The position numbers were made by a program, and so were the translations under genes. From the NCBI RefSeq assembly GCF_009856605.1, contig NZ_CP047242.1:1300001-1364000 (forward strand): a DNA stretch of 64,000 nt, read 5' to 3'. Shown here one piece after another: positions 1 to 64,000 of the stretch; within the stretch, counting starts at the first letter, position 1, and each line of letters begins with the position of its first letter. Under the pieces are notes generated by a model. That model did not search any database. It worked only from the letters and a program-made list of their open reading frames with translations, and was not told the origin of the DNA. The stretch is from Trichormus variabilis 0441 (lineage in GTDB: Bacteria > Cyanobacteriota > Cyanobacteriia > Cyanobacteriales > Nostocaceae).

Positions 1-2
1 TT

Positions 3-161
3 TATCAATGTGATTTCACTGATCCCAAGTTTTATCAGTTGGAGAGCTTAGTATTTTATGAATCTGAGCATCATAAACATAGAGCAATATGGATAGATAT
101 TGACCGCTTCAAATCTGGTGAACTGATATTAGTACCAGAGGAATTTTTTAATTATTTATAA
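3..161 (+). CDS. C-terminal end of a hypothetical protein, possibly Nudix-like (cut by window edge)
   Basis: The third reading frame is open from the left edge to a TAA at 159-161 and gives 52 residues. The fragment has the look of the end of a soluble enzyme: a FYESEHHKHRAIW stretch, then IDIDRF and a final ELILVPEEFF. The pattern 'His-rich strand, W-x-D, then a Pro near the end' resembles the C-terminal strand of Nudix hydrolases. That is a weak resemblance, because the diagnostic Nudix box would lie outside the window. The start and most of the gene are missing, so only the frame and stop are supported. Confidence 0.45.
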   Translation, partial: YQCDFTDPKFYQLESLVFYESEHHKHRAIWIDIDRFKSGELILVPEEFFNYL

Positions 162-374
162 AACTTTCATTTCCTAAGTAACAGTATTCAAAAGAGAAAT
201 AGAGTCACAAATTCAATCCTAAGTACATCGTAAAGATTACGCAAAATTATAAATAGCGGTTCTTCCGTATTACTGTTAGTAAAGTATCCGGCAAGTTACG
301 CATTTTTACGATTGTGCTAGTGTTTCATACCCACATAGTATTTAGCACATCGTTTTACTACTACTGCACTAATT

Positions 375-668
375 GTGAAATCTATTCTACAAACTTACCT
401 AGAGAAAGAAATCTGGATACTGATACGAGATAAATGGTATTACGCAACCATTATTGGGATTTGGGATGACTTGTTGTGCTTTAAACATAGAACTCACAAC
501 AAAGACACGGAGGAAGATACTTTGTGGGAAATGATTGTCAAAGTCAGCGAAGTAGTTGCCATTGATAAAGTTGTCTCAGTTGTGAGTAGAAAACCGGATG
601 TGTTTATGTCACGACTTCTAGAAACCGACAGACATACTAATAATCATCAGGAACATGAAAATTCTTGA
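375..668 (+). CDS. small hypothetical protein
   Basis: A GTG-started frame of 97 residues. The N-terminal half has alternating hydrophobic and charged residues (EKEIWILIRDKWYY, then IGIWDDLLCFKHR), compatible with a small beta-sheet fold that begins like an Sm/SH3-type barrel. The C-terminus is polar and His-rich. No signal peptide or membrane segment is present. A strong hairpin terminator lies about 170 bases downstream on the same strand. I do not recognise the family. The composition looks like real coding sequence, but the GTG start lacks a clear Shine-Dalgarno sequence. Confidence 0.5.
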   Translation: MKSILQTYLEKEIWILIRDKWYYATIIGIWDDLLCFKHRTHNKDTEEDTLWEMIVKVSEVVAIDKVVSVVSRKPDVFMSRLLETDRHTNNHQEHENS

Positions 669-840
669 GTTATGGCGAAGCATTGAGTCATCAATATCAG
701 ACCACTTGCTTTCTTGCTCTGAACAATTGAAATTTTCCTCACTTATATGACTATTGCTTTAGCTGAGACGCTTTAAATGTTTAGTTGTGCATATCCTACA
801 CAGCAGAGTACTCTAATGTATTCTTCCTGTAGATAGAGAA

Positions 841-872
841 AAGCACCGTGAAATATCTCACAGTGCTTTTTT
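841..872 (+). terminator. Rho-independent terminator hairpin
   Basis: AAGCACCGTGA at 841-851 pairs with TCACAGTGCTT at 858-868 (10 of 11 positions, one C-A mismatch) around a 6-base loop. A T-rich tail follows. It fits the end of the transcript from the gene at 375-668. The rest of the 669-1023 gap holds nothing else I can name. Confidence 0.7.
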
Positions 873-1023
873 ATTTTTGAATCCTTTCAGGTTCTTCAAT
901 CTAACGTGGAGAACAGCCACCGCTTTCCTGATGATGGTTTTCTAAGACAATGCTTACTTATATCTCAAAAATCAAGTATGAACCCCACCTATCATCAAAT
1001 GTCTAGTGACTGCTTATATGTCA

Positions 1024-1452
1024 TCAAGCAAATGCAAGCAGTTGTGAAACTTCTGCGTGTGCTAGAACCACACTGGGTTCACCTTGCAGTGCAGTGTAGT
1101 ATTTTCTAGCAAATGTATTTCCCTCTTCTGATGGCGAGAGTAAAGTACGGATATCGACAATCAAGTTTTTGACGTTATCTGGCGATATGGGTTCATCTGC
1201 TGTGAGGATTTCATCAATTTGAACAATCACCTCGGAAATACTATGTAACCAAGCAAACTGCTCGTGGCTAATTACAAGTTGCAAAAATTCTCCACTTGAT
1301 ATTCTGCCACTCACTTGTTCATAGGTAATGCGTTCTTTATCTAGCAAAACCTTATGTAGCTTGAGTAATTTGTTTCGTAAATTCTTGAGGTGCTGATGTT
1401 GATTTATACGTTGTAAAAGCGTGTTAGAAGTCAATGGAATCGATCCTCCCAT
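1024..1452 (-). CDS. conserved hypothetical protein
   Basis: This 142-residue, mostly helical, soluble protein contains the pattern LRNKLLKLHKVLLDKER, then SSGEFLQLVI, then FAWLHSISEVIVQIDE. I recognise this arrangement as a conserved uncharacterised bacterial family seen in cyanobacteria and proteobacteria, where a short helical protein carries LHKxLLDxER and FAWL motifs. No function is known to me. The ATG start is at 1450-1452. However, a GGGAGG lies inside its first three codons, so the TTG at about 1434 could be the true start, ten bases after that Shine-Dalgarno-like sequence. No partner gene is close; the PadR gene upstream is divergent. Confidence 0.7.
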   Translation of the reverse strand: MGGSIPLTSNTLLQRINQHQHLKNLRNKLLKLHKVLLDKERITYEQVSGRISSGEFLQLVISHEQFAWLHSISEVIVQIDEILTADEPISPDNVKNLIVDIRTLLSPSEEGNTFARKYYTALQGEPSVVLAHAEVSQLLAFA

Positions 1453-1683
1453 TACGATATTCTTTAATAGCTGAAATTTCTGTTCAGGCTGGCATCACAA
1501 ACGCTTCTCATCAAACTACTTTGTTAAATGCCATATCAGGAAATTAGTCATCCATTCAATTATGCTTTGTGTATGATGGATTTGTGGTCTGTCATTTCCG
1601 AAAATATAGCGCAAACTCTTTGTCTGCAATCAACAAAGTAAATATTATTGTTGAGAATGCTTTCGTTTTGGCATTTGTTTTTT

Positions 1684-1703
1684 ATATATGAATATTCATA
1701 TAT
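1684..1703. promoter_or_regulatory. perfect 20-bp palindrome upstream of the PadR gene (candidate operator)
   Basis: ATATATGAATATTCATATAT reads the same on both strands over all 20 positions. It ends 64 bases before the ATG chosen for the PadR gene. PadR regulators bind short dyad operators near their own promoters, so an autoregulatory operator is a reasonable inference. The surrounding sequence is AT-rich, which lowers the weight of the match somewhat. The rest of the 1453-1767 gap shows no gene or other clear signal. Confidence 0.5.
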
Positions 1704-1767
1704 TAGCATAATCAATATAGGAGCTATCAAAGACAGTATTTACTACTTTATTTTCGGAAAACCGTCT

Positions 1768-2307
1768 ATGTCCTTGGCTTATATAATCCTCGGTTTCCTA
1801 CAAAAAGAAGATATGACAGGTTACGACCTCAAGACAAATTGTTTCGATCAATGTATTGCTCACTTATGGCCAGCCGATCAAGGGCAGATTTATAAGACGC
1901 TCGATAAGCTGTTTGAGCAGGGTTGGATTAATTGCCATGTTGAGATTCAGCGCGATCGCCCCAACCGTAAAGTCTATAGTCTCACAGAAATGGGCAAAAC
2001 CGAGTTTGTAAGGTGGTTGCAATCCCCCCAGCCCTTGCCTATAGTCAGAGAACCTTTACTTGTACAATTATTTTTTGCAGCTCAATTATCGAATGAGGCG
2101 ATCGCTAGTCTACTACAACAGCAGCTAGCAGCTCACGATGAAAAAATCAGTAGTTGTGAAGCCATCAATTTTCCACCTGTTGAAGATGAATTGGGAATGC
2201 GTGAGCAATTAATCCATAGGCTAATGGTGGAATTAATCGTGCGTCGTGAGGAAACTTATATTGACTGGTTAAAGTCAGCCATCAAAATGCTAGAAGTTGA
2301 AAATTAA
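1768..2307 (+). CDS. PadR family transcriptional regulator
   Basis: This 179-residue repressor-type protein opens with MSLAYIILGFLQKEDMTGYDL, the usual PadR winged-helix start. It continues with WPADQGQIYKTLDKLFEQGWI (recognition helix region) and DRPNRKVYSLTEMGKTEFVRWL (wing and linker). The C-terminal half is the helical dimerisation/effector domain of the Vir/PadR-C type. The frame is open further upstream, but those codons run through the palindrome and encode nothing PadR-like. The ATG at 1768 gives the family's usual length. PadR proteins respond to small molecules such as phenolic acids or drugs; the ligand here cannot be read. A separate membrane-protein gene follows after 350 bases. 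Confidence 0.88.
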   Translation: MSLAYIILGFLQKEDMTGYDLKTNCFDQCIAHLWPADQGQIYKTLDKLFEQGWINCHVEIQRDRPNRKVYSLTEMGKTEFVRWLQSPQPLPIVREPLLVQLFFAAQLSNEAIASLLQQQLAAHDEKISSCEAINFPPVEDELGMREQLIHRLMVELIVRREETYIDWLKSAIKMLEVEN

Positions 2308-2659
2308 TATATTCTCTCTAAATAACTATTATTTTTTATTAAATTAAAACTACTATTTTGAATTTATCTAAAGTTATAATATGTTTTTTAACAAAATACT
2401 CATTTGAGTTAGTAATATATCAATTTAGTTCTATTAATATATGATAAAAGACTAACATTATTTTTACCATACTCAGTCCAAAGTACAGATTTCTGAACAG
2501 AGTAAGAATTACTTGGTACCTTCGTACTTATGTAACTACCCCAACCTTGACGATCCCCTTATTGGTATTCTCTGTGTTCGCGTAGCATCCCCCACACAAA
2601 GATGAGTAGTCTTTTAACTTAGCACTTTCAACTCAGCATTCTTCATCAGCATAGGAACT
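2308..2659. other. AT-rich intergenic stretch with no gene
   Basis: The first half is very AT-rich. The second half carries a short GC-richer segment (about 2530-2600) of the kind scattered between genes throughout the window. I see no RNA gene, strong hairpin or conserved operator. It presumably holds the promoter of the gene at 2660. Confidence 0.5.
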
Positions 2660-3088
2660 ATGAATATAGGATATTTTCAAAAAATTCCTGTGATGCCACT
2701 AGTACTACTTTGGTTAGCTTATGCCCTCTTGGGGTGGTATCTTGCCGCGCATCACATTGTTTGGTTAGTCGGAGCTTTTATCGCCACTATTGCTATAGCT
2801 GTAGTCCGCAAGAGTATTTCTTGGTTAGAAAGCATAGTTTCCTTTGGTTCTCGAACTTTAGTAGTAGTTATAGTTTTAAGTGCATCTATTGCTTTAGTTG
2901 CAACTTGGTCAATGTTATTGAGTTTATTTCTTATCCCTATAGCAACCACTCTTTTAGCTGATTTAGAACTGCGTTTTGCCGGCTTCAAAAAAATAGATTC
3001 GTTTTGGATTTTAACTGTTTTGGCGGGTTGGGGTTTGACTGTCGGGGAAATTGTAGATATTTTACTTCTGCCCAGTGGTAGATACTAG
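2660..3088 (+). CDS. conserved cyanobacterial integral membrane protein
   Basis: A 142-residue protein with about four hydrophobic segments: residues 10-30, 34-50, 65-100 (long enough for one or two helices) and 118-137. A single basic loop (RKSISWLES) lies after the second segment and a short acidic/basic loop (DLELRFAGFKKIDS) before the last. There are no enzymatic motifs. I cannot name the family; small membrane proteins of this shape are common in filamentous cyanobacteria. The start is ATG, with weak ribosome-binding sequence upstream. The next gene (the kinase) is convergent. Confidence 0.65.
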   Translation: MNIGYFQKIPVMPLVLLWLAYALLGWYLAAHHIVWLVGAFIATIAIAVVRKSISWLESIVSFGSRTLVVVIVLSASIALVATWSMLLSLFLIPIATTLLADLELRFAGFKKIDSFWILTVLAGWGLTVGEIVDILLLPSGRY

Positions 3089-3182
3089 CGGCTAGGGGAA
3101 GCCGGGGAGGATAAGACAATTTTACAGACGCGATTAATCGCGGCTATAACAACTGTACAGACGAGATCAATCGCGTCTCTAA

Positions 3183-4196
3183 TTACAAAACTTCTGATTT
3201 CCTAGCCTCTTGTAACTGTTGAGCAGTTCCACCTTGTTGAGACAATATCAAAGTAGCCCCGGCGACTGCTAGCACCCCAATTATTGCTAAACACAAAACT
3301 GTAGTTTGATATTTCAACTTGATGACTGTGGCTAATATTTCCATAGCTGTGGCATTACCAGTAACTTGAATGGGCTGGAGTGCTGCCAAAGCATCTGCGG
3401 CATTAGCATAGCGATATTGCCACTTGGGTTCCACCATGCCCATTAACCAAGAGCGGAAGCGTAAATCGATGGGAGAATCTAGTTTTTGAAAATCAAAATA
3501 ACCCTTACTGTTGATTAACTTATCAATATCCACAGAACGGATATTAGCAAGTAAACAAACTAGTGTCGCCCCTACACTGTATAAGTCCGAAGCCAAAGAT
3601 AAAGAATAGCCTGATTGTTCCTCTGGTGGTATAAAGCCTGGTGTTCCTGTTAGTAAGCTGGTGAGAGCTATTTTTGTATCCTGTACCCTAGCTAAACCAA
3701 AATCCACTAAGTAAGCATTCAGTTGGTCATCAACTAAAATATTTTCTGGTTTGATATCTCGATGAATAATTGGGTCAATTCGTTGCTGTAAATACACCAA
3801 AATTTCTAAAATTGATACAGCTATTTGTTTAATTTCTTCTGCTTGGAAACTGCGTTTTGAGCTTAAGGGTAGAGCGTGTTTATATTCCTGTACTAAATAG
3901 AAAGCTGTCTGCGTTGCAAAAGAATCCAGATAGCGGGGTATGCGGGGATGATTTAGTTTTTGTAAGATTTGCGCTTCACTTTCATAAGCTGTCACACCAA
4001 ACCAGTCAGCATAGGTATGAGCAAAACTGAATTCTTTAATTACTACCTGTTGCTTAGAATGATGATGAGCTAAATAAGTGATGCGACCTTCTTCTTGGTT
4101 TCGTCCCAGTTCTCGAATAACTTGATAACCTAGAGCAGAACAATCTGGATGATTGATTAAGGGAATTGCTCCTTTATTAAACGCATCAAGCTCCAT
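3183..4196 (-). CDS. serine/threonine protein kinase with C-terminal membrane anchor
   Basis: A Hanks-type kinase. Visible motifs in order are the catalytic-loop HRDIKPENIL, the activation-segment DFGLA, and GTPGFIPPEE (equivalent of the APE motif), with a VVIKEF Lys near the N-terminus. The kinase domain covers roughly residues 25-270. A hydrophobic segment around residues 300-320 then precedes a short polar tail, so the kinase is probably tethered to the membrane by its C-terminus. Two in-frame starts exist. I prefer the ATG at 4196, because an AGGTGG sits five bases before it; a GTG nine bases further upstream is the alternative. Substrates are unknown. Confidence 0.88.
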   Translation of the reverse strand: MELDAFNKGAIPLINHPDCSALGYQVIRELGRNQEEGRITYLAHHHSKQQVVIKEFSFAHTYADWFGVTAYESEAQILQKLNHPRIPRYLDSFATQTAFYLVQEYKHALPLSSKRSFQAEEIKQIAVSILEILVYLQQRIDPIIHRDIKPENILVDDQLNAYLVDFGLARVQDTKIALTSLLTGTPGFIPPEEQSGYSLSLASDLYSVGATLVCLLANIRSVDIDKLINSKGYFDFQKLDSPIDLRFRSWLMGMVEPKWQYRYANAADALAALQPIQVTGNATAMEILATVIKLKYQTTVLCLAIIGVLAVAGATLILSQQGGTAQQLQEARKSEVL

Positions 4197-4411
4197 ACAC
4201 ACCACCTGAGTTTGATTTTGTCAAGGTGCAATCAAAAAATTATAAATACTCACCCAGATTGTTACCTGCCATTCTGCCTTAATCTCCCTATGGAATGATG
4301 AGTTAAAAAGAGGGCATTATTAATGGGGTTTAAATCCCCAACTCCAACTGTCTTTAACTTTGAATTTTGAATTTTGCGAAAAGTTCTGTAGGCGGTGAAT
4401 CCATTGCTGTA

Positions 4412-4463
4412 GACGGGTTTCCCGCCGTAGGAACGCCACTTGCTACAAGCCGGGGAACCCGTC
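4412..4463. repeat. interspersed hairpin repeat between kinase and hydrolase genes
   Basis: GACGGGTTTCCC at the left end pairs with GGGGAACCCGTC at the right end, enclosing a GCCACTTGCTACAAGCC segment. A related sequence with CCACTGCGTT and CAAGTGGCG occurs inside the element at 15522-15760. This is one of the small GC-rich palindromic repeats typical of Nostoc intergenic DNA. The remainder of the 4197-4538 gap is AT-rich with 'TTTGAATTTTGAATTTTG' filler and no gene. Confidence 0.5.
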
Positions 4464-4538
4464 CAACGCAGTGGCTCAACTTTTCAAGACGAATTTTGAA
4501 TTGTTAATTCCCTCTACTCTCCTGCTTTTTAAGAGTTT

Positions 4539-5441
4539 TTATTTCCTTTGCGCCAACCAATCAATAATCTGGGCATTGACTACATTGGGGACTTCATCGT
4601 GGGGACAATGACCAGCACCAGGAATGGGAATAATTGTTATGTCTTGACCACTCTCCTGGGCTTGCTCGTAAATCTTCGCCCCTGTAATTGGTGTCCACGG
4701 GTCGTCAGCGCCCCAAATCACTAGTAAAGGACGTTCTATTTGGGGTAATAGTTCCTCTGGTGTGGGGCCAGGAGGTGCTGTGAGGATGGAGGCGAAAACT
4801 TGCTGCGCTCCAGGGTCGCAGGATGGGGTGTAAAGTAAATCGACTAACTCATCGGTGACGGCTGTACGATCGCGGTAAACTTGGTAGAGTGTGCGGCGAA
4901 TTTGAGCTTTTTGTCTGATACGGTTAAAGACAAATTTGCCTGTAATGGGCGATCGCACTACTCGATTAAATGTGGCCATCACAATCCGTAGTGGTGGGTT
5001 TAGTTCATGGGGGCGATGGCTTAAACCACCTGCTGAGTTGATTAAAACACCACCAGATGTAATCTCTGGATGTTTTGCCAATACTATCAGGCTTAAAAGT
5101 GCGCCAATGGAATTACCGACAAATACGGCTGGTTGTTGAATATGGGCTGTCCAAAAGTCTTTTAGCAGTTCTACCCAAACATCTACACTGTAATCGATTA
5201 CCGCTTTGTCAGAGCCGCCAAAACCCAGCAAATCAATCGCAAAGACTTGGTAGCCAGCATTCGCCAAAACTGGAATGTTCTTGCGCCAATGTCCGATGGA
5301 AGCACCAAAACCGTGAACTAGGACTAATGGCTGTCCAGTACCCATGACTGTGTACTGAATTTTGTAATTACGCCAATTCCACACCAGTTTATCAAAATTA
5401 GCGATCGCCGTCGCTGCTAGCGGTTGAGTCTTTAAAGTCAT
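4539..5441 (-). CDS. alpha/beta-fold hydrolase
   Basis: A 300-residue single-domain hydrolase. The oxyanion-hole motif HGFGAS is near residue 45, the nucleophile elbow GNSIGA carries the catalytic Ser near residue 111, the acid is in WGADDPW near residue 245, and the catalytic His is in GAGHCPHDE near residue 274. A short cap lies between the two halves. The HGFG and DLLGFGGSDK spacing is like that of plant pheophytinase/chlorophyll dephytylase and their cyanobacterial relatives, but the substrate cannot be decided by reading. No signal peptide is present. The gene stands alone, convergent with nothing close and divergent from the Ycf51 gene. Confidence 0.85.
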   Translation of the reverse strand: MTLKTQPLAATAIANFDKLVWNWRNYKIQYTVMGTGQPLVLVHGFGASIGHWRKNIPVLANAGYQVFAIDLLGFGGSDKAVIDYSVDVWVELLKDFWTAHIQQPAVFVGNSIGALLSLIVLAKHPEITSGGVLINSAGGLSHRPHELNPPLRIVMATFNRVVRSPITGKFVFNRIRQKAQIRRTLYQVYRDRTAVTDELVDLLYTPSCDPGAQQVFASILTAPPGPTPEELLPQIERPLLVIWGADDPWTPITGAKIYEQAQESGQDITIIPIPGAGHCPHDEVPNVVNAQIIDWLAQRK

Positions 5442-5651
5442 TATTATTAAGATTTCTAAACTATTGCTTTATATATTAAAGCCTCTCACGAGTCGTGTAT
5501 GAAAAAGCAGAGGAGCTTGTGCATCTTAAATTCGGCTTGGTTTTTACCTCTCCCCCTGCCTCTTATCAAGCATTATTCCCTGCTCCATGCACTACTCCAG
5601 TAAAATAGGTGTGTCCGTGATCAACTAAAAACACCTAAGTAGCCAATCTGT

Positions 5652-6173
5652 ATGCTCACAACGGCTGAATTTCTGAAATATACTCAATGGTCTGGTATTG
5701 CCACTGTGGTATTTGCAGTTTTGGCAATATTAGCCTTCCTATTCAAATGGGGTATCCGCTTTCGGCTAGTGGGTACGACTGGCTTTATGTTGGTGCTAAC
5801 TGCTGGTTTATTTGGACTTTCAATAGTTCCTTTGAGCCGTACTGTGATTCCTGGGGCTGTCAAATACACTCTAGTTTACGATAATGGCTCAAACCAAGCA
5901 GTAATCTCCCTATCTCCCAAAATTTCCCCTGCGGAAGTAGAAGCAACTTTATTACAAGTAGCCAGCAATCTCAATTCTTTTGGGCGTTCTGGTGGCAGGA
6001 ATGATGACAAGGTGACAATTCGCGCTCGTACTCTGATTCACCCAGAACCAGGGCTAACAGTACCAATTTACCTTGGAGAAGTTAAGCGATCGCTCGCTAG
6101 TCGAGAAGATACTCAGATATCTGTGGAAATATATCCAGAGAAATTTGCCCAATTACCACCAACAGAAGCTTAA
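5652..6173 (+). CDS. ycf51: Ycf51 family membrane-anchored protein
   Basis: This 173-residue protein begins MLTTAEFLKYTQWSG and has two N-terminal membrane segments, near residues 15-30 and 38-58. A soluble domain of about 110 residues follows, starting at PGAVKYTLVYDNGS. The overall pattern, including SRTVIPGAVKYTLVYD, matches my memory of the Ycf51/DUF2518 family found in cyanobacteria and some algal plastids. The function of Ycf51 is not established. The name is from recognition of the sequence, not a search. Confidence 0.75.
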   Translation: MLTTAEFLKYTQWSGIATVVFAVLAILAFLFKWGIRFRLVGTTGFMLVLTAGLFGLSIVPLSRTVIPGAVKYTLVYDNGSNQAVISLSPKISPAEVEATLLQVASNLNSFGRSGGRNDDKVTIRARTLIHPEPGLTVPIYLGEVKRSLASREDTQISVEIYPEKFAQLPPTEA

Positions 6174-6734
6174 CATCAGGAGTGCTGAGTCAAACTCAGC
6201 ACAGGCTGAACGCCCCGCAAACAGCAAGTATTATGTTTTTTCACCACGTATAACGAGTGCATAAGTTTTTTGTATTTTCATATACAATTTTTGTTATTTT
6301 TAGATTAAGATATTATTTACCTAAATTTAATCAACCAGTCATTCATGGGTAATGAAATTCCTCATCTGTGGGTGAGGAATCTGGTAATAGGTAATTGGTA
6401 ATAGGTAATTGGACTATTACCTGCATCGGCGCTTTAAGCAACCTCGACCACCCACCTTCGTACAGCGTCCCGCTTTCTGAGGGATGGAGTTTCCCGCCGC
6501 TTTGATCAATAACAATACTTTGGCTGAGTATTCTGACAGTGGTATTGTTAATTACTATATGTTTATTCAAAAGTTTGGTAGTTCAGAATTTAAGGATAAT
6601 GGGCAATATTTAATTTCAGGCAACCCCGCTAATTATGTTCTGACAAGCATTTCCCTTCTTTGGGGAAACCGATATGAATTCTAATTAGTCTAATTTTATG
6701 AAGATATATCAAGGTTTTTGGCAAACTAGAGTAT
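6174..6734. other. intergenic stretch with hairpins and short direct repeats
   Basis: ATTCCTCA and TGAGGAAT form a hairpin near 6355-6380. 'GGTAATAGGTAATTGG' is partly repeated in tandem at about 6392-6412. A GC-richer block with CCCGCTTTCTGAGGGATGG follows at 6470-6490. The short open frames here look like chance. No RNA gene is recognised. The promoter of the dehydrogenase gene at 6735 must lie at the right end. Confidence 0.4.
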
Positions 6735-7925
6735 ATGCCTAATCAATTATCTAATCAAACCTTGTCTACTCAAACTGCTAGTTCATTAATCACCCTCGCG
6801 GTTGCCCCGGCAAAAGTAATCCGTGGCTCTAATATATTGCAGGTAGCCGCCACAGAAATTGCCAAGTTGGGCAGTCGTCCTTTAATTGTGGCAGGTAATA
6901 GCACCGTTGCTATCAGCCAAGAGAGTCTGCAACCAATTTTAGAAGCCCAGAATCTGCACGTTGCCCAAGCCTCCTACGGTGCAGATTGCGCGGAAGCTAG
7001 CTTAAAAGCCTTGAGGAAAGCAGCCAAAGAACATAAAGCCGATGCCATTATCGGCATTGGTGGGGGTAAAGCTTTAGATACAGCTAAGTTAGTTGCCCAT
7101 CAGTTAGATTTACCTGTAGCCACAATTCCCACCTCAGCAGCTACCTGTGCCGCTTGGACGGCGCTATCCAATGTATATTCTGAAGACGGGGCGTTTCTTT
7201 ACGATGTGGCTTTATCTCGCTGTCCCGATTTACTAATACTTGACTACGACTTGATTCAAACAGCACCACAACATACACTAGTGGCAGGGATTGGGGATGC
7301 GATCGCTAAATGGTACGAAGCTTCCGTTAGTAGTGGTCATCTAGAACAAACTTTAATTATCTCCGCAGTCCAACAAGCGCGAGTTTTACGTGATATTTTA
7401 TTCCAAAAGTCGGCAATTGCCTTACAACAACCAGGCAGTGAAGCTTGGCGGGAAGTTGTTGATGCCACAGTTTTACTAGCTGGTGTCATCGGTGGACTAG
7501 GTGGGGCCCAGTGTCGTACAGTCGCTGCCCATGCAGTCCATAATGGTTTAACTCACATTGCCGGACACAGTAGCATCCACGGTGAAAAAGTCGCCTATGG
7601 AATTTTGGTGCAACTGCGTCTGGAAGAAATGGTGCAAGGCAATCAACTAGCCACCGCCTCACGACAGCAACTATTAAAGTTTTATGCAGAGATTGGCCTG
7701 CCACAAAAATTAGGAGACTTGGGGTTGGGTAATATTACCTTAGGCGAGTTGCAAACAGCCGCCGAAATCGCTTTAACACCTCAATCTGACATTCATCGCC
7801 TACCATTCAAAGTTGCGTTGGAACAGTTAATGGCAGCGATGGTTTCTACCACTGCACCAACAGATAGTAGAGACTCAGTTCATCGTGTCTCCACCAGGGG
7901 AATAAGTGACGAGGTTGAGGAATGA
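6735..7925 (+). CDS. iron-containing (GldA-like) alcohol dehydrogenase family protein
   Basis: A 396-residue member of the metal-dependent dehydrogenase family that includes glycerol dehydrogenase. The NAD-binding GIGGGKALDTAK is at about residues 112-123, followed by IPTSAATCAAWTALS. Metal-ligand positions appear as the Asp in GIGDAIAKW, then His in AHAVHNGL and in HSSIHGEKVAYG. The N-terminal 20 residues (Thr/Ser-rich) precede the domain. The stop overlaps the next gene's ATG by four bases, so the dehydrogenase and aminotransferase are almost certainly co-translated and may act on the same metabolite. The substrate is not readable. Confidence 0.82.
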   Translation: MPNQLSNQTLSTQTASSLITLAVAPAKVIRGSNILQVAATEIAKLGSRPLIVAGNSTVAISQESLQPILEAQNLHVAQASYGADCAEASLKALRKAAKEHKADAIIGIGGGKALDTAKLVAHQLDLPVATIPTSAATCAAWTALSNVYSEDGAFLYDVALSRCPDLLILDYDLIQTAPQHTLVAGIGDAIAKWYEASVSSGHLEQTLIISAVQQARVLRDILFQKSAIALQQPGSEAWREVVDATVLLAGVIGGLGGAQCRTVAAHAVHNGLTHIAGHSSIHGEKVAYGILVQLRLEEMVQGNQLATASRQQLLKFYAEIGLPQKLGDLGLGNITLGELQTAAEIALTPQSDIHRLPFKVALEQLMAAMVSTTAPTDSRDSVHRVSTRGISDEVEE

Positions 7926-9133
7926 GTTTCGATTGGATTACGCCAGCAGATAGGATACAGCAACTACCACCTTATGTATTTGCCCGTCTTGACGAGCTGA
8001 AAGCTAAGGCACGGGAGCAAGGAATTGATTTAATAGATTTGGGGATGGGGAATCCTGATGGCGCGACACCACAACCAGTGGTAGATGCGGCTATTCAAGC
8101 TTTGCAAAATCCCGCCAACCACGGTTACCCCCCCTTTGAAGGTACAGCAAGTTTCCGCCGTGCCATTACTAACTGGTACAATCGCCGCTATGGAGTTGTC
8201 TTAGATCCCGATAGTGAAGCCTTACCCCTACTGGGTTCTAAAGAAGGATTATCTCATTTAGCGATCGCCTATGTGAACCCCGGCGATGTGGTGTTGGTTC
8301 CTTCCCCCGCCTACCCCGCCCATTTTCGTGGCCCGGTAATCGCTGGGGGTACAGTCCACAGCTTAATTCTTAAACCTGAGAATGACTGGTTAATTGATTT
8401 AACCGCCATTCCCGAAGAAGTAGCCAGAAAAGCCAAAATATTATACTTTAACTATCCCAGCAACCCCACAGGCGCGACTGCACCCCGTGAATTTTTCGAG
8501 GAAATTGTAGCATTTGCCCGCAAATACGAAATTCTCTTGGTGCATGATTTGTGTTATGCCGAGTTAGCCTTTGATGGTTATCAACCCACCAGCTTACTAG
8601 AAATTCCTGGGGCGAAAGATATCGGCGTGGAGTTCCACACCTTATCGAAAACCTACAATATGGCTGGTTGGCGTGTGGGTTTTGTTGTCGGGAATCGTCA
8701 TGTCATTCAAGGCTTGCGAACACTCAAAACCAACCTGGACTATGGTATTTTCGCCGCCTTGCAAACAGCCGCCGAAACAGCCTTACAACTACCAGATATT
8801 TATCTGCACGAAGTACAACAACGCTACCGCACCAGGCGGGATTTTCTCATCCAAGGATTAGGCGAGTTGGGTTGGGATGTTCCCAAAACCAAAGCCACCA
8901 TGTATCTGTGGGTGAAATGTCCTGTAGGTATGGGTTCGACAGATTTTGCTCTCAACTTGTTGCAGCAAACAGGCGTTGTCGTCACCCCTGGTAATGCCTT
9001 TGGGGTTGCCGGAGAGGGATATGTGCGGATAAGCTTAATTGCAGATTGCGATCGCTTAGGTGAAGCCTTAGGCCGAATTAAGCAAGCTGGCATCCGTTAT
9101 CGTCCGGAAGCTCTCGTTTCTACGCCAGAATAG
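7922..9133 (+). CDS. class I/II PLP-dependent aminotransferase (aspartate / LL-diaminopimelate aminotransferase-like)
   Basis: A 403-residue fold-type I aminotransferase. Visible features are DLGMGNPDGATP near residue 40, YPPFEGTASFR near 75, NYPSNPTGA near 178 (PLP-phosphate region) and LSKTYNMAGWRVG with the Schiff-base Lys at residue 243. The C-terminal Arg sits in GYVRISLI. The order and spacing fit the group that includes LL-diaminopimelate aminotransferases and bacterial alanine/aspartate aminotransferases. Which amino acid it uses is undecided. It is translationally coupled to the dehydrogenase upstream and 29 bases from the ArsR gene downstream. Confidence 0.88.
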   Translation: MSFDWITPADRIQQLPPYVFARLDELKAKAREQGIDLIDLGMGNPDGATPQPVVDAAIQALQNPANHGYPPFEGTASFRRAITNWYNRRYGVVLDPDSEALPLLGSKEGLSHLAIAYVNPGDVVLVPSPAYPAHFRGPVIAGGTVHSLILKPENDWLIDLTAIPEEVARKAKILYFNYPSNPTGATAPREFFEEIVAFARKYEILLVHDLCYAELAFDGYQPTSLLEIPGAKDIGVEFHTLSKTYNMAGWRVGFVVGNRHVIQGLRTLKTNLDYGIFAALQTAAETALQLPDIYLHEVQQRYRTRRDFLIQGLGELGWDVPKTKATMYLWVKCPVGMGSTDFALNLLQQTGVVVTPGNAFGVAGEGYVRISLIADCDRLGEALGRIKQAGIRYRPEALVSTPE

Positions 9134-9162
9134 AAATAGCAGCCCTTTATTGACTTTCATTC

Positions 9163-9489
9163 ATGCAAACCCCCACTGCTACCGTTCCTCATTTCATCGC
9201 TGCTGGGTTCCATGCTCTTTCTGATCCTATTAGGATTAATGTATTGGAATTACTCCGTCAGCGAGAATTGTGTGTCTGTGACTTGTGCGAAGCTTTGGGG
9301 GTAAGTCAATCAAAACTGTCTTTTCACCTCAAAACTCTCAAAGAAGCTAGTTTAGTTAACTCCCGTCAACAAGGACGCTGGATTTATTACAGCTTAAATT
9401 TGCCTCAATTTGCTTTATTAGAAAAGTATTTGACAGATTATCAACACTTTGGGCAAGTATTACCTGCACGGTGCTGTGATAATAAGTAG
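9163..9489 (+). CDS. arsR: ArsR/SmtB family metalloregulator, arsenic-type
   Basis: A 108-residue winged-helix repressor. FHALSDPIRINVLELL leads into ELCVCDLCEALG (Cys at 37, 39 and 42), the As(III)/Sb(III)-binding motif of classical ArsR proteins. It continues with VSQSKLSFHLKTLKEASLV (recognition helix) and RQQGRWIYYSLN (wing). The C-terminus ends with a CC pair that could add ligands. By family knowledge, metalloid binding would release it from an operator and induce resistance genes, but none lie next to it here. The short 29-base gap suggests it could be transcribed with the aminotransferase upstream. Confidence 0.87.
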   Translation: MQTPTATVPHFIAAGFHALSDPIRINVLELLRQRELCVCDLCEALGVSQSKLSFHLKTLKEASLVNSRQQGRWIYYSLNLPQFALLEKYLTDYQHFGQVLPARCCDNK

Positions 9490-9538
9490 CGGCACTATAT
9501 AGGAATCATATTTTATTTTTGAAAATATCTAAGTATCA

Positions 9539-9593
9539 GTAGGGTGGGCAATGCCCACCGTATCATAGTTTTGGTGGGCATTGCCCACCCTAC
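9539..9593. repeat. GTAGGGTGGGCA palindromic interspersed repeat (complete copy)
   Basis: The 21-base arm at 9539-9559 (GTAGGGTGGGCAATGCCCACC) is perfectly inverted at 9573-9593, with 13 bases between. Each arm also contains its own dyad (GGTGGGCA/TGCCCACC), so nested hairpins are possible. Related copies occur at 31711, 53250 and 54582 in this window. It follows the ArsR gene and could act as a bidirectional terminator. Confidence 0.8.
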
Positions 9594-9668
9594 TTATATT
9601 TCAGAAATCAAATACTAGTTCTATGCTAAACAACCCCTTACTTTATTTAATGACGGGGTGAGGTAGTT

Positions 9669-10164
9669 CTAAACAACATGATACGCAGTTATTACCAACT
9701 TTTGGTCTGGGCTATATATTGACTCAACTCTCGGATAACTACTGTGAATCCACCAGACTTTTACTCTATTTCCTTGTGCTGGCGCGCTTCCTGATTTTGA
9801 GTACCCTGCACCAGTCATCATTGTTTCAAATGCACTTGAGTCTAAGACAGTAGTACTAAAAGCTGGAAGTCCCTGTATCAGATGCTTGTTTAGGGTCATA
9901 GTTGCCCTGGTAGGTCGAGAAAATCCTATACCCTGGTAATACTAAAGCAATTCCGGTATCACTGTGAATTATTCCTGGATATTTGTAAGGATGATCATCG
10001 GGTACACTACCACCAATCCGAACACAGAAGGCTGGCAACCAAATATATAAGCCAGGGATTAGCAAATCCATACTATAAGTAATTGCCCTCATTTGCTCAT
10101 TTTCTTGAGGTGCAGCGATATTTCTTATTCTCAATCCGAAGCTTGGTTTTGTGACACTTAGCAT
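9669..10164 (-). pseudogene. hypothetical gene apparently split by a frameshift
   Basis: Two overlapping leftward frames lie end to end. The upstream frame (10164 to 9856, 102 residues, from ATG) stops just after entering the downstream frame (9899 to 9669, 76 residues). Both translations look like parts of one beta-rich, Tyr/Gly/Pro-rich protein: LIPGLYIWLPAFCVRIGG in the first, AGYSKSGSAPAQGNRV and VWWIHSSYPRV in the second. The second lacks a good ribosome-binding site. A single indel near 9870-9895 would join them. Two genuinely overlapping genes remain possible. I do not recognise the family. Confidence 0.4.
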
Positions 10165-10165
10165 A

Positions 10166-10344
10166 GTTTCAATCCCGTAAGGGGATTTTTAATTGGTTAA
10201 TTTCCTTGTGAAAATTAGCTGGTCATCTTAGAGGTTTTGGGAGTTTTTTTCCCTAATAGGGATTGTATCTTGATACTTTCTATTAGTTACAAGTTTTAAG
10301 TGTTTCAATCCTTATTAGGGATTATATCTTGACATTCTCTATTA
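10166..10344. CRISPR. degenerate CRISPR-repeat-like units (no intact array)
   Basis: Three units share a core: GTTTCAATCCCGTAAGGGGA at 10166, a TTTTTCCCTAATAGGGATTG block at about 10246, and GTTTCAATCCTTATTAGGGA at 10302. The last two also share a long downstream segment (10254-10285 versus 10313-10344, about 27 of 32 positions the same). GTTTCAATCCC-loop-GGGATT is how many Nostoc CRISPR repeats begin. The spacing (77 and 59 bases) and sequence are irregular and no cas gene is near, so this is at best a relic. It may equally be an unrelated repeat. Confidence 0.35.
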
Positions 10345-10457
10345 AAAATCCGTTTAAGTCTGAAACGACATTGTAACAACGGTTATACGCTTTATCTTAC
10401 TGAACCTGATAGAAGACTGCGACTGCCTCACAGTCACTAGTCAAAATCAAGGTTTTT

Positions 10458-10483
10458 GGACTGTGGACTATTGACTATTGACC
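10458..10483. repeat. short tandemly repeated heptamer run
   Basis: GGACTGTGGACTATTGACTA and the following bases are near-repeats of a seven-base unit (GACTATT/GACTGTG). This is the class of short tandem repeats characteristic of heterocystous cyanobacteria. It lies upstream of the pentapeptide-repeat gene. The rest of 10345-10616 holds no recognised gene. Confidence 0.65.
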
Positions 10484-10616
10484 ACTCTCAGAAGGTTTTT
10501 TTGGTTCAGTGCGTAAGTCCTAATTGCTTTATATCGGTCTATACGGAGGGCAAACTGCTCAAGTGACTCATATTATAAGCGGTTGAGTACTGAGTAGAAA
10601 AACTCTGAAACCGACG

Positions 10617-11387
10617 ATGAAAAACCTAATTTTTATTGCTACTACTTTTATAACTACAATTAGTTTGACCAATATTGCCCAAGCGGCAAATCAAGAACAT
10701 ATTAGACAGTTATTAGCGACTAAGCAATGTCAAAACTGTAACTTGAGTGGTGCTGGTTTAGTGATGGCTGACTTAACTGGAGCCAATTTAAGCGGCGCTA
10801 ACCTTGCGGGTGCAAATCTGAGCCGGGCAAACTTGAGTGGTGCTGATTTGCGTGGTGCAAACTTAAGTGGTGCGGGTTTATTTGGGGTGAATTTGAGTGA
10901 AGCTAAACTCGGTGGAGCAAATTTAGCCGGTGCTGATTTAAGAAGCGCATTTTTAAGTAATGCCGAATTTACTGGTGCATATTTGCAGGGAACTAACTTT
11001 CAAGGTGCGTTAGGCATACCATTGCAAATTGCGACACCAGACGAATTTTATGCTTTGGGTGTAGCTGAGGCACAAAAAGGCAATCAACAACAGGCTATTA
11101 ACTATTTTAACCAGGCGATCGCATCTAAACCAGAATACGCTGGTGCATATTTAGCCCGTGGTATTGCTAGATACCAGCTATTTGACCGTCAAGGTGCTAC
11201 CCAAGATGCCCAAACTGCCGAAAAGCTCTTTACATCCCAAGATAACGCCACAGGAATACAAACAGCCCAAGCTTTCATCAAAGAATTACAAACACCATAC
11301 ACAGAAAAAGTAAGTGCCGGTAAACCCAGTTTTTTCGACTTTTTAGGCAGTCTAGGTTCAGTACTGCTACAATTCTTACCATTTTGA
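10617..11387 (+). CDS. secreted pentapeptide-repeat / TPR protein
   Basis: A 256-residue protein. A signal peptide (about residues 1-23, ending AQAA) is followed by roughly 18 A(N/D)LSG-type pentapeptide repeats over residues 43-135, expected to form a right-handed quadrilateral beta helix. A TPR pair at about 143-210 (FYALGVAEAQKGNQQQAINY, then GAYLARGIARYQLFDRQGAT) comes next, and the end is hydrophobic. Export to the periplasm or thylakoid lumen is inferred from the signal peptide. Pentapeptide-TPR combinations are common in cyanobacteria and mostly of unknown role. The stop codon abuts the region of the next gene, TenA, but a functional link is not evident. Confidence 0.85.
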   Translation: MKNLIFIATTFITTISLTNIAQAANQEHIRQLLATKQCQNCNLSGAGLVMADLTGANLSGANLAGANLSRANLSGADLRGANLSGAGLFGVNLSEAKLGGANLAGADLRSAFLSNAEFTGAYLQGTNFQGALGIPLQIATPDEFYALGVAEAQKGNQQQAINYFNQAIASKPEYAGAYLARGIARYQLFDRQGATQDAQTAEKLFTSQDNATGIQTAQAFIKELQTPYTEKVSAGKPSFFDFLGSLGSVLLQFLPF

Positions 11388-11398
11388 ATGCTTAATTT

Positions 11399-11417
11399 TG
11401 AATTGGAGCGAAGCGAC
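11399..11417 (+). promoter_or_regulatory. repeat-derived ribosome-binding leader before tenA
   Basis: TGAATTGGAGCGAAGCGAC directly precedes a TTG start codon. GGAG sits nine bases before that TTG. Nearly the same block (ATTGGAGCGAAGCGAC) directly precedes the GTG start of the vWA gene at 51794. This argues that the block is a mobile leader carrying a Shine-Dalgarno sequence and not coding sequence. Confidence 0.55.
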
Positions 11418-12038
11418 TTGACTCTCTCAAATCAACTTTGGACAACAAATCAAGATTTAGCCGCAGCTTGTCTAGAGCATCCCTTTGTTCAAGGTATTGG
11501 TAATGGTAGCCTGGAGAAGCAGAAATTTGCTTATTATGTAGGGCAGGATGCTTTTTTCTTAGAAGCCTTCGCCCGTGCTTACAGTATTGCTGCGGCTAAA
11601 TCACCAGACTGGATAGGTTTTACTACGTTTCACAATTTAGCTGGTGGTGTATTGGCAGAGATGCGTCTACATGAAAGCTACGCAGTCCAATGGGGAATTG
11701 ATTTACATTCTGTGCAACCAGGAGTAGCCACCCGTCGCTATACCGATTTTTTGTTGGCTACTGCTTGGGGTGGAGATGTAGGTTTAACTGCTGCGGCCAT
11801 GTCGCCTTGTATGCGTCTGTATGCTTTTTTGGGAGAACAGTTAGCTAAAAATGGTGTTCCTAATCATCAATACGCTGATTGGATTCGGACTTACAGTAGT
11901 GCTGATTTTCTACCATTAGTACAACAGTTAGAAAGTTTAGTAGAAAACTATGCTACTGCTAATACCTTAACCAATTCAACTTATCGCTACGCCATGCTTT
12001 GCGAACAAGAATTTTTTCAAGCGGCCTGGATGATTTAA
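11418..12038 (+). CDS. tenA: TenA family protein (aminopyrimidine aminohydrolase / thiaminase II-like)
   Basis: A 206-residue all-helical protein. Family landmarks are HPFVQGIGNGSL at the N-terminus, YYVGQDAFFLEAFARAY (the Asp that binds the pyrimidine amino group), HNLAGGVLAEMRLHE, the catalytic Cys region AAMSPCMRLYAFLGEQLA, and a C-terminal Glu in CEQEFFQAAW. The Cys places it with TenA_C enzymes, which hydrolyse thiamin or aminopyrimidine breakdown products for salvage. The frame is open to an ATG at 11388, but the extra residues merely translate the repeat leader. I therefore chose the TTG at 11418, which also gives the usual family length. No thiamin-synthesis genes are adjacent. Confidence 0.85.
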   Translation: MTLSNQLWTTNQDLAAACLEHPFVQGIGNGSLEKQKFAYYVGQDAFFLEAFARAYSIAAAKSPDWIGFTTFHNLAGGVLAEMRLHESYAVQWGIDLHSVQPGVATRRYTDFLLATAWGGDVGLTAAAMSPCMRLYAFLGEQLAKNGVPNHQYADWIRTYSSADFLPLVQQLESLVENYATANTLTNSTYRYAMLCEQEFFQAAWMI

Positions 12039-12054
12039 CCAAGGCACATTCTAC

Positions 12055-13293
12055 TTATTTGACTTGAGTCACGCGCCAACTGAGTCGCAAGTTTACCCAA
12101 AAGTTCCAAACAGTGGCTATGGCGATCGCAATCAGGTTGGCAATATAGCGGTTAGGAATGAGATAATTAAAGATAATATTCAATATCAGTACATTCAGCA
12201 CTACCCCGGCCAGACAAACAATATTAAATTTTAAAAATCGCTTCAACCGTTGATGCCAATGCTGTTGCTGCATGGATACATCTGCAAAAGTCCAGGCATC
12301 ATTCCAGAGAAAATTGTTGAAAATTGCTATTTCTGAGGCAATAATTTTACTGCGGGTCAGTGGCCAGGCTAGTGTTGATGGGTCACTTAATAGGTACAGT
12401 ATCACCATATCCACAAACACACCACTCAACCCTACCAAACCAAAACGGATGAATTTATCAAAGGGAAAGCTTTGATGAATTCTTTGCAGCCTGCCGGTGG
12501 AAAGTCGCAAGCGAATTAAATGGTGGATGTAATCTACATACTGCTTCCAAGTAACTTTGCTCTCACCTTCTTGGCGTTCACAAAATACATAACCCACTTC
12601 GGCAATTTCGTCTACTTGACCCCGCCCAATCACTTCTAATAAAATTTTGTATCCTACCGGATTGAAGGTGGCATTAGTAATACAGTTACGCCGCACCATA
12701 AAATAACCACTCATGGGGTCGGAAACCCTACCCAATACACTAGGTAGAATCACTAGTCCTAATAATTGCGCCCCACGAGACAAAAAGCGTCTGATAAAAC
12801 TCCAGCTACTTACACCACCCCCATCTACGTGACGACTGGCTACAGCTAAATCTGCACCCTTATGGATTTTCCGCAAAAGTTCCAGCAATACATGGGGGGG
12901 ATGCTGTAAATCTCCATCGATTACTCCCAAAATACTACCTCTAGCTACCTGCCATCCACGAATTACAGCTGTAGATAGTCCTCTTTCTTCCTGCCGTCGC
13001 ATTACTCGTAACTGTGGATATTCTGCCATCAAAGATAGGGCTACTTCCCAAGTGCCATCTGGGCTATCATCATCTACTACAATCAGTTCATAATCTCCTG
13101 GTATAAACTCATCCAGTATCTGACTTAATCTCTCCACAACATTCCTAATGTTCCCGCTCTCTTTATAAGTAGGAATGATGAGAGAAAATTGGATGGGTTG
13201 ACCAGTCACACCCGAATCACTAGGTGGAAACTCAGGAACTTGTAAATTACCTGCGGGTACTGGCAACAATGACTGAGTTTTATTGATACTCAT
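12055..13293 (-). CDS. GT2 glycosyltransferase fused to GtrA-like membrane domain (dolichol-phosphate-mannose-synthase type)
   Basis: A 412-residue protein. The N-terminal GT-A domain (about residues 35-265) shows FSLIIPTYKESGNI, the nucleotide-binding VVDDDSPDGT, GVIDGDLQHPP (DxD-like) and DPMSGYFMVRR. The C-terminal part (about 280-405) has four membrane helices of the GtrA type, beginning FIRFGLVGLSGVFVDM. By family, such enzymes transfer a sugar from a nucleotide donor to a polyprenyl-phosphate carrier and may flip or present it for cell-envelope glycosylation. The lipid, sugar and pathway are not readable. The gene stands alone, convergent with tenA. Confidence 0.88.
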   Translation of the reverse strand: MSINKTQSLLPVPAGNLQVPEFPPSDSGVTGQPIQFSLIIPTYKESGNIRNVVERLSQILDEFIPGDYELIVVDDDSPDGTWEVALSLMAEYPQLRVMRRQEERGLSTAVIRGWQVARGSILGVIDGDLQHPPHVLLELLRKIHKGADLAVASRHVDGGGVSSWSFIRRFLSRGAQLLGLVILPSVLGRVSDPMSGYFMVRRNCITNATFNPVGYKILLEVIGRGQVDEIAEVGYVFCERQEGESKVTWKQYVDYIHHLIRLRLSTGRLQRIHQSFPFDKFIRFGLVGLSGVFVDMVILYLLSDPSTLAWPLTRSKIIASEIAIFNNFLWNDAWTFADVSMQQQHWHQRLKRFLKFNIVCLAGVVLNVLILNIIFNYLIPNRYIANLIAIAIATVWNFWVNLRLSWRVTQVK

Positions 13294-13740
13294 GTATTAG
13301 AATTCAGGTGGTAGAAGATTCTTTTATGACATTAACTGTATCTGCTTAAGTATACATAGAGTCAGTAGATATTCTTCATGAAATCTTAAATATTTTTTTC
13401 GGTGGAATCAGCTAAAGGATACAAGTATTTTATCTCTGTATTTAAATTTTCCTGACTTGAAGACGGTACTAGGCACTAGATTTATCTATAATGCTGTTGA
13501 ATCGTAAATTTAATGTTGTTATTTGAATTCTTATACAATTTACGGTTTGTCTATTGACAAATAGAGATGTGTGTGTAATTAGATGACAAATCATCAATGA
13601 AAATTGTCCGTCTAGACTATAGGTAATGGTAAGTAGATGAATTTTCTCTCAAGATGGATGCAAATTAGTACATCATCCGCATGAGAAAATACAGGTAATA
13701 CAATCGCAACACAAGCGATGAAGGCACTGAAGGAAAAACG
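13294..13740. other. divergent promoter region between glycosyltransferase and ilvD
   Basis: AT-rich DNA with no supported gene or strong hairpin. AAGGAAAAACG directly precedes the ilvD ATG and supplies its ribosome-binding site. I looked for an NtcA-type GTA-N8-TAC dyad and did not find a convincing one. Confidence 0.45.
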
Positions 13741-15432
13741 ATGTCGGAGAATCTTAGAAGCAAGGCTATCACACAAGGGGTGCAGCGATCGCCTAACAGA
13801 GCAATGCTGCGGGCTGTTGGTTTTCAGGATGCAGATTTTACCAAAGCCATTGTCGGTGTTGCCAATGGTTACAGCACTATTACCCCGTGTAATATGGGGA
13901 TAAATCAACTAGCACAAAGGGCAGAAGCTGGTATAAATCGCGCTGGAGCGAAGCCACAAATATTCGGTACAATTACGATTAGTGATGGGATTTCGATGGG
14001 AACCGAAGGGATGAAATATTCCCTGGTATCACGAGAGGTAATTGCTGACTCCATTGAAACCGTTTGTAATGGGCAAAGTTTAGATGGGGTAATTGCCATT
14101 GGTGGCTGTGATAAAAATATGCCAGGGGCAATGATAGCGATCGCTCGGATGAACATCCCTGCTATCTTTGTTTACGGTGGCACAATTAAACCCGGACACT
14201 ACAACGGCAAAGATTTAACTGTTGTTAGTTCTTTTGAAGCTGTCGGTGAGTACAGCGCTGGCAAAATCGACGAAAATGAACTGTTAGCAGTAGAACGCAA
14301 TGCTTGTCCTGGTGCAGGTTCCTGCGGTGGGATGTACACAGCAAATACTATGTCCTCTGCTTTTGAAGCACTGGGAATGAGTTTGCCCTATTCGTCTACA
14401 ATGGCAGCAGAAGACGACGAAAAAGCTGATAGTACGGAAGAATCAGCCAAGGTATTAGTAGAAGCAATTCGTCATCAGCTATTACCCAGGCAGATTATCA
14501 CTCGTAAATCCATAGAGAATGCCATAGCAGTAATTATGGCGGTGGGAGGTTCCACCAATGCCGTGTTACATTTTCTAGCGATCGCCCGTGCAGCTGGTGT
14601 AGAGTTAAATCTAGACGACTTTGAAACTATTCGTGGTCGTGTCCCCGTTTTGTGCGACTTGAAACCAAGCGGTAGATATGTAGCTACAGACCTGCACAAA
14701 GCTGGTGGTATACCCCAAGTCATGAAAATGTTACTTGTGCATGGTTTACTCCACGGCGACTGTATAACCATCACAGGTAAAACCATTGCCGAAGTTTTAG
14801 CAGATATCCCAGAAGAACCATCGCCTAATCAAGACGTGATTCGTCCTTGGAATAAACCCATGTATGCCCAAGGTCACTTGGCTATACTCAAAGGTAATTT
14901 GGCTACAGAAGGCGCAGTCGCCAAAATTACAGGTGTGAAAAATCCTGTGATTACCGGGCCAGCCAAAGTATTTGAATCAGAAGAAGATTGTTTAGATGCA
15001 ATTTTGGCAGGTAAGATTAAAGCCGGAGACGTGATTGTCGTCCGTTACGAAGGCCCCAAAGGCGGCCCTGGGATGCGAGAAATGTTAGCCCCCACCTCAG
15101 CTATTATCGGTGCAGGTTTAGGTGATTCAGTGGGATTAATTACCGATGGACGCTTCTCCGGTGGTACTTATGGGATGGTAGTCGGACACGTTGCACCAGA
15201 AGCAGCCGTTGGTGGAGCGATCGCACTGGTACAAGAAGGTGATAGCATCACAATTGATGCCCATACCCGTTCTTTGCAGTTGAACATATCAGACGAAGAA
15301 TTAGCCCATCGTCGTGCCAACTGGCAACCCCGTCCCCCACGTTACACTAAAGGCATACTCGCAAAATACGCCAAGTTAGTAGCTTCTAGTAGTGTAGGTG
15401 CGGTCACCGATTTAGACTTATTTAATGAATAG
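13741..15432 (+). CDS. ilvD: dihydroxy-acid dehydratase
   Basis: A 563-residue enzyme of the IlvD/Edd family. It dehydrates 2,3-dihydroxy-isovalerate and -methylvalerate in valine and isoleucine synthesis. Iron-sulfur cluster Cys residues are seen in [11 protein letters not shown] and [18 protein letters not shown]. Other landmarks are [16 protein letters not shown] near the N-terminus, GGSTNAVLH and the C-terminal [15 protein letters not shown]. Length and motif order are normal for the family. An AAGG Shine-Dalgarno sequence supports the ATG start. It is monocistronic here; other branched-chain genes are not adjacent. Confidence 0.96.
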
Positions 15433-15521
15433 GCGGTAAATTAGAGAAAAGGCTCCTATTTTTAGATTTTGCATTTTGAACTAGTGCAGAATTACCGTCG
15501 CTGATTTTAAGTTTTAATTAG

Positions 15522-15760
15522 ACGTGAGTTCGACGAAGAAAAAAACCCCTCTCCACTAGACGCGGCTTCCCGCAGGGTACCTCTCCCCTGCAAGGAGAAG
15601 CCACTGCGTTGCGCGGATTCCCCGCGTTGTAGCAAGTGGCGTAGAGGCTTTAAAACCCCATTTTTCCTTGATATGTTAGCTCTTTACTCCCCTCTCCAGG
15701 TCGGAGCCAAAAGTCTGAGGGGCTGGGGGAGAGGTCAAAAAAGACTTGTCGAACTCACGT
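15522..15760. mobile_element. MITE-like element with 13-bp terminal inverted repeats
   Basis: ACGTGAGTTCGAC at 15522-15534 is perfectly inverted at 15748-15760, bounding 239 bp with no coding capacity. Just outside, AATTA (left) and GAATTAA (right) may be a duplicated AT target. The interior has further pairs (CCCCTCTCC and GGGGGAGAGG, plus the CCACTGCG/CAAGTGGCG motif). A right half with the same end (GTCGAACTCACGT) lies at 32861-32873. It fills most of the 15433-15837 gap; the rest shows nothing. Confidence 0.6.
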
Positions 15761-15837
15761 TGAATTAATGGAGGATAAATTTTGAAGTCTACAACGAGCG
15801 TCCACCTAACCGTGAAATAGCTGGCATAGGCATTACC

Positions 15838-17073
15838 CTAATTGCTATTCTCTAATTGTTTAATCGGGAGTACAATATCGATTTTAGTTCCCTGGTTCTC
15901 AATAGAAGTACATTTGATAGAGCCACCATGCTGCTCAACGATAATTTGATAGCTAATAGACAAACCTAAACCAGTTCCTTGACCAACAGGCTTAGTAGTA
16001 AAAAAAGGTTGGAAAATGCTCCGACAAATCTCTTCACTCATACCACAACCATTATCAGCGATTGAGATAGTGATTTGATTGTCCTGAGAATGAAATGTAC
16101 GAATCCAAATCGTTGGTGTTTCATCTATATTTGGAGCGAGAGTAGCTACCTTTGAAATCAAAGCATCGATGGCATTATTAATTAAATTTAGAAATACTTG
16201 ATTTAAAAAGCGAGGATTACAAAAAATTTGAGGAATTTTCCCGTACTCTTTAATCACTGAAATAGGCTGGCCATTACTACCATCACAGTTAAGCCGATGC
16301 TGCAAAATGACTAGTGTACTATCAATACCCTCGTGGATATTAGCTTTTTTATAGTTAGCTTCATTCAAACGTGAGAAATTTGAGAGCGATTCTACAATCT
16401 CCTTAATGCGAACTGCGCCAACCTGCATTGAATTCAGCAGATTTGGTAAGTCGCTCTGGATATACTTCAAATCGCTGTTAGCAAGAGCCTTAACAATTCT
16501 GACATCTGGATTTGGATATACAGAAGCATAAGTTGCTAGAAGGTTTAGTAAGTCATGAGCATACTGGTGAAGATATTCTAAATTGCCATGAATAAAACTG
16601 ACTGGATTATTAATTTCGTGGGCAACCCCAGCAACCATTGTTCCCAACGCTAACATAGTTTCACGTTGAATTAATTGCATTTGGGCTTGCTGAGTTTCTT
16701 TTAATTGAAATAAAGCTGATTCAGCATTTTCTTTTGCTGCGCGGTATTTTTCCTGTACTATAAATAGTCGTTGCAGTGTGTGGTAGTAAATAGTAACGCT
16801 AAAAAAAACGAATAATGCTCCGAAAAAGAAAACCATGCCAGTAAGCAATGGTATCCATTCAATCAGCCTCGCAATGATTAAATAGATGCTCCCCAAATAA
16901 CCACCCAGAAAAAAAATCATTAGTAAAAACATGATTTGCCAACTCAGTTGCTCTGGTTCGGTCTTGAATAATTTGAGAATTTTTTGAGTCCTGAGAATGG
17001 ATAGTCCCATTATCCAAGCCCCAAGTGTAATCAGAATGATAATGAAAGACAGAAAAATTGAAGAATTCAACAT
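15838..17073 (-). CDS. membrane-bound sensor histidine kinase
   Basis: A 411-residue kinase. Three hydrophobic segments at about residues 5-25, 45-68 and 74-95 anchor the N-terminus. A coiled-coil linker (about 100-140) leads to the dimerisation/phosphoacceptor helix AGVAHEINNPVSF, with the phosphorylated His near 152. The ATP-binding domain follows with NLINNAIDAL (N box), DNGCGMS (G1) and GQGTGLGLS (G2). There is no PAS or extracellular sensor domain, so the signal is probably sensed in the membrane. Its catalytic half resembles that of the PAS kinase at 59961. No response regulator gene is adjacent. Confidence 0.9.
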   Translation of the reverse strand: MLNSSIFLSFIIILITLGAWIMGLSILRTQKILKLFKTEPEQLSWQIMFLLMIFFLGGYLGSIYLIIARLIEWIPLLTGMVFFFGALFVFFSVTIYYHTLQRLFIVQEKYRAAKENAESALFQLKETQQAQMQLIQRETMLALGTMVAGVAHEINNPVSFIHGNLEYLHQYAHDLLNLLATYASVYPNPDVRIVKALANSDLKYIQSDLPNLLNSMQVGAVRIKEIVESLSNFSRLNEANYKKANIHEGIDSTLVILQHRLNCDGSNGQPISVIKEYGKIPQIFCNPRFLNQVFLNLINNAIDALISKVATLAPNIDETPTIWIRTFHSQDNQITISIADNGCGMSEEICRSIFQPFFTTKPVGQGTGLGLSISYQIIVEQHGGSIKCTSIENQGTKIDIVLPIKQLENSN

Positions 17074-17423
17074 AGTATTATTAAATCGACATAAACATAA
17101 AAGACTGTAAGATGCTCTGTAAACTCCTACTATATCTACGCCTAGTAGACATAAGTTATGGAGATATTTATCAGTAACTTTATCTATATAAATAGATTGA
17201 CAGCGCTCACGTACTACTTCATAAATAGGTATAGTGGGGGTTTCGCGCTCACTCCTTTTTTAGCTTCATCAAAGATTTTTTATTCCCGTACATTTAAGCA
17301 CCTTTCTAATATTCCCATCTGTCGTATCCAGTGCCGCAGTAATCACTGAATGCCTGACCCCCCTATGTGGTGACATGGGTTTCTTCACCACCGCGAACTT
17401 AAAAGCTGCCGATACTATTTTTT

Positions 17424-17579
17424 GGCCTAGCTTTTGCCAAAATGGAAATGAAGATTATTGCAGCCCATCTTTTGCGTCGCTATCATTGGGAAATCTTGCC
17501 CAATCAAAGTTTAGATTCGGTGCCAGTCCCTAACAACCAACCTCAAGATGGGTTGCGAGTTCGATTCCAACCTCTGTGA
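17424..17579 (+). pseudogene. C-terminal remnant of a cytochrome P450
   Basis: One frame from 17424 to a TGA at 17577-17579 reads GLAFAKMEMKIIAAHLLRRY, then HWEILPNQSLDSVPVP, and ends DGLRVRFQPL. This matches the region just after the heme-binding Cys of bacterial P450s (the GLAFAxxEMK helix L and the terminal beta strands, as in the CYP110 type). No heme-binding Cys motif or N-terminal 400 residues are found upstream, where the frame is broken. It is therefore the tail of a deleted gene. The rest of 17074-17423 is AT-rich with no gene. Confidence 0.75.
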
Positions 17580-17587
17580 GATGTTTT

Positions 17588-18325
17588 ATGTCACCCCCAG
17601 TAGAAATAAACTTATCTGAAGGTTTATTACAACATTGGCACACAGCAAAGGGTTATGTTGACCAAAGCGTTAACTCTTTAACTGACTCAGCACAAAAACT
17701 TGGACAATCTTTACAAGAAACGACTAATACGAACACTGATAAAGCTATTGATGTCGTTACAAAAACTCTAGGACAAAGCTGGCAAACGGCAGAGCAAATT
17801 AAGAGTACAACATCTGTGGCGCTAAAAACAGCCATTGATGCTTCTGTTAATGATTGGCTAGTACAACACCCTACATTTTGGCGATTAGTGCAAATATTAG
17901 GTTGGGCAACTAATCACCCAATTATCAGTTTTATAATTCTACTATTTGCCATAGCTGTTATTTGGAACATTATCAAAGCAATAATGTACTTAATTGAAAC
18001 AGCTAGCTGGTCAATTTTGCAATTACCATTAAAATTAATTCAAGCTTTGATTCAAGGGGTTGTTTTAGCTGTAACTAAAATTGTTAGCCTTGGTATACAA
18101 AAAATCAGCAATTCTCACATCATGGATGATACAAAAGCTTTGCCAGTGACAAGCACTGAAGTTTTTGCTCAATATAAACAGCAAAGATTGATAGATATTT
18201 CTCATCGCCTGGAAGAAATTCAACAGGAACAGCAACAGCTTTTACAAGAAGCTCAAGAGCTAATTGCTTCAGATACAATTGAGGTAAAACTTCCAGAAAT
18301 AAAATTAACTCCCAGTCAAAATTAA
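17588..18325 (+). CDS. hypothetical membrane protein with coiled-coil ends
   Basis: A 245-residue protein. Residues about 1-90 are polar and amphipathic (repeated SxTDSAQKLGQSLQET-like heptads). A hydrophobic segment at roughly 108-130 (HPIISFIILLFAIAVIW) and a second amphipathic/hydrophobic stretch follow. Residues 195-225 are a Gln/Glu-rich coiled coil. I do not recognise the family. The ATG at 17588 is preferred over an in-frame GTG twelve bases earlier that overlaps the P450 remnant's stop. The last 21 bases overlap the end of the oxidoreductase gene on the other strand. Confidence 0.65.
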   Translation: MSPPVEINLSEGLLQHWHTAKGYVDQSVNSLTDSAQKLGQSLQETTNTNTDKAIDVVTKTLGQSWQTAEQIKSTTSVALKTAIDASVNDWLVQHPTFWRLVQILGWATNHPIISFIILLFAIAVIWNIIKAIMYLIETASWSILQLPLKLIQALIQGVVLAVTKIVSLGIQKISNSHIMDDTKALPVTSTEVFAQYKQQRLIDISHRLEEIQQEQQQLLQEAQELIASDTIEVKLPEIKLTPSQN

Positions 18326-19465
18326 AAAATCAGAAAATTGGGGAATAATATCATCTTCTGTACCAGATAAAAATTTAGCAAAGCGCTGTGCTAAGGGTGG
18401 TATCAAAACTAAAGGATTGCTGAAACCAGAAAAAATATGCACACCTGGTAATTCGGAAATCACACCAATTACAGGTAAGCTATTACTACTAAATGCAACT
18501 AAACAATGATGCCAATTTCCTGGTAAATTACCCAAGATGGGTAAAATATGACTAATACTTTGTCGCAACCAATCCTCACTTTCTTCATGGTTGATATAAG
18601 CATCCACATCTGTCAGCACACGACTAATTTGTCCCAAGCGTAAACTCCCATCTAAAAACTGAATTGCACCTGCATCTAATATAGGTGGTGCTAGTTGATT
18701 ACCGGGTTTATTCCATAATTCATCAACTTCAGTAGATGTAGACTCTAATTTAAATCGCTGTAAATTAGCTGGCATTACTAAAGTATTTAACCGCAAATCA
18801 ACAGGGGGAGTTTCAATTATTTCTGCATGGGTAAAATACACTTTAATGGAAACACCTACGGATTTTAATAACCGTCGGCTGAGTCCGCCAGCGCAAACGA
18901 CTACATTAGCACTGTGATAAGTTACAGTAGTCGTCTTAACGCCACCTGAGGTTACTTGCGATACTTCACCTATTTGCAACTCACCCCCAGCACGCAAAAA
19001 GGCTTGAATGTAAGCTTGCACAGTTTTTTGGGGATGAATATGACCATGTTTGACAGTTAACGCACCTGCGATCGCTCCTGGGTTCAGCAGTAGTTCTAAC
19101 TCACAAGCTTCTGGTACACTTAACAAGCATGGCGGTACTGCACACTGAGCATATAACTCTGCTGTAACCTGTGGGTCACTGTCCGCAGGAATTGTTAATA
19201 ATAAATCCAATTCTCGCAATTCAATATCAGCATCTAACTCTTGGGGAAGAATGTTGTAGCGATCGCGCGCCTCCTGGCATAATTGTCTGGTTAATGGTGT
19301 ACTCCCCGACCAATAGGCAAGTCCACCATAACTGTAACGAGTAGCATTCTCAGCTACAGCATCTTTTTCTAATAGCAGTACACTAAAGCCTGTTTTCACC
19401 AATTCGTAGGCGAGTACAGCACCCGTCATTCCCCCACCAACAACAATCCAGTCGTAAGTTTTCAT
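18305..19465 (-). CDS. FAD-dependent oxidoreductase of the D-amino-acid oxidase (DAO) family
   Basis: A 386-residue flavoprotein. The N-terminal dinucleotide-binding motif is WIVVGGGMTGAVLAYELVKT, followed by VLLLEKDAVAENATRYSYGG (FAD ribose Glu and the family's Ser/Arg-rich turn). A central VVVCAGGLSRRLL strand and a C-terminal IGVISELPGVHIFSGFSN region close the FAD site. DAO-family members oxidise glycine, sarcosine, D-amino acids or related amines, but the substrate is not readable. No signal peptide is present. The gene is convergent with, and overlaps by 21 bases, the membrane protein gene at 17588. Confidence 0.85.
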   Translation of the reverse strand: MKTYDWIVVGGGMTGAVLAYELVKTGFSVLLLEKDAVAENATRYSYGGLAYWSGSTPLTRQLCQEARDRYNILPQELDADIELRELDLLLTIPADSDPQVTAELYAQCAVPPCLLSVPEACELELLLNPGAIAGALTVKHGHIHPQKTVQAYIQAFLRAGGELQIGEVSQVTSGGVKTTTVTYHSANVVVCAGGLSRRLLKSVGVSIKVYFTHAEIIETPPVDLRLNTLVMPANLQRFKLESTSTEVDELWNKPGNQLAPPILDAGAIQFLDGSLRLGQISRVLTDVDAYINHEESEDWLRQSISHILPILGNLPGNWHHCLVAFSSNSLPVIGVISELPGVHIFSGFSNPLVLIPPLAQRFAKFLSGTEDDIIPQFSDFLILTGS

Positions 19466-19492
19466 TTAATATGTTGCTTGTAGATGACTTAC

Positions 19493-19525
19493 AAAAAAAG
19501 CAGATCAGTGAATCACTAATCTGCT
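19493..19525 (-). terminator. Rho-independent terminator of the RRM gene
   Basis: On the minus strand AGCAGATTAGTGA pairs with TCACTGATCTGCT (12 of 13 positions), followed at once by a run of seven T residues. It lies 60 bases after the stop of the RNA-binding protein gene and before the oxidoreductase gene, so it insulates the two. Confidence 0.85.
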
Positions 19526-19584
19526 AATTATGGGATGATTTGCTTGTAAGAAATACTAAATTTTCTCAAGAAACAATGTTGGCA

Positions 19585-19884
19585 TTAGTAGCCACCATTA
19601 TTTCTTGACCAATTACCCCCACCGGAACGAGCGCCTTTCTCTTCCCGTGGACGAGCTTTATTAACTTTAAGTACACGCCCCATCCATTCTGCGCCATCAA
19701 GAGCTTGAATAGCTGCATCTTCTGCGGCTGATGATTCCATTTCTACGAAACCAAAACCGCGAACACGTCCGGTTTCTCTATCTGTTGGTAACTGAACGCG
19801 TGTGACTGAACCGTACTCGGAAAATACTTTAGTAAGGTCGTCTTGTGTGACGCTGTAGGACAGATTCCCTACGTATATTGACAT
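19585..19884 (-). CDS. RRM-type RNA-binding protein
   Basis: A 99-residue single-RRM protein. RNP2 is IYVGNLSY at residues 3-10, RNP1 is RGFGFVEM at about 43-50, and the tail is a short basic Gly/Asn/Arg-rich sequence (GARSGGGNWSRNNGGY). This is the cyanobacterial Rbp family, which by published work on Anabaena is partly cold-inducible and acts on RNA in the cytoplasm. Which Rbp paralogue this is cannot be told. A GGAG lies upstream of the ATG. The roughly 170-base AT-rich upstream region may be a long 5' leader like those reported for cold-regulated rbp genes. Confidence 0.93.
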   Translation of the reverse strand: MSIYVGNLSYSVTQDDLTKVFSEYGSVTRVQLPTDRETGRVRGFGFVEMESSAAEDAAIQALDGAEWMGRVLKVNKARPREEKGARSGGGNWSRNNGGY

Positions 19885-20080
19885 GAAACTCTCCAGAATC
19901 CATTGATGCAGAGATGTTGATCCGGAGAGCCGCTTGAAATTATTACTAAAAACAAGATACGTATCACCGAAATTAACTTCTCTAATTATATTTTATCACA
20001 TCTTCATGATTAGTAAAGTATATATTGATTTTTTTGTTTTAATGTATGGTAAAATACAAAACTTTTTGACTATCTAGAAA

Positions 20081-20254
20081 TTAAGTCTGTACAAAGAAAG
20101 TCTCTGGATCAGTTCCCCAGTTTATCCAGCGAATCGCCTCACGGGCTGATTTTGTCTGGGGTGGAACCCGCAAAACGTGAATGAATCCTGTGCTGGGGCA
20201 GGTCATTTTTAATAAGTAGATTGGCTCAACATCAATGGAGTTGTCAATCTGCAT
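20081..20254 (-). pseudogene. DUF6745-like C-terminal fragment beyond an in-frame stop
   Basis: From ATG at 20252-20254 this frame encodes 57 residues (VEPIYLLKMTCPSTGFIHVL, then RVPPQTKSAREAIRWINWGT and a PETFFVQT end). It is in the same frame as the gene just upstream, separated only by its TAG and the codons for AEYTF. In the intact family I remember a Trp at the stop position (ELDSWAEYT), so a TGG-to-TAG change is likely. It may still be translated from its own ATG, but I see no strong ribosome-binding site. Confidence 0.6.
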
Positions 20255-20269
20255 AAAGGTATATTCTGC

Positions 20270-20680
20270 CTAACTATCTAATTCAACCGCTTGCAATTCT
20301 TGGCAGATACGAACGGAATCGACCCTTTTGTCAGGAAAATATTTAAATTTTGATTGCACATAACCACTGACGAAACGGATTATCTTGATCAAACCTGCTC
20401 CGCGTACCTCAGCGCTAACCTTAGCGTGCCTTTGCGTTAAAAAGCCTCTAATCTCTTTATAAACCTCAGAAGATCGCAAATTTCTATCTAGCAAAGCAGT
20501 CTCGGAAAACACACGCAAATCAAGTGTGTCACCTTGCTGGAATAACTGAGCCTCATCCTCAGTGATGTGGCGTTGATGCCCTATAAACTCACCCTCTGCC
20601 AAAGTTAAGTGAGGTATCATTTCTCCAGTAACTTCCTGCATAGGTAGTAGAATAACATCGCCTTGACGAATTGCCCGCAT
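20270..20680 (-). CDS. chimeric, probably decaying protein: RQGDV-type N-terminus joined to a DUF6745-like segment
   Basis: A 136-residue frame. Residues 1-67 (IRQGDVILLPM, HLTLAEGEFIGHQRHI, LRVFSETALLD) resemble a small beta protein that usually sits beside DUF6745 genes in cyanobacteria. Residues about 83-96 translate an AACGCAAAGGCACGCTAAGG intergenic-type repeat. The last part (VRICQELQAVELDS) resembles the C-terminal third of DUF6745 proteins. The frame ends at TAG, and the sequence right after continues the same protein in the same frame. This looks like a rearranged, inactivated locus. Family names are from memory. Confidence 0.55.
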   Translation of the reverse strand: MRAIRQGDVILLPMQEVTGEMIPHLTLAEGEFIGHQRHITEDEAQLFQQGDTLDLRVFSETALLDRNLRSSEVYKEIRGFLTQRHAKVSAEVRGAGLIKIIRFVSGYVQSKFKYFPDKRVDSVRICQELQAVELDS

Positions 20681-21060
20681 AATTTTGCCTCTGGAATAAG
20701 TACAAACCCCTCTTCGCTTTTTCTCTCAAGTTTGGTTTAATTTTGAGTCATTGCTTCTCTTCTCTCCCCCTGCCCAAACCATAAGGTATCGTTGTACTAA
20801 ACTCACGGGGTATATTGAAAACTCTAGTCGCCAATTTGCCTTTGATAAGTTAAAGATGGAAATAGCTGGAATTTCCAGCAGCATTCTTCTAACATATGCT
20901 CTAGAAAGGACTAAACCCGCAGTTTGAAGGATTTTCAACCCAACAGACAATCTTGATGAGGCTCAATCTAAAGCAATCTTGACGTTTCATCTTGACATTT
21001 CATCGAAGTTAACTCAATTTAACTGTTTAGCTTCACAGCTATTCTTTTTTTTGAAATTCC
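20681..21060. other. intergenic stretch upstream of topA
   Basis: The region contains a leftward open frame of about 74 codons (20726-20950) with no recognisable family and no supporting signal; I do not call it. Near 20965-21005 the words CAATCTTGA, ATCTTGACGTTTCATC and ATCTTGACATTTCATC form a short direct repeat just before the topA leader. The topA promoter probably lies here. Confidence 0.4.
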
Positions 21061-23706
21061 ATGTCAACTCTCGTCATTGTCGAATCTCCAACCAAAGCTC
21101 GTACCATTCGTAACTACCTGCCAAAAGACTATCGGGTAGAAGCGTCGATGGGTCATGTACGTGACCTACCCCAGTCAGCTAGTGAAATTCCCGCCACTGT
21201 TAAAGGGGAAGCATGGGCGCAGCTTGGGGTAAATGTGGACGCGGACTTTGAACCAGTGTATGTTGTCCCCAAAGACAAAAAGAAAGTTGTCACCCAGCTC
21301 AAAGAAGCGCTAAAAGATGCTGATGAACTGATTCTAGCTACTGACGAAGACCGAGAAGGTGAAAGCATCAGTTGGCATTTATACCAGTTGCTGAAGCCAA
21401 AAGTGCCGACAAAGCGGATGGTGTTTCATGAGATTACCCAAGAAGCCATCAAAAAAGCTTTAAAGGACTGCCGCAACATCGATGAGCAGCTAGTCCGCGC
21501 CCAGGAAACACGACGGATTTTAGATCGTTTGGTGGGCTATACCCTCTCCCCTCTGCTGTGGAAAAAAATTGCTTGGGGATTATCTGCGGGACGGGTACAG
21601 TCTGTGGCTGTGCGACTGCTAGTCAACAAAGAACGCCAACGCCGGGCTTTCCGTGAAGGTACATATTGGGACTTAAAGGCGTATTTGGAGCAAAGCAAAA
21701 GCCCATTTACCGCCCAGTTAACCACCTTAGCAGGCACGAAAGTGGCGACTGGGAGCGATTTTGATGCGTCTACAGGCAGAATCACCGCCGGGCGCAATGT
21801 GGTGCTGCTGACTGAAACAGAAGCAGTTGCTCTCCAAGAACGACTGACTGGTAAAACCTGGAATGTCTCAGAGGTAGAAGAACGCCCAGTGACGCGTAAA
21901 CCCGCGCCACCCTTTACCACTTCTACATTACAGCAGGAATCTAACCGTAAACTGCGCCTGTCAGCACGGGACACGATGCGGATTGCCCAGAATTTATACG
22001 AGCAAGGGTATATTACCTATATGCGTACAGATTCGGTGCATTTGTCAGAACAGGCGATCGCAGCTGCTCGCAATTGTGTAGAACAACTATACGGCAAACA
22101 ATATCTCAGCCCCCAGCCTCGCCAATACACCACCAAATCCAAAGGCGCACAAGAAGCCCACGAAGCTATTCGTCCGGCTGGTAGTACCTTCCGCACGCCC
22201 CAAGAAACCGGCTTAGGTGGTCGAGAACTTGCCCTCTATGATTTGATTTGGAAGCGTACCGTCGCCAGTCAAATGGCTGACTCCCGCCAAACCCAAATTA
22301 CCGTGCAGTTGCAAGTAGAAGACGCTGGTTTCCGTGCTTCCGGTAAGCGGATTGACTTCCCTGGATATTTACGCGCCTATGTTGAAGGTTCTGATGACCC
22401 AGAAGCCGCCTTGGAAGACCAAGAGGTAATCTTACCCAGTCTAAAAGTCGGGGATCATCCAGACTGCAAAAATATCGAAGCAGTTGGTCACGAAACCCAA
22501 CCTCCAGCCAGATACACTGAAGCCACCCTAGTCAAAACCCTAGAAAGTGAAGGCATTGGTCGCCCTAGTACCTACGCCAGCATCATCGGCACAATTATCG
22601 ATAAGGGTTACTCCCAATTGGTGAATAACGCCCTCATCCCCACCTTTACCGCCTTCGCCGTCACCGATTTGTTGGAAAAACATTTCCCTGATATCGTTGA
22701 CCCCAGTTTTACCTCCAAAATGGAGCAAACCTTGGATGATATTGCTGAAGGTGAAGCTCAGTGGCTACCCTACTTAAAGAAATTTTATTTAGGGGATCAA
22801 GGTTTGGAAACTCTGGTGAGAGAACGGGAAAGCCAAATTGATGCAGGTAAAGCCAGAACCGTAGAACTAGAAAACTTAGATGCTAAAGTCCGTATTGGTA
22901 AATATGGGCCTTATATCGAAGTGGAAAACGGTGACGGTGTAGTTACCGCCTCAATTCCCAAAGATTTAACACCCGCCGACCTCGACCCCAAACAGGTAGA
23001 AATCATCCTGCGGCAAAAAACTGTCGGCCCAGACCAACTAGGCCGCCATCCGGAAACCGGCGAACCAATTTACGTGAAAATCGGCGCTTACGGGCCTTAT
23101 GTCCAATTGGGTGATAAGTCTGATGAGAATCCCAAACCCAAACAAGCTTCTCTACCCAAAGGGGTTACCCCAGAAAACATCTCCTTAGAGACGGCTATTG
23201 GCTTGTTATCACTACCCCGAACCTTGGGAACCCATCCTGCTACTGGAGGGAAAATCCAAGCCAGTCTAGGACGTTTTGGCCCTTACGTCGTCCACGACCA
23301 AGGCAAAGAAGGTAAAGACTACCGTTCTCTCAAAGCGAGTGATGATGTTTTAACAATTTCTTTAGAAAGAGCGCTGGAGTTGATATCGGAACCGAAAAAG
23401 ACCCGTGGTTCTACTAGTAGTAAATCAAAGGCTGCTTTACGGGAATTAGGTACACACCCAGAAGACGATGCACCTATAAACATCTATGACGGCCCCTATG
23501 GCCCTTATATTAAACATGGTAAGACCAATGTAGGTCTTCCTGAAGGAACATCTGTCGAAGATGTAACATTAGCTACGGCGCTAGAATTACTATCTGCCAA
23601 AGCTTCAACCGCTAAAACTACACGCAAAACAAGTAAAACTAGTACAACTAAATCTAAATCAACGGCGAAATCATCTAGTACTGCTACGAAAAAAAAGGGG
23701 GCGTAA
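21061..23706 (+). CDS. topA: DNA topoisomerase I
   Basis: An 881-residue type IA topoisomerase that relaxes negative supercoils. The N-terminal Toprim domain shows [17 protein letters not shown] and the metal-binding [28 protein letters not shown] follows, and the catalytic Tyr is at residue 320 in [18 protein letters not shown] and [10 protein letters not shown] complete the core. Instead of zinc fingers, the C-terminus has four toprim-associated repeats marked by KYGPYIE, AYGPYVQ, RFGPYVV and PYGPYIK. It ends with a Lys/Ser/Thr-rich tail of about 40 residues, a DNA-binding end typical of cyanobacterial TopA. ATG start; monocistronic. Confidence 0.97.
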
Positions 23707-23712
23707 GGTTAA

Positions 23713-23810
23713 TGGTCAAGGGTCAAGAGTCAATAGTCAACAGTCCAAGATTTTCGACTATGGACTATGGACTAGTGACCAATGACCAATGACCAATGAC
23801 CAATGACCAT
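23713..23810. repeat. short tandem heptamer repeats after topA
   Basis: GGTCAAGGGTCAAGAGTCAA runs into its near-inverse GACTATGGACTATGGACTAG, and then four or five exact AATGACC units. The first part can fold back on the second. This is the heptameric short repeat family typical of heterocystous cyanobacteria. The rest of the 23707-24011 gap carries no gene. Confidence 0.75.
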
Positions 23811-24011
23811 CCTTGGATGCAGTCCGATGGGTTGCTAATGTGATACTCTAAAAAGTAAGAGAGATAACAACACGAAAATTTTAAAATTAGCCTGCGACTG
23901 CAATACAAAAAAATGTATCAGTCCGGTTGTAGGCCAGAGGTGCAAAATTACGCCAGTTTCTGCGTAGCTGTTAGTCAAAATTGAGGTAGTATCTCAGGAG
24001 CGGTCAGTTTA

Positions 24012-24149
24012 ATGGACTATATAGAAAAGGTACTGGAAAAGCTGAAAGAATTGGCACGTAAGCTAATTGAGTCCTTACTAGGACCAGAAGCCGAGCCGGA
24101 ACCGGAGCTGATTCCGATTCCTGTAAACGATCGCTCACGTCGTCGCTAA
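24012..24149 (+). CDS. 45-residue conserved-looking small protein
   Basis: ATG at 24012, TAA at 24147-24149, with AGGAG about ten bases upstream. The N-terminal 25 residues form a charged amphipathic helix ([20 protein letters not shown]). The rest is Pro/Glu-rich ([13 protein letters not shown]) with a basic end (DRSRRR). I believe similar short proteins exist in other Nostoc-type genomes, but this is memory. The amphipathic helix suggests membrane-surface or protein binding. It sits 19 bases before aroQ, so it may share that transcript. Confidence 0.6.
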
Positions 24150-24168
24150 AAGCCCGAAGGTACGAAAC

Positions 24169-24618
24169 TTGACATCGCAACCTCTAAGTATTTTGGTGCT
24201 ACATGGGCCAAACTTAAATTTGCTGGGAAAAAGAGAACCAGGAGTTTACGGCTCTACAACTTTGGCTGAGATTAATAGCTTATTGGCAGAAGCAGCTCTT
24301 AAGTTACAGGCACAAGTGTTTCCCCTACAGTCCAATCATGAAGGCGTGTTAGTAGATGCTATTCATGAGGCTTTGGGGAAGCATCATGGAATTTTGATTA
24401 ATGCGGGAGCTTATACTCATACCAGCGTAGCTTTACGAGATGCGATCGCTGCTGTAAATTTACCCACAGTAGAAGTCCATCTCAGTAATATCTATCGTCG
24501 AGAAGATTTCCGCCATCATTCCTACATCGCCCCCGTAGTTATTGGTCAGATTAGCGGTTTTGGTGTACAAAGCTATTTATTAGGCTTGCAGGGGCTGGTG
24601 GCGCATTTGAGGGGATGA
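24169..24618 (+). CDS. aroQ: type II 3-dehydroquinate dehydratase
   Basis: A 149-residue enzyme that converts 3-dehydroquinate to 3-dehydroshikimate in aromatic amino-acid synthesis. Family landmarks are [19 protein letters not shown], including the catalytic Tyr, then [37 protein letters not shown] and the His-containing [18 protein letters not shown]. The terminal [19 protein letters not shown] is also standard. No ATG fits, so the TTG at 24169 is taken; the catalytic motif begins a few residues later, leaving no room for a later start. Length is normal for the dodecameric type II enzyme. Confidence 0.95.
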
Positions 24619-24798
24619 GATTTAGAGCAGTGGAAGTATGGGGAGAAAGAGTCTATCTATTATCTCCGCGTGCCAAACTGAATAATTTAATTTCTGGAAG
24701 TCCCTAATCAGTTTTTATCTACTCTCAACTGAGCAGTTTTCCTGTTAAAAAGTTAAAAGTGGAAAGGTAGAATAACTTGCTTTTAACTTTTGAAGATT

Positions 24799-25734
24799 AT
24801 GCGCTACTCGTTGGTTAGTAGGTTCAGGGGTGCTTTTGTTGGAGGAATATTAGGGGAAAATTTGGCTAAGGGTGGGGTAGGTAATAACAGGGAAGGTTTC
24901 TCCAACTTTGCTAGAACTATTATTCCTGGCACTGAAAGTTTAATTAAACTGGGAAAACTAGATGTAGATGAGTGGCAAATAGGATACCAAAAAGAATTTA
25001 TCACTTCGCCTGGAAACTCAGGTATCGAGAACAAACTAATTTTTGCCACAATCCCAGTAGCACTTTTTTTCCATGAAAATCCTGTGAAACTGCGTCAAAA
25101 TTTGGTGCGGGTATCAAAAATCTGGGATGATGCTCCAGTTGTTCGTGATAGTAACCTAGCAATAGGGTATGCGATCGCTCAATCACTGACAGAAAAGCTG
25201 CACCTCCACACCATAATCCCGCAAATAATCTCTTTTATTGGAGAAACCGAGACATTACTTCCACAAAAATTATTAATAATACACAAACTTTTAGAAGAAC
25301 ACGCTGGTTTAGAAAGACTAAAAGCTGAGTTGAGTAGAGAAGAGAAGCTTTCTCATGCTACTGCTGTGGCATTTTACTGCTTTCTCAGCACCTTGGAAGA
25401 CTTTCGTTTCTCGGTTTTGCGTAGCTTGCAACTAGAATCTATGCACTCACAGACAATAACAGCCATTACTGGTATTTTGTCTGGAAGTTATAACAGCACT
25501 GTAGGTATTCCTGCTAATTGGCAGACTTCACTTTTACCAACTAACTCCACAGCCAACGAAGAAACCAACCTCTGCCAGATGCTAGAATTGGCGGATGCTC
25601 TTGCTGGGGTGTGGTCAGGAGTGTATAATCTTCCCCTAAATTCCAGAGAGTTTTCAGAATCAGGGTTTATCATGCCTAATCAATCGGTTCCATTTTCTGT
25701 TTATGCAGCGCCTAACATTATTCGAGGGCGTTAG
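24799..25734 (+). CDS. ADP-ribosylglycohydrolase (DraG)-fold protein, probably non-catalytic
   Basis: A 311-residue helical protein. It starts RFRGAFVGGILGENLA and later has TITAITGILSGSYNSTVGIP followed by NW. This is the pattern of ADP-ribosylglycohydrolases (GAxxGxxxGDxxG near the start; GAxxGxxxGxxxIPxxW near the end). The acidic metal-binding residues expected in active enzymes (Asp in the first glycine motif, TDDT, a late DTD) are not seen: the first has Glu-Asn and the others are absent. It is therefore likely a structural or ligand-binding relative. The ATG at 24799 is preferred over a TTG nine bases upstream. Confidence 0.65.
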   Translation: MRYSLVSRFRGAFVGGILGENLAKGGVGNNREGFSNFARTIIPGTESLIKLGKLDVDEWQIGYQKEFITSPGNSGIENKLIFATIPVALFFHENPVKLRQNLVRVSKIWDDAPVVRDSNLAIGYAIAQSLTEKLHLHTIIPQIISFIGETETLLPQKLLIIHKLLEEHAGLERLKAELSREEKLSHATAVAFYCFLSTLEDFRFSVLRSLQLESMHSQTITAITGILSGSYNSTVGIPANWQTSLLPTNSTANEETNLCQMLELADALAGVWSGVYNLPLNSREFSESGFIMPNQSVPFSVYAAPNIIRGR

Positions 25735-25753
25735 ATCGATTAAATAACTCTCT

Positions 25754-25885
25754 AAGGTGATACGCGCTTAGATCAAATATTCTTGAGTCAGGGCTGTCCA
25801 TAGTCAAGAGTCCAGAGTTAAAGGCTAGCTTGGACTGTGGACTTTGGATTTTTGACAACCTGAGTGCGAAATATACGATTTAAAT
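25754..25885. repeat. about 130-bp interspersed repeat, inverted relative to the copy at 42697-42821
   Basis: This stretch reads AAGGTGATACGCGCTTAGAT, then heptamer-like GTCCATAGTCAAGAGTCCAG, then GACAACCTGAGTGCGAAATA. Its reverse complement aligns along its whole length with 42697-42821, with scattered differences. It occupies most of the 25735-26004 gap between the DraG-like gene and the HD gene. Confidence 0.75.
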
Positions 25886-26004
25886 GCGTAACAGCTTATC
25901 TACTCATATTTGTACAAAAGTCCCAATTCATCCCGCATTTATGCAACGCCACATGGGAAAAAGCTCGTTGCATCAGCTTTTGAGCCTGAGAGACCTAGCA
26001 AAAA

Positions 26005-28530
26005 ATGGCAAAATCGTTAAAGAAGAAAAGTTGGGTAGATGCAGTAAATCTGGGCTGGGTGCATGAACAGCGTTCATCCGTTGTTTTGGCGATCGCTATT
26101 GTCTCTCTTACGGGGGTAATTGGTCATAAGTTATATAATCAACCAAAGCTGAAAATAGGGACGGTTGCACCCCAAACGATTAAAGCACCTCGTACCGCTA
26201 GTATTGAAGATAAAAAACGCACTGAAATTGAACGCAAAGCAGCTCGTAAAAGTTTAACACCAGTGTTAATGGTCGATGTGAGAACTACCGCACAAATCGG
26301 CCAAAACCTAGAGAAAATGCTGGATCAGGGTAATGAAATTCGCATATCGGCTGGTTCTTTCCCTTTTTATGATACTTCAGTCCTGTCCTTATCTAGCCAA
26401 CATTACCTACGCTCTTGTTCTGATGCAGAATGGCAAATGATGCTGGTGGCTTTAGAAAATACGGGTCAAAAAAGGTTGGGATTGTTCTTAGAAAAACCCA
26501 GTACTCGCAGCCTGCGTAAACAAGAAAATTCCCAGAATTTGCCGAATACGGAAACACAAACTTCTTTATTATTTCCCCCTCCGACAGTTTCCCTCGGCCA
26601 GGAAAGTCAAGTTCAAGGTGTTTCTCTTGACCCTGGTCAACCAAAAGAAAGTATATCTTCCCCAAAAACACAAAATCCTGAAGTCTCTACAAACACTCAG
26701 TTTGTGCAAGCGTTGGCAGAATTAGCTACTTTTCGGATGACCACTGCCAATCAAAATTTACCGAGACTGATCAATCAAATTACTCAAGCAAGGGAAGCTT
26801 ACGCCCAAGCTAGTGTGCAAATTTTACACGTAGATACCATTACAACACAGACAATTTATCACGAAACTGTTCTTCTGGAATTGTCAGATTATGAATGGAC
26901 CCAAACACAAAAGGGAATCCGCCAAGGTGCAGAACGGATTTTAGCCCAAGGTATTCCTGCGGGTTTGCCTCAGAGTGTTTTACAAAACGCTGTAACTTTG
27001 CAAGTGCAAGCTTTTGTCCCCAAAAGTGCGGAATCTTTAGCGACTAAACTATTGTTGGCTGTACTGGAACCGAATCTGAAGAAAGATGAGGAACAAACCA
27101 GAGAACACGCTCAAAAAGCTGCATCTGTGGTTGCACCTGTGATGGTTGAGGTGAAACAAGGTGCAGTTATTGTCAAGAAAGGGAAAGAAATTACTGAGTG
27201 GGATTTTGAGGTATTAGAGCATTATCAACTGATTAGCCGCGAAAATAACTGGTTAGCTTTGCTGAAATTAGGCGGTTTGGTGACTGGGGGAGTTTGTATA
27301 TTTGTCCTAGTCGAAACACGAAGTAAATGCCCACTCAGACAACGCGATCGCCTGTTAGTTTTGTTACTGACCTTGAGTACGCCAGGAGTCCTGGCAATGG
27401 GTGTGTCCTATACGACTTGGGGCGCTGTCGGTTTGCTGTTGGGTAGCTTTTATGGCCGTGAGTTGAGTATGACAGTTATCTGCTTACTTTTGTTCATTTT
27501 ACCCATGAGTATGGAAATCAGCACTATTGGACTAGTAGCTGGTGCGGCTGGGGGAATTTTAGGTAGTTACATCGCCCACAGATTGCGATCGCGTGAGGAA
27601 TTAGCCCTTTTGGGTGGGGCGATCGCTATTACCCAAGGTGGAGTTTACCTACTGATGAAAGTCTTGATTGGTGCGGCTTTTGGTTCCTCCTGGTATCTCA
27701 TCCTCCAAGAAGCAGGGTTATTTACTTTATCGGGACTAGCTTGGAGTGTTGTGGCTTTGGGTTTAAGTCCTTATTTAGAAAAGCTATTTGATTTAGTTAC
27801 CCCCATTCGCTTGGCAGAATTAGCAAATCCCAATCGACCTTTATTAAAACGGTTAGCGACGGAAACACCAGGGACATTTCAACATACCCTATTTGTGGCA
27901 ACCCTGGCGGAAGCTGCGGCAAAACACCTGGGATGTAATGTGGAATTGGTGAGGGCTGGGACTTTGTATCACGATATTGGCAAAATGCACGACCCCCTGG
28001 GCTTTATTGAAAACCAAATGGGGGGGCCAAATAAACACGAAACGGAAATCAAAGACCCGTGGAAGAGTGCAGAAATTATTAAAAAGCACGTCAGTGAAGG
28101 CTTGGTAATGGCGCGGAGACATCTTTTACCCACAGCGATTCAAGCCTTTATCCCCGAACATCAAGGGACAATGTTAATTGCCTATTTTCATCATCAAGCA
28201 GAACAGATGGCACAGACAGACCCTAATATTGTCGTCAATGAAGCCGATTTTCGCTATGACGGCCCGATTCCCCAATCGCGGGAGACAGCCATAGTGATGT
28301 TGGCTGATGCTTGTGAAGCTGCATTGCGATCGCTCAAGGATGTAAATACTGAACAAGCTTTAACTGTTCTGAATAATATTCTCCGCGCTAGATGGCAAGA
28401 TAATCAACTCATTGATTCAGGTTTGACGCGGGAAGAAATGTCACAAATTGCCGAAATTTTTGTAGAAGTTTGGCAACAGTTTCATCATAAACGGATTGCT
28501 TATCCCAAAATGAAGTCTGGTAAGGGGTAA
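26005..28530 (+). CDS. 7TM-HD family membrane phosphohydrolase (PgpH-type)
   Basis: An 841-residue protein. After a short basic N-terminus, a membrane helix is at about 28-47. A large extracytoplasmic 7TM-HDED-type domain (about 50-400, with a Pro/Gln/Ser-rich low-complexity insert near 165-235) follows, then about seven helices (roughly 415-600), and a cytoplasmic HD domain. There HTLFVATLAEAAAKHLG, YHDIGKMHDP (His-Asp near 655) and HVSEGLVMARRH supply metal ligands. Homologues such as Listeria PgpH degrade c-di-AMP; that activity here is inference from the architecture. The start is ATG directly after GACCTAGCAAAA. Confidence 0.9.
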   Translation: MAKSLKKKSWVDAVNLGWVHEQRSSVVLAIAIVSLTGVIGHKLYNQPKLKIGTVAPQTIKAPRTASIEDKKRTEIERKAARKSLTPVLMVDVRTTAQIGQNLEKMLDQGNEIRISAGSFPFYDTSVLSLSSQHYLRSCSDAEWQMMLVALENTGQKRLGLFLEKPSTRSLRKQENSQNLPNTETQTSLLFPPPTVSLGQESQVQGVSLDPGQPKESISSPKTQNPEVSTNTQFVQALAELATFRMTTANQNLPRLINQITQAREAYAQASVQILHVDTITTQTIYHETVLLELSDYEWTQTQKGIRQGAERILAQGIPAGLPQSVLQNAVTLQVQAFVPKSAESLATKLLLAVLEPNLKKDEEQTREHAQKAASVVAPVMVEVKQGAVIVKKGKEITEWDFEVLEHYQLISRENNWLALLKLGGLVTGGVCIFVLVETRSKCPLRQRDRLLVLLLTLSTPGVLAMGVSYTTWGAVGLLLGSFYGRELSMTVICLLLFILPMSMEISTIGLVAGAAGGILGSYIAHRLRSREELALLGGAIAITQGGVYLLMKVLIGAAFGSSWYLILQEAGLFTLSGLAWSVVALGLSPYLEKLFDLVTPIRLAELANPNRPLLKRLATETPGTFQHTLFVATLAEAAAKHLGCNVELVRAGTLYHDIGKMHDPLGFIENQMGGPNKHETEIKDPWKSAEIIKKHVSEGLVMARRHLLPTAIQAFIPEHQGTMLIAYFHHQAEQMAQTDPNIVVNEADFRYDGPIPQSRETAIVMLADACEAALRSLKDVNTEQALTVLNNILRARWQDNQLIDSGLTREEMSQIAEIFVEVWQQFHHKRIAYPKMKSGKG

Positions 28531-28564
28531 TTAGACAAATTTGATATTATTTTTAACTCTAATT

Positions 28565-29056
28565 CTAGTCGGCGATCGCCCACCGCACATAAGGACGAAA
28601 ACCAGCTACAGTTTTATCAATAATTAACCGTCCTGGCGCATTAATATTTCGCAAATCTACACGAAAATACGCTTTCTTATTTTTAAACTCTACATTGTAG
28701 AAAACATATTCCTGACTGCTTGCTTGACCTACACAAGAAGCGTAGTTGCTGCGTAGAGGGGAAACAAATTCTACAAACTGCTGATTATTAGATGCAATTA
28801 ACTGCGTGTTATCTGCAAAAGCCCTGATATCAGCCACTACTGTATGTTCTGCACCACCCTCATAAGGTAAGATAATCCACCATAATCCCACTGTTGGCGG
28901 ACAAACTCCACTAATGCGCTGCACCTGAAGATTGACATTAGGCGAAAATAAAGCACCTGGCGCTGATTGTGCTTGTGCTGTAGCGGTAATTGTTCCTAAA
29001 AGGAGTATTGGGCAGAATATTCTAGCAATATTTGTTAATTGCGCCCAGTTTGTCAT
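28565..29056 (-). CDS. secreted hypothetical protein
   Basis: A 163-residue protein with an N-terminal signal peptide (hydrophobic residues 11-28, cleavage expected after AQAQS). A small domain follows with two Cys (SGVCPPTVG and NYASCVGQ), which could form a disulfide in the periplasm. The core is beta-rich (EYVFYNVEFKNKKAYFRVDL). I do not recognise the family. It converges on the HD-protein gene with only 34 bases between the stops. Confidence 0.65.
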   Translation of the reverse strand: MTNWAQLTNIARIFCPILLLGTITATAQAQSAPGALFSPNVNLQVQRISGVCPPTVGLWWIILPYEGGAEHTVVADIRAFADNTQLIASNNQQFVEFVSPLRSNYASCVGQASSQEYVFYNVEFKNKKAYFRVDLRNINAPGRLIIDKTVAGFRPYVRWAIAD

Positions 29057-29428
29057 AAGTTTCAGTCTAGATAATTCATTTTATTAGTTTTGACTGCACC
29101 AAATATAGAAAAGTGTCTATATAACAGAAAGTTACAGTAGAAAAGCTACTAATCACTTACAAAATGACACTATCAAAACATTTACTCATTTGTATTAATC
29201 CAAGGGGTTGCTTTTTTATTTTGATACATATATGCTAACAAATCTACATACAGCATTATCGTAAGCAAATGTAATTTATTACACTTTTTACGTCAAATCA
29301 TTGACAATTTTCTTGATTCTGTAAAAATAATTTCGTTTAGAATTAACAAAGATTAGGGGAAAAATACCCCAAAATTTACTGATAATGTTACGCCAGTATT
29401 TCATTGTGAAGAGTTAATTTGATCACCA
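29057..29428. other. divergent promoter region, AT-rich, no gene seen
   Basis: About 370 bases between the starts of the secreted protein gene and the FAD/Rieske gene. It is AT-rich throughout with no marked hairpin, repeat or known operator. Promoters for both genes should lie here. Confidence 0.45.
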
Positions 29429-31372
29429 ATGAGTTTATTACCTAATTTGCCAGAGTCTACTAATAATATATCCCGTCGCACCCTTTTAAAGGTGTTTGGT
29501 GTTGGTGCAGTTGCAGGAGTAACAGGATACTCTCGCTTTACTAAGCCTAAGCCAACGGTATTTCAAAAAGATACCTTGAGTTTGCCACGGTTACTGAATC
29601 AAGCAAAAAGTGTCATAGTTATCGGGGGTGGTTTAGCGGGTTTAGCTTGTGCGTATGAATTGAGTCAACGGGGGTTTACAGTCACACTGATAGAAAAATC
29701 ACCCCAACTCGGTGGTAAAATTGCTAGCTGGCAAATAGAAGCCGTGGGCGAAACCTTCATGATGGAACATGGCTTTCATGGCTTTTTTCCTCAGTACTAT
29801 AATTTGAAAAGTATAGTTGCAGAACTGGGAATAAATGATAATTTTCAATCATTAAACTTTTATTCAGTTGTTTATCGAGGAGATCAATACAAACCAGAGG
29901 TTTTTCGTCCTAGTCATTCAGCCTTTCCTTGGAATATTGTAGACTTAGCGATCGCCTCTCCTAATCGCTTCCAATGGGGAATTAATTTAACTAAGATTAA
30001 ACACCTACAAGTATTTCAAGCCATCACAGGTTTTCAGCGAGAAAAGAACTATCAACGCTTCGATAATATATCGGTGGCTGATTGGGTAAAAACAGAATTT
30101 CCCCAAGGTTTGTACGATTTGTATTTTCTCCCATTTGCTAAGTCTAGCTTGAACGCACCAGATACAATGAGCGTGGGAGAATTAATGCAGTTTTTCCATT
30201 TTTATTTTTTTGGCAATCCAGAAGGACTGGCTTTTAATGGTACGAAAGATGATATGGGGACAAGTTTAGTCCAACCCATTGCCAACAGTGTGAAAAATAA
30301 GAATGGGACAATTCTTACTGATGCAACGGTGAGCGAAATTATTGCCAAAGATGGTAAAATTCGAGGTTTGAAATATTATGTTGGCAGTAATCAAAATAAT
30401 GTCCCTTTTTGGGTAAAACGTAACTCAGTGATTACTGAAGAAAAAACAGAGTATTTTGGTGCGGCTGATGAAGTATTTGCTGTGGAATCTGCTAGCGAAA
30501 CAGCAATTTCTTTAACTTGTACTCATCAAGGTTGTACTGTGAAAAAATCCACAGATGGTAAATACCGTTGCCCTTGTCATGGGGCAGAATTTGCGGCGGA
30601 TGGTAAAGTGTTGAAGGGGCCAGCCAAGCGGGATTTACAAAAGTTGCAAGTTGTACAAAAACAAAATGATGAATTGCAACTGTTAGCTACAACTAATGAT
30701 GCACTGTTACCAGAGACAATCACCGCAGATTATTACGTGTTTGCCACAGATGTGCCTGGAGTACAACAATTATTTAAGCATATTAGTGGAGATGTAGATC
30801 AAACAGTGCGATCGCAAGTAGAAAACTTGAGTATCGCTGATCCTTTTGCTGTGTGTCGTTTCTGGTTTGATCAAGATTTTGAGTGGGAACAAAGTAACTT
30901 TACTTCCTTATCTGGCTATCAGTTAACCGACAGCATCACCTTATATCACCGCATTCAGCAACAATTTATTGATTGGTCACAAAAAACTGGCGGTAGTGTG
31001 GTAGAGTTACACGCCTATTGTTACAAAGAAAAAGAATTTCCCACCCAGGAAGCTTTGTTAACTACCTTTGAAAACGAACTATATGACATAGTCCCCCAGT
31101 TGAAACAAGCAAAACTCCTGCATCGGGAATTGGTAAATCAACATAACTTTTCCGGTTATCCACCCAATAGTTATGGAGAACGTCCAGAAACCAGTACAAA
31201 TATTTCTAACTTATTGTTTGCTGGTGATTGGGTAAAAATGCCCTTTCCCTGCGGCTTAATGGAACGCGCCGTCAGTAGTGGTTTAATCGCAGCCAATGAG
31301 ATTTTACACCGGGAAGGTTTGCAGAGGCGATCGCTTTTATCGGTGAATCCAGAGGGTTTGTTGCAGATTTAA
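29429..31372 (+). CDS. Tat-targeted FAD-dependent amine-oxidase-fold enzyme with an inserted Rieske [2Fe-2S] domain
   Basis: A 647-residue protein. A twin-arginine-type start (NISRRTLLKVFGVGAVAG) precedes the FAD motif VIGGGLAGLACAYELSQRG and IEKSPQLGGKI, as in carotenoid desaturases. A Rieske domain is inserted at about residues 345-415 (CTHQGC, then CPCHGAEF, cluster ligands near 364 and 381). The flavin fold then resumes and ends with LLFAGDWVKMPFPCGLMERA, the usual FAD-binding end of this superfamily. Desaturase/methyltransferases of aromatic carotenoid synthesis (CrtU/CruE) have, as I recall, a flavin-plus-Rieske design, so a carotenoid-modifying role is a guess. A hairpin follows the stop. 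Confidence 0.8.
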   Translation: MSLLPNLPESTNNISRRTLLKVFGVGAVAGVTGYSRFTKPKPTVFQKDTLSLPRLLNQAKSVIVIGGGLAGLACAYELSQRGFTVTLIEKSPQLGGKIASWQIEAVGETFMMEHGFHGFFPQYYNLKSIVAELGINDNFQSLNFYSVVYRGDQYKPEVFRPSHSAFPWNIVDLAIASPNRFQWGINLTKIKHLQVFQAITGFQREKNYQRFDNISVADWVKTEFPQGLYDLYFLPFAKSSLNAPDTMSVGELMQFFHFYFFGNPEGLAFNGTKDDMGTSLVQPIANSVKNKNGTILTDATVSEIIAKDGKIRGLKYYVGSNQNNVPFWVKRNSVITEEKTEYFGAADEVFAVESASETAISLTCTHQGCTVKKSTDGKYRCPCHGAEFAADGKVLKGPAKRDLQKLQVVQKQNDELQLLATTNDALLPETITADYYVFATDVPGVQQLFKHISGDVDQTVRSQVENLSIADPFAVCRFWFDQDFEWEQSNFTSLSGYQLTDSITLYHRIQQQFIDWSQKTGGSVVELHAYCYKEKEFPTQEALLTTFENELYDIVPQLKQAKLLHRELVNQHNFSGYPPNSYGERPETSTNISNLLFAGDWVKMPFPCGLMERAVSSGLIAANEILHREGLQRRSLLSVNPEGLLQI

Positions 31373-31380
31373 AAATTAGA

Positions 31381-31411
31381 GATACCCGACTTTTTCAAAA
31401 AGTCGGGTATC
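31381..31411 (+). terminator. perfect 15-bp inverted repeat after the FAD/Rieske gene
   Basis: GATACCCGACTTTTT and AAAAAGTCGGGTATC are perfect inverted arms around a single C, eight bases after the stop codon. Internal T and A runs let it work as a terminator on either strand. It also resembles a dispersed Nostoc repeat (AGATACCCGACTTTTT). Confidence 0.6.
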
Positions 31412-31447
31412 TGCATCTTTTGTAGTGCGCCTACAGAATTTTTCTTC

Positions 31448-31492
31448 ATTTTGAATTTTGTAGCTTTAGCTTCCCGTAGGGTATTTTGAATT
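31448..31492. repeat. 45-bp REP-like repeat, copy A
   Basis: It is the reverse complement of the element at 51485-51531 except in the central hairpin: AGCTTTAGCT-like here, GCGCAAACGC-like there. The flanks (AATTCAAAATACCCTACGGG and ACAAAATTCAAAAT) are identical. Part of the same left flank recurs at about 54551-54578. Confidence 0.65.
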
Positions 31493-31588
31493 AATTCATT
31501 AGGTGTGTGCGTTTTAGACAATTAATACTTTAATTGTAAAAGGCGATCGCCTACAATATGGCAAAGCGATCGCAACGAAAGTTAAGAG

Positions 31589-31685
31589 ACTTCCAGATCA
31601 AAAAATATCTAAGATGTAGGGTGTGTCATGGCGATAGACCCTAACTATACTCAGCAATTATTCATACTGACGCACCCTACTAAAC
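31589..31685. repeat. ACTTCCAGAT...GACGCACCCTACTA interspersed element, copy A
   Basis: About 97 bp starting ACTTCCAGATCAAAAAATAT and ending ACTGACGCACCCTACTAA. It aligns with 51640-51735. Both copies have TAGGGTG(C/T)GTCA near the left and TGACGCACCCTA at the right, an inverted pair, as in a tiny non-autonomous transposable element. Confidence 0.6.
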
Positions 31686-31710
31686 TAATTACTTGATTAT
31701 TGAAATATAC

Positions 31711-31762
31711 GTAGGGTGGGCAATGCCCACCAAAACCATGAGATGGTGTGCAATGCTACAGA
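31711..31762. repeat. GTAGGGTGGGCA palindromic repeat (second arm degraded)
   Basis: The left arm (31711-31731) is identical to that at 9539-9559. The right arm (GGTGTGCAATGCTACAG) has several changes from the intact inverted arm. Confidence 0.65.
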
Positions 31763-31777
31763 TACTAATAATTTTAT

Positions 31778-32044
31778 GTGCAAGCGCAGGCTACGCCAAC
31801 AGAAATCAAATCGGATTCTTATGGTGTGGTGACGAATAAAGTTAATTTCGTGACCAATCAACTTAGTTTGGTGACGAATGAAGTTAGTTTTGTGACCAAT
31901 CAACTTAGTTTCGTAACGAATAAAGTTAATTTCGTGACCAATCAATTTAGTTTGGTGACGAATGAAGTTAGTTTCGTGACCAATCAACTTAGTTTCGTGA
32001 CCAACGCGAGTTTTTTAAGTGAGTTCACTAGCACACAAATATAA
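31778..32044 (+). CDS. possible small protein of V-T-N heptapeptide repeats (uncertain gene)
   Basis: A GTG-started frame of 88 residues, of which about 60 are repeats of VTN(K/Q/E)(V/L/F)(N/S)(F/L). Hydrophobic residues recur every 3-4 positions as in a coiled coil. There is no good ribosome-binding site, and the opposite strand is also open through the repeat. It could be a real coiled-coil protein, as in phage-tail or repeat proteins, or merely a repeat whose 21-bp period keeps all frames open. There is no known function. It lies in a repeat-rich gap of nearly 1 kb. Confidence 0.3.
   Translation: MQAQATPTEIKSDSYGVVTNKVNFVTNQLSLVTNEVSFVTNQLSFVTNKVNFVTNQFSLVTNEVSFVTNQLSFVTNASFLSEFTSTQI
31829..32010. 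repeat. 21-bp tandem repeat, eight full units plus a partial, with 42/84-bp higher order
   Basis: Units alternate between GTGACGAATAAAGTTAATTT-type and GTGACCAATCAACTTAGTTT-type, each 21 bp, from 31829 to 31996, with a partial ninth unit after that. Units 1-4 and 5-8 are near copies of each other, giving an 84-bp super-repeat. The period is a multiple of three, so frames on both strands stay open. After it, 32045-32340 contains only a GGCTGTT/AACAGCC hairpin near 32094-32126. Confidence 0.9.
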
Positions 32045-32340
32045 CATTATGGAGTAATACTAATTCTGCTTTTAAGTTGCATAATCAATCGTGAAGGCTG
32101 TTAACAGTCAACCGTCAACAGCCCTTATTAGTAGTTACTAGTTTTTGTGCATAAAAAACACAAGTCACATCTATTGGGATAATGTAGGGAATTTTTTCTG
32201 GAAATCAGGAATGCTGTAAGTTGAGTTTGTAGTTAACAATCACAATGCAATATCTACACAGATATGGCTGTAGCTTGTTTTTTATGTGTGATTTCCGGTG
32301 ATTTGGCTACGAGTAATTATTTAACAAAAAACGTAGGTTA

Positions 32341-32727
32341 ATGATGAATAGTCAAATTTATAGTGTAGCGATCGCATTACCAACTATATTACTCAGTGCA
32401 TTGCCCAGTTTGGCAAGCAATAATTATAACGCTTCCCAGATTCAGAGACTAGATGCTAGTTACGTTGCCCAAATACAAAGTACTGGTGCAGATGAAGTAT
32501 CAAGACCTAGACCCCGTGGCCCCGGTGGTCATGAAATCGAGGCTGTACAAGAAACAACTATAATTAATCCATCAGGATTACGGGAACGTCCTAGACCAAG
32601 AGGGCCAAAGGGTTCTGAAGACGGAATTAATGCAATACAAGGGCAATTCCTTCACTTATCACCTACTCTTTTAGAGCAACCTAAACTAGAGGGTGTTCAA
32701 AATACTAAATTTAAAACTCAATATTAA
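32341..32727 (+). CDS. small secreted protein with duplicated RPRPRGP motif
   Basis: A 128-residue protein. The signal peptide covers about residues 1-25 (cleavage near SLASN). The mature part has two imperfect repeats: SRPRPRGPGGHEIEAVQE at about 53-70 and ERPRPRGPKGSEDGINAIQ at about 81-99, separated by a linker. The C-terminus is polar. The motif is very basic and Pro/Gly-rich, then acidic. No known domain is recognised. Two adjacent ATG codons start the frame. It could be an extracellular matrix or peptide-precursor-like protein, but nothing in the neighbourhood proves that. Confidence 0.6.
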   Translation: MMNSQIYSVAIALPTILLSALPSLASNNYNASQIQRLDASYVAQIQSTGADEVSRPRPRGPGGHEIEAVQETTIINPSGLRERPRPRGPKGSEDGINAIQGQFLHLSPTLLEQPKLEGVQNTKFKTQY

Positions 32728-32873
32728 AGTGTTTGACCTCTCCCCAAACCCCTCTCCGACGCGGAGAGGGGCTTAAATATCCTGAAAACTCAACGAAAAT
32801 TAGGGTTTTGAAGCCTCTCTCCTTGCAGGGGAGAGGTTTGGAGAGGGGTTTTTTAAATTCGTCGAACTCACGT
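32728..32873. repeat. partial copy of the 15522-15760 element family
   Basis: CCCAAACCCCTCTCCGACGC pairs roughly with GGAGAGGTTTGGAGAGGGGT, and the right end GTCGAACTCACGT at 32861-32873 is the same 13-bp terminus as in the complete element. The left ACGTGAGTTCGAC end is missing. The right end runs directly into the stop of the large caspase gene. Confidence 0.55.
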
Positions 32874-35800
32874 TAACTAGGACAGAGTTTTTGTTCGTTG
32901 GTCGTAACATGGGGATTGGTGTTGAGGTAATCCTGTAGCCAGTTGCAAGCAGACATGACTAAAGTATTTATCTGGGAAGTTTGGGCTTGCTGGCTATCAA
33001 AACGCCAAATTTTGGTGGTAGTGTCTAAACTGCCGGAGATGAGAGTTTTACCATCTGGGCTAAAAATTGCACTCATGACTCCGGCTTGATGCTGGGGTAG
33101 GGTGGTTAACAGGTGACCGTCGAGTTGCCAAATTTTGACTGTTTTATCTTCGCTGGCTGATGCAATGTAACGACCATCGGGAGAGAAGCTGCTACTATAA
33201 ACTACATCACTATGGCCTGAGAAAGTATGTAGTAAATGACCGTCTTGACTCCTCCAGAGTTTGACGGTTTTGTCGGCGCTGGTTGAAGCAAGCATACTAC
33301 CGTCAGGACTGAAGTTGACGCTGTATACTAAGTCATTATGGGCTGGAAGACTTTTAATTAAGTTGCCGCTAACACTGTCCCAGAGTCGGATAGTTTTGTC
33401 CGCACTAGCAGAGGCGATGATTTTACCATCGGGGCTAAAACTAACCCAAAATACTTCCTCTGTATGACCTTTGAGGATTTGTTTTAACTTACCATCGCTC
33501 ACATTCCAAAGTTTAATTGTGTTGTCTCGGCTGGCGGAAGCGATCGCTTTACCATCTGGGCTAAAATTTACTTTGTTGACTTCGTTATCATGTCCTATGA
33601 GTGTTTTTAAAAGCTGACCATCTCTAACACGCCAAATCTTCACAGTTTTATCGGCGTTGGCGCTAGCGATTAAATCACCTTGGGGTGTAAAACTAATACC
33701 ATAAATTGCTTTGTTCCCTGGTAGGGTTTTTAGTAAACTACCGTCTTGACTGTGCCAAAGCTGAATCTTGCCATCTGCACCTGCTGTAGCAATGATACTA
33801 CCGTCAGGGCTGAAACTGAGCGCATACACGCCGCTATTGCCGGCAAGAACTTCTAAGGGAGATATTAAGGGACGCTGCCAAAGTCTGATGGTGTTGTCTA
33901 AACTAGCGGAAGCGAGAGTTTTACCATCAGGCAGGAAATTTACAGCATACACACCACCGCTATGACCTGTAAAGGTTTCTAGTTCGATGCCGTGACGGTT
34001 CCACAGTTTGATAGTGTTATCTCTACTCGCAGAGGCGATCGCTTTACCATCTTGGCTAAAGTTAACATCCCAGACTGAATCATTGTGACCTTTTAGGGTT
34101 TTGACCAATTTACCATCAGCGATGCGCCACAGTTTGATGGTTTTGTCAGCACTAGCGGAAGCGAGAGTTTTACCATCAGGGCTAAAACTCAGGCTATTTA
34201 CCCAATCTTGATGTCCATTGAGGGTTTTTAATAATTTCCCATCTTGGCGATGCCACAGTTTAACGGTTTTATCTTCGCTAGCGGAAGCGATGGTCTGACC
34301 ATCAGGACTGAAACGCACACTGATAACTCCAGCGCTATGACCATTGAGAGTCATCAAGAGTTGACCAGATGTACTATCCCACAACTTGATGCTGTGATCA
34401 CTACTGGCAGAGGCGAGAGTTTTACCATCGGGACTAAAATTAACATTATTGACTGTTTGCTCATGACCAGTGATGGTTTTGAGTAGGGTTCCATCACTGG
34501 TTTGCCAAAGTTTAATGGTTTTGTCACTCCCCCCGGAAGCAATGGTTTGACCGTCGGGAGAGAAACTTACACTATAAACAGCGTCTTCATGTCCGTTGAG
34601 AGTTCTAAATAACCGACCGTCTCGACTCCAAAGTTTAATAGTCTTATCTAAGCCACCAGAGGCGATAGTTTGACCATCTCCACTGATGCTAATACTAATC
34701 ACGCCGTCCTTATGTCCTTCTAGCCTGTTCCGTTCCTGCATCCCCAACAGGGCTTGTTGTAAGGTAGTGACAGTTGCTAATTTGAGATTATTGGGAACTG
34801 CTATGACATTATTTACCTGTTGTGCAGCTTTGAGACTGGCGATAAGTGCTGCTAATTGTTGATGAGATAACAGATTTGCCTGGGATGAAGAATTTAACGC
34901 TGCAATTTCCCTAAATTGGGCTTCCCTACCTTGCCAATAAGCTAAACCCCCAAAACTGACAGATGCAATACCTAAAACACTCAAGGCGACTACAGCCCTT
35001 TGTGCTTGTTTGAGGCGATTTTTTGCTTGTAATTGTTGATGCTTGCGTTCTGCTAAACAAGCGCCGATAAATTCTTGCACATCCGCCCCTAGTTCATCAG
35101 TCCAGTGAATATAAATGTCTTCGGCTTCTGCTAACCTAGCACCTTGTAATAAAAAGTCTGCTTGTTTGCCGCTTTGTTGCCACAACTGACAAGCATGATT
35201 AATTTGTCTTTGTTTACGCAAGCGATCGCGGTTTTCTTCTAACCACCAGCGCAAAGTTGACCAATGGCGTATTAAAATTTCGTGGGCGACCTCTACTGTA
35301 ACAAAGGGAGTAGGGGAAGCAGGGGAGGCTGGGGAAGCAGGGGAGGAACTTTTACCTTGTGCTTCTATGTCTGTTTCTAAGTTAATTACTACTAATTTGG
35401 CAGTAGTCAAAGCATTGAGGGTTTGTTCTACTAACCCAACCGGATATTTTTTAACTATTAAATCTGACTTATATATGCGTCTTCTGGTATCTTCTGTACC
35501 TTCCCCTAACTGAGTTAATGAAAGAAAAATCCACTTGGCACATTCTTGTAATTGTGGTGGTAAACTTTCATAAACCCCTTGACACGATCGCTCTAATGCG
35601 CCTTTAATTCCCCCTAGTTGTTCTTGATAGCTTTGTAGAGTTAATTTACCAGCCGTTCGTTGTTGCCATAACTGTTCTAAAACAAATTCCAGTAAAGGTA
35701 AATCCCCCACGGATTGATTTAACTCCCGTAACAGCACTTCCACCAGTTCCCCTTCCACCTGCAACCCTACCTGCTGTGCTGGGTTGAGAATCACCCGCCG

Positions 35801-37933
35801 ATAATCATCCAAACTCAGTTTTGGGGGAACTAACACACTAGCTACCTGTAGTGCTTCAGCTAAAGCTGGTACTTCCAAACAAGGAGCAATAAAATCAGCC
35901 CTTAAAGTAATAATTAATTTAAAGCGATCGCCTGCATACTGTACAGCCCCCAATAACAATTCTAGAAATAACTCCCTATCTGGTGATGGTGCAAGGGTAA
36001 ATAATTCCTCAAACTGGTCTATTACCAACACCGTCACCCTATGGGGAAGGCTACGCAGCCAGTAAACAAAACTTTCCACTCCTTGATGTAAAATTCCCTC
36101 AATCACAAGATGGGTTTCTCTCCATTCCCCCAACTTCCTGGCTAAAGCCTCCACAGGATTGACACCAGGACGGATAGTTTTAATCCCCCACTGTTCACTA
36201 TTGGGGATGTGTTTCCCCTGTCGCAGTTGGGGAATGAGTCCAGCTTGCACTACGGAAGACTTCCCACTACCCGAAGCACCGATGACAGCGAGAAATGAGT
36301 TATCCCGCAGATGATGAATTAACTGCTGGGTGACAGTTTCTCTCCCATAAAAATAGGCTGCGTCTGCTTCCGCAAAAGCATTTAAACCCATGTAAGGACA
36401 CACCCCTAAATCCAACCCGCTTGTCTGTTGGCTTTTGTGTGTGTTGTTAGTCAAAATTTCGATAATTCCCTGTGTCCCTGATAGCCAAACATAGAGAGGG
36501 GTTTTACTATCCGCTAAAGATAATTGTAATTGAGCGATCGCCCCAGCCGCAGACAAACCATTTCCTTGAGCAGATATCATCAAGGTATCGAGGAATTTTT
36601 GGGCAAAGTTTTCTGGTGCTTCTGGAGGTGAGGCGCAAGCAATTAAACATTGTCCGTGATGAGATTCAATTTGTAAATCTTCTATCCAATCCCCTAACGA
36701 TGCAGTCCCTAACGGACAATCCAAGATAATTACCTGTTGGCTAGTGCATTGGCGTAACTGTTGTTTTAACCAGGAACGTTTGATGCAGATATCTTCTCCC
36801 AGTCGTAGCCATTCCCCAGCTTCGCTTTCCTCAATGCGTCCCCGCAGATATAACAGAGTTAATTCTGCTTGGGGTTGTTGCCAATGACGAGCGATCGCTG
36901 CTTTAATATCCTCAGCCGATGTTTTAGTAGCTGGCAAATACTCAACCGCAAAATCTCCAGTACTACCCAGAAGTTTACTAATATCTAATGTAATTTTACT
37001 ATTTGATAACCCCTCCACCACCATCCCCAAACCATGATGCACCCCAGAGGCAATTTTCTTTAATCTTTTCCCTAAAATTAATTCCCCCACTCCTTCCACA
37101 ATTCTTTTAGGAGTTTGCAGGGGATATTCGTTATAAAGTTGCGTATCACCTTTACCCCGTTTCTGCTGATTAATTAGCCGTAATTGTTGATTAGTTTTAT
37201 CAATATATTGCAAGGTTTGGTGATATACATAACGATATAAACCATCCAAATAAATCAAGCCTTGACTATCTACCGCCTCACCTTGCAAACCCCGCATCAA
37301 ATAATATGTAAATACCCCATGCCCCAATTCGGGAAATTCCCAAGATTGCTGATTATTATCACAAGAAAGTAAAGCATAAAACCCCTTACTCTTAGCGGCA
37401 CTTTGTTGTAGTAGCTCCACTAGTTGCAGTGTTACTCCCCTAAGAGACATCCCCCCACTATGACAAGCATCTAACCACACTAGCTGATTCTGTACCCCAC
37501 TGTTACCCAAAAGTTGCAATATTTCTTGTAAAGCTAAACCTGTATTTTGCAAGTTTGATTTTTGCGTATCTGCTAAACACAAAAATACTTCTTGTGTCTT
37601 GGGATCTACCACCCCATGACCAGAAAAATAAAATAAAATCGTATCAATAGGGGATACAGTAGACGTTATATCTTGTAGTCTATGACGGACATTTGCTAAA
37701 GATGGTGATTGTGGTGCAAAATCGTGGTAAATGTTGACAATCTTTTGGGTAAATTGGGAGGCCGCCTCAGTTAAAGCCTCAGATAAACCCTGACAATCTA
37801 TTGCTGAGTAATTCAGGTTGGGTAGGTGTTCGTCCTGGTATTGATTTACTCCCACCAGAATTAACCACAACTTAGGGATGTTGGTTTGTTTGGTATGAGT
37901 TGTACGGCTGGTTGAAAGACCAATTGGTGGCAT
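32873..37933 (-). CDS. giant caspase-like peptidase / P-loop NTPase / 14-WD40 protein
   Basis: A 1686-residue protein. Domains in order: a caspase-like peptidase C14 domain (about 20-270, catalytic His106 in YFSGHGV and Cys157 in LDACHSGG); a linker; an nSTAND-type P-loop NTPase with [16 protein letters not shown] near 550 and Walker B-like [12 protein letters not shown]; a helical region with a membrane-like segment near 1000 ([20 protein letters not shown]); then 14 WD40 repeats (about 1085-1655), enough for two seven-bladed propellers. By analogy with STAND proteins, ligand sensing by the propellers would trigger oligomerisation and peptidase activity. The trigger and target are unknown. 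It stands alone. Confidence 0.93.
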
Positions 37934-38568
37934 TTTTTACACAACAGTAGCTAAAGATGAGTAAGGGTGTGAGGGTGTGAGGGTTTTAAACTTAAACATT
38001 TATACCCCTATACTTTTATATCCCCATATCCCTATACCCTTGATTTTCCGTTTTCATTGACTAAATATGTTTGACATCCTTTTTTTATGTAGTGTTATGC
38101 AAATGTTGTTCCTAAATGCAATGCGATCGCCATTCAATTAATCAATATTCAACATTTATAAATAGAAATCAACAATCCTAAAATCTATCCCTTATGGCTT
38201 ATTCCTTAAGAAATAGACTTTAGATATAGTCAAGAATACTACGGTAAACCCTCTAATTTATTCTCTGCTGAAAGTGATATAAAAATGTCAAAACGTAACG
38301 TTATGTAGCGCGTTGTTTTTTTTTGAAAAAAATAACTTATATTACTAGATAGTCAAGCAATTATCATAGTTAAGACTCTTCATTAAAGAAGGGAACAAAA
38401 GACCCCTGCAACTAGGTATTAACAGTTTCAGATGCGGTCTAAACACCCTTTTGTCTTATTTGCTGCTGTTCCCTGTTGACTTTTGGCTGTTCCCTGTTCC
38501 CTCTCTAAATAGTCGTTAATTTAATGTAATTGCTTGGTATTAACCACTGCATTAAAGACTTTTTGATC
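37934..38568. other. 635-bp AT-rich gap, no gene seen
   Basis: Directly left is a GTGTGAGGGTGTGAGGGTTT direct repeat and then several 'TATACCCCTATACTTTTATA'-like short repeats. The middle is plain AT-rich DNA. Before the next gene is 'CTGTTCCCTGTTGACTTTTG', repeated in part (TGTTCCCTGTTCCCT). No RNA or regulatory site is recognised. Confidence 0.45.
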
Positions 38569-39303
38569 ATGTTTACAACTAATAAATTAAGCAAAACCTT
38601 TGCTTGTGCATCGGTAACACTTGGTGTTGCGATTGGTGCAAGTATGGCTGCTTCTCCCGCTCAGGCTGGAACTCTTAACTGGAATGATGGAACTAGCAAC
38701 TTTTTTGAACAGGTAAGTCCTGCTATTGGGGATACTTTTTCCGTCACTTTCTCTCCTGCATCACTTGGAGGATTTGCGTCTATTTTTCAAGCCAATGGTG
38801 AGTTTGCATCAGCTTTCTCCGCAATTCCTCCCAACCCTCCTGTATTTCGCTCAATCCTGCCACCAGACTCTGCTGTGGGAAACTTTTTGTATACGGGTAC
38901 TAGTGATGCGAAGTTTATCTACAAACTTACGAATGATTTAGTGTTTCAGTTCGATGCCGACAATGATAACGTTTTTAATCCGCTTCAAGATGTGAGCGTG
39001 AAATATGCAAAAGACTCTAAATTTCTAGGTACTTTTGCTGGTGGAGGTGTGGCATTTGAGTTAGACTCCAAGACTGCGGCTTCAGTGATTACCATTCAGG
39101 GAGTCAATTACGATCCATCTCGACTTCAACTAGGTTTTCAGGATCTTCCAGGAGGACAAGGAGGGGGATATAGCGGTGTAGCTCAAGTTTCTACTCCCGA
39201 ATCTGGTTCTATTTTGGGGTTTATCGCCCTTGCTGGCTTAGGACTTGTATCTAAGGTCAGAAAAGAAAAAACACAGTCACTGGCGTGTGCAAGACACCAG
39301 TAA
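38569..39303 (+). CDS. exported protein with PEP-CTERM-like C-terminal anchor
   Basis: A 244-residue protein from the ATG at 38569; a TTG 39 bases upstream only adds residues before the signal peptide. The signal peptide (about 10-32) ends SPAQA. A beta-rich domain follows (GTLNWNDGTSNFF, FKYKLTNDLVFQFD-like strands and DADNDNVFNPLQD). The C-terminus shows TPESGSILGFIALAGLGL followed by KVRKEK, i.e. Pro-Glu, hydrophobic helix and basic end. This is the cyanobacterial variant of the PEP-CTERM sorting signal, for processing at the cell surface. The function of the body is unknown. Confidence 0.75.
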   Translation: MFTTNKLSKTFACASVTLGVAIGASMAASPAQAGTLNWNDGTSNFFEQVSPAIGDTFSVTFSPASLGGFASIFQANGEFASAFSAIPPNPPVFRSILPPDSAVGNFLYTGTSDAKFIYKLTNDLVFQFDADNDNVFNPLQDVSVKYAKDSKFLGTFAGGGVAFELDSKTAASVITIQGVNYDPSRLQLGFQDLPGGQGGGYSGVAQVSTPESGSILGFIALAGLGLVSKVRKEKTQSLACARHQ

Positions 39304-39324
39304 CTGTTTCGTTAACTAAGTATG

Positions 39325-39361
39325 ACTAAAAGTTAGAGCTATTAAGCATCTAGCTTTTAGT
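39325..39361 (+). terminator. hairpin after the PEP-CTERM gene
   Basis: ACTAAAAGTTAGA pairs with TCTAGCTTTTAGT (12 of 13 plus one G-T) around an 11-base loop, 22 bases after the stop. There is no long T run, so termination is inferred from position. Further on, a GGGGCGTAC-AACG-GTACGTCCC hairpin (about 39474-39495) and a perfect 10-bp hairpin (39539-39565) overlap the end of the next, leftward gene. Confidence 0.45.
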
Positions 39362-39560
39362 TAACTATATACCTAAGTCATAATAGCACTTTCAAGAGTT
39401 GGCAAGGACATAATTATGTACCCCTAGCTCTTGATCTTTTTCAATAATCTTTGCAAAGCAGATATGGCTATAGGGGCGTACAACGGTACGTCCCTACTAA
39501 GACTAGCTGTTCTTGCTTTAATTTGCACATATTTTTGTGTTGACAGTTGACGGTTAACTG

Positions 39561-40559
39561 TCAACTTCTCATTAGAATAAGTTTGTGTGGCAAATCATTC
39601 CAAGACAGTGAATCTTGGACAATTTCTTGACGAAAATCTAACCAACCTTGCTCATTGCATAAAGCCAACAAATCATTAATTATTGTGTACCAAAGCAGAG
39701 GTGTATCAGCACGTCCTTGAGCAATAAACTGAGCAGCTTGTGTGAGAAAAGTGGTGATATCTTGCTCCACAAATGCTTGTTTGATGGAAAACCAAGCATA
39801 GGAACGTGGGTAGCGAGATTTTTCAGTGTGAACTGGTAACTGTAAATAATCTGCCGCAATTGTTAACAAATTAGCTACTTGCTTGCGGTCTTGACCTGCC
39901 AAAATTAAAGCAACTTCACCAGTAATTTGGGCAAACATAACAGAGACAAACTCAGGAGGTTGGCGTGCTATGCGTTCAAAACCCCAAGGATGGGGAGTAG
40001 GTAAAGTCTGCAATTGTCCATCAAGATAGGCAAGAAGTTGAGCAGCAAGTGCGATCGCTCCTGTAAAATTTAATCGTCGTGCTTCTGTCCGCACTAGATT
40101 GTGTAACAGTTGGATACGCTGCATCAGGAGAATATCATAACCATATTCTTCCTCTAAAATTGCACTTAATCTTAAAGCCTCCTCAGTGCGACTGTAAACT
40201 TGGTCAAAATTCTGATGACAATAATCGAGATAAGCTGCTGATTGTTCTAAAAATGACTGATGTAGTAGCTTAGATTCCCGTGACAGTGTAGCCATTTGCA
40301 AAGGTTTACGGGCTTCCTCAAATAACTGCGCGGCTGTTGTCAGTTGGCGGTGGCGAGCAGCTACCATCCCTTGACTACGAGCATTACTATAGCGACGCAG
40401 TAATAATTGCTCTTGTAAGGGTAAACGTTGCGCCATCAAAGCTTCTAGTTTTTCGCTAAATAAATCACCACTACCTGCGGGTATATTCATAGTTGCAGTA
40501 CACCCTTGGCGATAACTTTCTGTGATTTCTGCTAGGAGTTGACTAGAAGTATTAAGCAT
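39561..40559 (-). CDS. helical-repeat partner protein of a radical SAM maturase
   Basis: A 332-residue protein, almost entirely helical, with TPR-like helix pairs: EKLEALMAQRLPLQEQLLL, RHRQLTTAAQLFEEA, LLHQSFLEQSAAYLDYC, NFTGAIALAAQLLAYLD. No signal peptide, membrane helix or catalytic motif is seen. Its ATG lies inside the last codons of the radical SAM gene (8-base overlap), so the two are translationally coupled and should work together. A role as adaptor or scaffold recognising the precursor or enzyme is inference. I do not recognise the family. Confidence 0.75.
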   Translation of the reverse strand: MLNTSSQLLAEITESYRQGCTATMNIPAGSGDLFSEKLEALMAQRLPLQEQLLLRRYSNARSQGMVAARHRQLTTAAQLFEEARKPLQMATLSRESKLLHQSFLEQSAAYLDYCHQNFDQVYSRTEEALRLSAILEEEYGYDILLMQRIQLLHNLVRTEARRLNFTGAIALAAQLLAYLDGQLQTLPTPHPWGFERIARQPPEFVSVMFAQITGEVALILAGQDRKQVANLLTIAADYLQLPVHTEKSRYPRSYAWFSIKQAFVEQDITTFLTQAAQFIAQGRADTPLLWYTIINDLLALCNEQGWLDFRQEIVQDSLSWNDLPHKLILMRS

Positions 40560-41910
40560 AAACTAAAGCCTCCTCGTTGGTTTCTGCTTCTTCAATCCGA
40601 GATAACGCATAGGTAAGTAATAAACGTTGCTCAATGTTATGTTTAGCACTGGGGCATGGTTCAATACCTTCTAACCAACTCTTCGGACAGGAACCACCGC
40701 AAACAGGTAGCATGGGGCAAGTAGAACAGGGATATGCACCTTGACGCACTTTATCATTGAAACTAGCTAAACGTTCCCTTTTACCGGGCATCTGTTTACC
40801 TGATAAATGATCAATGGCATATTCATTAGGTGTGCCGTATGTAGGAACATAAGACACCTCTGTACAATTAAAAATATTGCCATAGGCATCAACTAATTCC
40901 GAATGGGGCATTACAGCCATACAAACTAGAGGTCTGCGCTCTGGTAGTAGCCCAACCTTGAAACCTAACTCAATCATTTCCCCAAGCCAAGTTATTTCCC
41001 AATCAGCAAATTCTTCTTTCGATAAGGAACGAGTATGAGCATCATTTCCCCAAGAATGAATCGGTGCAACATAGAAATTAATCTTATCTTGTATCTCTGC
41101 CTCAGCTAATTTTTGTAGTAACAAAGAGACAGATTCATAATTTTGATAATCAACATTACAACGAATATTAATTTGTACATCCAAATCTTGCCGATGAGCT
41201 AAGGCAACCGTATTAGCAAAAATTTTCTCAAATGTAGGTAAGCCATTTTTCTGCATCCGCCGAACATCATGATATTCACCAGTGCCATCAAGAGTAATTT
41301 CAACAGAATTTACGCCTAATTCTTGAACAATTTCCGTTGCTACTTGATGTGTTAAAGCTAAACCATTGGTGACAACTTTTGCATGATAACTACAACCAAA
41401 ACTGGCCGCAAGAGCCTGTAGTTTTGGCGTAAGAGTTCTCATCACTGGCAGACCTACCAAAGGTTCTGCACCAAACCAACCAATTGAGAGACTACGAAAG
41501 TTCTTGCTGGCGAGTTTTTTAGCAGTTCGTTCTATAAATTTTTGTTGCTCATCTTCGGTCATCATTTTGCTAGTATGTTCCTGACCACAGTAATGACAAC
41601 CCAGTTGACAAAAAGCAGTTGGTTGAACAACTAAATGTAGATCATCGTTATCAATTGCTAAGGCATTATTGTAATCTAAAATAGTTTGTAATTCGTTTTC
41701 ATCATCAGGTACAATTAGTTCAACATCAACTAGATCAAACAATATATATTGAGGTAATTGAGCAAAATCACCACTAGCTAAAATGTGCCAACTATGCTCA
41801 TCAATAATTCTGACATTTGATGTTCGACTAGAAAAGATAACGCGCTTTGTTCGTTCTTCAATTTCATCGAAAAATGGTTGTGTTACTACATGATAATGTG
41901 AAAGCTTCAT
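40552..41910 (-). CDS. radical SAM/SPASM domain protein (peptide maturase type)
   Basis: A 452-residue enzyme. An N-terminal region (about 1-90) may be a small peptide-binding domain. The radical SAM cluster motif is CQLGCHYC (Cx3Cx2C, near residue 104), followed by GWFGAEPLVGLP, VTNGLAL and VEITLDGTGEYHDVRR. The C-terminal SPASM part has NCTEVSYVPTYG and CPMLPVCGGSCPKSW plus a later PCPSAKHN Cys, for auxiliary Fe-S clusters. SPASM enzymes modify ribosomally made peptides through radical chemistry. The gene lies between a small exported protein and a coupled helical partner, a typical RiPP-like cassette. Confidence 0.9.
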   Translation of the reverse strand: MKLSHYHVVTQPFFDEIEERTKRVIFSSRTSNVRIIDEHSWHILASGDFAQLPQYILFDLVDVELIVPDDENELQTILDYNNALAIDNDDLHLVVQPTAFCQLGCHYCGQEHTSKMMTEDEQQKFIERTAKKLASKNFRSLSIGWFGAEPLVGLPVMRTLTPKLQALAASFGCSYHAKVVTNGLALTHQVATEIVQELGVNSVEITLDGTGEYHDVRRMQKNGLPTFEKIFANTVALAHRQDLDVQINIRCNVDYQNYESVSLLLQKLAEAEIQDKINFYVAPIHSWGNDAHTRSLSKEEFADWEITWLGEMIELGFKVGLLPERRPLVCMAVMPHSELVDAYGNIFNCTEVSYVPTYGTPNEYAIDHLSGKQMPGKRERLASFNDKVRQGAYPCSTCPMLPVCGGSCPKSWLEGIEPCPSAKHNIEQRLLLTYALSRIEEAETNEEALVYA

Positions 41911-42067
41911 ATTTATAACGTCCCTACAAAATAGACAGGAAATACTTGTGAAGTAAGTTGCTAGTTATCAATTGAAGGATTGGTAATAGATAATAATTCC
42001 GACTCAATTACGAGTTACCAATTACCAAATCCAGAAACCATATCTACATAACTAGCAACTCGATAAA

Positions 42068-42409
42068 TTACTTACGGATTTGATCCTTAAAAGTAGCTGG
42101 ACTAATAACTCTGCGTCCGTTATCAGGTAGGCGTTCAGAGCAACCTGCGTTAACACAACCTGCATTATGTGCGTTTGCTCCACCCGGTTTTATAGTCCCT
42201 GGAAGTTTCTGTACAGAAGGAGTTATATTATCAACTGCCCCTGGACGCACTTTGATAGAATCAGTACTTAAATTAGCGCGGTTCAGGAAATTATCAACAG
42301 CACCAGGTTGGGGAGTTTGAGCATTAACTGCTGGGTTTAAAGCTGCAATGCTTGTCATTGCAATCATGCTGAAAATGAACTTGATTTTGCTGGATTTTTG
42401 AGTAGACAT
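42068..42409 (-). CDS. candidate exported substrate peptide of the radical SAM enzyme
   Basis: A 113-residue protein. The signal peptide (about 10-30, cleavage near VNAQ) precedes two PGAVDN motifs (PQPGAVDNFLNRANL and RPGAVDNITPSV). A Gly/Asn/Cys segment NAHNAGCVNAGCSERLPDNG and a basic end follow. The two Cys in NAGC repeats and the Asn/Asp-rich motifs are plausible sites for radical modification or crosslinking. It is the first gene, 157 bases upstream of and co-directional with the radical SAM gene, and has the size and composition of a precursor. Substrate status is inference; it could also be an unrelated secreted protein. Confidence 0.65.
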   Translation of the reverse strand: MSTQKSSKIKFIFSMIAMTSIAALNPAVNAQTPQPGAVDNFLNRANLSTDSIKVRPGAVDNITPSVQKLPGTIKPGGANAHNAGCVNAGCSERLPDNGRRVISPATFKDQIRK

Positions 42410-42696
42410 GACAGATATCCCTATAGAAAGAAGTGAATAAACAGATTTTGAATTGTGTGATAACTACTGAAAAACTGAGATTTTTGTTTTCAGGTTTCAC
42501 CCTTCACTTACTCATAGGTTGGGGTTTATTTTTTTATGCAGTTTTCTCAAAAAAAATTTTTGCTGTGGTGAACTTATTGCTTAAAATCCTTACCCATAAA
42601 GGAATTTAGTGATTGATCAATCACCTATGACCCATGCTTGAAGTTACTTTGATGAAACTCAAACGTTTAGACAGTCTGAGTATTAAGCTGTTACGA

Positions 42697-42821
42697 ATTT
42701 AAATTGTATATTTCGCGCTCAGGTTGTCAAAAGTCCATAGTCCAAGCTAGCCCTTGACTCTGGACTCTGGACTATGGACAGCCCTGACGCAAAAATATTT
42801 GATTTAGGTGCGTATCACCTT
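42697..42821. repeat. about 125-bp interspersed repeat, inverted relative to 25754-25885
   Basis: This is the reverse complement of the 25754-25885 repeat with scattered changes. Its heptamer-like core (CTTGACTCTGGACTCTGGAC) is bounded by GCTCAGGTTGTCAAAAGTCC and ATTTAGGTGCGTATCACCTT. It lies in the 542-bp divergent gap 42410-42951. That gap also has a CGGTAT/ATACCG hairpin at 42906-42927 just before the phosphate operon and an AAGG Shine-Dalgarno sequence. CTTATTGCTTAAAATCCTTA at 42572 is only faintly Pho-box-like. Confidence 0.7.
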
Positions 42822-42951
42822 ACTACATAATTTAAACATTTGTAATGGATAAGTTACATTCTTGACAGCTATCGGATTTTCATATTTGATAATGATCATA
42901 AATCACGGTATACAGATCGGAATACCGATGATTATAAGGGTGAGTACTTAG

Positions 42952-44109
42952 ATGAATAAGTCGCAATATTGGGTGCATTTATTAACTTGCCAGATACAGC
43001 GAATACATACTTGCGTTGTGAAGGCTGGGCAAACTGTGCAGCTTTCGGCTGAAAAAATTATGCAGATTACCGGGAATAGAAGCTCTAATCAAAAGTATAT
43101 GAGCCTATTCTTGATAGGTACTATATTAAGTGTAGCGATCGCCTCCTGCGCTGGAAGTGGTTTTGCTAACAAAGGTGATGTAAAACTCAAACTCGTTTCC
43201 TTCTCTGTCACCAAAGCCGCACATGATCAGATAATTCCTAAGTTTGTGGAGAAATGGAAACGGGAACATAACCAAAACGTCACAGTTGAAGCGACTTACG
43301 GAGGTTCTGGCGCTCAAACGGCGGCGGTTATTGCAGGCTTGCAAGAAGCAGACATAGTACATTTGGCACTACCTTTAGATGTCATCAAACTCCAACAAGC
43401 AGGTTTAATTAAATCAGGTTGGGAAATCAAAACTCCCAGAAATGGTATTGTTAGTAAATCAGTGGCGGCGATCGTTACTCGTGAGGGTAATCCTAAAAAC
43501 ATTAAAACTTGGGCAGATTTAGCCAAAGATGGGGTGAAAATAATTGCAGCTAACCCAAAAACTTCTGGTATTGCTATTTGGGAATTCTTAGCTTTTTGGA
43601 GTTCCGTCAGCCTAACGGGTGGTGATGAAACAGCAGCATTAGATTATGTCACTAAGGTTTACAAGAATATTCCTGTGCTAACGAAAGATGCTCGTGAAGC
43701 TAGTGATTTATTTTTCCAGAAAGGCGAAGGAGATGTTTTAATTAATTACGAAAATGAGGTTATTTTGGCAGGTAAAAATGGTAACGAACTGCCTTATATT
43801 GTCCCTCAAGTCAATATTTCTATTGATAATCCCGTGGCTCTCGTTGATAAAAACGTTAATAAACACGGTACAAGAGAAGTTTCACAAGCATTTGTTGATT
43901 TTCTTTATTCAACAGAAGCGCAACGGGAATTTGCTAAATTGCAATATCGTCCTGTAAATCCAACTGTTACTCAAGAAGTCGTGTCACAGCAACCGCCAGT
44001 TAAAACTTTATTCACCTCACAAGATTTAGGTGGTTGGGAGCTTATCCAGAAAAAATTTTTTGAAGATGGGGCAATTTTTGACAAAATTCAAGCTGCAAAA
44101 AAAGCGTAA
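42952..44109 (+). CDS. sulfate-type ABC transporter substrate-binding lipoprotein, first gene of a pst operon
   Basis: A 385-residue protein. An unusual N-terminal extension of about 49 residues precedes a lipoprotein signal (SLFLIGTILSVAIASC, lipid-attached Cys near 65). The mature protein has the sulfate-binding pattern: TYGGSGAQTAAVIAGLQEADIVHLAL, NPKTSGIAIWEFLAFW and GDVLINYENEVILAG, as in Sbp/CysP. The following four genes are phosphate transporter components, so this binding protein sits in the wrong family context. It may feed the Pst channel with phosphate or another oxyanion. An AAGG supports the ATG at 42952; an ATG at 43099 would remove the extension. Confidence 0.85.
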   Translation: MNKSQYWVHLLTCQIQRIHTCVVKAGQTVQLSAEKIMQITGNRSSNQKYMSLFLIGTILSVAIASCAGSGFANKGDVKLKLVSFSVTKAAHDQIIPKFVEKWKREHNQNVTVEATYGGSGAQTAAVIAGLQEADIVHLALPLDVIKLQQAGLIKSGWEIKTPRNGIVSKSVAAIVTREGNPKNIKTWADLAKDGVKIIAANPKTSGIAIWEFLAFWSSVSLTGGDETAALDYVTKVYKNIPVLTKDAREASDLFFQKGEGDVLINYENEVILAGKNGNELPYIVPQVNISIDNPVALVDKNVNKHGTREVSQAFVDFLYSTEAQREFAKLQYRPVNPTVTQEVVSQQPPVKTLFTSQDLGGWELIQKKFFEDGAIFDKIQAAKKA

Positions 44110-44158
44110 GCATCACTTTTTATGTAGCAAATAGTCACTTTATTTCAATTGGGAATTT

Positions 44159-45160
44159 ATGAGATTTCATGACAAATTTAAATATAGCTTTTGCTTAACA
44201 TCTTTAATACTTTCTACTAGTACTATCACTGGTTGTAACAGTGGACAAGAATTGAAAAGTCAAGTGAGTATTGATGGTGCAGCCGTAGGCTTTCCTATCT
44301 CTTTAGCTGTTGCCGAAGAATACCAGAAAGTTAAAGCTGACGCAAAAGTTAGCGTTGCTTCTAGTGGTACAGGTGGCGGTTTTAGTAAGTTTTGTAATGG
44401 TGATATTGATATTGTTGGCGCTTCTCGTACCATTAGAAATGAAGAAATTGCCAAATGTAAAAGTAAGAATATTGAGTTTGTAGAGTTACCCATAGGTTTA
44501 GATGGTGTAGCTGTAATTGCTAACCCTAAAAACAAATTTGCTCAATGTCTAACTATTAAAGAAATGAATACGATTTGGAGCGCCAAATCAGACGGTAAAA
44601 TCTTGACTTGGAATCAAGTTAATCCTAAATTTCCTAAGCTACCTCTGAAGCTTTATGCTCCAGCTTCTGATACAGGAACCTTTGATTATTTAACTCAAGC
44701 TGTTACTGGTAAAGCCAAAAATGGACGCACAGACTACACTCCTAGTCATAATCAAAATCTACTAGTACAAGGTGTTTCTGGTGATGAATCAGCATTGGGC
44801 TATGTGGGAATATCTTACTATATTCAAAACCAAGAAAAGCTCAATTTAGTTGCTATAGAAAATCTCAAAGGTGAATGTAAAAAGCCAGTTCCTCTAGATA
44901 ACGTACTCAAAAACACCTACACACCTTTGTCTCGTCCCCTCTTTATCTACGTCAGTAAAATATCTTTAGATAACAAACCAGTAGTTAAAGAATTTGTAGA
45001 TTTTTATTTAGAAAATTCTTGGAAGTGGGTAGATGGCGCTGGTTATGTAGCACTACCTGATGAAGCCTACGTCAAAGTAAAACAAAAATTTGCTGCTGGA
45101 GAGACTGGAACGAAATTTCAAAAAGCCAAACCAGGTGAACCAATCACAAATTTCATTTAG
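44159..45160 (+). CDS. pstS: phosphate ABC transporter substrate-binding lipoprotein
   Basis: A 333-residue periplasmic binding protein. A lipobox ends STITGC near residue 26. Phosphate-contact regions are SIDGAAVGFPIS (first loop), ASSGTGGGFSKFCNGDIDIVGASR (Ser-Gly-Thr-Gly and the Asp-Ile-Asp segment) and SDTGTFDYLTQA. The GDESALGYVGISYY segment is also typical. It captures phosphate for the PstCAB permease and is expected to be PhoB-type (SphR) induced under phosphate limitation; the promoter would be shared with the gene upstream, 49 bases away. Cys pairs (FCNGD, AKCKS, QCLT, GECKK) could form disulfides. It is also close to the cyanobacterial SphX type. Confidence 0.92.
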   Translation: MRFHDKFKYSFCLTSLILSTSTITGCNSGQELKSQVSIDGAAVGFPISLAVAEEYQKVKADAKVSVASSGTGGGFSKFCNGDIDIVGASRTIRNEEIAKCKSKNIEFVELPIGLDGVAVIANPKNKFAQCLTIKEMNTIWSAKSDGKILTWNQVNPKFPKLPLKLYAPASDTGTFDYLTQAVTGKAKNGRTDYTPSHNQNLLVQGVSGDESALGYVGISYYIQNQEKLNLVAIENLKGECKKPVPLDNVLKNTYTPLSRPLFIYVSKISLDNKPVVKEFVDFYLENSWKWVDGAGYVALPDEAYVKVKQKFAAGETGTKFQKAKPGEPITNFI

Positions 45161-45230
45161 AAAATACCCAGTTTTAGCAATTCAAACATGGTCATTTGTA
45201 ATTTGATTTGTATTTATAAATTCAATATCT

Positions 45231-46172
45231 ATGCAAAATAACACTTTTCACGATGATCCTTATTTACTATCTAGACAATCACTAGATAAAAATATATCTG
45301 AAGATATAATAGAAAGGATTGTGGGAGCAATTTTATTTGCTTGTGCTTTAGTTTCCGTGTTGACGACATTTGGTATTGTCTTAATTATCTTTCAGGAAAC
45401 ATTTAGTTTTTTCCAAGAAGTTTCCTTTGCCCAATTCTTTCTCGATACTAAATGGACACCTCTGTTTGCGGAGAGACATTTTGGTGTTTGGCCTTTAATT
45501 AATGGCACTTTCTTGACTACAGCTATTGCTATGTCGGTGGCGATTCCTTTGGGTTTATCTTCTGCCATTTACTTGAGTGAATATGCTCAACCCAAAGTAG
45601 CAGCAGTTTTACGCCCTGCGGTGGAACTTTTAGCGGGTGTGCCAACGGTAGTATATGGCTACTTTGCGCTATTGTTTCTCACGCCATTACTACGATATTT
45701 GATTCCTTTGGAAATATTCAACGCCTTGAGTGCAGGATTGATGATGGGAGTAATGATTACTCCTACCGTTGGTTCTATTAGTTTGGATGCTATTCGCTCA
45801 GTTCCACGTTCTTTGCGGGAAGGAGCTTATGCTTTGGGTATTACTAAATTGGAAACCATTTTTAAAGTAGTCTTACCAGCAGCACTTTCGGGAATTGTTG
45901 CCTCAATTATTTTAGGTATTTCTCGCGCCGTAGGTGAAACAATGACTGTACTCATTGCTGCTGGACTACAGCCAAAACTGACTATTAGCTTTGCAGAGTC
46001 AATAGCAACCATGACAGCTTACATGGCACAAATCTCTGGAGGAGATAGCCCGCGTGGAAGCCTTAATTTCAAGACTTTATATGCTGTGGGGGCAGTTTTG
46101 TTTGTTCTTACCCTATCCTTAAATATTGTTAGTTACTGGATTGCTAATCGTTATAAAGAAAAGTACGAGTAA
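45231..46172 (+). CDS. pstC: phosphate ABC transporter permease PstC
   Basis: A 313-residue inner-membrane permease with six predicted helices. Landmarks are the first helix (ILFACALVSVLTTFGIVLI), FGVWPLINGTFLTTAIAMSV, the AELLAGVPTVVYG-type loop seen here as ELLAGVPTVVYGYFALLFL, and the cytoplasmic EAA loop REGAYALGITKLETIFKVVL followed by GISRAVGETM. These features are specific for PstC. It lies between pstS and pstA, six bases before pstA. The 30 N-terminal residues are polar and cytoplasmic. Confidence 0.95.
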   Translation: MQNNTFHDDPYLLSRQSLDKNISEDIIERIVGAILFACALVSVLTTFGIVLIIFQETFSFFQEVSFAQFFLDTKWTPLFAERHFGVWPLINGTFLTTAIAMSVAIPLGLSSAIYLSEYAQPKVAAVLRPAVELLAGVPTVVYGYFALLFLTPLLRYLIPLEIFNALSAGLMMGVMITPTVGSISLDAIRSVPRSLREGAYALGITKLETIFKVVLPAALSGIVASIILGISRAVGETMTVLIAAGLQPKLTISFAESIATMTAYMAQISGGDSPRGSLNFKTLYAVGAVLFVLTLSLNIVSYWIANRYKEKYE

Positions 46173-46178
46173 TTAGGT

Positions 46179-47078
46179 ATGGCTAATAGTTATCAATCAA
46201 ATGATTCCTTGGCATCTGAGACAGAATTTACTGATAATGTTGATAGAAGAGAGACTTTAGGAAAAATATTTGAATTAGTTTTTTTGTTAGGATTATTGAT
46301 TGGTATATTCGTCCTAGCATTGCTACTATTTGATATTTTTGGAGACGGATTAGGTAGATTTTTAACACCTGGTTTTCTGACAGAAACCCCTTCTCGCTTT
46401 CCTGACGAAGGTGGTATCCGTCCTGCTATTATCAGCAGCATTCTTTTGGGACTTGTGGTGATTTTTGTTACTGTTCCCATTGGTGTAGGAGCAGCTTTAT
46501 ATCTAGAAGAGTATGCACCTAAAGTTTGGTGGACAGCGATTATTGAGATAAATATCAGTAATCTAGCGGGTGTACCTTCTATTGTCTATGGTTTGCTAGG
46601 TTTAGGGGTGTTTAATTATTTATTGGGATTCGGCCCCGCTTTAATTTCTGGAGCCTTGACTTTATCTTTACTGTCTTTACCAGTGATTATTGTCACCTCT
46701 AGAGAAGCTATTCGCGCTGTTCCTGATTCCTTAAGAAACGCTTCTTACGGATTAGGTGTTACCAAATGGCAAACTATCCGCAGTCATGTCATACCCTATG
46801 CTATTCCCGGTATCTTGACCGGGGTGATTATCTCAGTGTCTCGTGCCATCGGTGATGCAGCCTCGTTAATTGTTGTAGGTGCTGTGGGTTTTCTCACTTT
46901 CGATCCTGGTTTGTTCCAGAGATTTATGGCACTACCTATTCAAATTTACAGTTACATCACTCGTCCTGAACCGGGTTTTGCTAGTGCAGCAGCAGCAACA
47001 ATTATTGCACTTTTGAGCTTGATTTTACTCTTAAATGGTGTGGCAATTTATATCCGACAGCGATTTTCCCTTCGTTAA
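46179..47078 (+). CDS. pstA: phosphate ABC transporter permease PstA
   Basis: A 299-residue permease with six helices. PstA features are FPDEGGIRPAIISSILLG, GVGAALYLEEYAP, NLAGVPSIVYGLLGLGVF and the EAA loop DSLRNASYGLGVTKWQTIRSHVIP with SRAIGDAASLIVVGA. It pairs with PstC to form the membrane channel. The six-base spacing from pstC indicates co-translation. The first 25 residues are acidic and cytoplasmic. Confidence 0.95.
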   Translation: MANSYQSNDSLASETEFTDNVDRRETLGKIFELVFLLGLLIGIFVLALLLFDIFGDGLGRFLTPGFLTETPSRFPDEGGIRPAIISSILLGLVVIFVTVPIGVGAALYLEEYAPKVWWTAIIEINISNLAGVPSIVYGLLGLGVFNYLLGFGPALISGALTLSLLSLPVIIVTSREAIRAVPDSLRNASYGLGVTKWQTIRSHVIPYAIPGILTGVIISVSRAIGDAASLIVVGAVGFLTFDPGLFQRFMALPIQIYSYITRPEPGFASAAAATIIALLSLILLLNGVAIYIRQRFSLR

Positions 47079-47139
47079 ATAATCAAGGTAATCTTCATAA
47101 AATTAGTCCAAATTTCATTCAGATTAGGAAACTTTAATT

Positions 47140-47967
47140 ATGTCCTACAACAGTAGAAATCAACGAGATAGTGCCACAATCAATCACAAGAATCAAGCTG
47201 TATTTAATGTTGAAGGTGTCAAGGTCTATTATGGTGGATTTTTAGCACTAATTGATGTACATTTGCAAATACCAGATAAGGAAATTATTGCGTTTATTGG
47301 ACCTTCTGGATGTGGTAAAAGTACATTATTACGCTGCTTTAATCGCATGAATGATTTAATCCCCGGAGCCAAGGTAGAAGGGAGATTACATTACCGCGAT
47401 CGCAACATTTATGACTCCAGAATTAATTCTGTAAAATTGCGCCGTCAAGTAGGAATGGTGTTTCAAAGACCTAACCCCTTTCCTAAATCTATATATGAAA
47501 ATATTGCTTTTAGCCCTCGTGCTAATGGCTATAAAGGGAATCTGGATGAATTAGTAGAAGATTCTCTCAGACGTGCTGCTATCTGGAATGAAGTCAAAGA
47601 CAAACTCAAAGCCAAAGGTACGGCTTTATCTGGTGGACAACAGCAACGGCTGTGTATTGCCAGAGCGATCGCCATGAAGCCCGATGTATTATTAATGGAT
47701 GAACCATGCTCTGCTCTTGACCCTATTTCTACACGTCAAGTAGAAGAACTTTGCTTAGAACTGAAGGAGCAATACACCATAATTATGGTGACTCATAATA
47801 TGCAGCAGGCTTCTAGAGTAGCAGATTGGACAGCATTTTTTAATACAGAAATTGATGAATATGGTAAGCGTCGGGGTAAATTAGTAGAATTTAGTCCTAC
47901 AGAACAAATGTTCAATTCTCCCAATACTAAAGAAGCACAAGAATATATCAGTGGACGCTTTGGGTAA
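47140..47967 (+). CDS. pstB: phosphate ABC transporter ATPase PstB
   Basis: A 275-residue ATPase. Walker A is [11 protein letters not shown], the Q-loop is [18 protein letters not shown], the signature is LSGGQQQRL, Walker B is [13 protein letters not shown], and the switch His is in [16 protein letters not shown]. The PNPFPKSI segment and the length are typical of PstB. It powers phosphate uptake through PstCA. It is the last gene of the operon; the NACHT gene converges with only seven bases between the stops, and no PhoU gene follows. Confidence 0.96.
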
Positions 47968-47974
47968 ACTTTTA

Positions 47975-50809
47975 TTAACTGCTATGCCAAGCTTGGTAAA
48001 ACTCCTGATAAGTCAGATTTTCGGCACAGTACCACAGCAACTTGTAACAATCTCGGTGTAGTTCCAACTCGTGTTCCCTAACTGTGGGGGAAAAGCAATC
48101 TTTCAGGTAGAAGATTACTTGTGGTAACTGTTCATCAATCAGGATTTCTTTTAAATTGTCTGCTGTGCGTTTGCGTAACGATTCGCGTTGGGTTGATTTG
48201 AGTAATTGTAGTAAGGTTATCAATGCAATCTTATTACCTGGGTCAAGTTGTGCTAATTTGTAGGCTCTACGTCTTTTGGTGTCTTCATCCTCACATGAAG
48301 AGATACCACGGATTAAGGCTGTGATTTTTTCAGGTACAGGGTAAAGTACCTTTTGTTGTTGTTGTTGTTTACCTTGCCATTTATGGGTAATTTCTTCACC
48401 GCGTAAAGTTGCTAGATTCTCGGTGGCTTGGCGGCGTTGAGAAACATCTGTGGCTGATTGGGCGATTTTTTCTAATGTGGTAATAGCCGTTGCGTTGTGG
48501 GAATCAAGTTTACCTAAACTATAGGCAGCCTTACGACGAGTAGATTCATTGTCAGTAGTTGCAATAATTTGCAGCAATGCAGTCATAGCCGTGGGATTTT
48601 CTGCATCGACTCTGCCTAGACTATAGGCGGCTTGCCAACGGATAGTTTCATGCCGAGCTATTTTAACAAGATTTTCCAAGGAAGCGATCGCAATCTTGTT
48701 CCCAGGGTCAAAAATCTTACCTAAACTATAGGCTGCATTCCAACTATCAAACTCATTGTCACAGGCAGTGATAAATTGTTCTAAGCAGGCGATCGCTTTT
48801 AGGCGATCGGTTTTGAGTAAAGCTATGCGCGCACCTTCTACAATTGGTGATGGGTATCTACACCATTTTTGCTTTTGTGAATCAAAGTAGCCAAAACGCC
48901 ACTTAATTAACTGCTGAATCATCGCCTCAGCTTGTTGAGAATCGGTAAATTCAGTGATTCCCTGGGCTGCCAAGAAATAAGCTTGATAATTATAGAATCC
49001 CCCGCATCCGTCCTCAAATTGAATTAGTGCGTTAATCAAAGCCTCTTTTTCTACCTGTGGTACATCATCTCTACCCAGCCACAATAGTATTACCTCTCGC
49101 CATTGCGGTTCAAAAATCCGGTAACCACTTTCCCCTGAAAAATCTGTAATCGCCTGAGCGGCAAAATATTCTTGAAATGTGGGATGGTAAAAAGCATAAA
49201 CTTTTTCCCCTTGAGTTTCTAAAATACCGACTTGATTCAACCAACCTAACTGGAGTGCTAGTTGGAACAGTCCATCATCGGGAGTGCCTAAAACTTGGCA
49301 GACAAAACGATGTCTGAGGCGAAACTTTGTCTGTTCTTGGGCAATTGCCAACAGTGCTAATTTTCCCAACGCCCGGTTTAACTCCTGTCGCTGAGTGGAA
49401 GTAGTAGGGAAAATGTCTTGTTTCCACTCATAGATTGCTTCCACAAACTGCTGATAAAGCATCGCCTTACTATAAGGTAATTCTCCCTGAGTGATGCCCC
49501 AAATCCGACACAACAAAGCCAAGCGTAGGGGATTTTTTACCGTATCTTTGACGCGCCGCCTTTCTGGTTGGTTTAACTCATGTCGCAGTTTTTCGCCTAA
49601 CGCTGGATTGTACTGAAACCATCGACAAATAAATTGCCCTATCCGATCCTGTGTTTGATCCAGGCCGTAGCTAAAATGTAAATTGCCATAAGTGTCAAAA
49701 TTTTCTAAGGCATTCTTCCCCGCATCCCAAACATTCAGCCGACAGGTAAGAATAATTGTGGCATCGCCTACCCAACTTTTCAAGAAACTAGCAATTTTTG
49801 CCAAGGCGCTGGTAGATTCTATTGCCATTTCATCCACCGCATCCAGCAGTAACCAAACTCTTCCTTGGTTGAACTGTTCACAAAATGCGTCTTCAAGTTC
49901 TGGCGAAACCCTAAGTTTACGCATAGCTGAAGGTAGCCAGTCTTGAATTAAATACTGTTCCAGAGTTTTACCTTGTAAATCTGCTAGGGAAATCCAAACT
50001 GGTAAATCTGCGGTATTATCTAACACCCAAGCAGCAATTCTCTGCAAAAAAGTAGTTTTCCCTGCGCCTGGTTCGCCGATAATGGCAATTCGCTGACTTT
50101 GCTTTTGTCCTAGTACCTGTTGAATAAATTCATTATGGTCAAAGGTTTGGGTAATATCCAATTCCTCTGGTTCATATAACCGCGAACCCTCTTGGGGAGT
50201 GACATCATCACGATGACGTAAACGCTGTTTTCGCTGCACTAAGCCCAAAGGTACGTAAACCTGATTCAATTCAAAAGTGACACCATCTACACTGGTGAGG
50301 GGATTTGTTGTCAGGCGGTTGTTGAGGTTGGCGCGACATAGTTCTTGCCAATTTGGGTGAGGTACTTGTTTGTCCGCTTTTGCTGCTGTGACTTCCTTGG
50401 ATTTTTCTGGACGGCGACTTTCCCAGTGGGAATCAAATTTTTGTAAGTTGGCTGCTGTATCTTGGCGTTTGTACCAAAGATTGAGGGTAAAGTGCCAAGT
50501 TTCGGAACCACTGCGAGATGGGCGATTGTCTTCTAATATTTCTAAGAAATCTGCAAACCGTTTTAAAGCTTCTTTGATTTGTTCAGATGTTAACTCATCT
50601 GATGTTAACCCCGTTAAAGCCTGCAAAAATCTGACTTTAGTTCTGACAACTAGGCGTGTTTCACTTTGCCAGCGAGTTTGTATTTGGGGACGCAGGGCAT
50701 CTAAAGCCGCTTCATCGCAGCCTAGCTCATCATTAGCATAAGCTAATAGTACCTGTAATAAATGCCGCGATCGCCTTTTCGCCTCTGGGCCATAACTCGC
50801 TCTTGCCAT
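47975..50809 (-). CDS. NACHT-type NTPase with C-terminal HEAT-like repeats
   Basis: A 944-residue STAND protein. An N-terminal helical domain of about 150 residues (EDNRPSRSGSETWHF near its end) is followed by a linker. The NACHT ATPase shows IGEPGAGKTTFLQRIA (Walker A near 260) and VWLLLDAVDEM (Walker B), with ILTCRLNVW as sensor. A winged-helix region and FYHPTFQEYFAAQAI come next. About six HEAT/PBS-lyase-like repeats (WNAAYSLGKIFDPGNKIAI, WQAAYSLGRVDAENPTAM) then sense the unknown trigger. Bacterial NACHT proteins of this design include anti-phage proteins. The ATG at 50809 is preferred to a TTG 51 bases upstream. Confidence 0.9.
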   Translation of the reverse strand: MARASYGPEAKRRSRHLLQVLLAYANDELGCDEAALDALRPQIQTRWQSETRLVVRTKVRFLQALTGLTSDELTSEQIKEALKRFADFLEILEDNRPSRSGSETWHFTLNLWYKRQDTAANLQKFDSHWESRRPEKSKEVTAAKADKQVPHPNWQELCRANLNNRLTTNPLTSVDGVTFELNQVYVPLGLVQRKQRLRHRDDVTPQEGSRLYEPEELDITQTFDHNEFIQQVLGQKQSQRIAIIGEPGAGKTTFLQRIAAWVLDNTADLPVWISLADLQGKTLEQYLIQDWLPSAMRKLRVSPELEDAFCEQFNQGRVWLLLDAVDEMAIESTSALAKIASFLKSWVGDATIILTCRLNVWDAGKNALENFDTYGNLHFSYGLDQTQDRIGQFICRWFQYNPALGEKLRHELNQPERRRVKDTVKNPLRLALLCRIWGITQGELPYSKAMLYQQFVEAIYEWKQDIFPTTSTQRQELNRALGKLALLAIAQEQTKFRLRHRFVCQVLGTPDDGLFQLALQLGWLNQVGILETQGEKVYAFYHPTFQEYFAAQAITDFSGESGYRIFEPQWREVILLWLGRDDVPQVEKEALINALIQFEDGCGGFYNYQAYFLAAQGITEFTDSQQAEAMIQQLIKWRFGYFDSQKQKWCRYPSPIVEGARIALLKTDRLKAIACLEQFITACDNEFDSWNAAYSLGKIFDPGNKIAIASLENLVKIARHETIRWQAAYSLGRVDAENPTAMTALLQIIATTDNESTRRKAAYSLGKLDSHNATAITTLEKIAQSATDVSQRRQATENLATLRGEEITHKWQGKQQQQQKVLYPVPEKITALIRGISSCEDEDTKRRRAYKLAQLDPGNKIALITLLQLLKSTQRESLRKRTADNLKEILIDEQLPQVIFYLKDCFSPTVREHELELHRDCYKLLWYCAENLTYQEFYQAWHSS

Positions 50810-51011
50810 TATCGTAGCTGCATACTCAACAAAGTTCGGGGATTCCCCCAAGTTTAGCAACTTCCCCTAACCATCTAAACTTGATTTCACAAGCATTTCG
50901 AGTGACACGTTCACAGTTAGCTTCAGGGAAGTTCCCCAGAATATTCTGATTTTATCCGAAGCACACAACCAAACACTTGAATATATATCCATGTAGATAT
51001 TATTAATTCAT

Positions 51012-51383
51012 ATGTTAAAACTCACTTATACCGAAAATAGCGTTAGTTTAGATTATCTCGACATACCTTTAGAAAATTGGGTAAATCAAAGAGTAAATTT
51101 AGCTCTCAGCACTGGCACAAATATCTACACGGAACCAAGCACGGCGGCTTTTCTATTACCTATCGAATCATCCCCCCTAGCTGTTTTAGAAAAGTTAGCC
51201 CAAGCCAACTTGATAGATTTCTATCCTTGTGATCCCTCATACTTTGAAGTTACTCTCCAAGGTATATACATAACATCAACTGAAAACAGTGAAACAGGGG
51301 TTTTCGTTACAGATTTGATTTCATCTGTAGAATTATTACTCCAACAATTATCTCAAAGGCAGCAACTCTGCCACGCTCAGTAA
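51012..51383 (+). CDS. conserved cyanobacterial hypothetical protein (alr0857-like)
   Basis: A 123-residue soluble protein starting MLKLTYTENSVSLDYLDIPL. It has a central WVNQRVNLALSTGTNIYTEP, then STAAFLLPIESSPLAVLEKL and a later GVFVTDLISSVELLLQQL. I recognise this as a family restricted to cyanobacteria and, from memory, named after Nostoc alr0857. No function is known to me. The ATG start is directly preceded by AT-rich DNA without a clear Shine-Dalgarno sequence. Two structured 77-nt elements start 13 bases after its stop. Confidence 0.7.
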   Translation: MLKLTYTENSVSLDYLDIPLENWVNQRVNLALSTGTNIYTEPSTAAFLLPIESSPLAVLEKLAQANLIDFYPCDPSYFEVTLQGIYITSTENSETGVFVTDLISSVELLLQQLSQRQQLCHAQ

Positions 51384-51395
51384 TTCAGTTTTGCT

Positions 51396-51472
51396 GTTCG
51401 CGGGACTCTGGTATGACTTCCGAACCCAGTCTGTGAAACTGTCCTAGCTAGTTGTGCCGCCTTTCCCCGAAC
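51396..51472 (+). ncRNA. 77-nt structured element, copy 1 (candidate RNA or structured repeat)
   Basis: Outer stem: GTTCGCGGGA with TTTCCCCGAAC (9 of 10). Inner stem: GGTATGAC (51410-51417) with GTTGTGCC (51451-51458), eight pairs including G-T. Apical hairpin: CAGT (51427-51430) with ACTG (51438-51441). Copy 2 has the same length and the same stems with compensating base changes, which argues for selection on the fold. Strand is inferred from G-T pairs, which favour the plus strand. The function is unknown. Confidence 0.5.
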
Positions 51473-51484
51473 AGCACCCATAAC

Positions 51485-51531
51485 AATTCAAAATACCCTA
51501 CGGGAAGCGCAAACGCTACAAAATTCAAAAT
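51485..51531. repeat. 47-bp REP-like repeat, copy B
   Basis: AATTCAAAATACCCTACGGG then AAGCGCAAACGCTACAAAAT. It matches the inverted copy at 31448-31492 outside the small central hairpin. It separates the two 77-nt elements. Confidence 0.65.
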
Positions 51532-51550
51532 TTTTAGCTTAAGTCTTAAT

Positions 51551-51627
51551 GTTCGCGGGACTTTGGTATGACTTCCGTTCCAACCTTTTAAGTTGTCTAA
51601 CCTAGTCGTACCGTTCTTTCCCCGAAC
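51551..51627 (+). ncRNA. 77-nt structured element, copy 2
   Basis: Same ends as copy 1 (GTTCGCGGGACT and TTCCCCGAAC) and same length. Inner stem: GGTATGAC with GTCGTACC. Apical hairpin: CAAC with GTTG, where copy 1 has CAGT with ACTG, so two pairs changed on both sides. Offset from copy 1 is 155 bases in the same orientation. It may be a small RNA, a processed leader of the vWA gene, or a structured repeat. Confidence 0.5.
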
Positions 51628-51639
51628 TTGATATAAAGG

Positions 51640-51735
51640 ACTTCCAGATAAAAAAATATCCAAATTTTAGGGTGCGTCAGTATAAATAATTTCTTGGTAC
51701 AGCTAGGTTTTCTCACACTGACGCACCCTACTAAC
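51640..51735. repeat. ACTTCCAGAT...GACGCACCCTACTA interspersed element, copy B
   Basis: A perfect 14-bp inverted pair TAGGGTGCGTCAGT (51668-51681) and ACTGACGCACCCTA (51717-51730) inside a 96-bp unit related to 31589-31685. With the two 77-nt elements and the REP-like unit it fills the 51384-51793 gap. Confidence 0.65.
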
Positions 51736-51778
51736 TACTACAAGCTTCCACTAATTTTCTTTAATTTTTAATTTTTAA

Positions 51779-51793
51779 TTGGAGCGAAGCGAC
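51779..51793 (+). promoter_or_regulatory. repeat-derived ribosome-binding leader before the vWA gene
   Basis: TTGGAGCGAAGCGAC is followed at once by a GTG start. GGAG lies nine bases before the GTG, exactly as in the leader of tenA at 11399-11417, where a TTG follows. Confidence 0.55.
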
Positions 51794-53224
51794 GTGACTA
51801 ACTTCAATACCAACCGCGTCGAACAGGTAGCGCGAGAAGACTTAGTAATGTTTATTAATGCTTGTCTTGCCTGCACGGGACAAAAAGAATTTTATGATGA
51901 TGCTTATGGTCAACGAGTATCAATTGACTTTCTCCATGATTATATTCTGGGCAATTACCGCTTACTTTATGCCCGGACTTTAGCCGCAGGTATCAATCAT
52001 TTTAACCAAGCCCAAATCATCTTAAAATTACTGGCGACAGGAAAAGACACAATCCCCGAACATCGCCAAGAAGAAGGCGCACTGATTGCCCATGCACTCA
52101 ACGCCTTACCTCCACAACGAGCTTGGGGCGTTTTACAACAGTTACGACAACGTAAAATTAATAATAGACGAAGTAGAGCGATCGCCCGCGATTATTTAAG
52201 TATGCGGCGTGATATGAGTTTTGATGCTGTTAAGTATCGCGCAAAAGTGAGAGCGATCGCTACCCACGCCCACCTGAAACTACAAAGTGAATTGGGTAAT
52301 TTCCTTTTCCACAACTGGAAGCAAAAGTCTTATTCCACCCAGTTATTTGAACAGTTTCGCCAAGCACATTACAGCGCCGAAGCCATTTACAATTTGCCTT
52401 TCACCATCGCTGAAGGATTTGCAGTTAAACACAAAGTCCCCCGTGATGTTTTCTTATCTCGGATTCAACAGCAAATGACTTTAGGAGAAAAGCTGCGTTT
52501 GCAAGGTGTGGCGGAACGTAACGAAACTGATATCAATGTAGATTTTGGTCGTCTTCCCTTAACCAAGTTGGCGTTATATATTTTGTCCTTACCTTGGCAG
52601 ACACGACAACAACAAAGAGATATTCTACATCAAGCCTTAGAGCGATCGGCACGTTTAGCGTTAAAAAAAGCACCCCTCAAACTAGGAAAAGTTGCAGCCG
52701 TCTTGGATTGCAGTTATTCCAGTTCCGGCTCTAGTGAAAAGCGCCGCCGTCCCTTGGGTATAGCTATGGCTGCACACTACCTATTACAAGTTGCCGCGCA
52801 AGAATATCAAGCTTTTTGGACAGTACCCGTAGAAGATTCATTACAAGTAAACGCCCGTGGACAAACTGACTTAGCTACACCACTGTTAGCAGCTTTGGCA
52901 ACAGGAGCCGAGTTAATCATTATTATTTCCGATGGTTGCGAAAATGATCCACCCAATGGAGCAGCCGAAGTTTTACGCGTCTACCGGAATAAATTAGACC
53001 CCATGCGGCGAACTTCTATCATCCATTGCAACCCTGTCTTTAACTCCGACGATTTTTCCCTACGCACCCTCAGTCCACCCGTCCCTACTGTAGGGCTAAG
53101 AGACGCAGAAGATTTACCCACTATGCTCAATTTTGCTCGTTTTGCTGAAGGTTCTGCACCGTTGTCAGAACTAGAAACATATCTAGCAGAACGAGTAGAG
53201 CAATTAATTAGGGGTAATGGGTAA
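51794..53224 (+). CDS. vWA-domain protein with helical N-terminal region (TROVE/Ro-like architecture)
   Basis: A 476-residue protein from the GTG at 51794; a TTG 15 bases earlier only translates the repeat leader. Residues about 15-300 are helical-repeat-like (LLYARTLAAGINHFNQAQIILKLL, ALIAHALNALPPQRAWGVLQQL). The C-terminal part is von Willebrand A-like: AAVLDCSYSSSGSSEK (DxSxS metal site), a conserved Thr in GQTDLATPLLAAL, and LIIIISDGCENDPP. Helical repeats plus vWA is the layout of Ro60/TROVE RNA-binding proteins. It is followed after 128 bases by a gene that I infer to be its partner. An RNA-repair or stress role is inference. Confidence 0.7.
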   Translation: MTNFNTNRVEQVAREDLVMFINACLACTGQKEFYDDAYGQRVSIDFLHDYILGNYRLLYARTLAAGINHFNQAQIILKLLATGKDTIPEHRQEEGALIAHALNALPPQRAWGVLQQLRQRKINNRRSRAIARDYLSMRRDMSFDAVKYRAKVRAIATHAHLKLQSELGNFLFHNWKQKSYSTQLFEQFRQAHYSAEAIYNLPFTIAEGFAVKHKVPRDVFLSRIQQQMTLGEKLRLQGVAERNETDINVDFGRLPLTKLALYILSLPWQTRQQQRDILHQALERSARLALKKAPLKLGKVAAVLDCSYSSSGSSEKRRRPLGIAMAAHYLLQVAAQEYQAFWTVPVEDSLQVNARGQTDLATPLLAALATGAELIIIISDGCENDPPNGAAEVLRVYRNKLDPMRRTSIIHCNPVFNSDDFSLRTLSPPVPTVGLRDAEDLPTMLNFARFAEGSAPLSELETYLAERVEQLIRGNG

Positions 53225-53249
53225 TTGGTGATGAATTTTTTACTCAATA

Positions 53250-53270
53250 GTAGGGTGGGCATTGCCCACC
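53250..53270. repeat. GTAGGGTGGGCA repeat, single arm
   Basis: One 21-base arm (GTAGGGTGGGCATTGCCCACC), itself a dyad, directly after the vWA gene. The matching second arm is not present before the next gene. Confidence 0.65.
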
Positions 53271-53352
53271 AAAAGCAAGCTACGTTTATTTTGAATTTTG
53301 TTGGCGGAAGCCTTCTCTACGAGTGTCGCAGGCTATTACGAATTAACTTATT

Positions 53353-54531
53353 ATGTCAAAAACTAAAAGTTTATTAACAGATATATCCCTCAAAGGATTG
53401 GAAATTGCCCCTTCCCAAATACGTGGTGCAGTGCGTATTGTGCCATTACTGCGGCGAGAAGTGCGGGGTGATTTGCGTTTGCTGCGTCGTTCTTACGATG
53501 AAGATATGGCGGTGGTTTCCCTGGAAGGTCAAATAACCGAACCGGGTATGAAATACTTCTCCTATGTCCCTCATGGCTTAGTCATGTCTTGGAGTGATGA
53601 CGGTAGTCCTGTAGCTAGCTTTGGCGGACAGATGCTCAAGCCTGATGGTAAAAGTTTTAATTCCTGTTGTGCAAGTGTGCGGTTAATGCACCGCATGGCG
53701 AAGCGAGAATCAAGGAATCAATTGAGATTTTTACCTTTGCACTTAGCAATGGAAGGTTTTTTATCGCTGTTTTTCTCAGGGCCAGATATTGCTTGGAGTG
53801 AGTATTCTCAATATGCTTTGTCTCACGGACTGGGTTCACGCTACGAATCATCTTTTAGCGGACGTTACATTGCTGGGTTAGAAGATGCTTTGCGGGTATT
53901 TGAGATTCATGAAAGACAAGTGGGTGTATTGGTATTTGTCGCTGAAGCTTTAGCCTCTGCTTTTGTCGTTCCCACACCTGAAGACTACCGCGCTTTGCAT
54001 ACCAGTCTTTTAGAGGATTTTTATGGTGAACTAATTTACGAATACAGCTTAATGTACGATGTAACTTTTCTAATGGCTACATCTGTAGATGATGCCCAGA
54101 TTAATAGTTTGACAGATTTAAGTGGAGCGATCGCCCAAATGCGATCAGATTGGGCTGCATTCCAAGGATTTATGGCGGAAGGATTGCTACAGCGCCAACT
54201 CCAATCCCAGAGAGTGTACACGGCTGGCCCATTCCAACTGCAACGGTTCATCACTAACCTGCAACCCAAAGAAGAAAACCATATCGGTGAGGCGATTATT
54301 CGAGATAACGGAGAGTTAGAATATCTCAAAACTTACCGTCTATCAGCCGCCCAAACTCGTCGAGTGTACTTACTCAGCCAACTAGCTGAATATAACTGGA
54401 ATATCGATGCTACAGCCAAAGCCTTGGGACACACCCGCGATGAACTAGTTTCTCGCCTTGAAGCTTCAGGTTTTGGTTATCTACTCAATCAACAAGTACG
54501 TGACGCAGCACGGAAAAAAGCGAAAAGGTGA
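53353..54531 (+). CDS. partner protein of the vWA gene, with C-terminal Fis-type helix-turn-helix
   Basis: A 392-residue protein. The main domain (about 10-310) starts SLKGLEIAPSQIRGAVRIVP, continues DMAVVSLEGQITEPGMKYFSYVPHG and includes CCASVRLMHRMAKRE and a basic/acidic mix. It resembles what I remember as the ARPP-2 family found beside vWA proteins and RNA-repair genes. The C-terminal 60 residues (YLLSQLAEYNWNIDATAKAL, GHTRDELVSRLEASGFGYLL) read as a Fis-like HTH. DNA or RNA binding by this end is inference. The start is ATG. No other gene follows within the operon. Confidence 0.65.
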   Translation: MSKTKSLLTDISLKGLEIAPSQIRGAVRIVPLLRREVRGDLRLLRRSYDEDMAVVSLEGQITEPGMKYFSYVPHGLVMSWSDDGSPVASFGGQMLKPDGKSFNSCCASVRLMHRMAKRESRNQLRFLPLHLAMEGFLSLFFSGPDIAWSEYSQYALSHGLGSRYESSFSGRYIAGLEDALRVFEIHERQVGVLVFVAEALASAFVVPTPEDYRALHTSLLEDFYGELIYEYSLMYDVTFLMATSVDDAQINSLTDLSGAIAQMRSDWAAFQGFMAEGLLQRQLQSQRVYTAGPFQLQRFITNLQPKEENHIGEAIIRDNGELEYLKTYRLSAAQTRRVYLLSQLAEYNWNIDATAKALGHTRDELVSRLEASGFGYLLNQQVRDAARKKAKR

Positions 54532-54581
54532 AGGTGGGGAGGAATAGGAATTCAAAATTCAAAATACCCTACGGGAAGTAG

Positions 54582-54632
54582 TAGGGTGGGCATTGCCCAC
54601 CTTATCAAGGTTTTGGTGGGCATTGCCCTACA
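54582..54632. repeat. GTAGGGTGGGCA palindromic repeat, nearly complete copy
   Basis: The left arm (54582-54602) and a slightly shortened right arm (GGTGGGCATTGCCCTAC, 54616-54632) flank TTATCAAGGTTTT. Directly left is part of the AATTCAAAATACCCTACGGG repeat, so two families abut. Confidence 0.7.
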
Positions 54633-54746
54633 GATACTTATAGAAAATTGATTTAAAAAATATAAATAACCCTAAAATAAAGTCCGTTTTTTTTCACATA
54701 AATCAGATATTAGTTGTAATTATTCTGATTTGATTTGGTGAAAAAT

Positions 54747-57182
54747 ATGGTCAAATCTAAGTTTTTAATCTGGAATATCAGTATTTTATTGTGTTTATTA
54801 AATTTCACCGCCGCAAAAGCAGAAATCATTCCCGATACTACACTTCCTAATAACTCTACTGTTAGACCAGTGAGGAATATCCGAGTAATTGAGGGAGGTA
54901 CTCAAAGAGGAGAAAATTTATTTCATAGCTTTAGGGAATTTTCTTTTTCTGCCTTAACTACTAATGTTACAGGAAATGTTGCTATTTTTAATCACAATTT
55001 GGCAGTACGAAATATTATTACTAGAATTACAGGTGGCTCACCTAGTTATATTGATGGTTTGATTACAGCTACCTCAGGTAGTAGAGCTAATTTGTTTTTG
55101 ATTAATCCTCAGGGCATAATTTTTGGGGCAAATGCTAGTTTAAATATTGGCGGTTCTTTTGTGGCGACTACTGCAAATAGTATCAAGTTTGCTGATGGGA
55201 TAGAATTTAACGCAACTACTAATAATAATACCTCTTTATTAACAGTAAATGTTCCTGTAGGGTTGCAATTTGGTGATAATCCGGGAAATATTGAACAGCC
55301 AATGGTTGCTAATTTACCTTTGGAATTGCAAGTAAGAGATGGCAGAACTTTAGGATTAATCGGTGGGAATTTATTATTAGAAAGTAGTCTTTTGGAAGCG
55401 CCAGGGGGCAGGGTTGAGCTAGGTAGTGTTAGTAGAAATGGCTTTGTCAGCCTCAGCCAAATTGATGATGCTTACGTTGCTGGATATTCAGGTGTACAAG
55501 ATTTTGGAGATATCAATCTTGCGGCTGGAACTTTAGTTAATAGTGGTAGTGTACCCATGCAAGATAGTGGTGGTGCAATTCAAATTCAAGGAAGAAATGT
55601 CACTATTGATGATTCACTAGTTTTTACGGTTAACTCTGGTTCGCAAACAGGAAATAACCTCGTTGTTAATGCTTCTGAATCTTTAAAAGTAGGTGGCACT
55701 TCTAATATCTTGACTATTGCTCAGGCTGAAGGTAAGGCGGGAGATATTTGGATTACAGCTAAAGATTCAGTAGAATTAAGGGAAGAATCCTTCATTGGTT
55801 CACAAGTCTGTTCTTTAGGTGGAAATTGTGCCAATGTGACAGGTAATGGTGGCAATTTGACCATTGAAACCGGGCGACTTTTGCTAACAGATGGTGCGGG
55901 AATAGAAGCTTCTACGTTTGGTGCAGGAAACACGGGAAATATTTTAGTTAGAGCTACAGATTCTATAGATTTAAGGGGAGAAAGTCCCGATGGTGATATT
56001 CCCAGTGGAATTTTCGCGCAAGTTTCCCCCGATGCTCCCGGAAATGCCGGTAATACTGGCACAATTACCCTACAAACTAGACGGTTGAATATTCAAGGTG
56101 GCGCACAAATATCTAATGTTTCTAGGTATGGAAGTCAGGGGGGTGATGTCTTGATTAATGCCTCAGCAGGTATTCAAGTGAGTGGTGCTTCCCAATTTAC
56201 TACAGCCTCATCTTTAGATATTTTTCGTAGTGGGATTTTTGCTGCAACTCAAGCAGGAACTACCACCAATGACAGCACATTAAATATCAATACTGGATTA
56301 CTGACTGTAGAAAACGGAGCCAGGCTAACAGCAAATAACTTAAATATTGTAGGCGATCGCCTAATTGTCCAAAATGGGGCAGAAGTTACCGTGGCTGGAG
56401 AGTCGGGGAATTTATCTATCAAGGCGCGATCGCTTAAACTAGATAACCAAAGTCAATTAATTGCTCAAACTACCTCCGGTAATGGTGGCAATATCACTCT
56501 CAATCTCAGCGCTATATTGCGACTACGCCTGAATAGTCAAATTTCTACATTTGCTGATGGTAATGGTGGCAACATCGAAATTAATAGTCCTTTCATTGTG
56601 GCAACTCCCAATGAAAATAACGACATCGTTGCCAATGTGTTTGGGGGTGCAGGGGGTCGGGTGACAATCAGTACTCAGAAATTTCTTGGTTTAGTTGTGC
56701 GTAATCGAGGCGAACTTGAGCAAATTTTAGGGACTACTGACCCAAATCAGCTTGACTCAGGATTTCTACTAACCAATGACATTGTTACTTTCTCACAGAC
56801 CAGCCCATCTTTAATAAGTACGGCCACAATTAACAGGCCGGATGTAGACTCGCGTCAGAGATTTGCTGCGTTCCCCACAAATCCCATCAATACATCCAGG
56901 CTAACCCAGGTTTGTAGTTCAGATAGTAGGAAAAAACCACGACTGAAAGACAGTTTTCAAGGAGAACGGGAAACCAAAAATTCCCCCAGTCCTCACCATT
57001 TGTTAACAATCAGTAATTTTACCCCCATTGATGTTGTGGATAACCCTGATTCCCCTAAAATTGTGGAAGCACAGGGATGGGTGATCGATACTGATGGCAA
57101 TATTACCTTAGTTGCTCCAGTTCCTACTGTTAATCATCACTATCCCTGGTTTTCGTCCACCATCTGCCATATTCATGAATAA
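54747..57182 (+). CDS. two-partner-secretion exoprotein with filamentous-haemagglutinin N-terminal domain
   Basis: An 811-residue protein from the ATG at 54747; TTG and GTG codons 9-12 bases upstream are weaker. A signal peptide (about 5-26, ending AKAE) precedes the TPS domain, with FHSFREFSF, NIITRITGGSPSYIDGLI and NLFLINPQGIIFGANASLNIGG. A long beta-helix follows, of N/G-rich turns (SGNGGNITLNLS, GNGGNIEINSP). This family is exported through a TpsB outer-membrane pore as an adhesin. No TpsB is present here. The stop overlaps the start of the CHAT gene by eight bases. Confidence 0.9.
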   Translation: MVKSKFLIWNISILLCLLNFTAAKAEIIPDTTLPNNSTVRPVRNIRVIEGGTQRGENLFHSFREFSFSALTTNVTGNVAIFNHNLAVRNIITRITGGSPSYIDGLITATSGSRANLFLINPQGIIFGANASLNIGGSFVATTANSIKFADGIEFNATTNNNTSLLTVNVPVGLQFGDNPGNIEQPMVANLPLELQVRDGRTLGLIGGNLLLESSLLEAPGGRVELGSVSRNGFVSLSQIDDAYVAGYSGVQDFGDINLAAGTLVNSGSVPMQDSGGAIQIQGRNVTIDDSLVFTVNSGSQTGNNLVVNASESLKVGGTSNILTIAQAEGKAGDIWITAKDSVELREESFIGSQVCSLGGNCANVTGNGGNLTIETGRLLLTDGAGIEASTFGAGNTGNILVRATDSIDLRGESPDGDIPSGIFAQVSPDAPGNAGNTGTITLQTRRLNIQGGAQISNVSRYGSQGGDVLINASAGIQVSGASQFTTASSLDIFRSGIFAATQAGTTTNDSTLNINTGLLTVENGARLTANNLNIVGDRLIVQNGAEVTVAGESGNLSIKARSLKLDNQSQLIAQTTSGNGGNITLNLSAILRLRLNSQISTFADGNGGNIEINSPFIVATPNENNDIVANVFGGAGGRVTISTQKFLGLVVRNRGELEQILGTTDPNQLDSGFLLTNDIVTFSQTSPSLISTATINRPDVDSRQRFAAFPTNPINTSRLTQVCSSDSRKKPRLKDSFQGERETKNSPSPHHLLTISNFTPIDVVDNPDSPKIVEAQGWVIDTDGNITLVAPVPTVNHHYPWFSSTICHIHE

Positions 57183-59832
57183 AACTACTAGGGTCTACTA
57201 TCCTGATTTTGTTACAGGTAGAATACGGAAGATAAAAGGTAAGCTGTTCAAGTTCTTACGTTTGGCTTTGTGTTTTCTGTTGGCGTTGATCTGCACGGTG
57301 AATTCGCCAGTGCTGGCAAGAGTAGTCACCTCAACTGATACCGCACAAGTCACTTCTACCATCTCCCTAGTAGAACAGGGTAAAGCCCTATACGATACAG
57401 GCAGGTTTGCCGAAGCAGCGCAAATATTACAGCAGGTGGCGCAGGAATATCAGCAAAAGGGTGAAAATCTCAAATTAGCAGCGACTCTCAGTAACTTATC
57501 TTTAGCCTATCAGCAAATAGGTGAGTGGCAACAAGCACAGCAGGCGATTACAGACAGCTTAAATTTACTTGAGGGAAAAGAGCAGAACCCCCAAGTATTA
57601 GCCCAATCATTAGATATTCAAGGCCGTCTGCAACTGGCGATGGGTAAACCAGAGGCAGCTTTAAGCACTTGGCAGCGCACAGCCAAGATATATCAACAAA
57701 CTAAAAATTTTCATGGCGAAGTGCGATCGCAAATCAATCAAGCCCAGGCATGGCGGACACAAGGCTTTTATCGTCGGGCGGTGAAAGTTTTACTAGAAGT
57801 TAGGCAAAAATTACAATCACAGCCAGACTCCCTAGAAAAAGCAGTGGGATTGCGATCGCTTGGTGATGCTCTGATGGTAGCAGGGAATTTAATGGACTCC
57901 CGCACTACCTTAGAACAGAGTCTAGAAGTTGCCAAGCGCTTGGCAATACCTGGGGAAATTGCAGCTAGTTACTTTAGTTTAGGAAACAATACCCGCGCTA
58001 AACTGCAAATATCAGAAGCGATCAACTACTATCAACAAACAGTAGCCACATCCCCCTCACCTTTAACGAAAATTCAAGCCCAAATCAACCACCTCAGCTT
58101 GCTGCTGGAGAACGAAAAATTTACGGAAGTTGCCACTCTGATTCCAGCAATACAAGCCCAAATCAACCAATTACCCCCTAGTCATGCGGCTATCTACGCC
58201 GAGATTAACTTTGCTCAAAGTCTCATGAAACTGACGAGTTCCGACAACCAAGGGCGGAATAAAAATGTTCCATCAGCACCAAGCACTCAGGATGTAGCCA
58301 AATTATTAGCAACCACTATCCAACAAGCCCGCAGTTTGGATGATAAACGGGCAGAAGCCTATGCAATGTTGAGTTTGGGGAATTTGTATGAACAAAACCA
58401 GCAATTGCCAGAAGCCAAAAGTCTGACCCAACAAGCCTTAATCTTAGCCCAGGCTAGTAACGCGTCAGACATTATCTATCGCTTGCAGTGGCAGTTGGGG
58501 CGGTTGCTATGGGCGCAAAAAGATATGTCTGGTGCGATCGCCGCTTATGATACAGCAGTAGAAAGCCTAAAATCCCTACGCAGTGACTTAGTAGCTGTCA
58601 ATCAAGATGTGCAGTTTAACTTCCGTGACAGTGTAGAACCCATCTATCGGCAATCGGTGGAGTTATTGTTGTCATCCCAGCCAGAAAAAGTTAATGACAA
58701 AATTCTCGATAAAGCCCGTCAACGGATTGAAGCATTGCAATTGGCAGAATTAGATAACTTCTTTCGGGAAGCTTGCTTGCAAGGCGAAACAGTGTTACTC
58801 GATCAAGTGGTAGACCAAGATAACCCCACAGCGGCGATTCTCTACCCGATTATTTTGCCAAAACAGATTCAGGTAATCGTTAAGATTCCCCACAAACCTT
58901 TGCAACTTTACAGCACTAATGTTGAACAAAGAGAAGTTGACGAAGTTCTGAGCGAACTACGCAAAAACCTTGTTCGTCCCACAGCTAACAAAAACGTCAA
59001 AACTCAGTCGCAACAGGTTTATAACTGGCTCATCAAACCTATTGAATCAGAATTAGCAGCTAGTGGGGTAAAAACTCTCGTGTTTGTTCCCGATGGTTTA
59101 TTACGCAATTTACCACTAGGCGCACTTTATGATGGACAGCAATACTTAATAGAAAAATATGCGATCGCCTTGAGTGTAGGTTTGCAACTCCTCGACCCCA
59201 AACCCCTACAACGAGGAGACCTGAGAGCATTAACGGCTGGACTCACTCAACCCCCACCAAACTACCCCAACTTTGCCCCATTACCTGCAATCAAGTCGGA
59301 AGTAGACTTAATTGCTAGCGCAGGAGTTTCCATTACGAGTTTATTCGACCAGCAATTTACCCGCGAAGCACTAGAAAAAGAAGTCAACACAGAACCATTT
59401 AACGTAGTTCATTTAGCCACACATGGCCAATTTAGTTCCCGTGCTGAAAACACCTTTATTTTGGCAGCAGATGGGCCAATTAACGTTACCCAGTTCGATA
59501 CCTTGCTTCGCAGTCGAGAACAAATTCGTCCGAGTGCAGTAGAACTATTAGTTTTAAGCGCTTGTCAAACCGCAGCCGGAGATAGTCGCGCTGCTCTTGG
59601 TTTAGCAGGAGCCGCAGTCCGCGCCGGCGCACGCAGCACGGTAGCATCTCTGTGGCAAATTGATGATGAATCAACAGCTTTATTGGTTGGTGAATTCTAT
59701 CGAGAACTCAAAAACAACAACATCACTAAAGCCGAAGCCCTCCGCCGCGCCCAACTAAAATTATTACAACATCCCAACTACAGCGCCCCAAGTTACTGGT
59801 CTGCCTACGTGTTAATTGGTAATTGGTTGTAA
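57175..59832 (+). CDS. exported TPR-CHAT protease-like protein
   Basis: An 885-residue protein from the ATG at 57175. A signal/anchor helix at about 25-45 (RLALCFLLALICTVNSPVLA) is followed by about eight TPR units (LYDTGRFAEAAQILQQVAQEY, TLSNLSLAYQQIGEWQQAQQAI, AYAMLSLGNLYEQNQQLPEA). A C-terminal CHAT domain has VHLATHGQFSS (His near 750) and LVLSACQTAAGDSR (Cys near 797), the caspase-like dyad. GLAGAAVRAGARSTVASLWQI is typical of CHAT. It overlaps the exoprotein gene, so the pair is co-translated, and the CHAT protein may process or sense the exoprotein at the cell surface; this is inference. Confidence 0.92.
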   Translation: MNKTTRVYYPDFVTGRIRKIKGKLFKFLRLALCFLLALICTVNSPVLARVVTSTDTAQVTSTISLVEQGKALYDTGRFAEAAQILQQVAQEYQQKGENLKLAATLSNLSLAYQQIGEWQQAQQAITDSLNLLEGKEQNPQVLAQSLDIQGRLQLAMGKPEAALSTWQRTAKIYQQTKNFHGEVRSQINQAQAWRTQGFYRRAVKVLLEVRQKLQSQPDSLEKAVGLRSLGDALMVAGNLMDSRTTLEQSLEVAKRLAIPGEIAASYFSLGNNTRAKLQISEAINYYQQTVATSPSPLTKIQAQINHLSLLLENEKFTEVATLIPAIQAQINQLPPSHAAIYAEINFAQSLMKLTSSDNQGRNKNVPSAPSTQDVAKLLATTIQQARSLDDKRAEAYAMLSLGNLYEQNQQLPEAKSLTQQALILAQASNASDIIYRLQWQLGRLLWAQKDMSGAIAAYDTAVESLKSLRSDLVAVNQDVQFNFRDSVEPIYRQSVELLLSSQPEKVNDKILDKARQRIEALQLAELDNFFREACLQGETVLLDQVVDQDNPTAAILYPIILPKQIQVIVKIPHKPLQLYSTNVEQREVDEVLSELRKNLVRPTANKNVKTQSQQVYNWLIKPIESELAASGVKTLVFVPDGLLRNLPLGALYDGQQYLIEKYAIALSVGLQLLDPKPLQRGDLRALTAGLTQPPPNYPNFAPLPAIKSEVDLIASAGVSITSLFDQQFTREALEKEVNTEPFNVVHLATHGQFSSRAENTFILAADGPINVTQFDTLLRSREQIRPSAVELLVLSACQTAAGDSRAALGLAGAAVRAGARSTVASLWQIDDESTALLVGEFYRELKNNNITKAEALRRAQLKLLQHPNYSAPSYWSAYVLIGNWL

Positions 59833-59960
59833 TATTTAGCAAATAGAGATCAGGTTAACTATCAGGGCTGATTTAGGGAACATTAATACTAATAACATCA
59901 GAAGTTCTTGTGGTAGCAGAAAAGCTTCTGATGATTTAATTTGCTCGGAGATTAATCACT

Positions 59961-61736
59961 ATGTTTCCTGAATTTCAGCATCAAGAATTGCAGTCTTGTT
60001 GCCAGCAGGGCGATCGCCTAATGGTAGATTTACAAAAGACACAACAGGAACTTAAAGAAACCCAGGGTAAATTATCGCTAAAAAAATCTCTCAAAGAAAT
60101 AGCAGATATCAAATTTGCCTTAGACCAATCGTCTATTGTTGCTGTAACAAATCATCAAGGAATTATTGAATATGTAAATGATAAGTTTTGTCAAATATCT
60201 CAATATCAGCCAGAAGAGTTAATTGGCAAAACTCATAGAATTATCAATTCTGGGTATCACTCCCCAGAATTTTTCCAACAAATGTGGTTAACTATCAGCC
60301 AAGGAAGAGTTTGGAAAGGCGAAGTTAAAAACTTGGCGAAAGATGGCACATATTATTGGGTAGATACAACTATTGTCCCCTTGTTAGATGAGCAGGGCAA
60401 ACCTCAGCAATATGTGGCTATTCGCAATGATATTACTGCTCGCAAACAAGCAGAAATAACTTTAAAACAATCCCTTAAAGAAATAGCAGATATCAAATTT
60501 GCCCTAGACCAGTCGTCTATTGTTGCTGTAACAAATCATCAAGGAATTATTGAATATGTAAATGATAAGTTTTGCCAAATATCTCAATATCAGCCAGAAG
60601 AACTAATTGGGAAAACTCATAGAATCATCAATTCTGGATATCACTCCCCAGAATTTTTCCAACAAATGTGGTTAACTATCAGCCAAGGAAGAGTGTGGAA
60701 AGGTGAAGTTAAAAATCTGGCGAAAGATGGCACACATTATTGGGTAGATACAACTATTGTCCCCTTGTTAGATGAGCAAGGCAAACCTCAACAATATGTG
60801 GCTATTCGCAATGATATTACTGCTCGCAAACAAGCAGAAGCCGAACTCAGCAAGCAAGCGAAGGAACTTGAACAAGCGTTAAAACAACTACAACTTACCC
60901 AACTGCAACTTATTCAAAGTGAAAAAATGTCTTCTCTAGGTCAATTAGTAGCAGGTGTGGCTCACGAAATAAATAATCCAGTGAACTTTATTTCCGCTAA
61001 TCTCAAACACGCTTGCCAATATACTCAAAACCTATTGAAAATGATTCATCTTTATCAAAATTACTACCCAGAACCAGCCTTAGAGATTGCAGAAGAAGCT
61101 GAACATCTCGACCTAGAATTTTTACTCGCAGACTTGCCAAAACTTTACTCTTCGATGACACTGGGAGCAGCCCGCATCAGCAAGATTGTTACTTCTCTAC
61201 GTACATTTTCGCGTCTTGATGAATCTGATTTAAAAGCTGGTGATATACATGAAGGTATTGATAGTACATTAATGATTTTAGAACACCGTCTGAAATCCCA
61301 GCAAAATCGACCTGATATTTTAGTTATAAGAGAATATGGTAATTTGCCTTTAGTTGAATGCTATGCTGCCCAACTCAACCAAGCATTAATGAATATTTTA
61401 ATCAATGCTATTGATGCTTTAGAAGAAAAATATGAACAAGAAAACTATCAGCAGGTGACACCTACTATCCATATCTGTACAGAGATATCAAGTTATAAAC
61501 AAATAACTATCCGCATAAAAGATAATGGTGTAGGTATGTCAGATGAAGTAAGACAAAAAATATTTGACCCTTTCTATACGAGTAAACCTGTAGGTAAAGG
61601 AACTGGTATGGGTTTGTCTATCAGTTACCAAATTATTACTAATAGACATGGTGGGTCTTTAGAATGTATTTCTTCTCTGGGAAAAGGCGCAGAATTTATA
61701 ATTGCAATTCCCATTCACCTGATGAAAAATACATAG
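59961..61736 (+). CDS. histidine kinase with two nearly identical PAS domains
   Basis: A 591-residue soluble kinase. After a coiled-coil start, two PAS/PAC units of 128 residues each (about 40-170 and 172-298) share almost the same sequence (FALDQSSIVAVTNHQGIIEY, GKTHRIINSGYHSPEFFQQM, GEVKNLAKDGT). A coiled-coil linker leads to AGVAHEINNPVNF (phosphorylated His335) and an ATPase domain with NILINAIDALE, DNGVGMS and GKGTGMGLS. There is no membrane helix; a cofactor such as heme in the PAS domain is possible but not readable. No response regulator is adjacent. Confidence 0.92.
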   Translation: MFPEFQHQELQSCCQQGDRLMVDLQKTQQELKETQGKLSLKKSLKEIADIKFALDQSSIVAVTNHQGIIEYVNDKFCQISQYQPEELIGKTHRIINSGYHSPEFFQQMWLTISQGRVWKGEVKNLAKDGTYYWVDTTIVPLLDEQGKPQQYVAIRNDITARKQAEITLKQSLKEIADIKFALDQSSIVAVTNHQGIIEYVNDKFCQISQYQPEELIGKTHRIINSGYHSPEFFQQMWLTISQGRVWKGEVKNLAKDGTHYWVDTTIVPLLDEQGKPQQYVAIRNDITARKQAEAELSKQAKELEQALKQLQLTQLQLIQSEKMSSLGQLVAGVAHEINNPVNFISANLKHACQYTQNLLKMIHLYQNYYPEPALEIAEEAEHLDLEFLLADLPKLYSSMTLGAARISKIVTSLRTFSRLDESDLKAGDIHEGIDSTLMILEHRLKSQQNRPDILVIREYGNLPLVECYAAQLNQALMNILINAIDALEEKYEQENYQQVTPTIHICTEISSYKQITIRIKDNGVGMSDEVRQKIFDPFYTSKPVGKGTGMGLSISYQIITNRHGGSLECISSLGKGAEFIIAIPIHLMKNT

Positions 61737-61772
61737 AAGTGTCATCTTCAGAGATAATTGGTATTACATTAT

Positions 61773-62255
61773 TTAACTCTCAAAAATCGGTGTGTTGCTG
61801 AGAACAGTCCAAGTGCGATCGCCTACAATACCATCAACTTTTAAGTTATTTCGTAGTTGAAAAGATTTAATACCTGCTTCTGTAACGAAGCTAAAATCTC
61901 CGTCAATCAATCCTGTATAGTATCCAGCATTCTGGAGTCTTTGTTGCAAGGCTTTAACCAGTTCACCTTGACTACCATATTTCAAAATAGGTAAATCAAT
62001 TGCTCGTCCTTCATATAAAGCTTGCCAAGTTTTATAGCCAACAATTCCATCTTCTGGGATAAAAACCCGATGCTGAAATAAAATTATGCCCCCAACTGTT
62101 TCTGAATCTAAAACCCCATCAATAGGCCCAGAATAACAATAATAATTCCTTAACAGCCTTTGTAATTCTTTGACTACCTCTCCTGTATCACCTTGTTTGA
62201 GTGTTGGTTGATTCTCAGGCGCTTTACTGTTAGTTATATCAGTCATAGTTGTCAT
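61773..62255 (-). CDS. protein with two peptidoglycan-binding domains
   Basis: A 160-residue protein. Two PG_binding_1 units are seen: LKQGDTGEVVKELQRLL with GPIDGVLDSETVGGIILFQ, and LKYGSQGELVKALQQRLQNAGYY with GLIDGDFSFVTEAGIKSFQ plus VDGIVGDRTWTVL. There is no enzymatic domain, and no signal peptide is visible at this ATG. It may bind the cell wall after leaving the cell by another route, or be part of a longer ancestral protein. The start MTTMTD has a second in-frame ATG. The gene is convergent with the kinase. Confidence 0.85.
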   Translation of the reverse strand: MTTMTDITNSKAPENQPTLKQGDTGEVVKELQRLLRNYYCYSGPIDGVLDSETVGGIILFQHRVFIPEDGIVGYKTWQALYEGRAIDLPILKYGSQGELVKALQQRLQNAGYYTGLIDGDFSFVTEAGIKSFQLRNNLKVDGIVGDRTWTVLSNTPIFES

Positions 62256-63020
62256 GCTTAGTACTCCATATTGAGCGATTTGTATACTAAAAAGTTAAAT
62301 TTATAAGCTCAATTAAAAGTTCACTCAATCTGAGTGATTTTTAACTACCCCAGTAGTTAACCCAGTAGTAGGATGGCAAAATATAGTAATCCGTTCTGGT
62401 TTCTGAATTGACCCACTTGGGATAAGAATAGAGCAAAATGATTTTTGATGGGTAAGGAGCTTATTTAAAAATCAAACATTAGTCCTACATTTGACCAGGA
62501 GAATCATAATTTAGCTGTAATTGTTTTAACAGGTAAAGGCTACAAAGAAAAGATGATAAATGAAAAAATTTTGCGTATAATTCGATGCAAGTATTGATCT
62601 GGCAGAGAATATGGATATGTAGAGTAGTAACGCAAATAATTACATAAAAGCTGATTAAGATGAACCTGCAATTTATCATTGCTGGATGATGCGGTTCTAG
62701 AAGCGATACCCCGCAAGATTTTTAGGCATTCTAGAAGTGTGACCCTCAGTAAATTTAACTCAACATACTTCACTACAAGGCTTACTAGTACAAGTCACTT
62801 ACCGGGTCGTTAGAATGTCAATAAGAATGAAAACTTGATACAGTCGGCATTAAAGAAATTGAAATTAATTTGCAGTTTGCATGGTTATTAAATAATTGAG
62901 CCGATATCTTATCAGATTGTTGCCAATAAATAATTGGGGAAATTGGCTGAACCAAGGCAACAGTAGTTGACTGTTGACTATGGACTAATGACTATGGACT
63001 AATAACTAATAACTAATAAT
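62256..63020. other. 765-bp gap with no supported gene, ending in tandem repeats before proA
   Basis: Two leftward open frames (62485-62679 and 62540-62773) look like chance: no family, no ribosome-binding site, odd composition. AACCCAGTAGTAGG and CTACCCCAGTAGTTAACC form a weak direct repeat near 62345-62372. From about 62963 the DNA is heptamer repeat (GACTGTTGACTATGGACTAA, then four ACTAATA units), which runs straight into the proA start. Confidence 0.5.
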
Positions 63021-63032
63021 ATGACTAATAAT

Positions 63033-64000
63033 ATGACTACTCTCCAAGTTGCTTCTTCCCTGAATGACATCGCTCAACAAACTCGCCAAGCCGCAAGTTT
63101 ACTGGCGATGCTGTCTACCGAGGCAAAAAATCAAGCGATCGCTGCTGTCGCGCAAGCTTTAGAATCTGCAAAGGAGGAAATCTTACAGGCAAATATTGCG
63201 GATTGTGAAGCGGCTACGGCTGAAGGTATAGCCAAACCACTATACAAGCGGTTGCAGTTGGATGAACATAAATTAAGAGATGCGATCGCTGGGGTGCGAG
63301 ATGTTGGTAAACTAGCAGATCCTATCGGACAAGTACAAATTCAGCGTGAACTGGATACCGGTTTAGTTCTCAAGCGCATAACTTGTCCATTGGGAGTGTT
63401 GGGGATTATTTTTGAAGCCCGTCCAGAAGCAGCCATTCAAATTATCTCCTTAGCTATCAAGTCGGGTAATGGCGTAATTCTCAAATGTGGGAAGGAAGCT
63501 GTACGTTCTTGCGAAGCCATAGTCAAAGCTGTGAAACAAGGGTTATCAACAACAGATGTCAATCCTGATGTAGTACAGTTACTCACCACTAGAGAAGAAA
63601 CCTTAGAACTTTTACGCCTAGATAAATATGTAGATTTAATTATTCCCAGAGGTTCTAACTCTTTTGTGCGGTTTGTTCAAGAAAATACTCGCATTCCCGT
63701 ACTTGGTCACGCCGATGGCATTTGCCATGTATATATAGATAAGTCCGCAGATATAGAGAAAGCAATTGCTGTGAGCGTCGATGCAAAGGTGCAGTATCCG
63801 GCTGCTTGTAACGCCATTGAAACCTTACTCGTCCACCACTCAATTGCGGCGGAATTTTTACCAAAAGTAGCCCAAGCCTTAGCTGAACGTCAGGTGGAAT
63901 TGAAAGGAGATGAACGGACTTTGCAGATATTACCTGAGATTGCGGCGGCCACAGCCATAGATTGGGAAACAGAATACAGCGATTTTATCTTGTCCATTAA
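63033..64000 (+). CDS. proA: gamma-glutamyl phosphate reductase (5' part, cut by window edge)
   Basis: The frame runs open to the right edge (322 codons). It has [19 protein letters not shown] at the N-terminus, then [63 protein letters not shown] and the catalytic-Cys segment [14 protein letters not shown]. These are specific for ProA, which reduces glutamyl-5-phosphate to the semialdehyde in proline synthesis. Two in-frame ATGs (63021 and 63033) lie in repeated ACTAATAATATGACT; I chose 63033 because the recognisable protein begins there. There is no Shine-Dalgarno sequence, since the leader is repeat DNA. About 100 C-terminal residues are missing. Confidence 0.95.

Follow-up and report, generated by a model that had tools for sequence, protein, structure and literature searches.

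Three leftward genes in the window (the whole 64,000-nucleotide stretch of Trichormus variabilis 0441 DNA analysed here) are arranged like an operon for the modification of a small exported peptide, which raises the question of which genes belong together, what the enzyme would do to its substrate and how the product would leave the cell. The preliminary description had proposed the order precursor, maturase and helical partner, the last overlapping the maturase gene by 8 bases, and the minus-strand open reading frames lie exactly so (Table 1). We consider it likely that the first two genes make up an NxxC-type (ranthipeptide-like) RiPP system, in which Asn-Cys thioether rings would be installed before export by Sec.

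Table 1. Features of the candidate peptide-modification operon, in window coordinates
Feature	Position	Strand	Basis
Precursor gene, 113 aa	42068..42409	-	ORF; homologue directly upstream of maturase in 14/14 clade loci and L134
Radical SAM/SPASM maturase, 452 aa	40552..41910	-	PF04055, TIGR04085 SPASM; 32-member alignment
Candidate helical RiPP-accessory protein, 332 aa	39561..40559	-	No Pfam family; homologues in other RiPP clusters
Maturase/helical gene overlap, 8 bases	40552-40559	-	
Putative Sec signal peptide, residues 1-30	42320..42409	-	Hydrophobic stretch and AxA-type site
Leader motif FLNRANLST, residues 41-49	42263..42289	-	Similar segments in cyanobacterial alignment
Core NAGCVNAGC, two NxxC units, residues 82-90	42140..42166	-	N at -3 of Cys enriched in maturase family
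CxxxCxxC radical SAM cluster motif, C101-C108	41587..41610	-	Invariant, 32/32
SPASM cysteines C330-C419	40654..40923	-	Invariant, 32/32
Precursor-maturase intergenic stem-loop	41915..42075	-	RNA fold z-score -3.18

A precursor gene and its maturase

The enzyme matches PF04055 and, with 37.4 bits, exceeds the cut-off of 27 for TIGR04085, the general model of the SPASM domain. The Cx3Cx2C motif and SPASM cluster read in it at the outset are borne out by an alignment of 32 relatives, chosen among the best 120 of 1206 found, in which all ten cysteines are invariant (32/32): C101, C105 and C108 of the radical SAM motif, and C330, C349, C395, C398, C404, C408 and C419 of the SPASM domain. No family-level NCBIfam model reaches its cut-off among the best 25 of 47 matches. 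The best of these is TIGR04463 (194.9 of 525 bits), followed by the models for CefB (147.7/600), geopeptide (126.5/400) and Clo7bot (124.8/600) maturases, which are the nearest profiles over most of the enzyme's length and yet lie far below their cut-offs. All 32 aligned maturases match TIGR04463 and the same leading models by E-value, the bit scores set against cut-offs being those of the window protein. Among models of thioether enzymes whose product is known, those for PapB (73.4 bits) and SCIFF match weakly, and the cut-offs for SCIFF (TIGR03974, 42.2 of 425 bits), GrrM (TIGR04261, 40.8 of 310) and nif11 radical SAM enzymes (TIGR04064, 60.6 of 518.7) are not passed; the precursor has no Nif11 match in the NCBIfam profile search. 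The preliminary description had likewise placed the precursor in neither the GrrA nor the nif11 family. GrrA/GrrM, a cyclophane system, also combines a small precursor with a SPASM enzyme, but besides the low GrrM score the window precursor lacks a Gly-rich repeat. A search of solved structures by sequence returned six radical SAM matches, the best being 5wgg, the SCIFF maturase CteB. An N-terminal recognition domain, not detected in the maturase, is assumed.

Pairing of the two genes was followed in a family survey of 217 genomes. Maturase matches (threshold E 1e-20) occur in 18 of them: nine encode a full-length enzyme and seven a distant one 28-30% identical, while the matches in the other two, G155 and the stop-containing G146, are fragmentary. 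With the precursor profile, strong matches (E below 1e-26) number nine, and the genomes that hold them are the very nine that encode the enzyme at full length, so that no strongly matching precursor was found without one. Three weaker matches (E 1.4e-4 to 7e-3) were considered as orphan precursors; the two that were read are unrelated exported proteins, and the third belongs to L111. The cyanobacterial maturases form a clade of 14 loci (branch support 100/98) and in 14/14 the precursor lies directly upstream of the maturase, as it does in a fifteenth cyanobacterial locus, L134, which lies outside the tree and comes from a phylum sample in which 4/386 genomes matched at E 1e-60. No other neighbour is common to all 14 clade loci. 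The association put forward in the preliminary description therefore holds across the cyanobacterial clade, where the precursor is neither widespread on its own nor replaced throughout by another small protein beside the maturase. Outside this clade the maturase family pairs with precursors that have a different leader, many of them with the same core rule. The titles and abstract beginnings that we searched, most subscription papers lying outside the search, contain no account of this precursor-maturase family. The two fragmentary maturases (loci L152 in G155 and L153 in G146) are broken remnants with no strong precursor match.

The core of the precursor

Two features of the window peptide had drawn attention, a PGAVDN motif found twice (residues 35-40 and 56-61) and a tail with the core NAGC-V-NAGC (N82-C85 and N87-C90). 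Both are present, but in a 16-row alignment the second PGAVDN copy reads PGVVNN in the window's three closest relatives and is missing from the remaining rows, and PGAVDN was dropped as a recognition motif because it is not conserved. What is conserved instead is the pattern [N/D]xxC. A leader motif common to several phyla was also rejected as not significant, since a matrix built from 12 hand-read cyanobacterial segments gave best p values of 0.016 (L049), 0.054 (L036) and 0.098 (L039) among 34 peptides tested. A single sequence pair, the window and its nearest relative, L021 (maturases 94% identical), has 0/31 residues changed in the signal, 9/48 in leader and linker, 6/12 in the core and 4/21 in the tail, and would fit a constant delivery part joined to a changing product.

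The core rule was examined in 82 loci, made up of the window, L004 and the 80 top-ranked of 370 from a scan of genome contigs, taking as candidate precursor the nearest upstream small ORF with at least two Cys, a choice blind to Asn and Asp. A candidate was found in 53/82 loci, giving 45 peptides after removal of near-copies, while the remaining 29/82, among them many of the more distant loci, have none under this rule; as only near-copies were pruned, a few chance ORFs will be among the 45. In the window, L004 and L021-L064, a similarity-ranked set that includes Bacteroidota outside the cyanobacterial neighbourhood, Asn occupies position -3 of 59/79 core cysteines and Asp that of 8/79, and no other offset exceeds 18% Asn. 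Across 2000 within-core shuffles the corresponding Asn count averaged 8.7 and never exceeded 18. When all 45 peptides are taken together, Asn is at -3 of 71/132 cysteines. The rule is not general to Cys-rich peptides beside such enzymes, because in a related Bacteroidota clade 0/24 cysteines follow it (7/9 rows with a candidate).

Comparison with control segments points the same way. A double [N/D]xxC is found in the upstream ORF of 24/35 maturases of a clade supported at 98/95 (the other 11/35 have none) versus 1/466 control segments, in 9/14 cyanobacterial loci versus 0/190, and in 36 of all 82 loci versus 19/1175, controls that may include second precursors. The test with a single [N/D]xxC is less sharp (30/35 versus 82/466). 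Among the 15 cyanobacterial precursors, Asn or Asp stands at -3 of both core cysteines in ten, of one in three and of neither in two, both from Myxacorys (L030 and L032). Out of this sample, a relative on a Rhizobium etli plasmid (maturase 43.5% identical) has an annotated gene upstream for a 77-aa peptide whose only Cys lies in NSGC, ruling out an intrachain disulfide there. A Streptomyces plasmid relative has no clear peptide upstream of its maturase. A Methylomagnum plasmid relative is annotated as TIGR04463 and pairs with CefA, a peptide unlike the window precursor: its Cys residues recur at intervals of about five, and inspection by eye shows no preference for Asn at -3. NxxC peptides with a start that looks signal-peptide-like by eye are also encoded in two Caedibacter loci on a separate tree branch (L052 and L054), some 820 bases upstream of the maturase gene. 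Because the rule names the residues involved, the substrate positions are directly testable.

Proposed thioether rings and export

What the enzyme might do with these residues is suggested by a streptococcal pair. According to the available portions of the published accounts, NxxcB joins Cys23 of NxxcA to the beta carbon of Asn20 in a beta-thioether (PMC8326336, PMC13361665). The likeness to the window system is one of motif and enzyme type, an Asn-x-x-Cys core (here NAGCVNAGC) in a peptide whose gene adjoins that of a radical SAM/SPASM enzyme, and the window system differs in its tandem NxxC units, its signal-peptide-like start and its cyanobacterial host. By analogy, we propose that the precursor would be synthesised with a short leader behind a Sec signal peptide, and that in the cytoplasm the maturase would remove a hydrogen at the beta carbon of Asn, or at times of Asp, and bond this carbon to the Cys three residues on. 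In the window peptide two small thioether rings would result, one linking Asn82 to Cys85 and the other Asn87 to Cys90. Sec would then export the modified peptide and signal peptidase would cleave it, so that a dedicated exporter would not be needed. Gene pairing and core motif are established at the level of sequence; the bond, the order of the steps and Sec export in the window system are what we infer from them. The system is rare, some copies are broken and the core changes fast, which suggests a peptide secreted to compete or to signal.

Export by Sec is proposed from the composition of the precursor N terminus, which has lysines, a hydrophobic stretch and an AVNA↓Q site. A hydrophobic signal-like start is present, again by composition, in 15/15 cyanobacterial precursors, and a pattern for an AxA-type cleavage site matches 14/15, all except L032. 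Most other precursors beside the maturase family have no such start, and neither does that of Roseofilum (L036), a cyanobacterium outside the clade. No gene for a C39 peptidase-transporter (C39-ABC) was seen in the flanks, some of them short, of 13/13 cyanobacterial loci, while 23/81 loci carry one, every one in Bacteroidota. The C39 exporter is also absent from Proteobacteria loci, where most precursors are without a signal peptide; its absence alone is therefore weak evidence for Sec export. Another ABC ATPase lies in the flanks of 4/13 cyanobacterial loci (L022, L024, L025 and L030). Signal-bearing RiPPs have a precedent in the bufferins, whose precursors, as the accessible part of the report describes them, have an N-terminal signal peptide and are sent to the periplasm (PMC12538549); bufferins are unlike the window system in relying on MNIO enzymes that form thiooxazoles, not on a radical SAM enzyme.

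The reading of the 113-aa protein as a substrate has to be set against that of an ordinary exported protein with two disulfide cysteines, the maturase acting on another substrate. Its signal-like start, unlike most precursors beside this enzyme family, would suit such a protein, but its 9/9 co-occurrence and 14/14 adjacency with the maturase, the sharing of the core rule with leader-bearing peptides of other phyla and the single-Cys relative in Rhizobium make this very improbable. A true precursor-maturase pair with a different chemistry, whether an alpha-thioether as in sactipeptides, an epimerisation or another radical modification at or near Asn and Cys, deserves more weight, given the many reactions that radical SAM/SPASM enzymes carry out, the four closest profiles, whose products are not known to us, and the two Myxacorys precursors without Asn or Asp at -3. 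We nevertheless judge it unlikely, because the Asn preference is specific to the -3 position, as in the one solved NxxC case in the portions of the reports available. Asn-Cys thioether formation thus stays our preferred reading of the pair.

The helical protein and the surrounding genes

The third gene fits the operon less tightly. The term helical comes from a reading of the protein's primary structure and from two database names, its 55 database relatives being called 'hypothetical', 'uncharacterized' and, twice, 'TPR repeat'. It has no Pfam family (one weak match in 1/47 members) and a single weak match among solved structures searched by sequence (E 0.02). It might be an essential third component of the pathway, a peptide binder or chaperone, as would suit the 8-base overlap with the maturase gene, the homologues that neighbour LanM, HopA1-domain and short radical SAM genes, and at least six maturase and helical-protein entries of the protein database whose longest contigs are equal in length, so that the pairing would be wider than the genomes show. 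We find this doubtful, since the gene is present in only 4/14 clade loci (L030, with 84 bases of downstream flank, cannot be judged) and is missing, at E 1e-4, from 5/9 genomes that encode a full-length maturase. The partner of the preliminary description is thus a real gene overlapping the maturase, but an optional one that also occurs in RiPP clusters of other classes.

The protein is found in 19/217 genomes, with 17 copies away from the maturase, of which 15 were examined (left out were the G109 copy and the copy on contig C147 of G095). Their neighbourhoods hold seven LanM lanthionine synthetases, six shorter radical SAM enzymes and one HopA1-domain gene, and one lies at a contig edge. In four of the six radical SAM loci (L139, L143, L145 and L147) the GG-leader peptides carry one NxxC or more; none was seen in L140 and L141. 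These systems from Nostocaceae relatives, with NHLM/C39 export, share the helical protein with the window and differ from it in their GG-type leader, their dedicated exporter genes and their enzymes, which are shorter than the window maturase and 25-27% identical to it. The occurrence of relatives in other RiPP clusters makes a role of the helical protein in precursor handling probable. Members of the family (L137-L151) flag RiPP clusters of different classes and could be used to mine genomes for them.

A broader reading, to which we give an even chance, is that a cross-phylum radical SAM/SPASM family, for which no family-level model above cut-off was found, makes tandem Asn-Cys thioether rings, that in cyanobacteria a Sec signal on the substrate has let the pathway shrink to two genes, and that the helical protein is a class-independent accessory common to lanthipeptide, radical SAM and HopA1-type clusters. 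If true, NxxC beta-thioether chemistry, streptococcal so far in the reports as available, would extend to cyanobacteria, Proteobacteria, Planctomycetes and Bacteroidota, there would be a compact two-gene system in which modification precedes ordinary Sec export, and a helper protein would be common to unrelated RiPP chemistries.

Other features of the region can be noted. The stem-loop between precursor and maturase is an inverted repeat with partial copies at seven other places in the genome, and may be either a repeat element or an attenuator. The divergent solute-binding and phosphate-type ABC transport genes at 42952-47967 (+) were set aside as partners, as they are not conserved beside other cyanobacterial maturase copies. 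Downstream of the operon, 32873-37933 (-) encodes a 1686-aa protein with an nSTAND1 NTPase and WD40 repeats, and genes resembling it also come after the helical gene in L023 and L004.

What the first reader, a model, noticed from the sequence alone, without database searches (positions are those of the whole stretch)
39561..42409. Candidate RiPP-like cassette: exported PGAVDN/NAGC peptide, radical SAM/SPASM maturase, helical partner
Three leftward genes are arranged like a peptide-modification operon. A 113-residue exported protein has two PGAVDN motifs and a NAGC-NAGC Cys tail. It is followed by a Cx3Cx2C radical SAM with a SPASM Cys cluster, then a helical-repeat gene overlapping the maturase by 8 bases. 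I do not recognise this precursor family as that of GrrA, nif11, or other named SPASM substrates. The signal peptide on the putative substrate is unusual, because modification would have to precede or accompany export. Substrate assignment is inference from order and composition.
Basis: partly seen in the sequence, partly recalled or inferred. Interest (0 to 1): 0.8.

Follow-up and report, generated by a model that had tools for sequence, protein, structure and literature searches.

The report
Exported Asn-x-x-Cys peptide and radical-SAM maturase
A cyanobacterial gene pair makes a small secreted-looking protein and the radical enzyme that most likely staples its cysteines to nearby asparagines before export; relatives of the enzyme in other phyla sit beside peptides built to leave the cell by a different route.

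Summary
The three genes are as described and behave as a RiPP cassette. Among 217 genomes of the window's family, the same nine carry a strong precursor match (E<=1e-28) and a complete maturase, side by side. Of 14 cyanobacterial loci from a scan of named genomes, 12 have such a precursor directly upstream; the others are Roseofilum (different peptide) and a truncated gene (seven of the 12 are genomes of the family set). PGAVDN is not conserved. Conserved are a signal-peptide-like start, an LNRANL-like block and Cys units [N/D]-x-x-C: 46 of 72 core Cys in cyanobacterial precursors, 48 of 51 elsewhere, against 11 of 161 Cys in window ORFs. NxxcB is published to join Asn C-beta to Cys at this spacing, so a beta-thioether is the best chemical guess. 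In 8 of 11 Bacteroidota loci the maturase pairs with GG-leader peptides, 7 with a C39 transporter; no C39 gene was found at the cyanobacterial signal-peptide loci. Of 25 NCBIfam models shown, only the generic SPASM domain meets its cut-off. The helical protein is a general RiPP neighbour. Chemistry and function are untested. New variant of a known kind.

The parts
42068..42409 (-). Precursor gene (113 aa): signal peptide, recognition-like block, Cys core, C-terminal tail
   Evidence: no Pfam match and no NCBIfam match near a cut-off
42320..42409 (-). Likely signal peptide, residues 1-30 (KSSKIK / hydrophobic stretch / AVNA|QT); judged by eye, no SignalP run
   Evidence: Sequence; a similar start in the 17 aligned precursors
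42269..42286 (-). LNRANL block, residues 42-47, L42 and L47 nearly invariant; candidate recognition sequence (inference)
42140..42166 (-). Core NAGCVNAGC, residues 82-90: two [N/D]xxC units (N82-C85 and N87-C90)
41911..42067 (-). Precursor-maturase spacer with a long hairpin (z -3.7), made of a dispersed genomic repeat; probably not specific to the cassette
40552..41910 (-). Radical SAM/SPASM maturase (452 aa): N-terminal RRE-like region, Cx3Cx2C at C101/C105/C108, SPASM Cys C330-C419
39561..40559 (-). All-helical TPR-like accessory protein (332 aa); relatives beside several kinds of RiPP enzyme

Best explanation
This is a radical SAM/SPASM RiPP cassette in which the 113-residue protein is the substrate. 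In the cytoplasm the maturase's N-terminal RRE-like region binds the precursor, probably through the LNRANL-like block just after the signal peptide. The enzyme then joins each core Cys through sulfur to the beta-carbon of the Asn or Asp three residues upstream (here Cys85-Asn82 and Cys90-Asn87). The stapled, still unfolded chain leaves through the Sec route by its own signal peptide, instead of the GG-leader/C39-transporter route of the Bacteroidota relatives. The helical gene is an auxiliary general RiPP protein that 11 of 15 judged cyanobacterial loci lack nearby. Shown here: gene pairing, conservation, motif statistics, predicted fold, no C39 gene nearby. Inferred: binding site, thioether chemistry, order of events, Sec export. 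The function of the product is unknown; my guess is a secreted signal or antagonistic peptide.
Against: No mass spectrometry or expression data. 26 of 72 cyanobacterial core Cys lack N/D at -3: NTGGC has Asn at -4, and the first Cys of the CDGGGS type has other residues there, so the acceptor may vary or not all Cys are joined. Five of the 19 non-cyanobacterial precursors were found by looking for the motif itself; without them the count is 38 of 41. Homology of the maturase to NxxcB was not tested. The nearest NCBIfam models are TIGR04463 and CefB. Sec export is read from sequence only. Related species are not independent. The title of 5why/5wgg speaks of sactipeptides, and a fold does not give the bond type.
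Confidence: 0.58

Rival explanations
1. Substrate and maturase are right, but the chemistry differs: a sactionine (C-alpha thioether), another cross-link or epimerisation, with N/D at -3 needed only as a turn that presents the Cys.
For: The residue at -3 is not N/D for 26 of 72 cyanobacterial core Cys; nearest NCBIfam models span several chemistries; fold neighbours include SkfB, SuiB, TigE and anSME.
Against: N/D at -3 is 48 of 51 outside the cyanobacterial signal-peptide group although leaders differ completely; NxxC is a published beta-thioether motif.
Confidence: 0.27
2. The exported protein is a metal-binding or disulfide protein whose Cys pair stays free, while the maturase alters other residues.
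For: Two Cys in a short loop could bind metal; Sec-exported bufferins chelate copper (PMC12452194, search listing and passages).
Against: The Cys units are what the precursors share across phyla with different leaders; the Cys-Cys spacing varies (3 to 10 residues between the paired Cys in cyanobacterial precursors), unusual for a metal site.
Confidence: 0.08
3. The precursor-like gene is an unrelated secreted protein that sits upstream only through shared ancestry of the locus.
For: Other neighbours are also conserved in some Nostocales loci.
Against: The pairing holds in Leptolyngbyaceae and Cyanothecaceae as well as Nostocaceae, with different neighbours; small [N/D]xxC peptides lie upstream of relatives in Bacteroidota, Planctomycetota and Pseudomonadota.
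Confidence: 0.04
4. The helical protein is the partner that holds the signal-peptide precursor back from Sec until modified, as proposed for bufferin partner proteins.
For: Its gene overlaps the maturase gene; the bufferin authors propose signal-peptide masking by a partner (PMC12452194, passages).
Against: Not found at 11 of 15 judged cyanobacterial signal-peptide loci (L047 ends 84 bases downstream and cannot be judged); no match at E<=1e-5 anywhere in G021 and G048, which have precursor and maturase; present at 8 of 8 GG-leader loci.
Confidence: 0.1

Closest known systems
NxxC RaS-RiPPs (NxxcA/NxxcB, Streptococcus orisratti)
   Same: Asn-x-x-Cys unit; a radical SAM enzyme joins Cys S to Asn C-beta, Cys23-Asn20 (passages)
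   Different: Here often two to four units, and Asp as well as Asn; signal peptide in cyanobacteria; homology to NxxcB not tested
Ranthipeptide (SCIFF) maturase CteB, PDB 5why/5wgg (protein name recalled, not in the entry titles)
   Same: Fold match over nearly the whole length; profile match E 5.2e-13 over residues 98-275
   Different: 42.2 bits against SCIFF maturase model TIGR03974 (cut-off 425); precursors lack a six-Cys pattern
TIGR04463 family (rSAM_vs_C_rich)
   Same: Best NCBIfam model of the window maturase and of four relatives (L050, L052, L053, L059)
   Different: 194.8-207.8 bits against a cut-off of 525
GrrM/OscB with GrrA (cyanobacterial triceptides)
   Same: SPASM maturase of cyanobacteria with a secreted-looking substrate (GrrA signal peptide recalled, from no call)
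   Different: 40.8 bits against cut-off 310; no Gly-rich repeat; Cys core
Bufferins (MNIO RiPPs)
   Same: Cys-containing RiPP precursors with Sec signal peptides (PMC12452194, passages)
   Different: Different enzyme superfamily and chemistry

Membership tests
Radical SAM/SPASM peptide maturases | Cx3Cx2C cluster, SPASM Cys pattern and domain score | tested here: met
   PF04055 37.8 bits (cut-off 29.5); TIGR04085 37.4 bits (cut-off 27); C101, C105, C108, C330, C349, C395, C398, C404, C408, C419 kept in 28 of 28 rows
RiPP biosynthetic gene cluster | Small precursor gene beside, and co-inherited with, the modifying enzyme | tested here: met
   Same 9 of 217 genomes, adjacent; 12 of 14 cyanobacterial loci
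RiPP biosynthetic gene cluster | Post-translational modification of the precursor | not testable with these tools
   Needs mass spectrometry
NxxC beta-thioether RiPPs (NxxcB) | N-x-x-C unit in the core | tested here: met
   N82-A-G-C85 and N87-A-G-C90; statistics
NxxC beta-thioether RiPPs (NxxcB) | Maturase homologous to NxxcB | not tested
   NxxcB sequence not at hand
Ranthipeptides | Thioether to a carbon other than C-alpha | not testable with these tools
   Chemistry not determined
PapB family (NF047865) | Curated cut-off 340 bits | tested here: not met
   73.4 bits
TIGR04463 family | Curated cut-off 525 bits | tested here: not met
   194.9 bits
CefB (NF038107) | Curated cut-off 600 bits | tested here: not met
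   147.7 bits
GrrM/OscB (TIGR04261) | Curated cut-off 310 bits | tested here: not met
   40.8 bits
nif11-like maturase (TIGR04064) | Curated cut-off 518.7 bits | tested here: not met
   60.6 bits
RRE-containing maturases | N-terminal PqqD-like domain | tested here: inconclusive
   Strands then helices in residues 1-62 of the model and a match to 5why that starts at residue 4, but the domain was not searched alone

The most novel reading that the evidence does not exclude
One maturase family serves two export systems. Its core grammar, [N/D]xxC, stayed largely fixed while the front of the precursor was exchanged: GG leader with C39 transporter in Bacteroidota, a Sec-type signal peptide in a cyanobacterial group and, separately, in Caedibacter. 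In the cyanobacterial form the enzyme must read a site downstream of a signal peptide and finish thioether formation before Sec export, giving a secreted, radical-stapled small protein of about 83 residues.
Probability: 0.42. Interest if true: 0.72.

Novelty: new variant of a known kind. Interest (0 to 1): 0.6.

Why it matters
[quoted passage not shown] This cassette puts that question in a different enzyme class, with related GG-leader versions for comparison. It also gives a concrete chemical prediction, Asn/Asp-Cys thioethers, for a maturase group seen here in four phyla that meets no specific NCBIfam cut-off among the models shown.

Tried and rejected
PGAVDN as the substrate motif: rejected, not conserved. 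Weak precursor matches: 8 of the 17 matching family genomes (E 7e-4 to 0.01), and G067 and G246. One search printed the frames: most are signal-peptide proteins with RERQ repeats or membrane-like frames, without the Cys core; for G067 (L070) no frame of 60 aa or more lies on the match, and none was found with a lower limit. None was counted. L007-L009 are matches in frames holding stop codons or in other genes and were not counted either. Three distant maturases (28-30% identical; G091, G110, G114) served only as an outgroup; no precursor was sought for them. Hairpin between precursor and maturase as an attenuator: set aside, since the stretch has seven further matches in the genome; no Rfam match, and promoter and terminator counts equal those of shuffles. 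Helical protein as a specific partner: rejected. PDB search of the helical model gave no match at E<=1e-3; its profile matched only consensus TPR proteins weakly. PADLOC matches of the maturase to viperins are weak (29.9 bits at best) and taken as the shared radical SAM fold. Literature for this family: searches (listings), with passages read; I saw nothing that describes it, but the library lacks most subscription journals; the original NxxcB paper was not seen. In one search the printed observed counts (45 and 35) miss rows near protein ends; its offset table (46 and 38) and the recount are right. The precursors of L061, L062 and L065 and both of L060 were found by motif and so favour the motif; without them the count is 38 of 41. 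The C39 model was built from five of the seven loci it then found.

Full report
Observation. The ORFs, motifs and overlap are as described. The precursor and helical protein have no match near a cut-off in NCBIfam or Pfam. The best NCBIfam model for the maturase is TIGR04463 at 194.9 bits (cut-off 525); of the 25 models shown (47 matched), only the generic SPASM domain model passes its cut-off. In the own genome the precursor has one copy; three other matches are weak (E 0.02 or worse).

Co-occurrence. The 217 held genomes of the window's family were searched with a precursor profile (17 rows) and a maturase profile (4 rows). Strong precursor matches (E 1e-28 or better) are in nine genomes; complete maturases (E 3.4e-232 or better) are in the same nine. 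The two genes lie side by side in the window and in the other eight. A tenth maturase match, G420, is a gene broken into pieces, with no precursor match. Eight more genomes gave precursor matches at E 7e-4 to 0.01 that are not precursors of this kind. In 291 genomes drawn from the order, strong precursors are in three (G000, G021, G048), all with the maturase. A fourth genome, G141, has a maturase 49% identical with a different small peptide ending CDTSCK; its maturase equals that of the Roseofilum locus L051 over the last 400 residues. G021 and G048 each have a second precursor copy away from the maturase, with a single core Cys; the G048 copy is also frame-broken. The genomes are related, so these rows are not independent.

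Wider family. A scan of named genomes by two peptide patterns gave 29 loci. Fourteen are cyanobacterial. Twelve of them (L038-L049) have a precursor with a signal-peptide-like start on the same strand, about 85-190 bases upstream; seven of the twelve have the same maturase as genomes of the family set. The other two are L051 (small peptide without signal peptide) and L066 (truncated maturase, no such ORF found). L050, a betaproteobacterial MAG, has a precursor without a signal peptide. Eleven loci are Bacteroidota: eight have GG-leader peptides (L053-L055, L059, L062-L065), L052 and L061 other small Cys peptides, and L057 none found. Two Caedibacter loci have a signal-peptide-like peptide ending CYNGSCGKD or CVNGVCW about 1 kb upstream. 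A planctomycete has two peptides ending NVACDSGC and NVACDSSC. So 27 of 29 loci have a peptide of this kind within 4 kb upstream. A maturase tree (34 rows) groups the 15 cyanobacterial signal-peptide rows (support 91/94, below the starred level), with Caedibacter elsewhere and L051 outside; long branches make the deep order unsure.

Motif. In 30 distinct cyanobacterial precursors, 46 of 72 core Cys have N or D three residues before; in 19 distinct precursors from other loci (L051 among them), 48 of 51 do. Shuffling non-Cys residues within the cores gave means 13.9 and 10.5, maxima 24 and 20, in 5000 trials. In mechanically chosen window ORFs of 150 aa or more, 11 of 161 Cys have N/D there. Most cyanobacterial exceptions are two recurring forms: NTGGC, with Asn at -4, and the first Cys of CDGGGS. 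A published enzyme, NxxcB, joins Cys23 to the beta-carbon of Asn20 in NxxcA (PMC8326336, passages; PMC13361665, passages). This is the basis of the chemical prediction; the bond has not been seen here.

Export. A model of the C39 domain, built from five Bacteroidota loci, finds a C39 transporter gene downstream in seven Bacteroidota loci and in none of the cyanobacterial loci searched (L028-L030, L038-L049, L051, L066) nor in the 64-kb window; L047 has only 84 bases downstream, and flanks are at most 10 kb, so a distant transporter is not excluded. The cyanobacterial precursors start with a signal-peptide-like stretch instead. Sec signal peptides on RiPP precursors are described as rare, with Sec use in the natural host shown only for bufferins (PMC12452194, passages). 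Anaerobic sulfatase maturase, a fold neighbour, also acts on proteins that are later exported (recalled).

Helical protein. It lies near 13 of the 29 maturase loci: 8 of 8 GG-leader loci, L051, L060, L061, and 2 of the 12 cyanobacterial signal-peptide loci. Counting each cyanobacterial signal-peptide locus once (the window, L038-L049, G404, G021, G048), it is found at 4 (window, L038, L040, G404) of 15 that could be judged. Seven order genomes have it without a maturase match at 1e-40. Pfam finds LanM-type enzymes beside it in two of these loci (L031, L034), a tryptophan-halogenase match in two (L033, L037) and a C39 transporter in one (L036); L032 shows GG-leader-like peptides and a C39-like protein by eye, and L035 was not assigned. 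It is best seen as a general RiPP accessory that the signal-peptide form can do without. A Bacteroidales survey already noted TPR-like genes in two RiPP clusters (PMC10352776, passages).

Confidence. Substrate assignment about 0.9; beta-thioether to Asn/Asp about 0.6; modification before Sec export about 0.75; biological role unknown.

Noticed in passing
32873-37933 (-): Caspase-like/nSTAND1/WD40 protein downstream of the cassette. The best homologue of its N-terminal part lies about 0.2-1.1 kb from the maturase in G404, G416 and G048, about 6.6 kb away in G021, and on another contig in G467; one also follows the broken maturase of G420. Of the 29 loci only L040 shows it.
   Followed up: partly
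39561-40559 (-), relatives L031-L037: Relatives of the helical protein sit beside LanM, tryptophan-halogenase-like and C39-transporter genes, suggesting a general RiPP accessory.
   Followed up: partly
L028, L029, L039, L040, L042, upstream of the cassette: A divergent pair, a sigma-70 region 4 protein and a DUF1822-like protein, precedes the cassette in these loci; Pfam confirmed both in L040 and the sigma part in L028. Not next to the cassette in the window.
   Followed up: partly
41911-42067: Strong hairpin (z -3.7) between precursor and maturase, made of a repeat with seven further matches in the genome.
   Followed up: yes
L047, L049 and P0060, P0063, P0064: Myxacorys-type precursors carry a tandemly repeated core (CDGGGSxNTGGCAASP twice).
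   Followed up: partly
L098 (G420): A decaying maturase in three open pieces, with the neighbouring caspase-like gene still open and no precursor match.
   Followed up: partly
P0003 (helical protein cluster): Its longest contig, 6413771 bases, has the length I recall for the Nostoc PCC 7120 chromosome, so a model strain may hold the cassette; not verified.
   Followed up: no
38530-39303 (+): Exported-looking protein with a sub-threshold PEP-CTERM-like tail (14.4 bits, cut-off 16) between the cassette and the caspase-like gene; also in L038.
   Followed up: no
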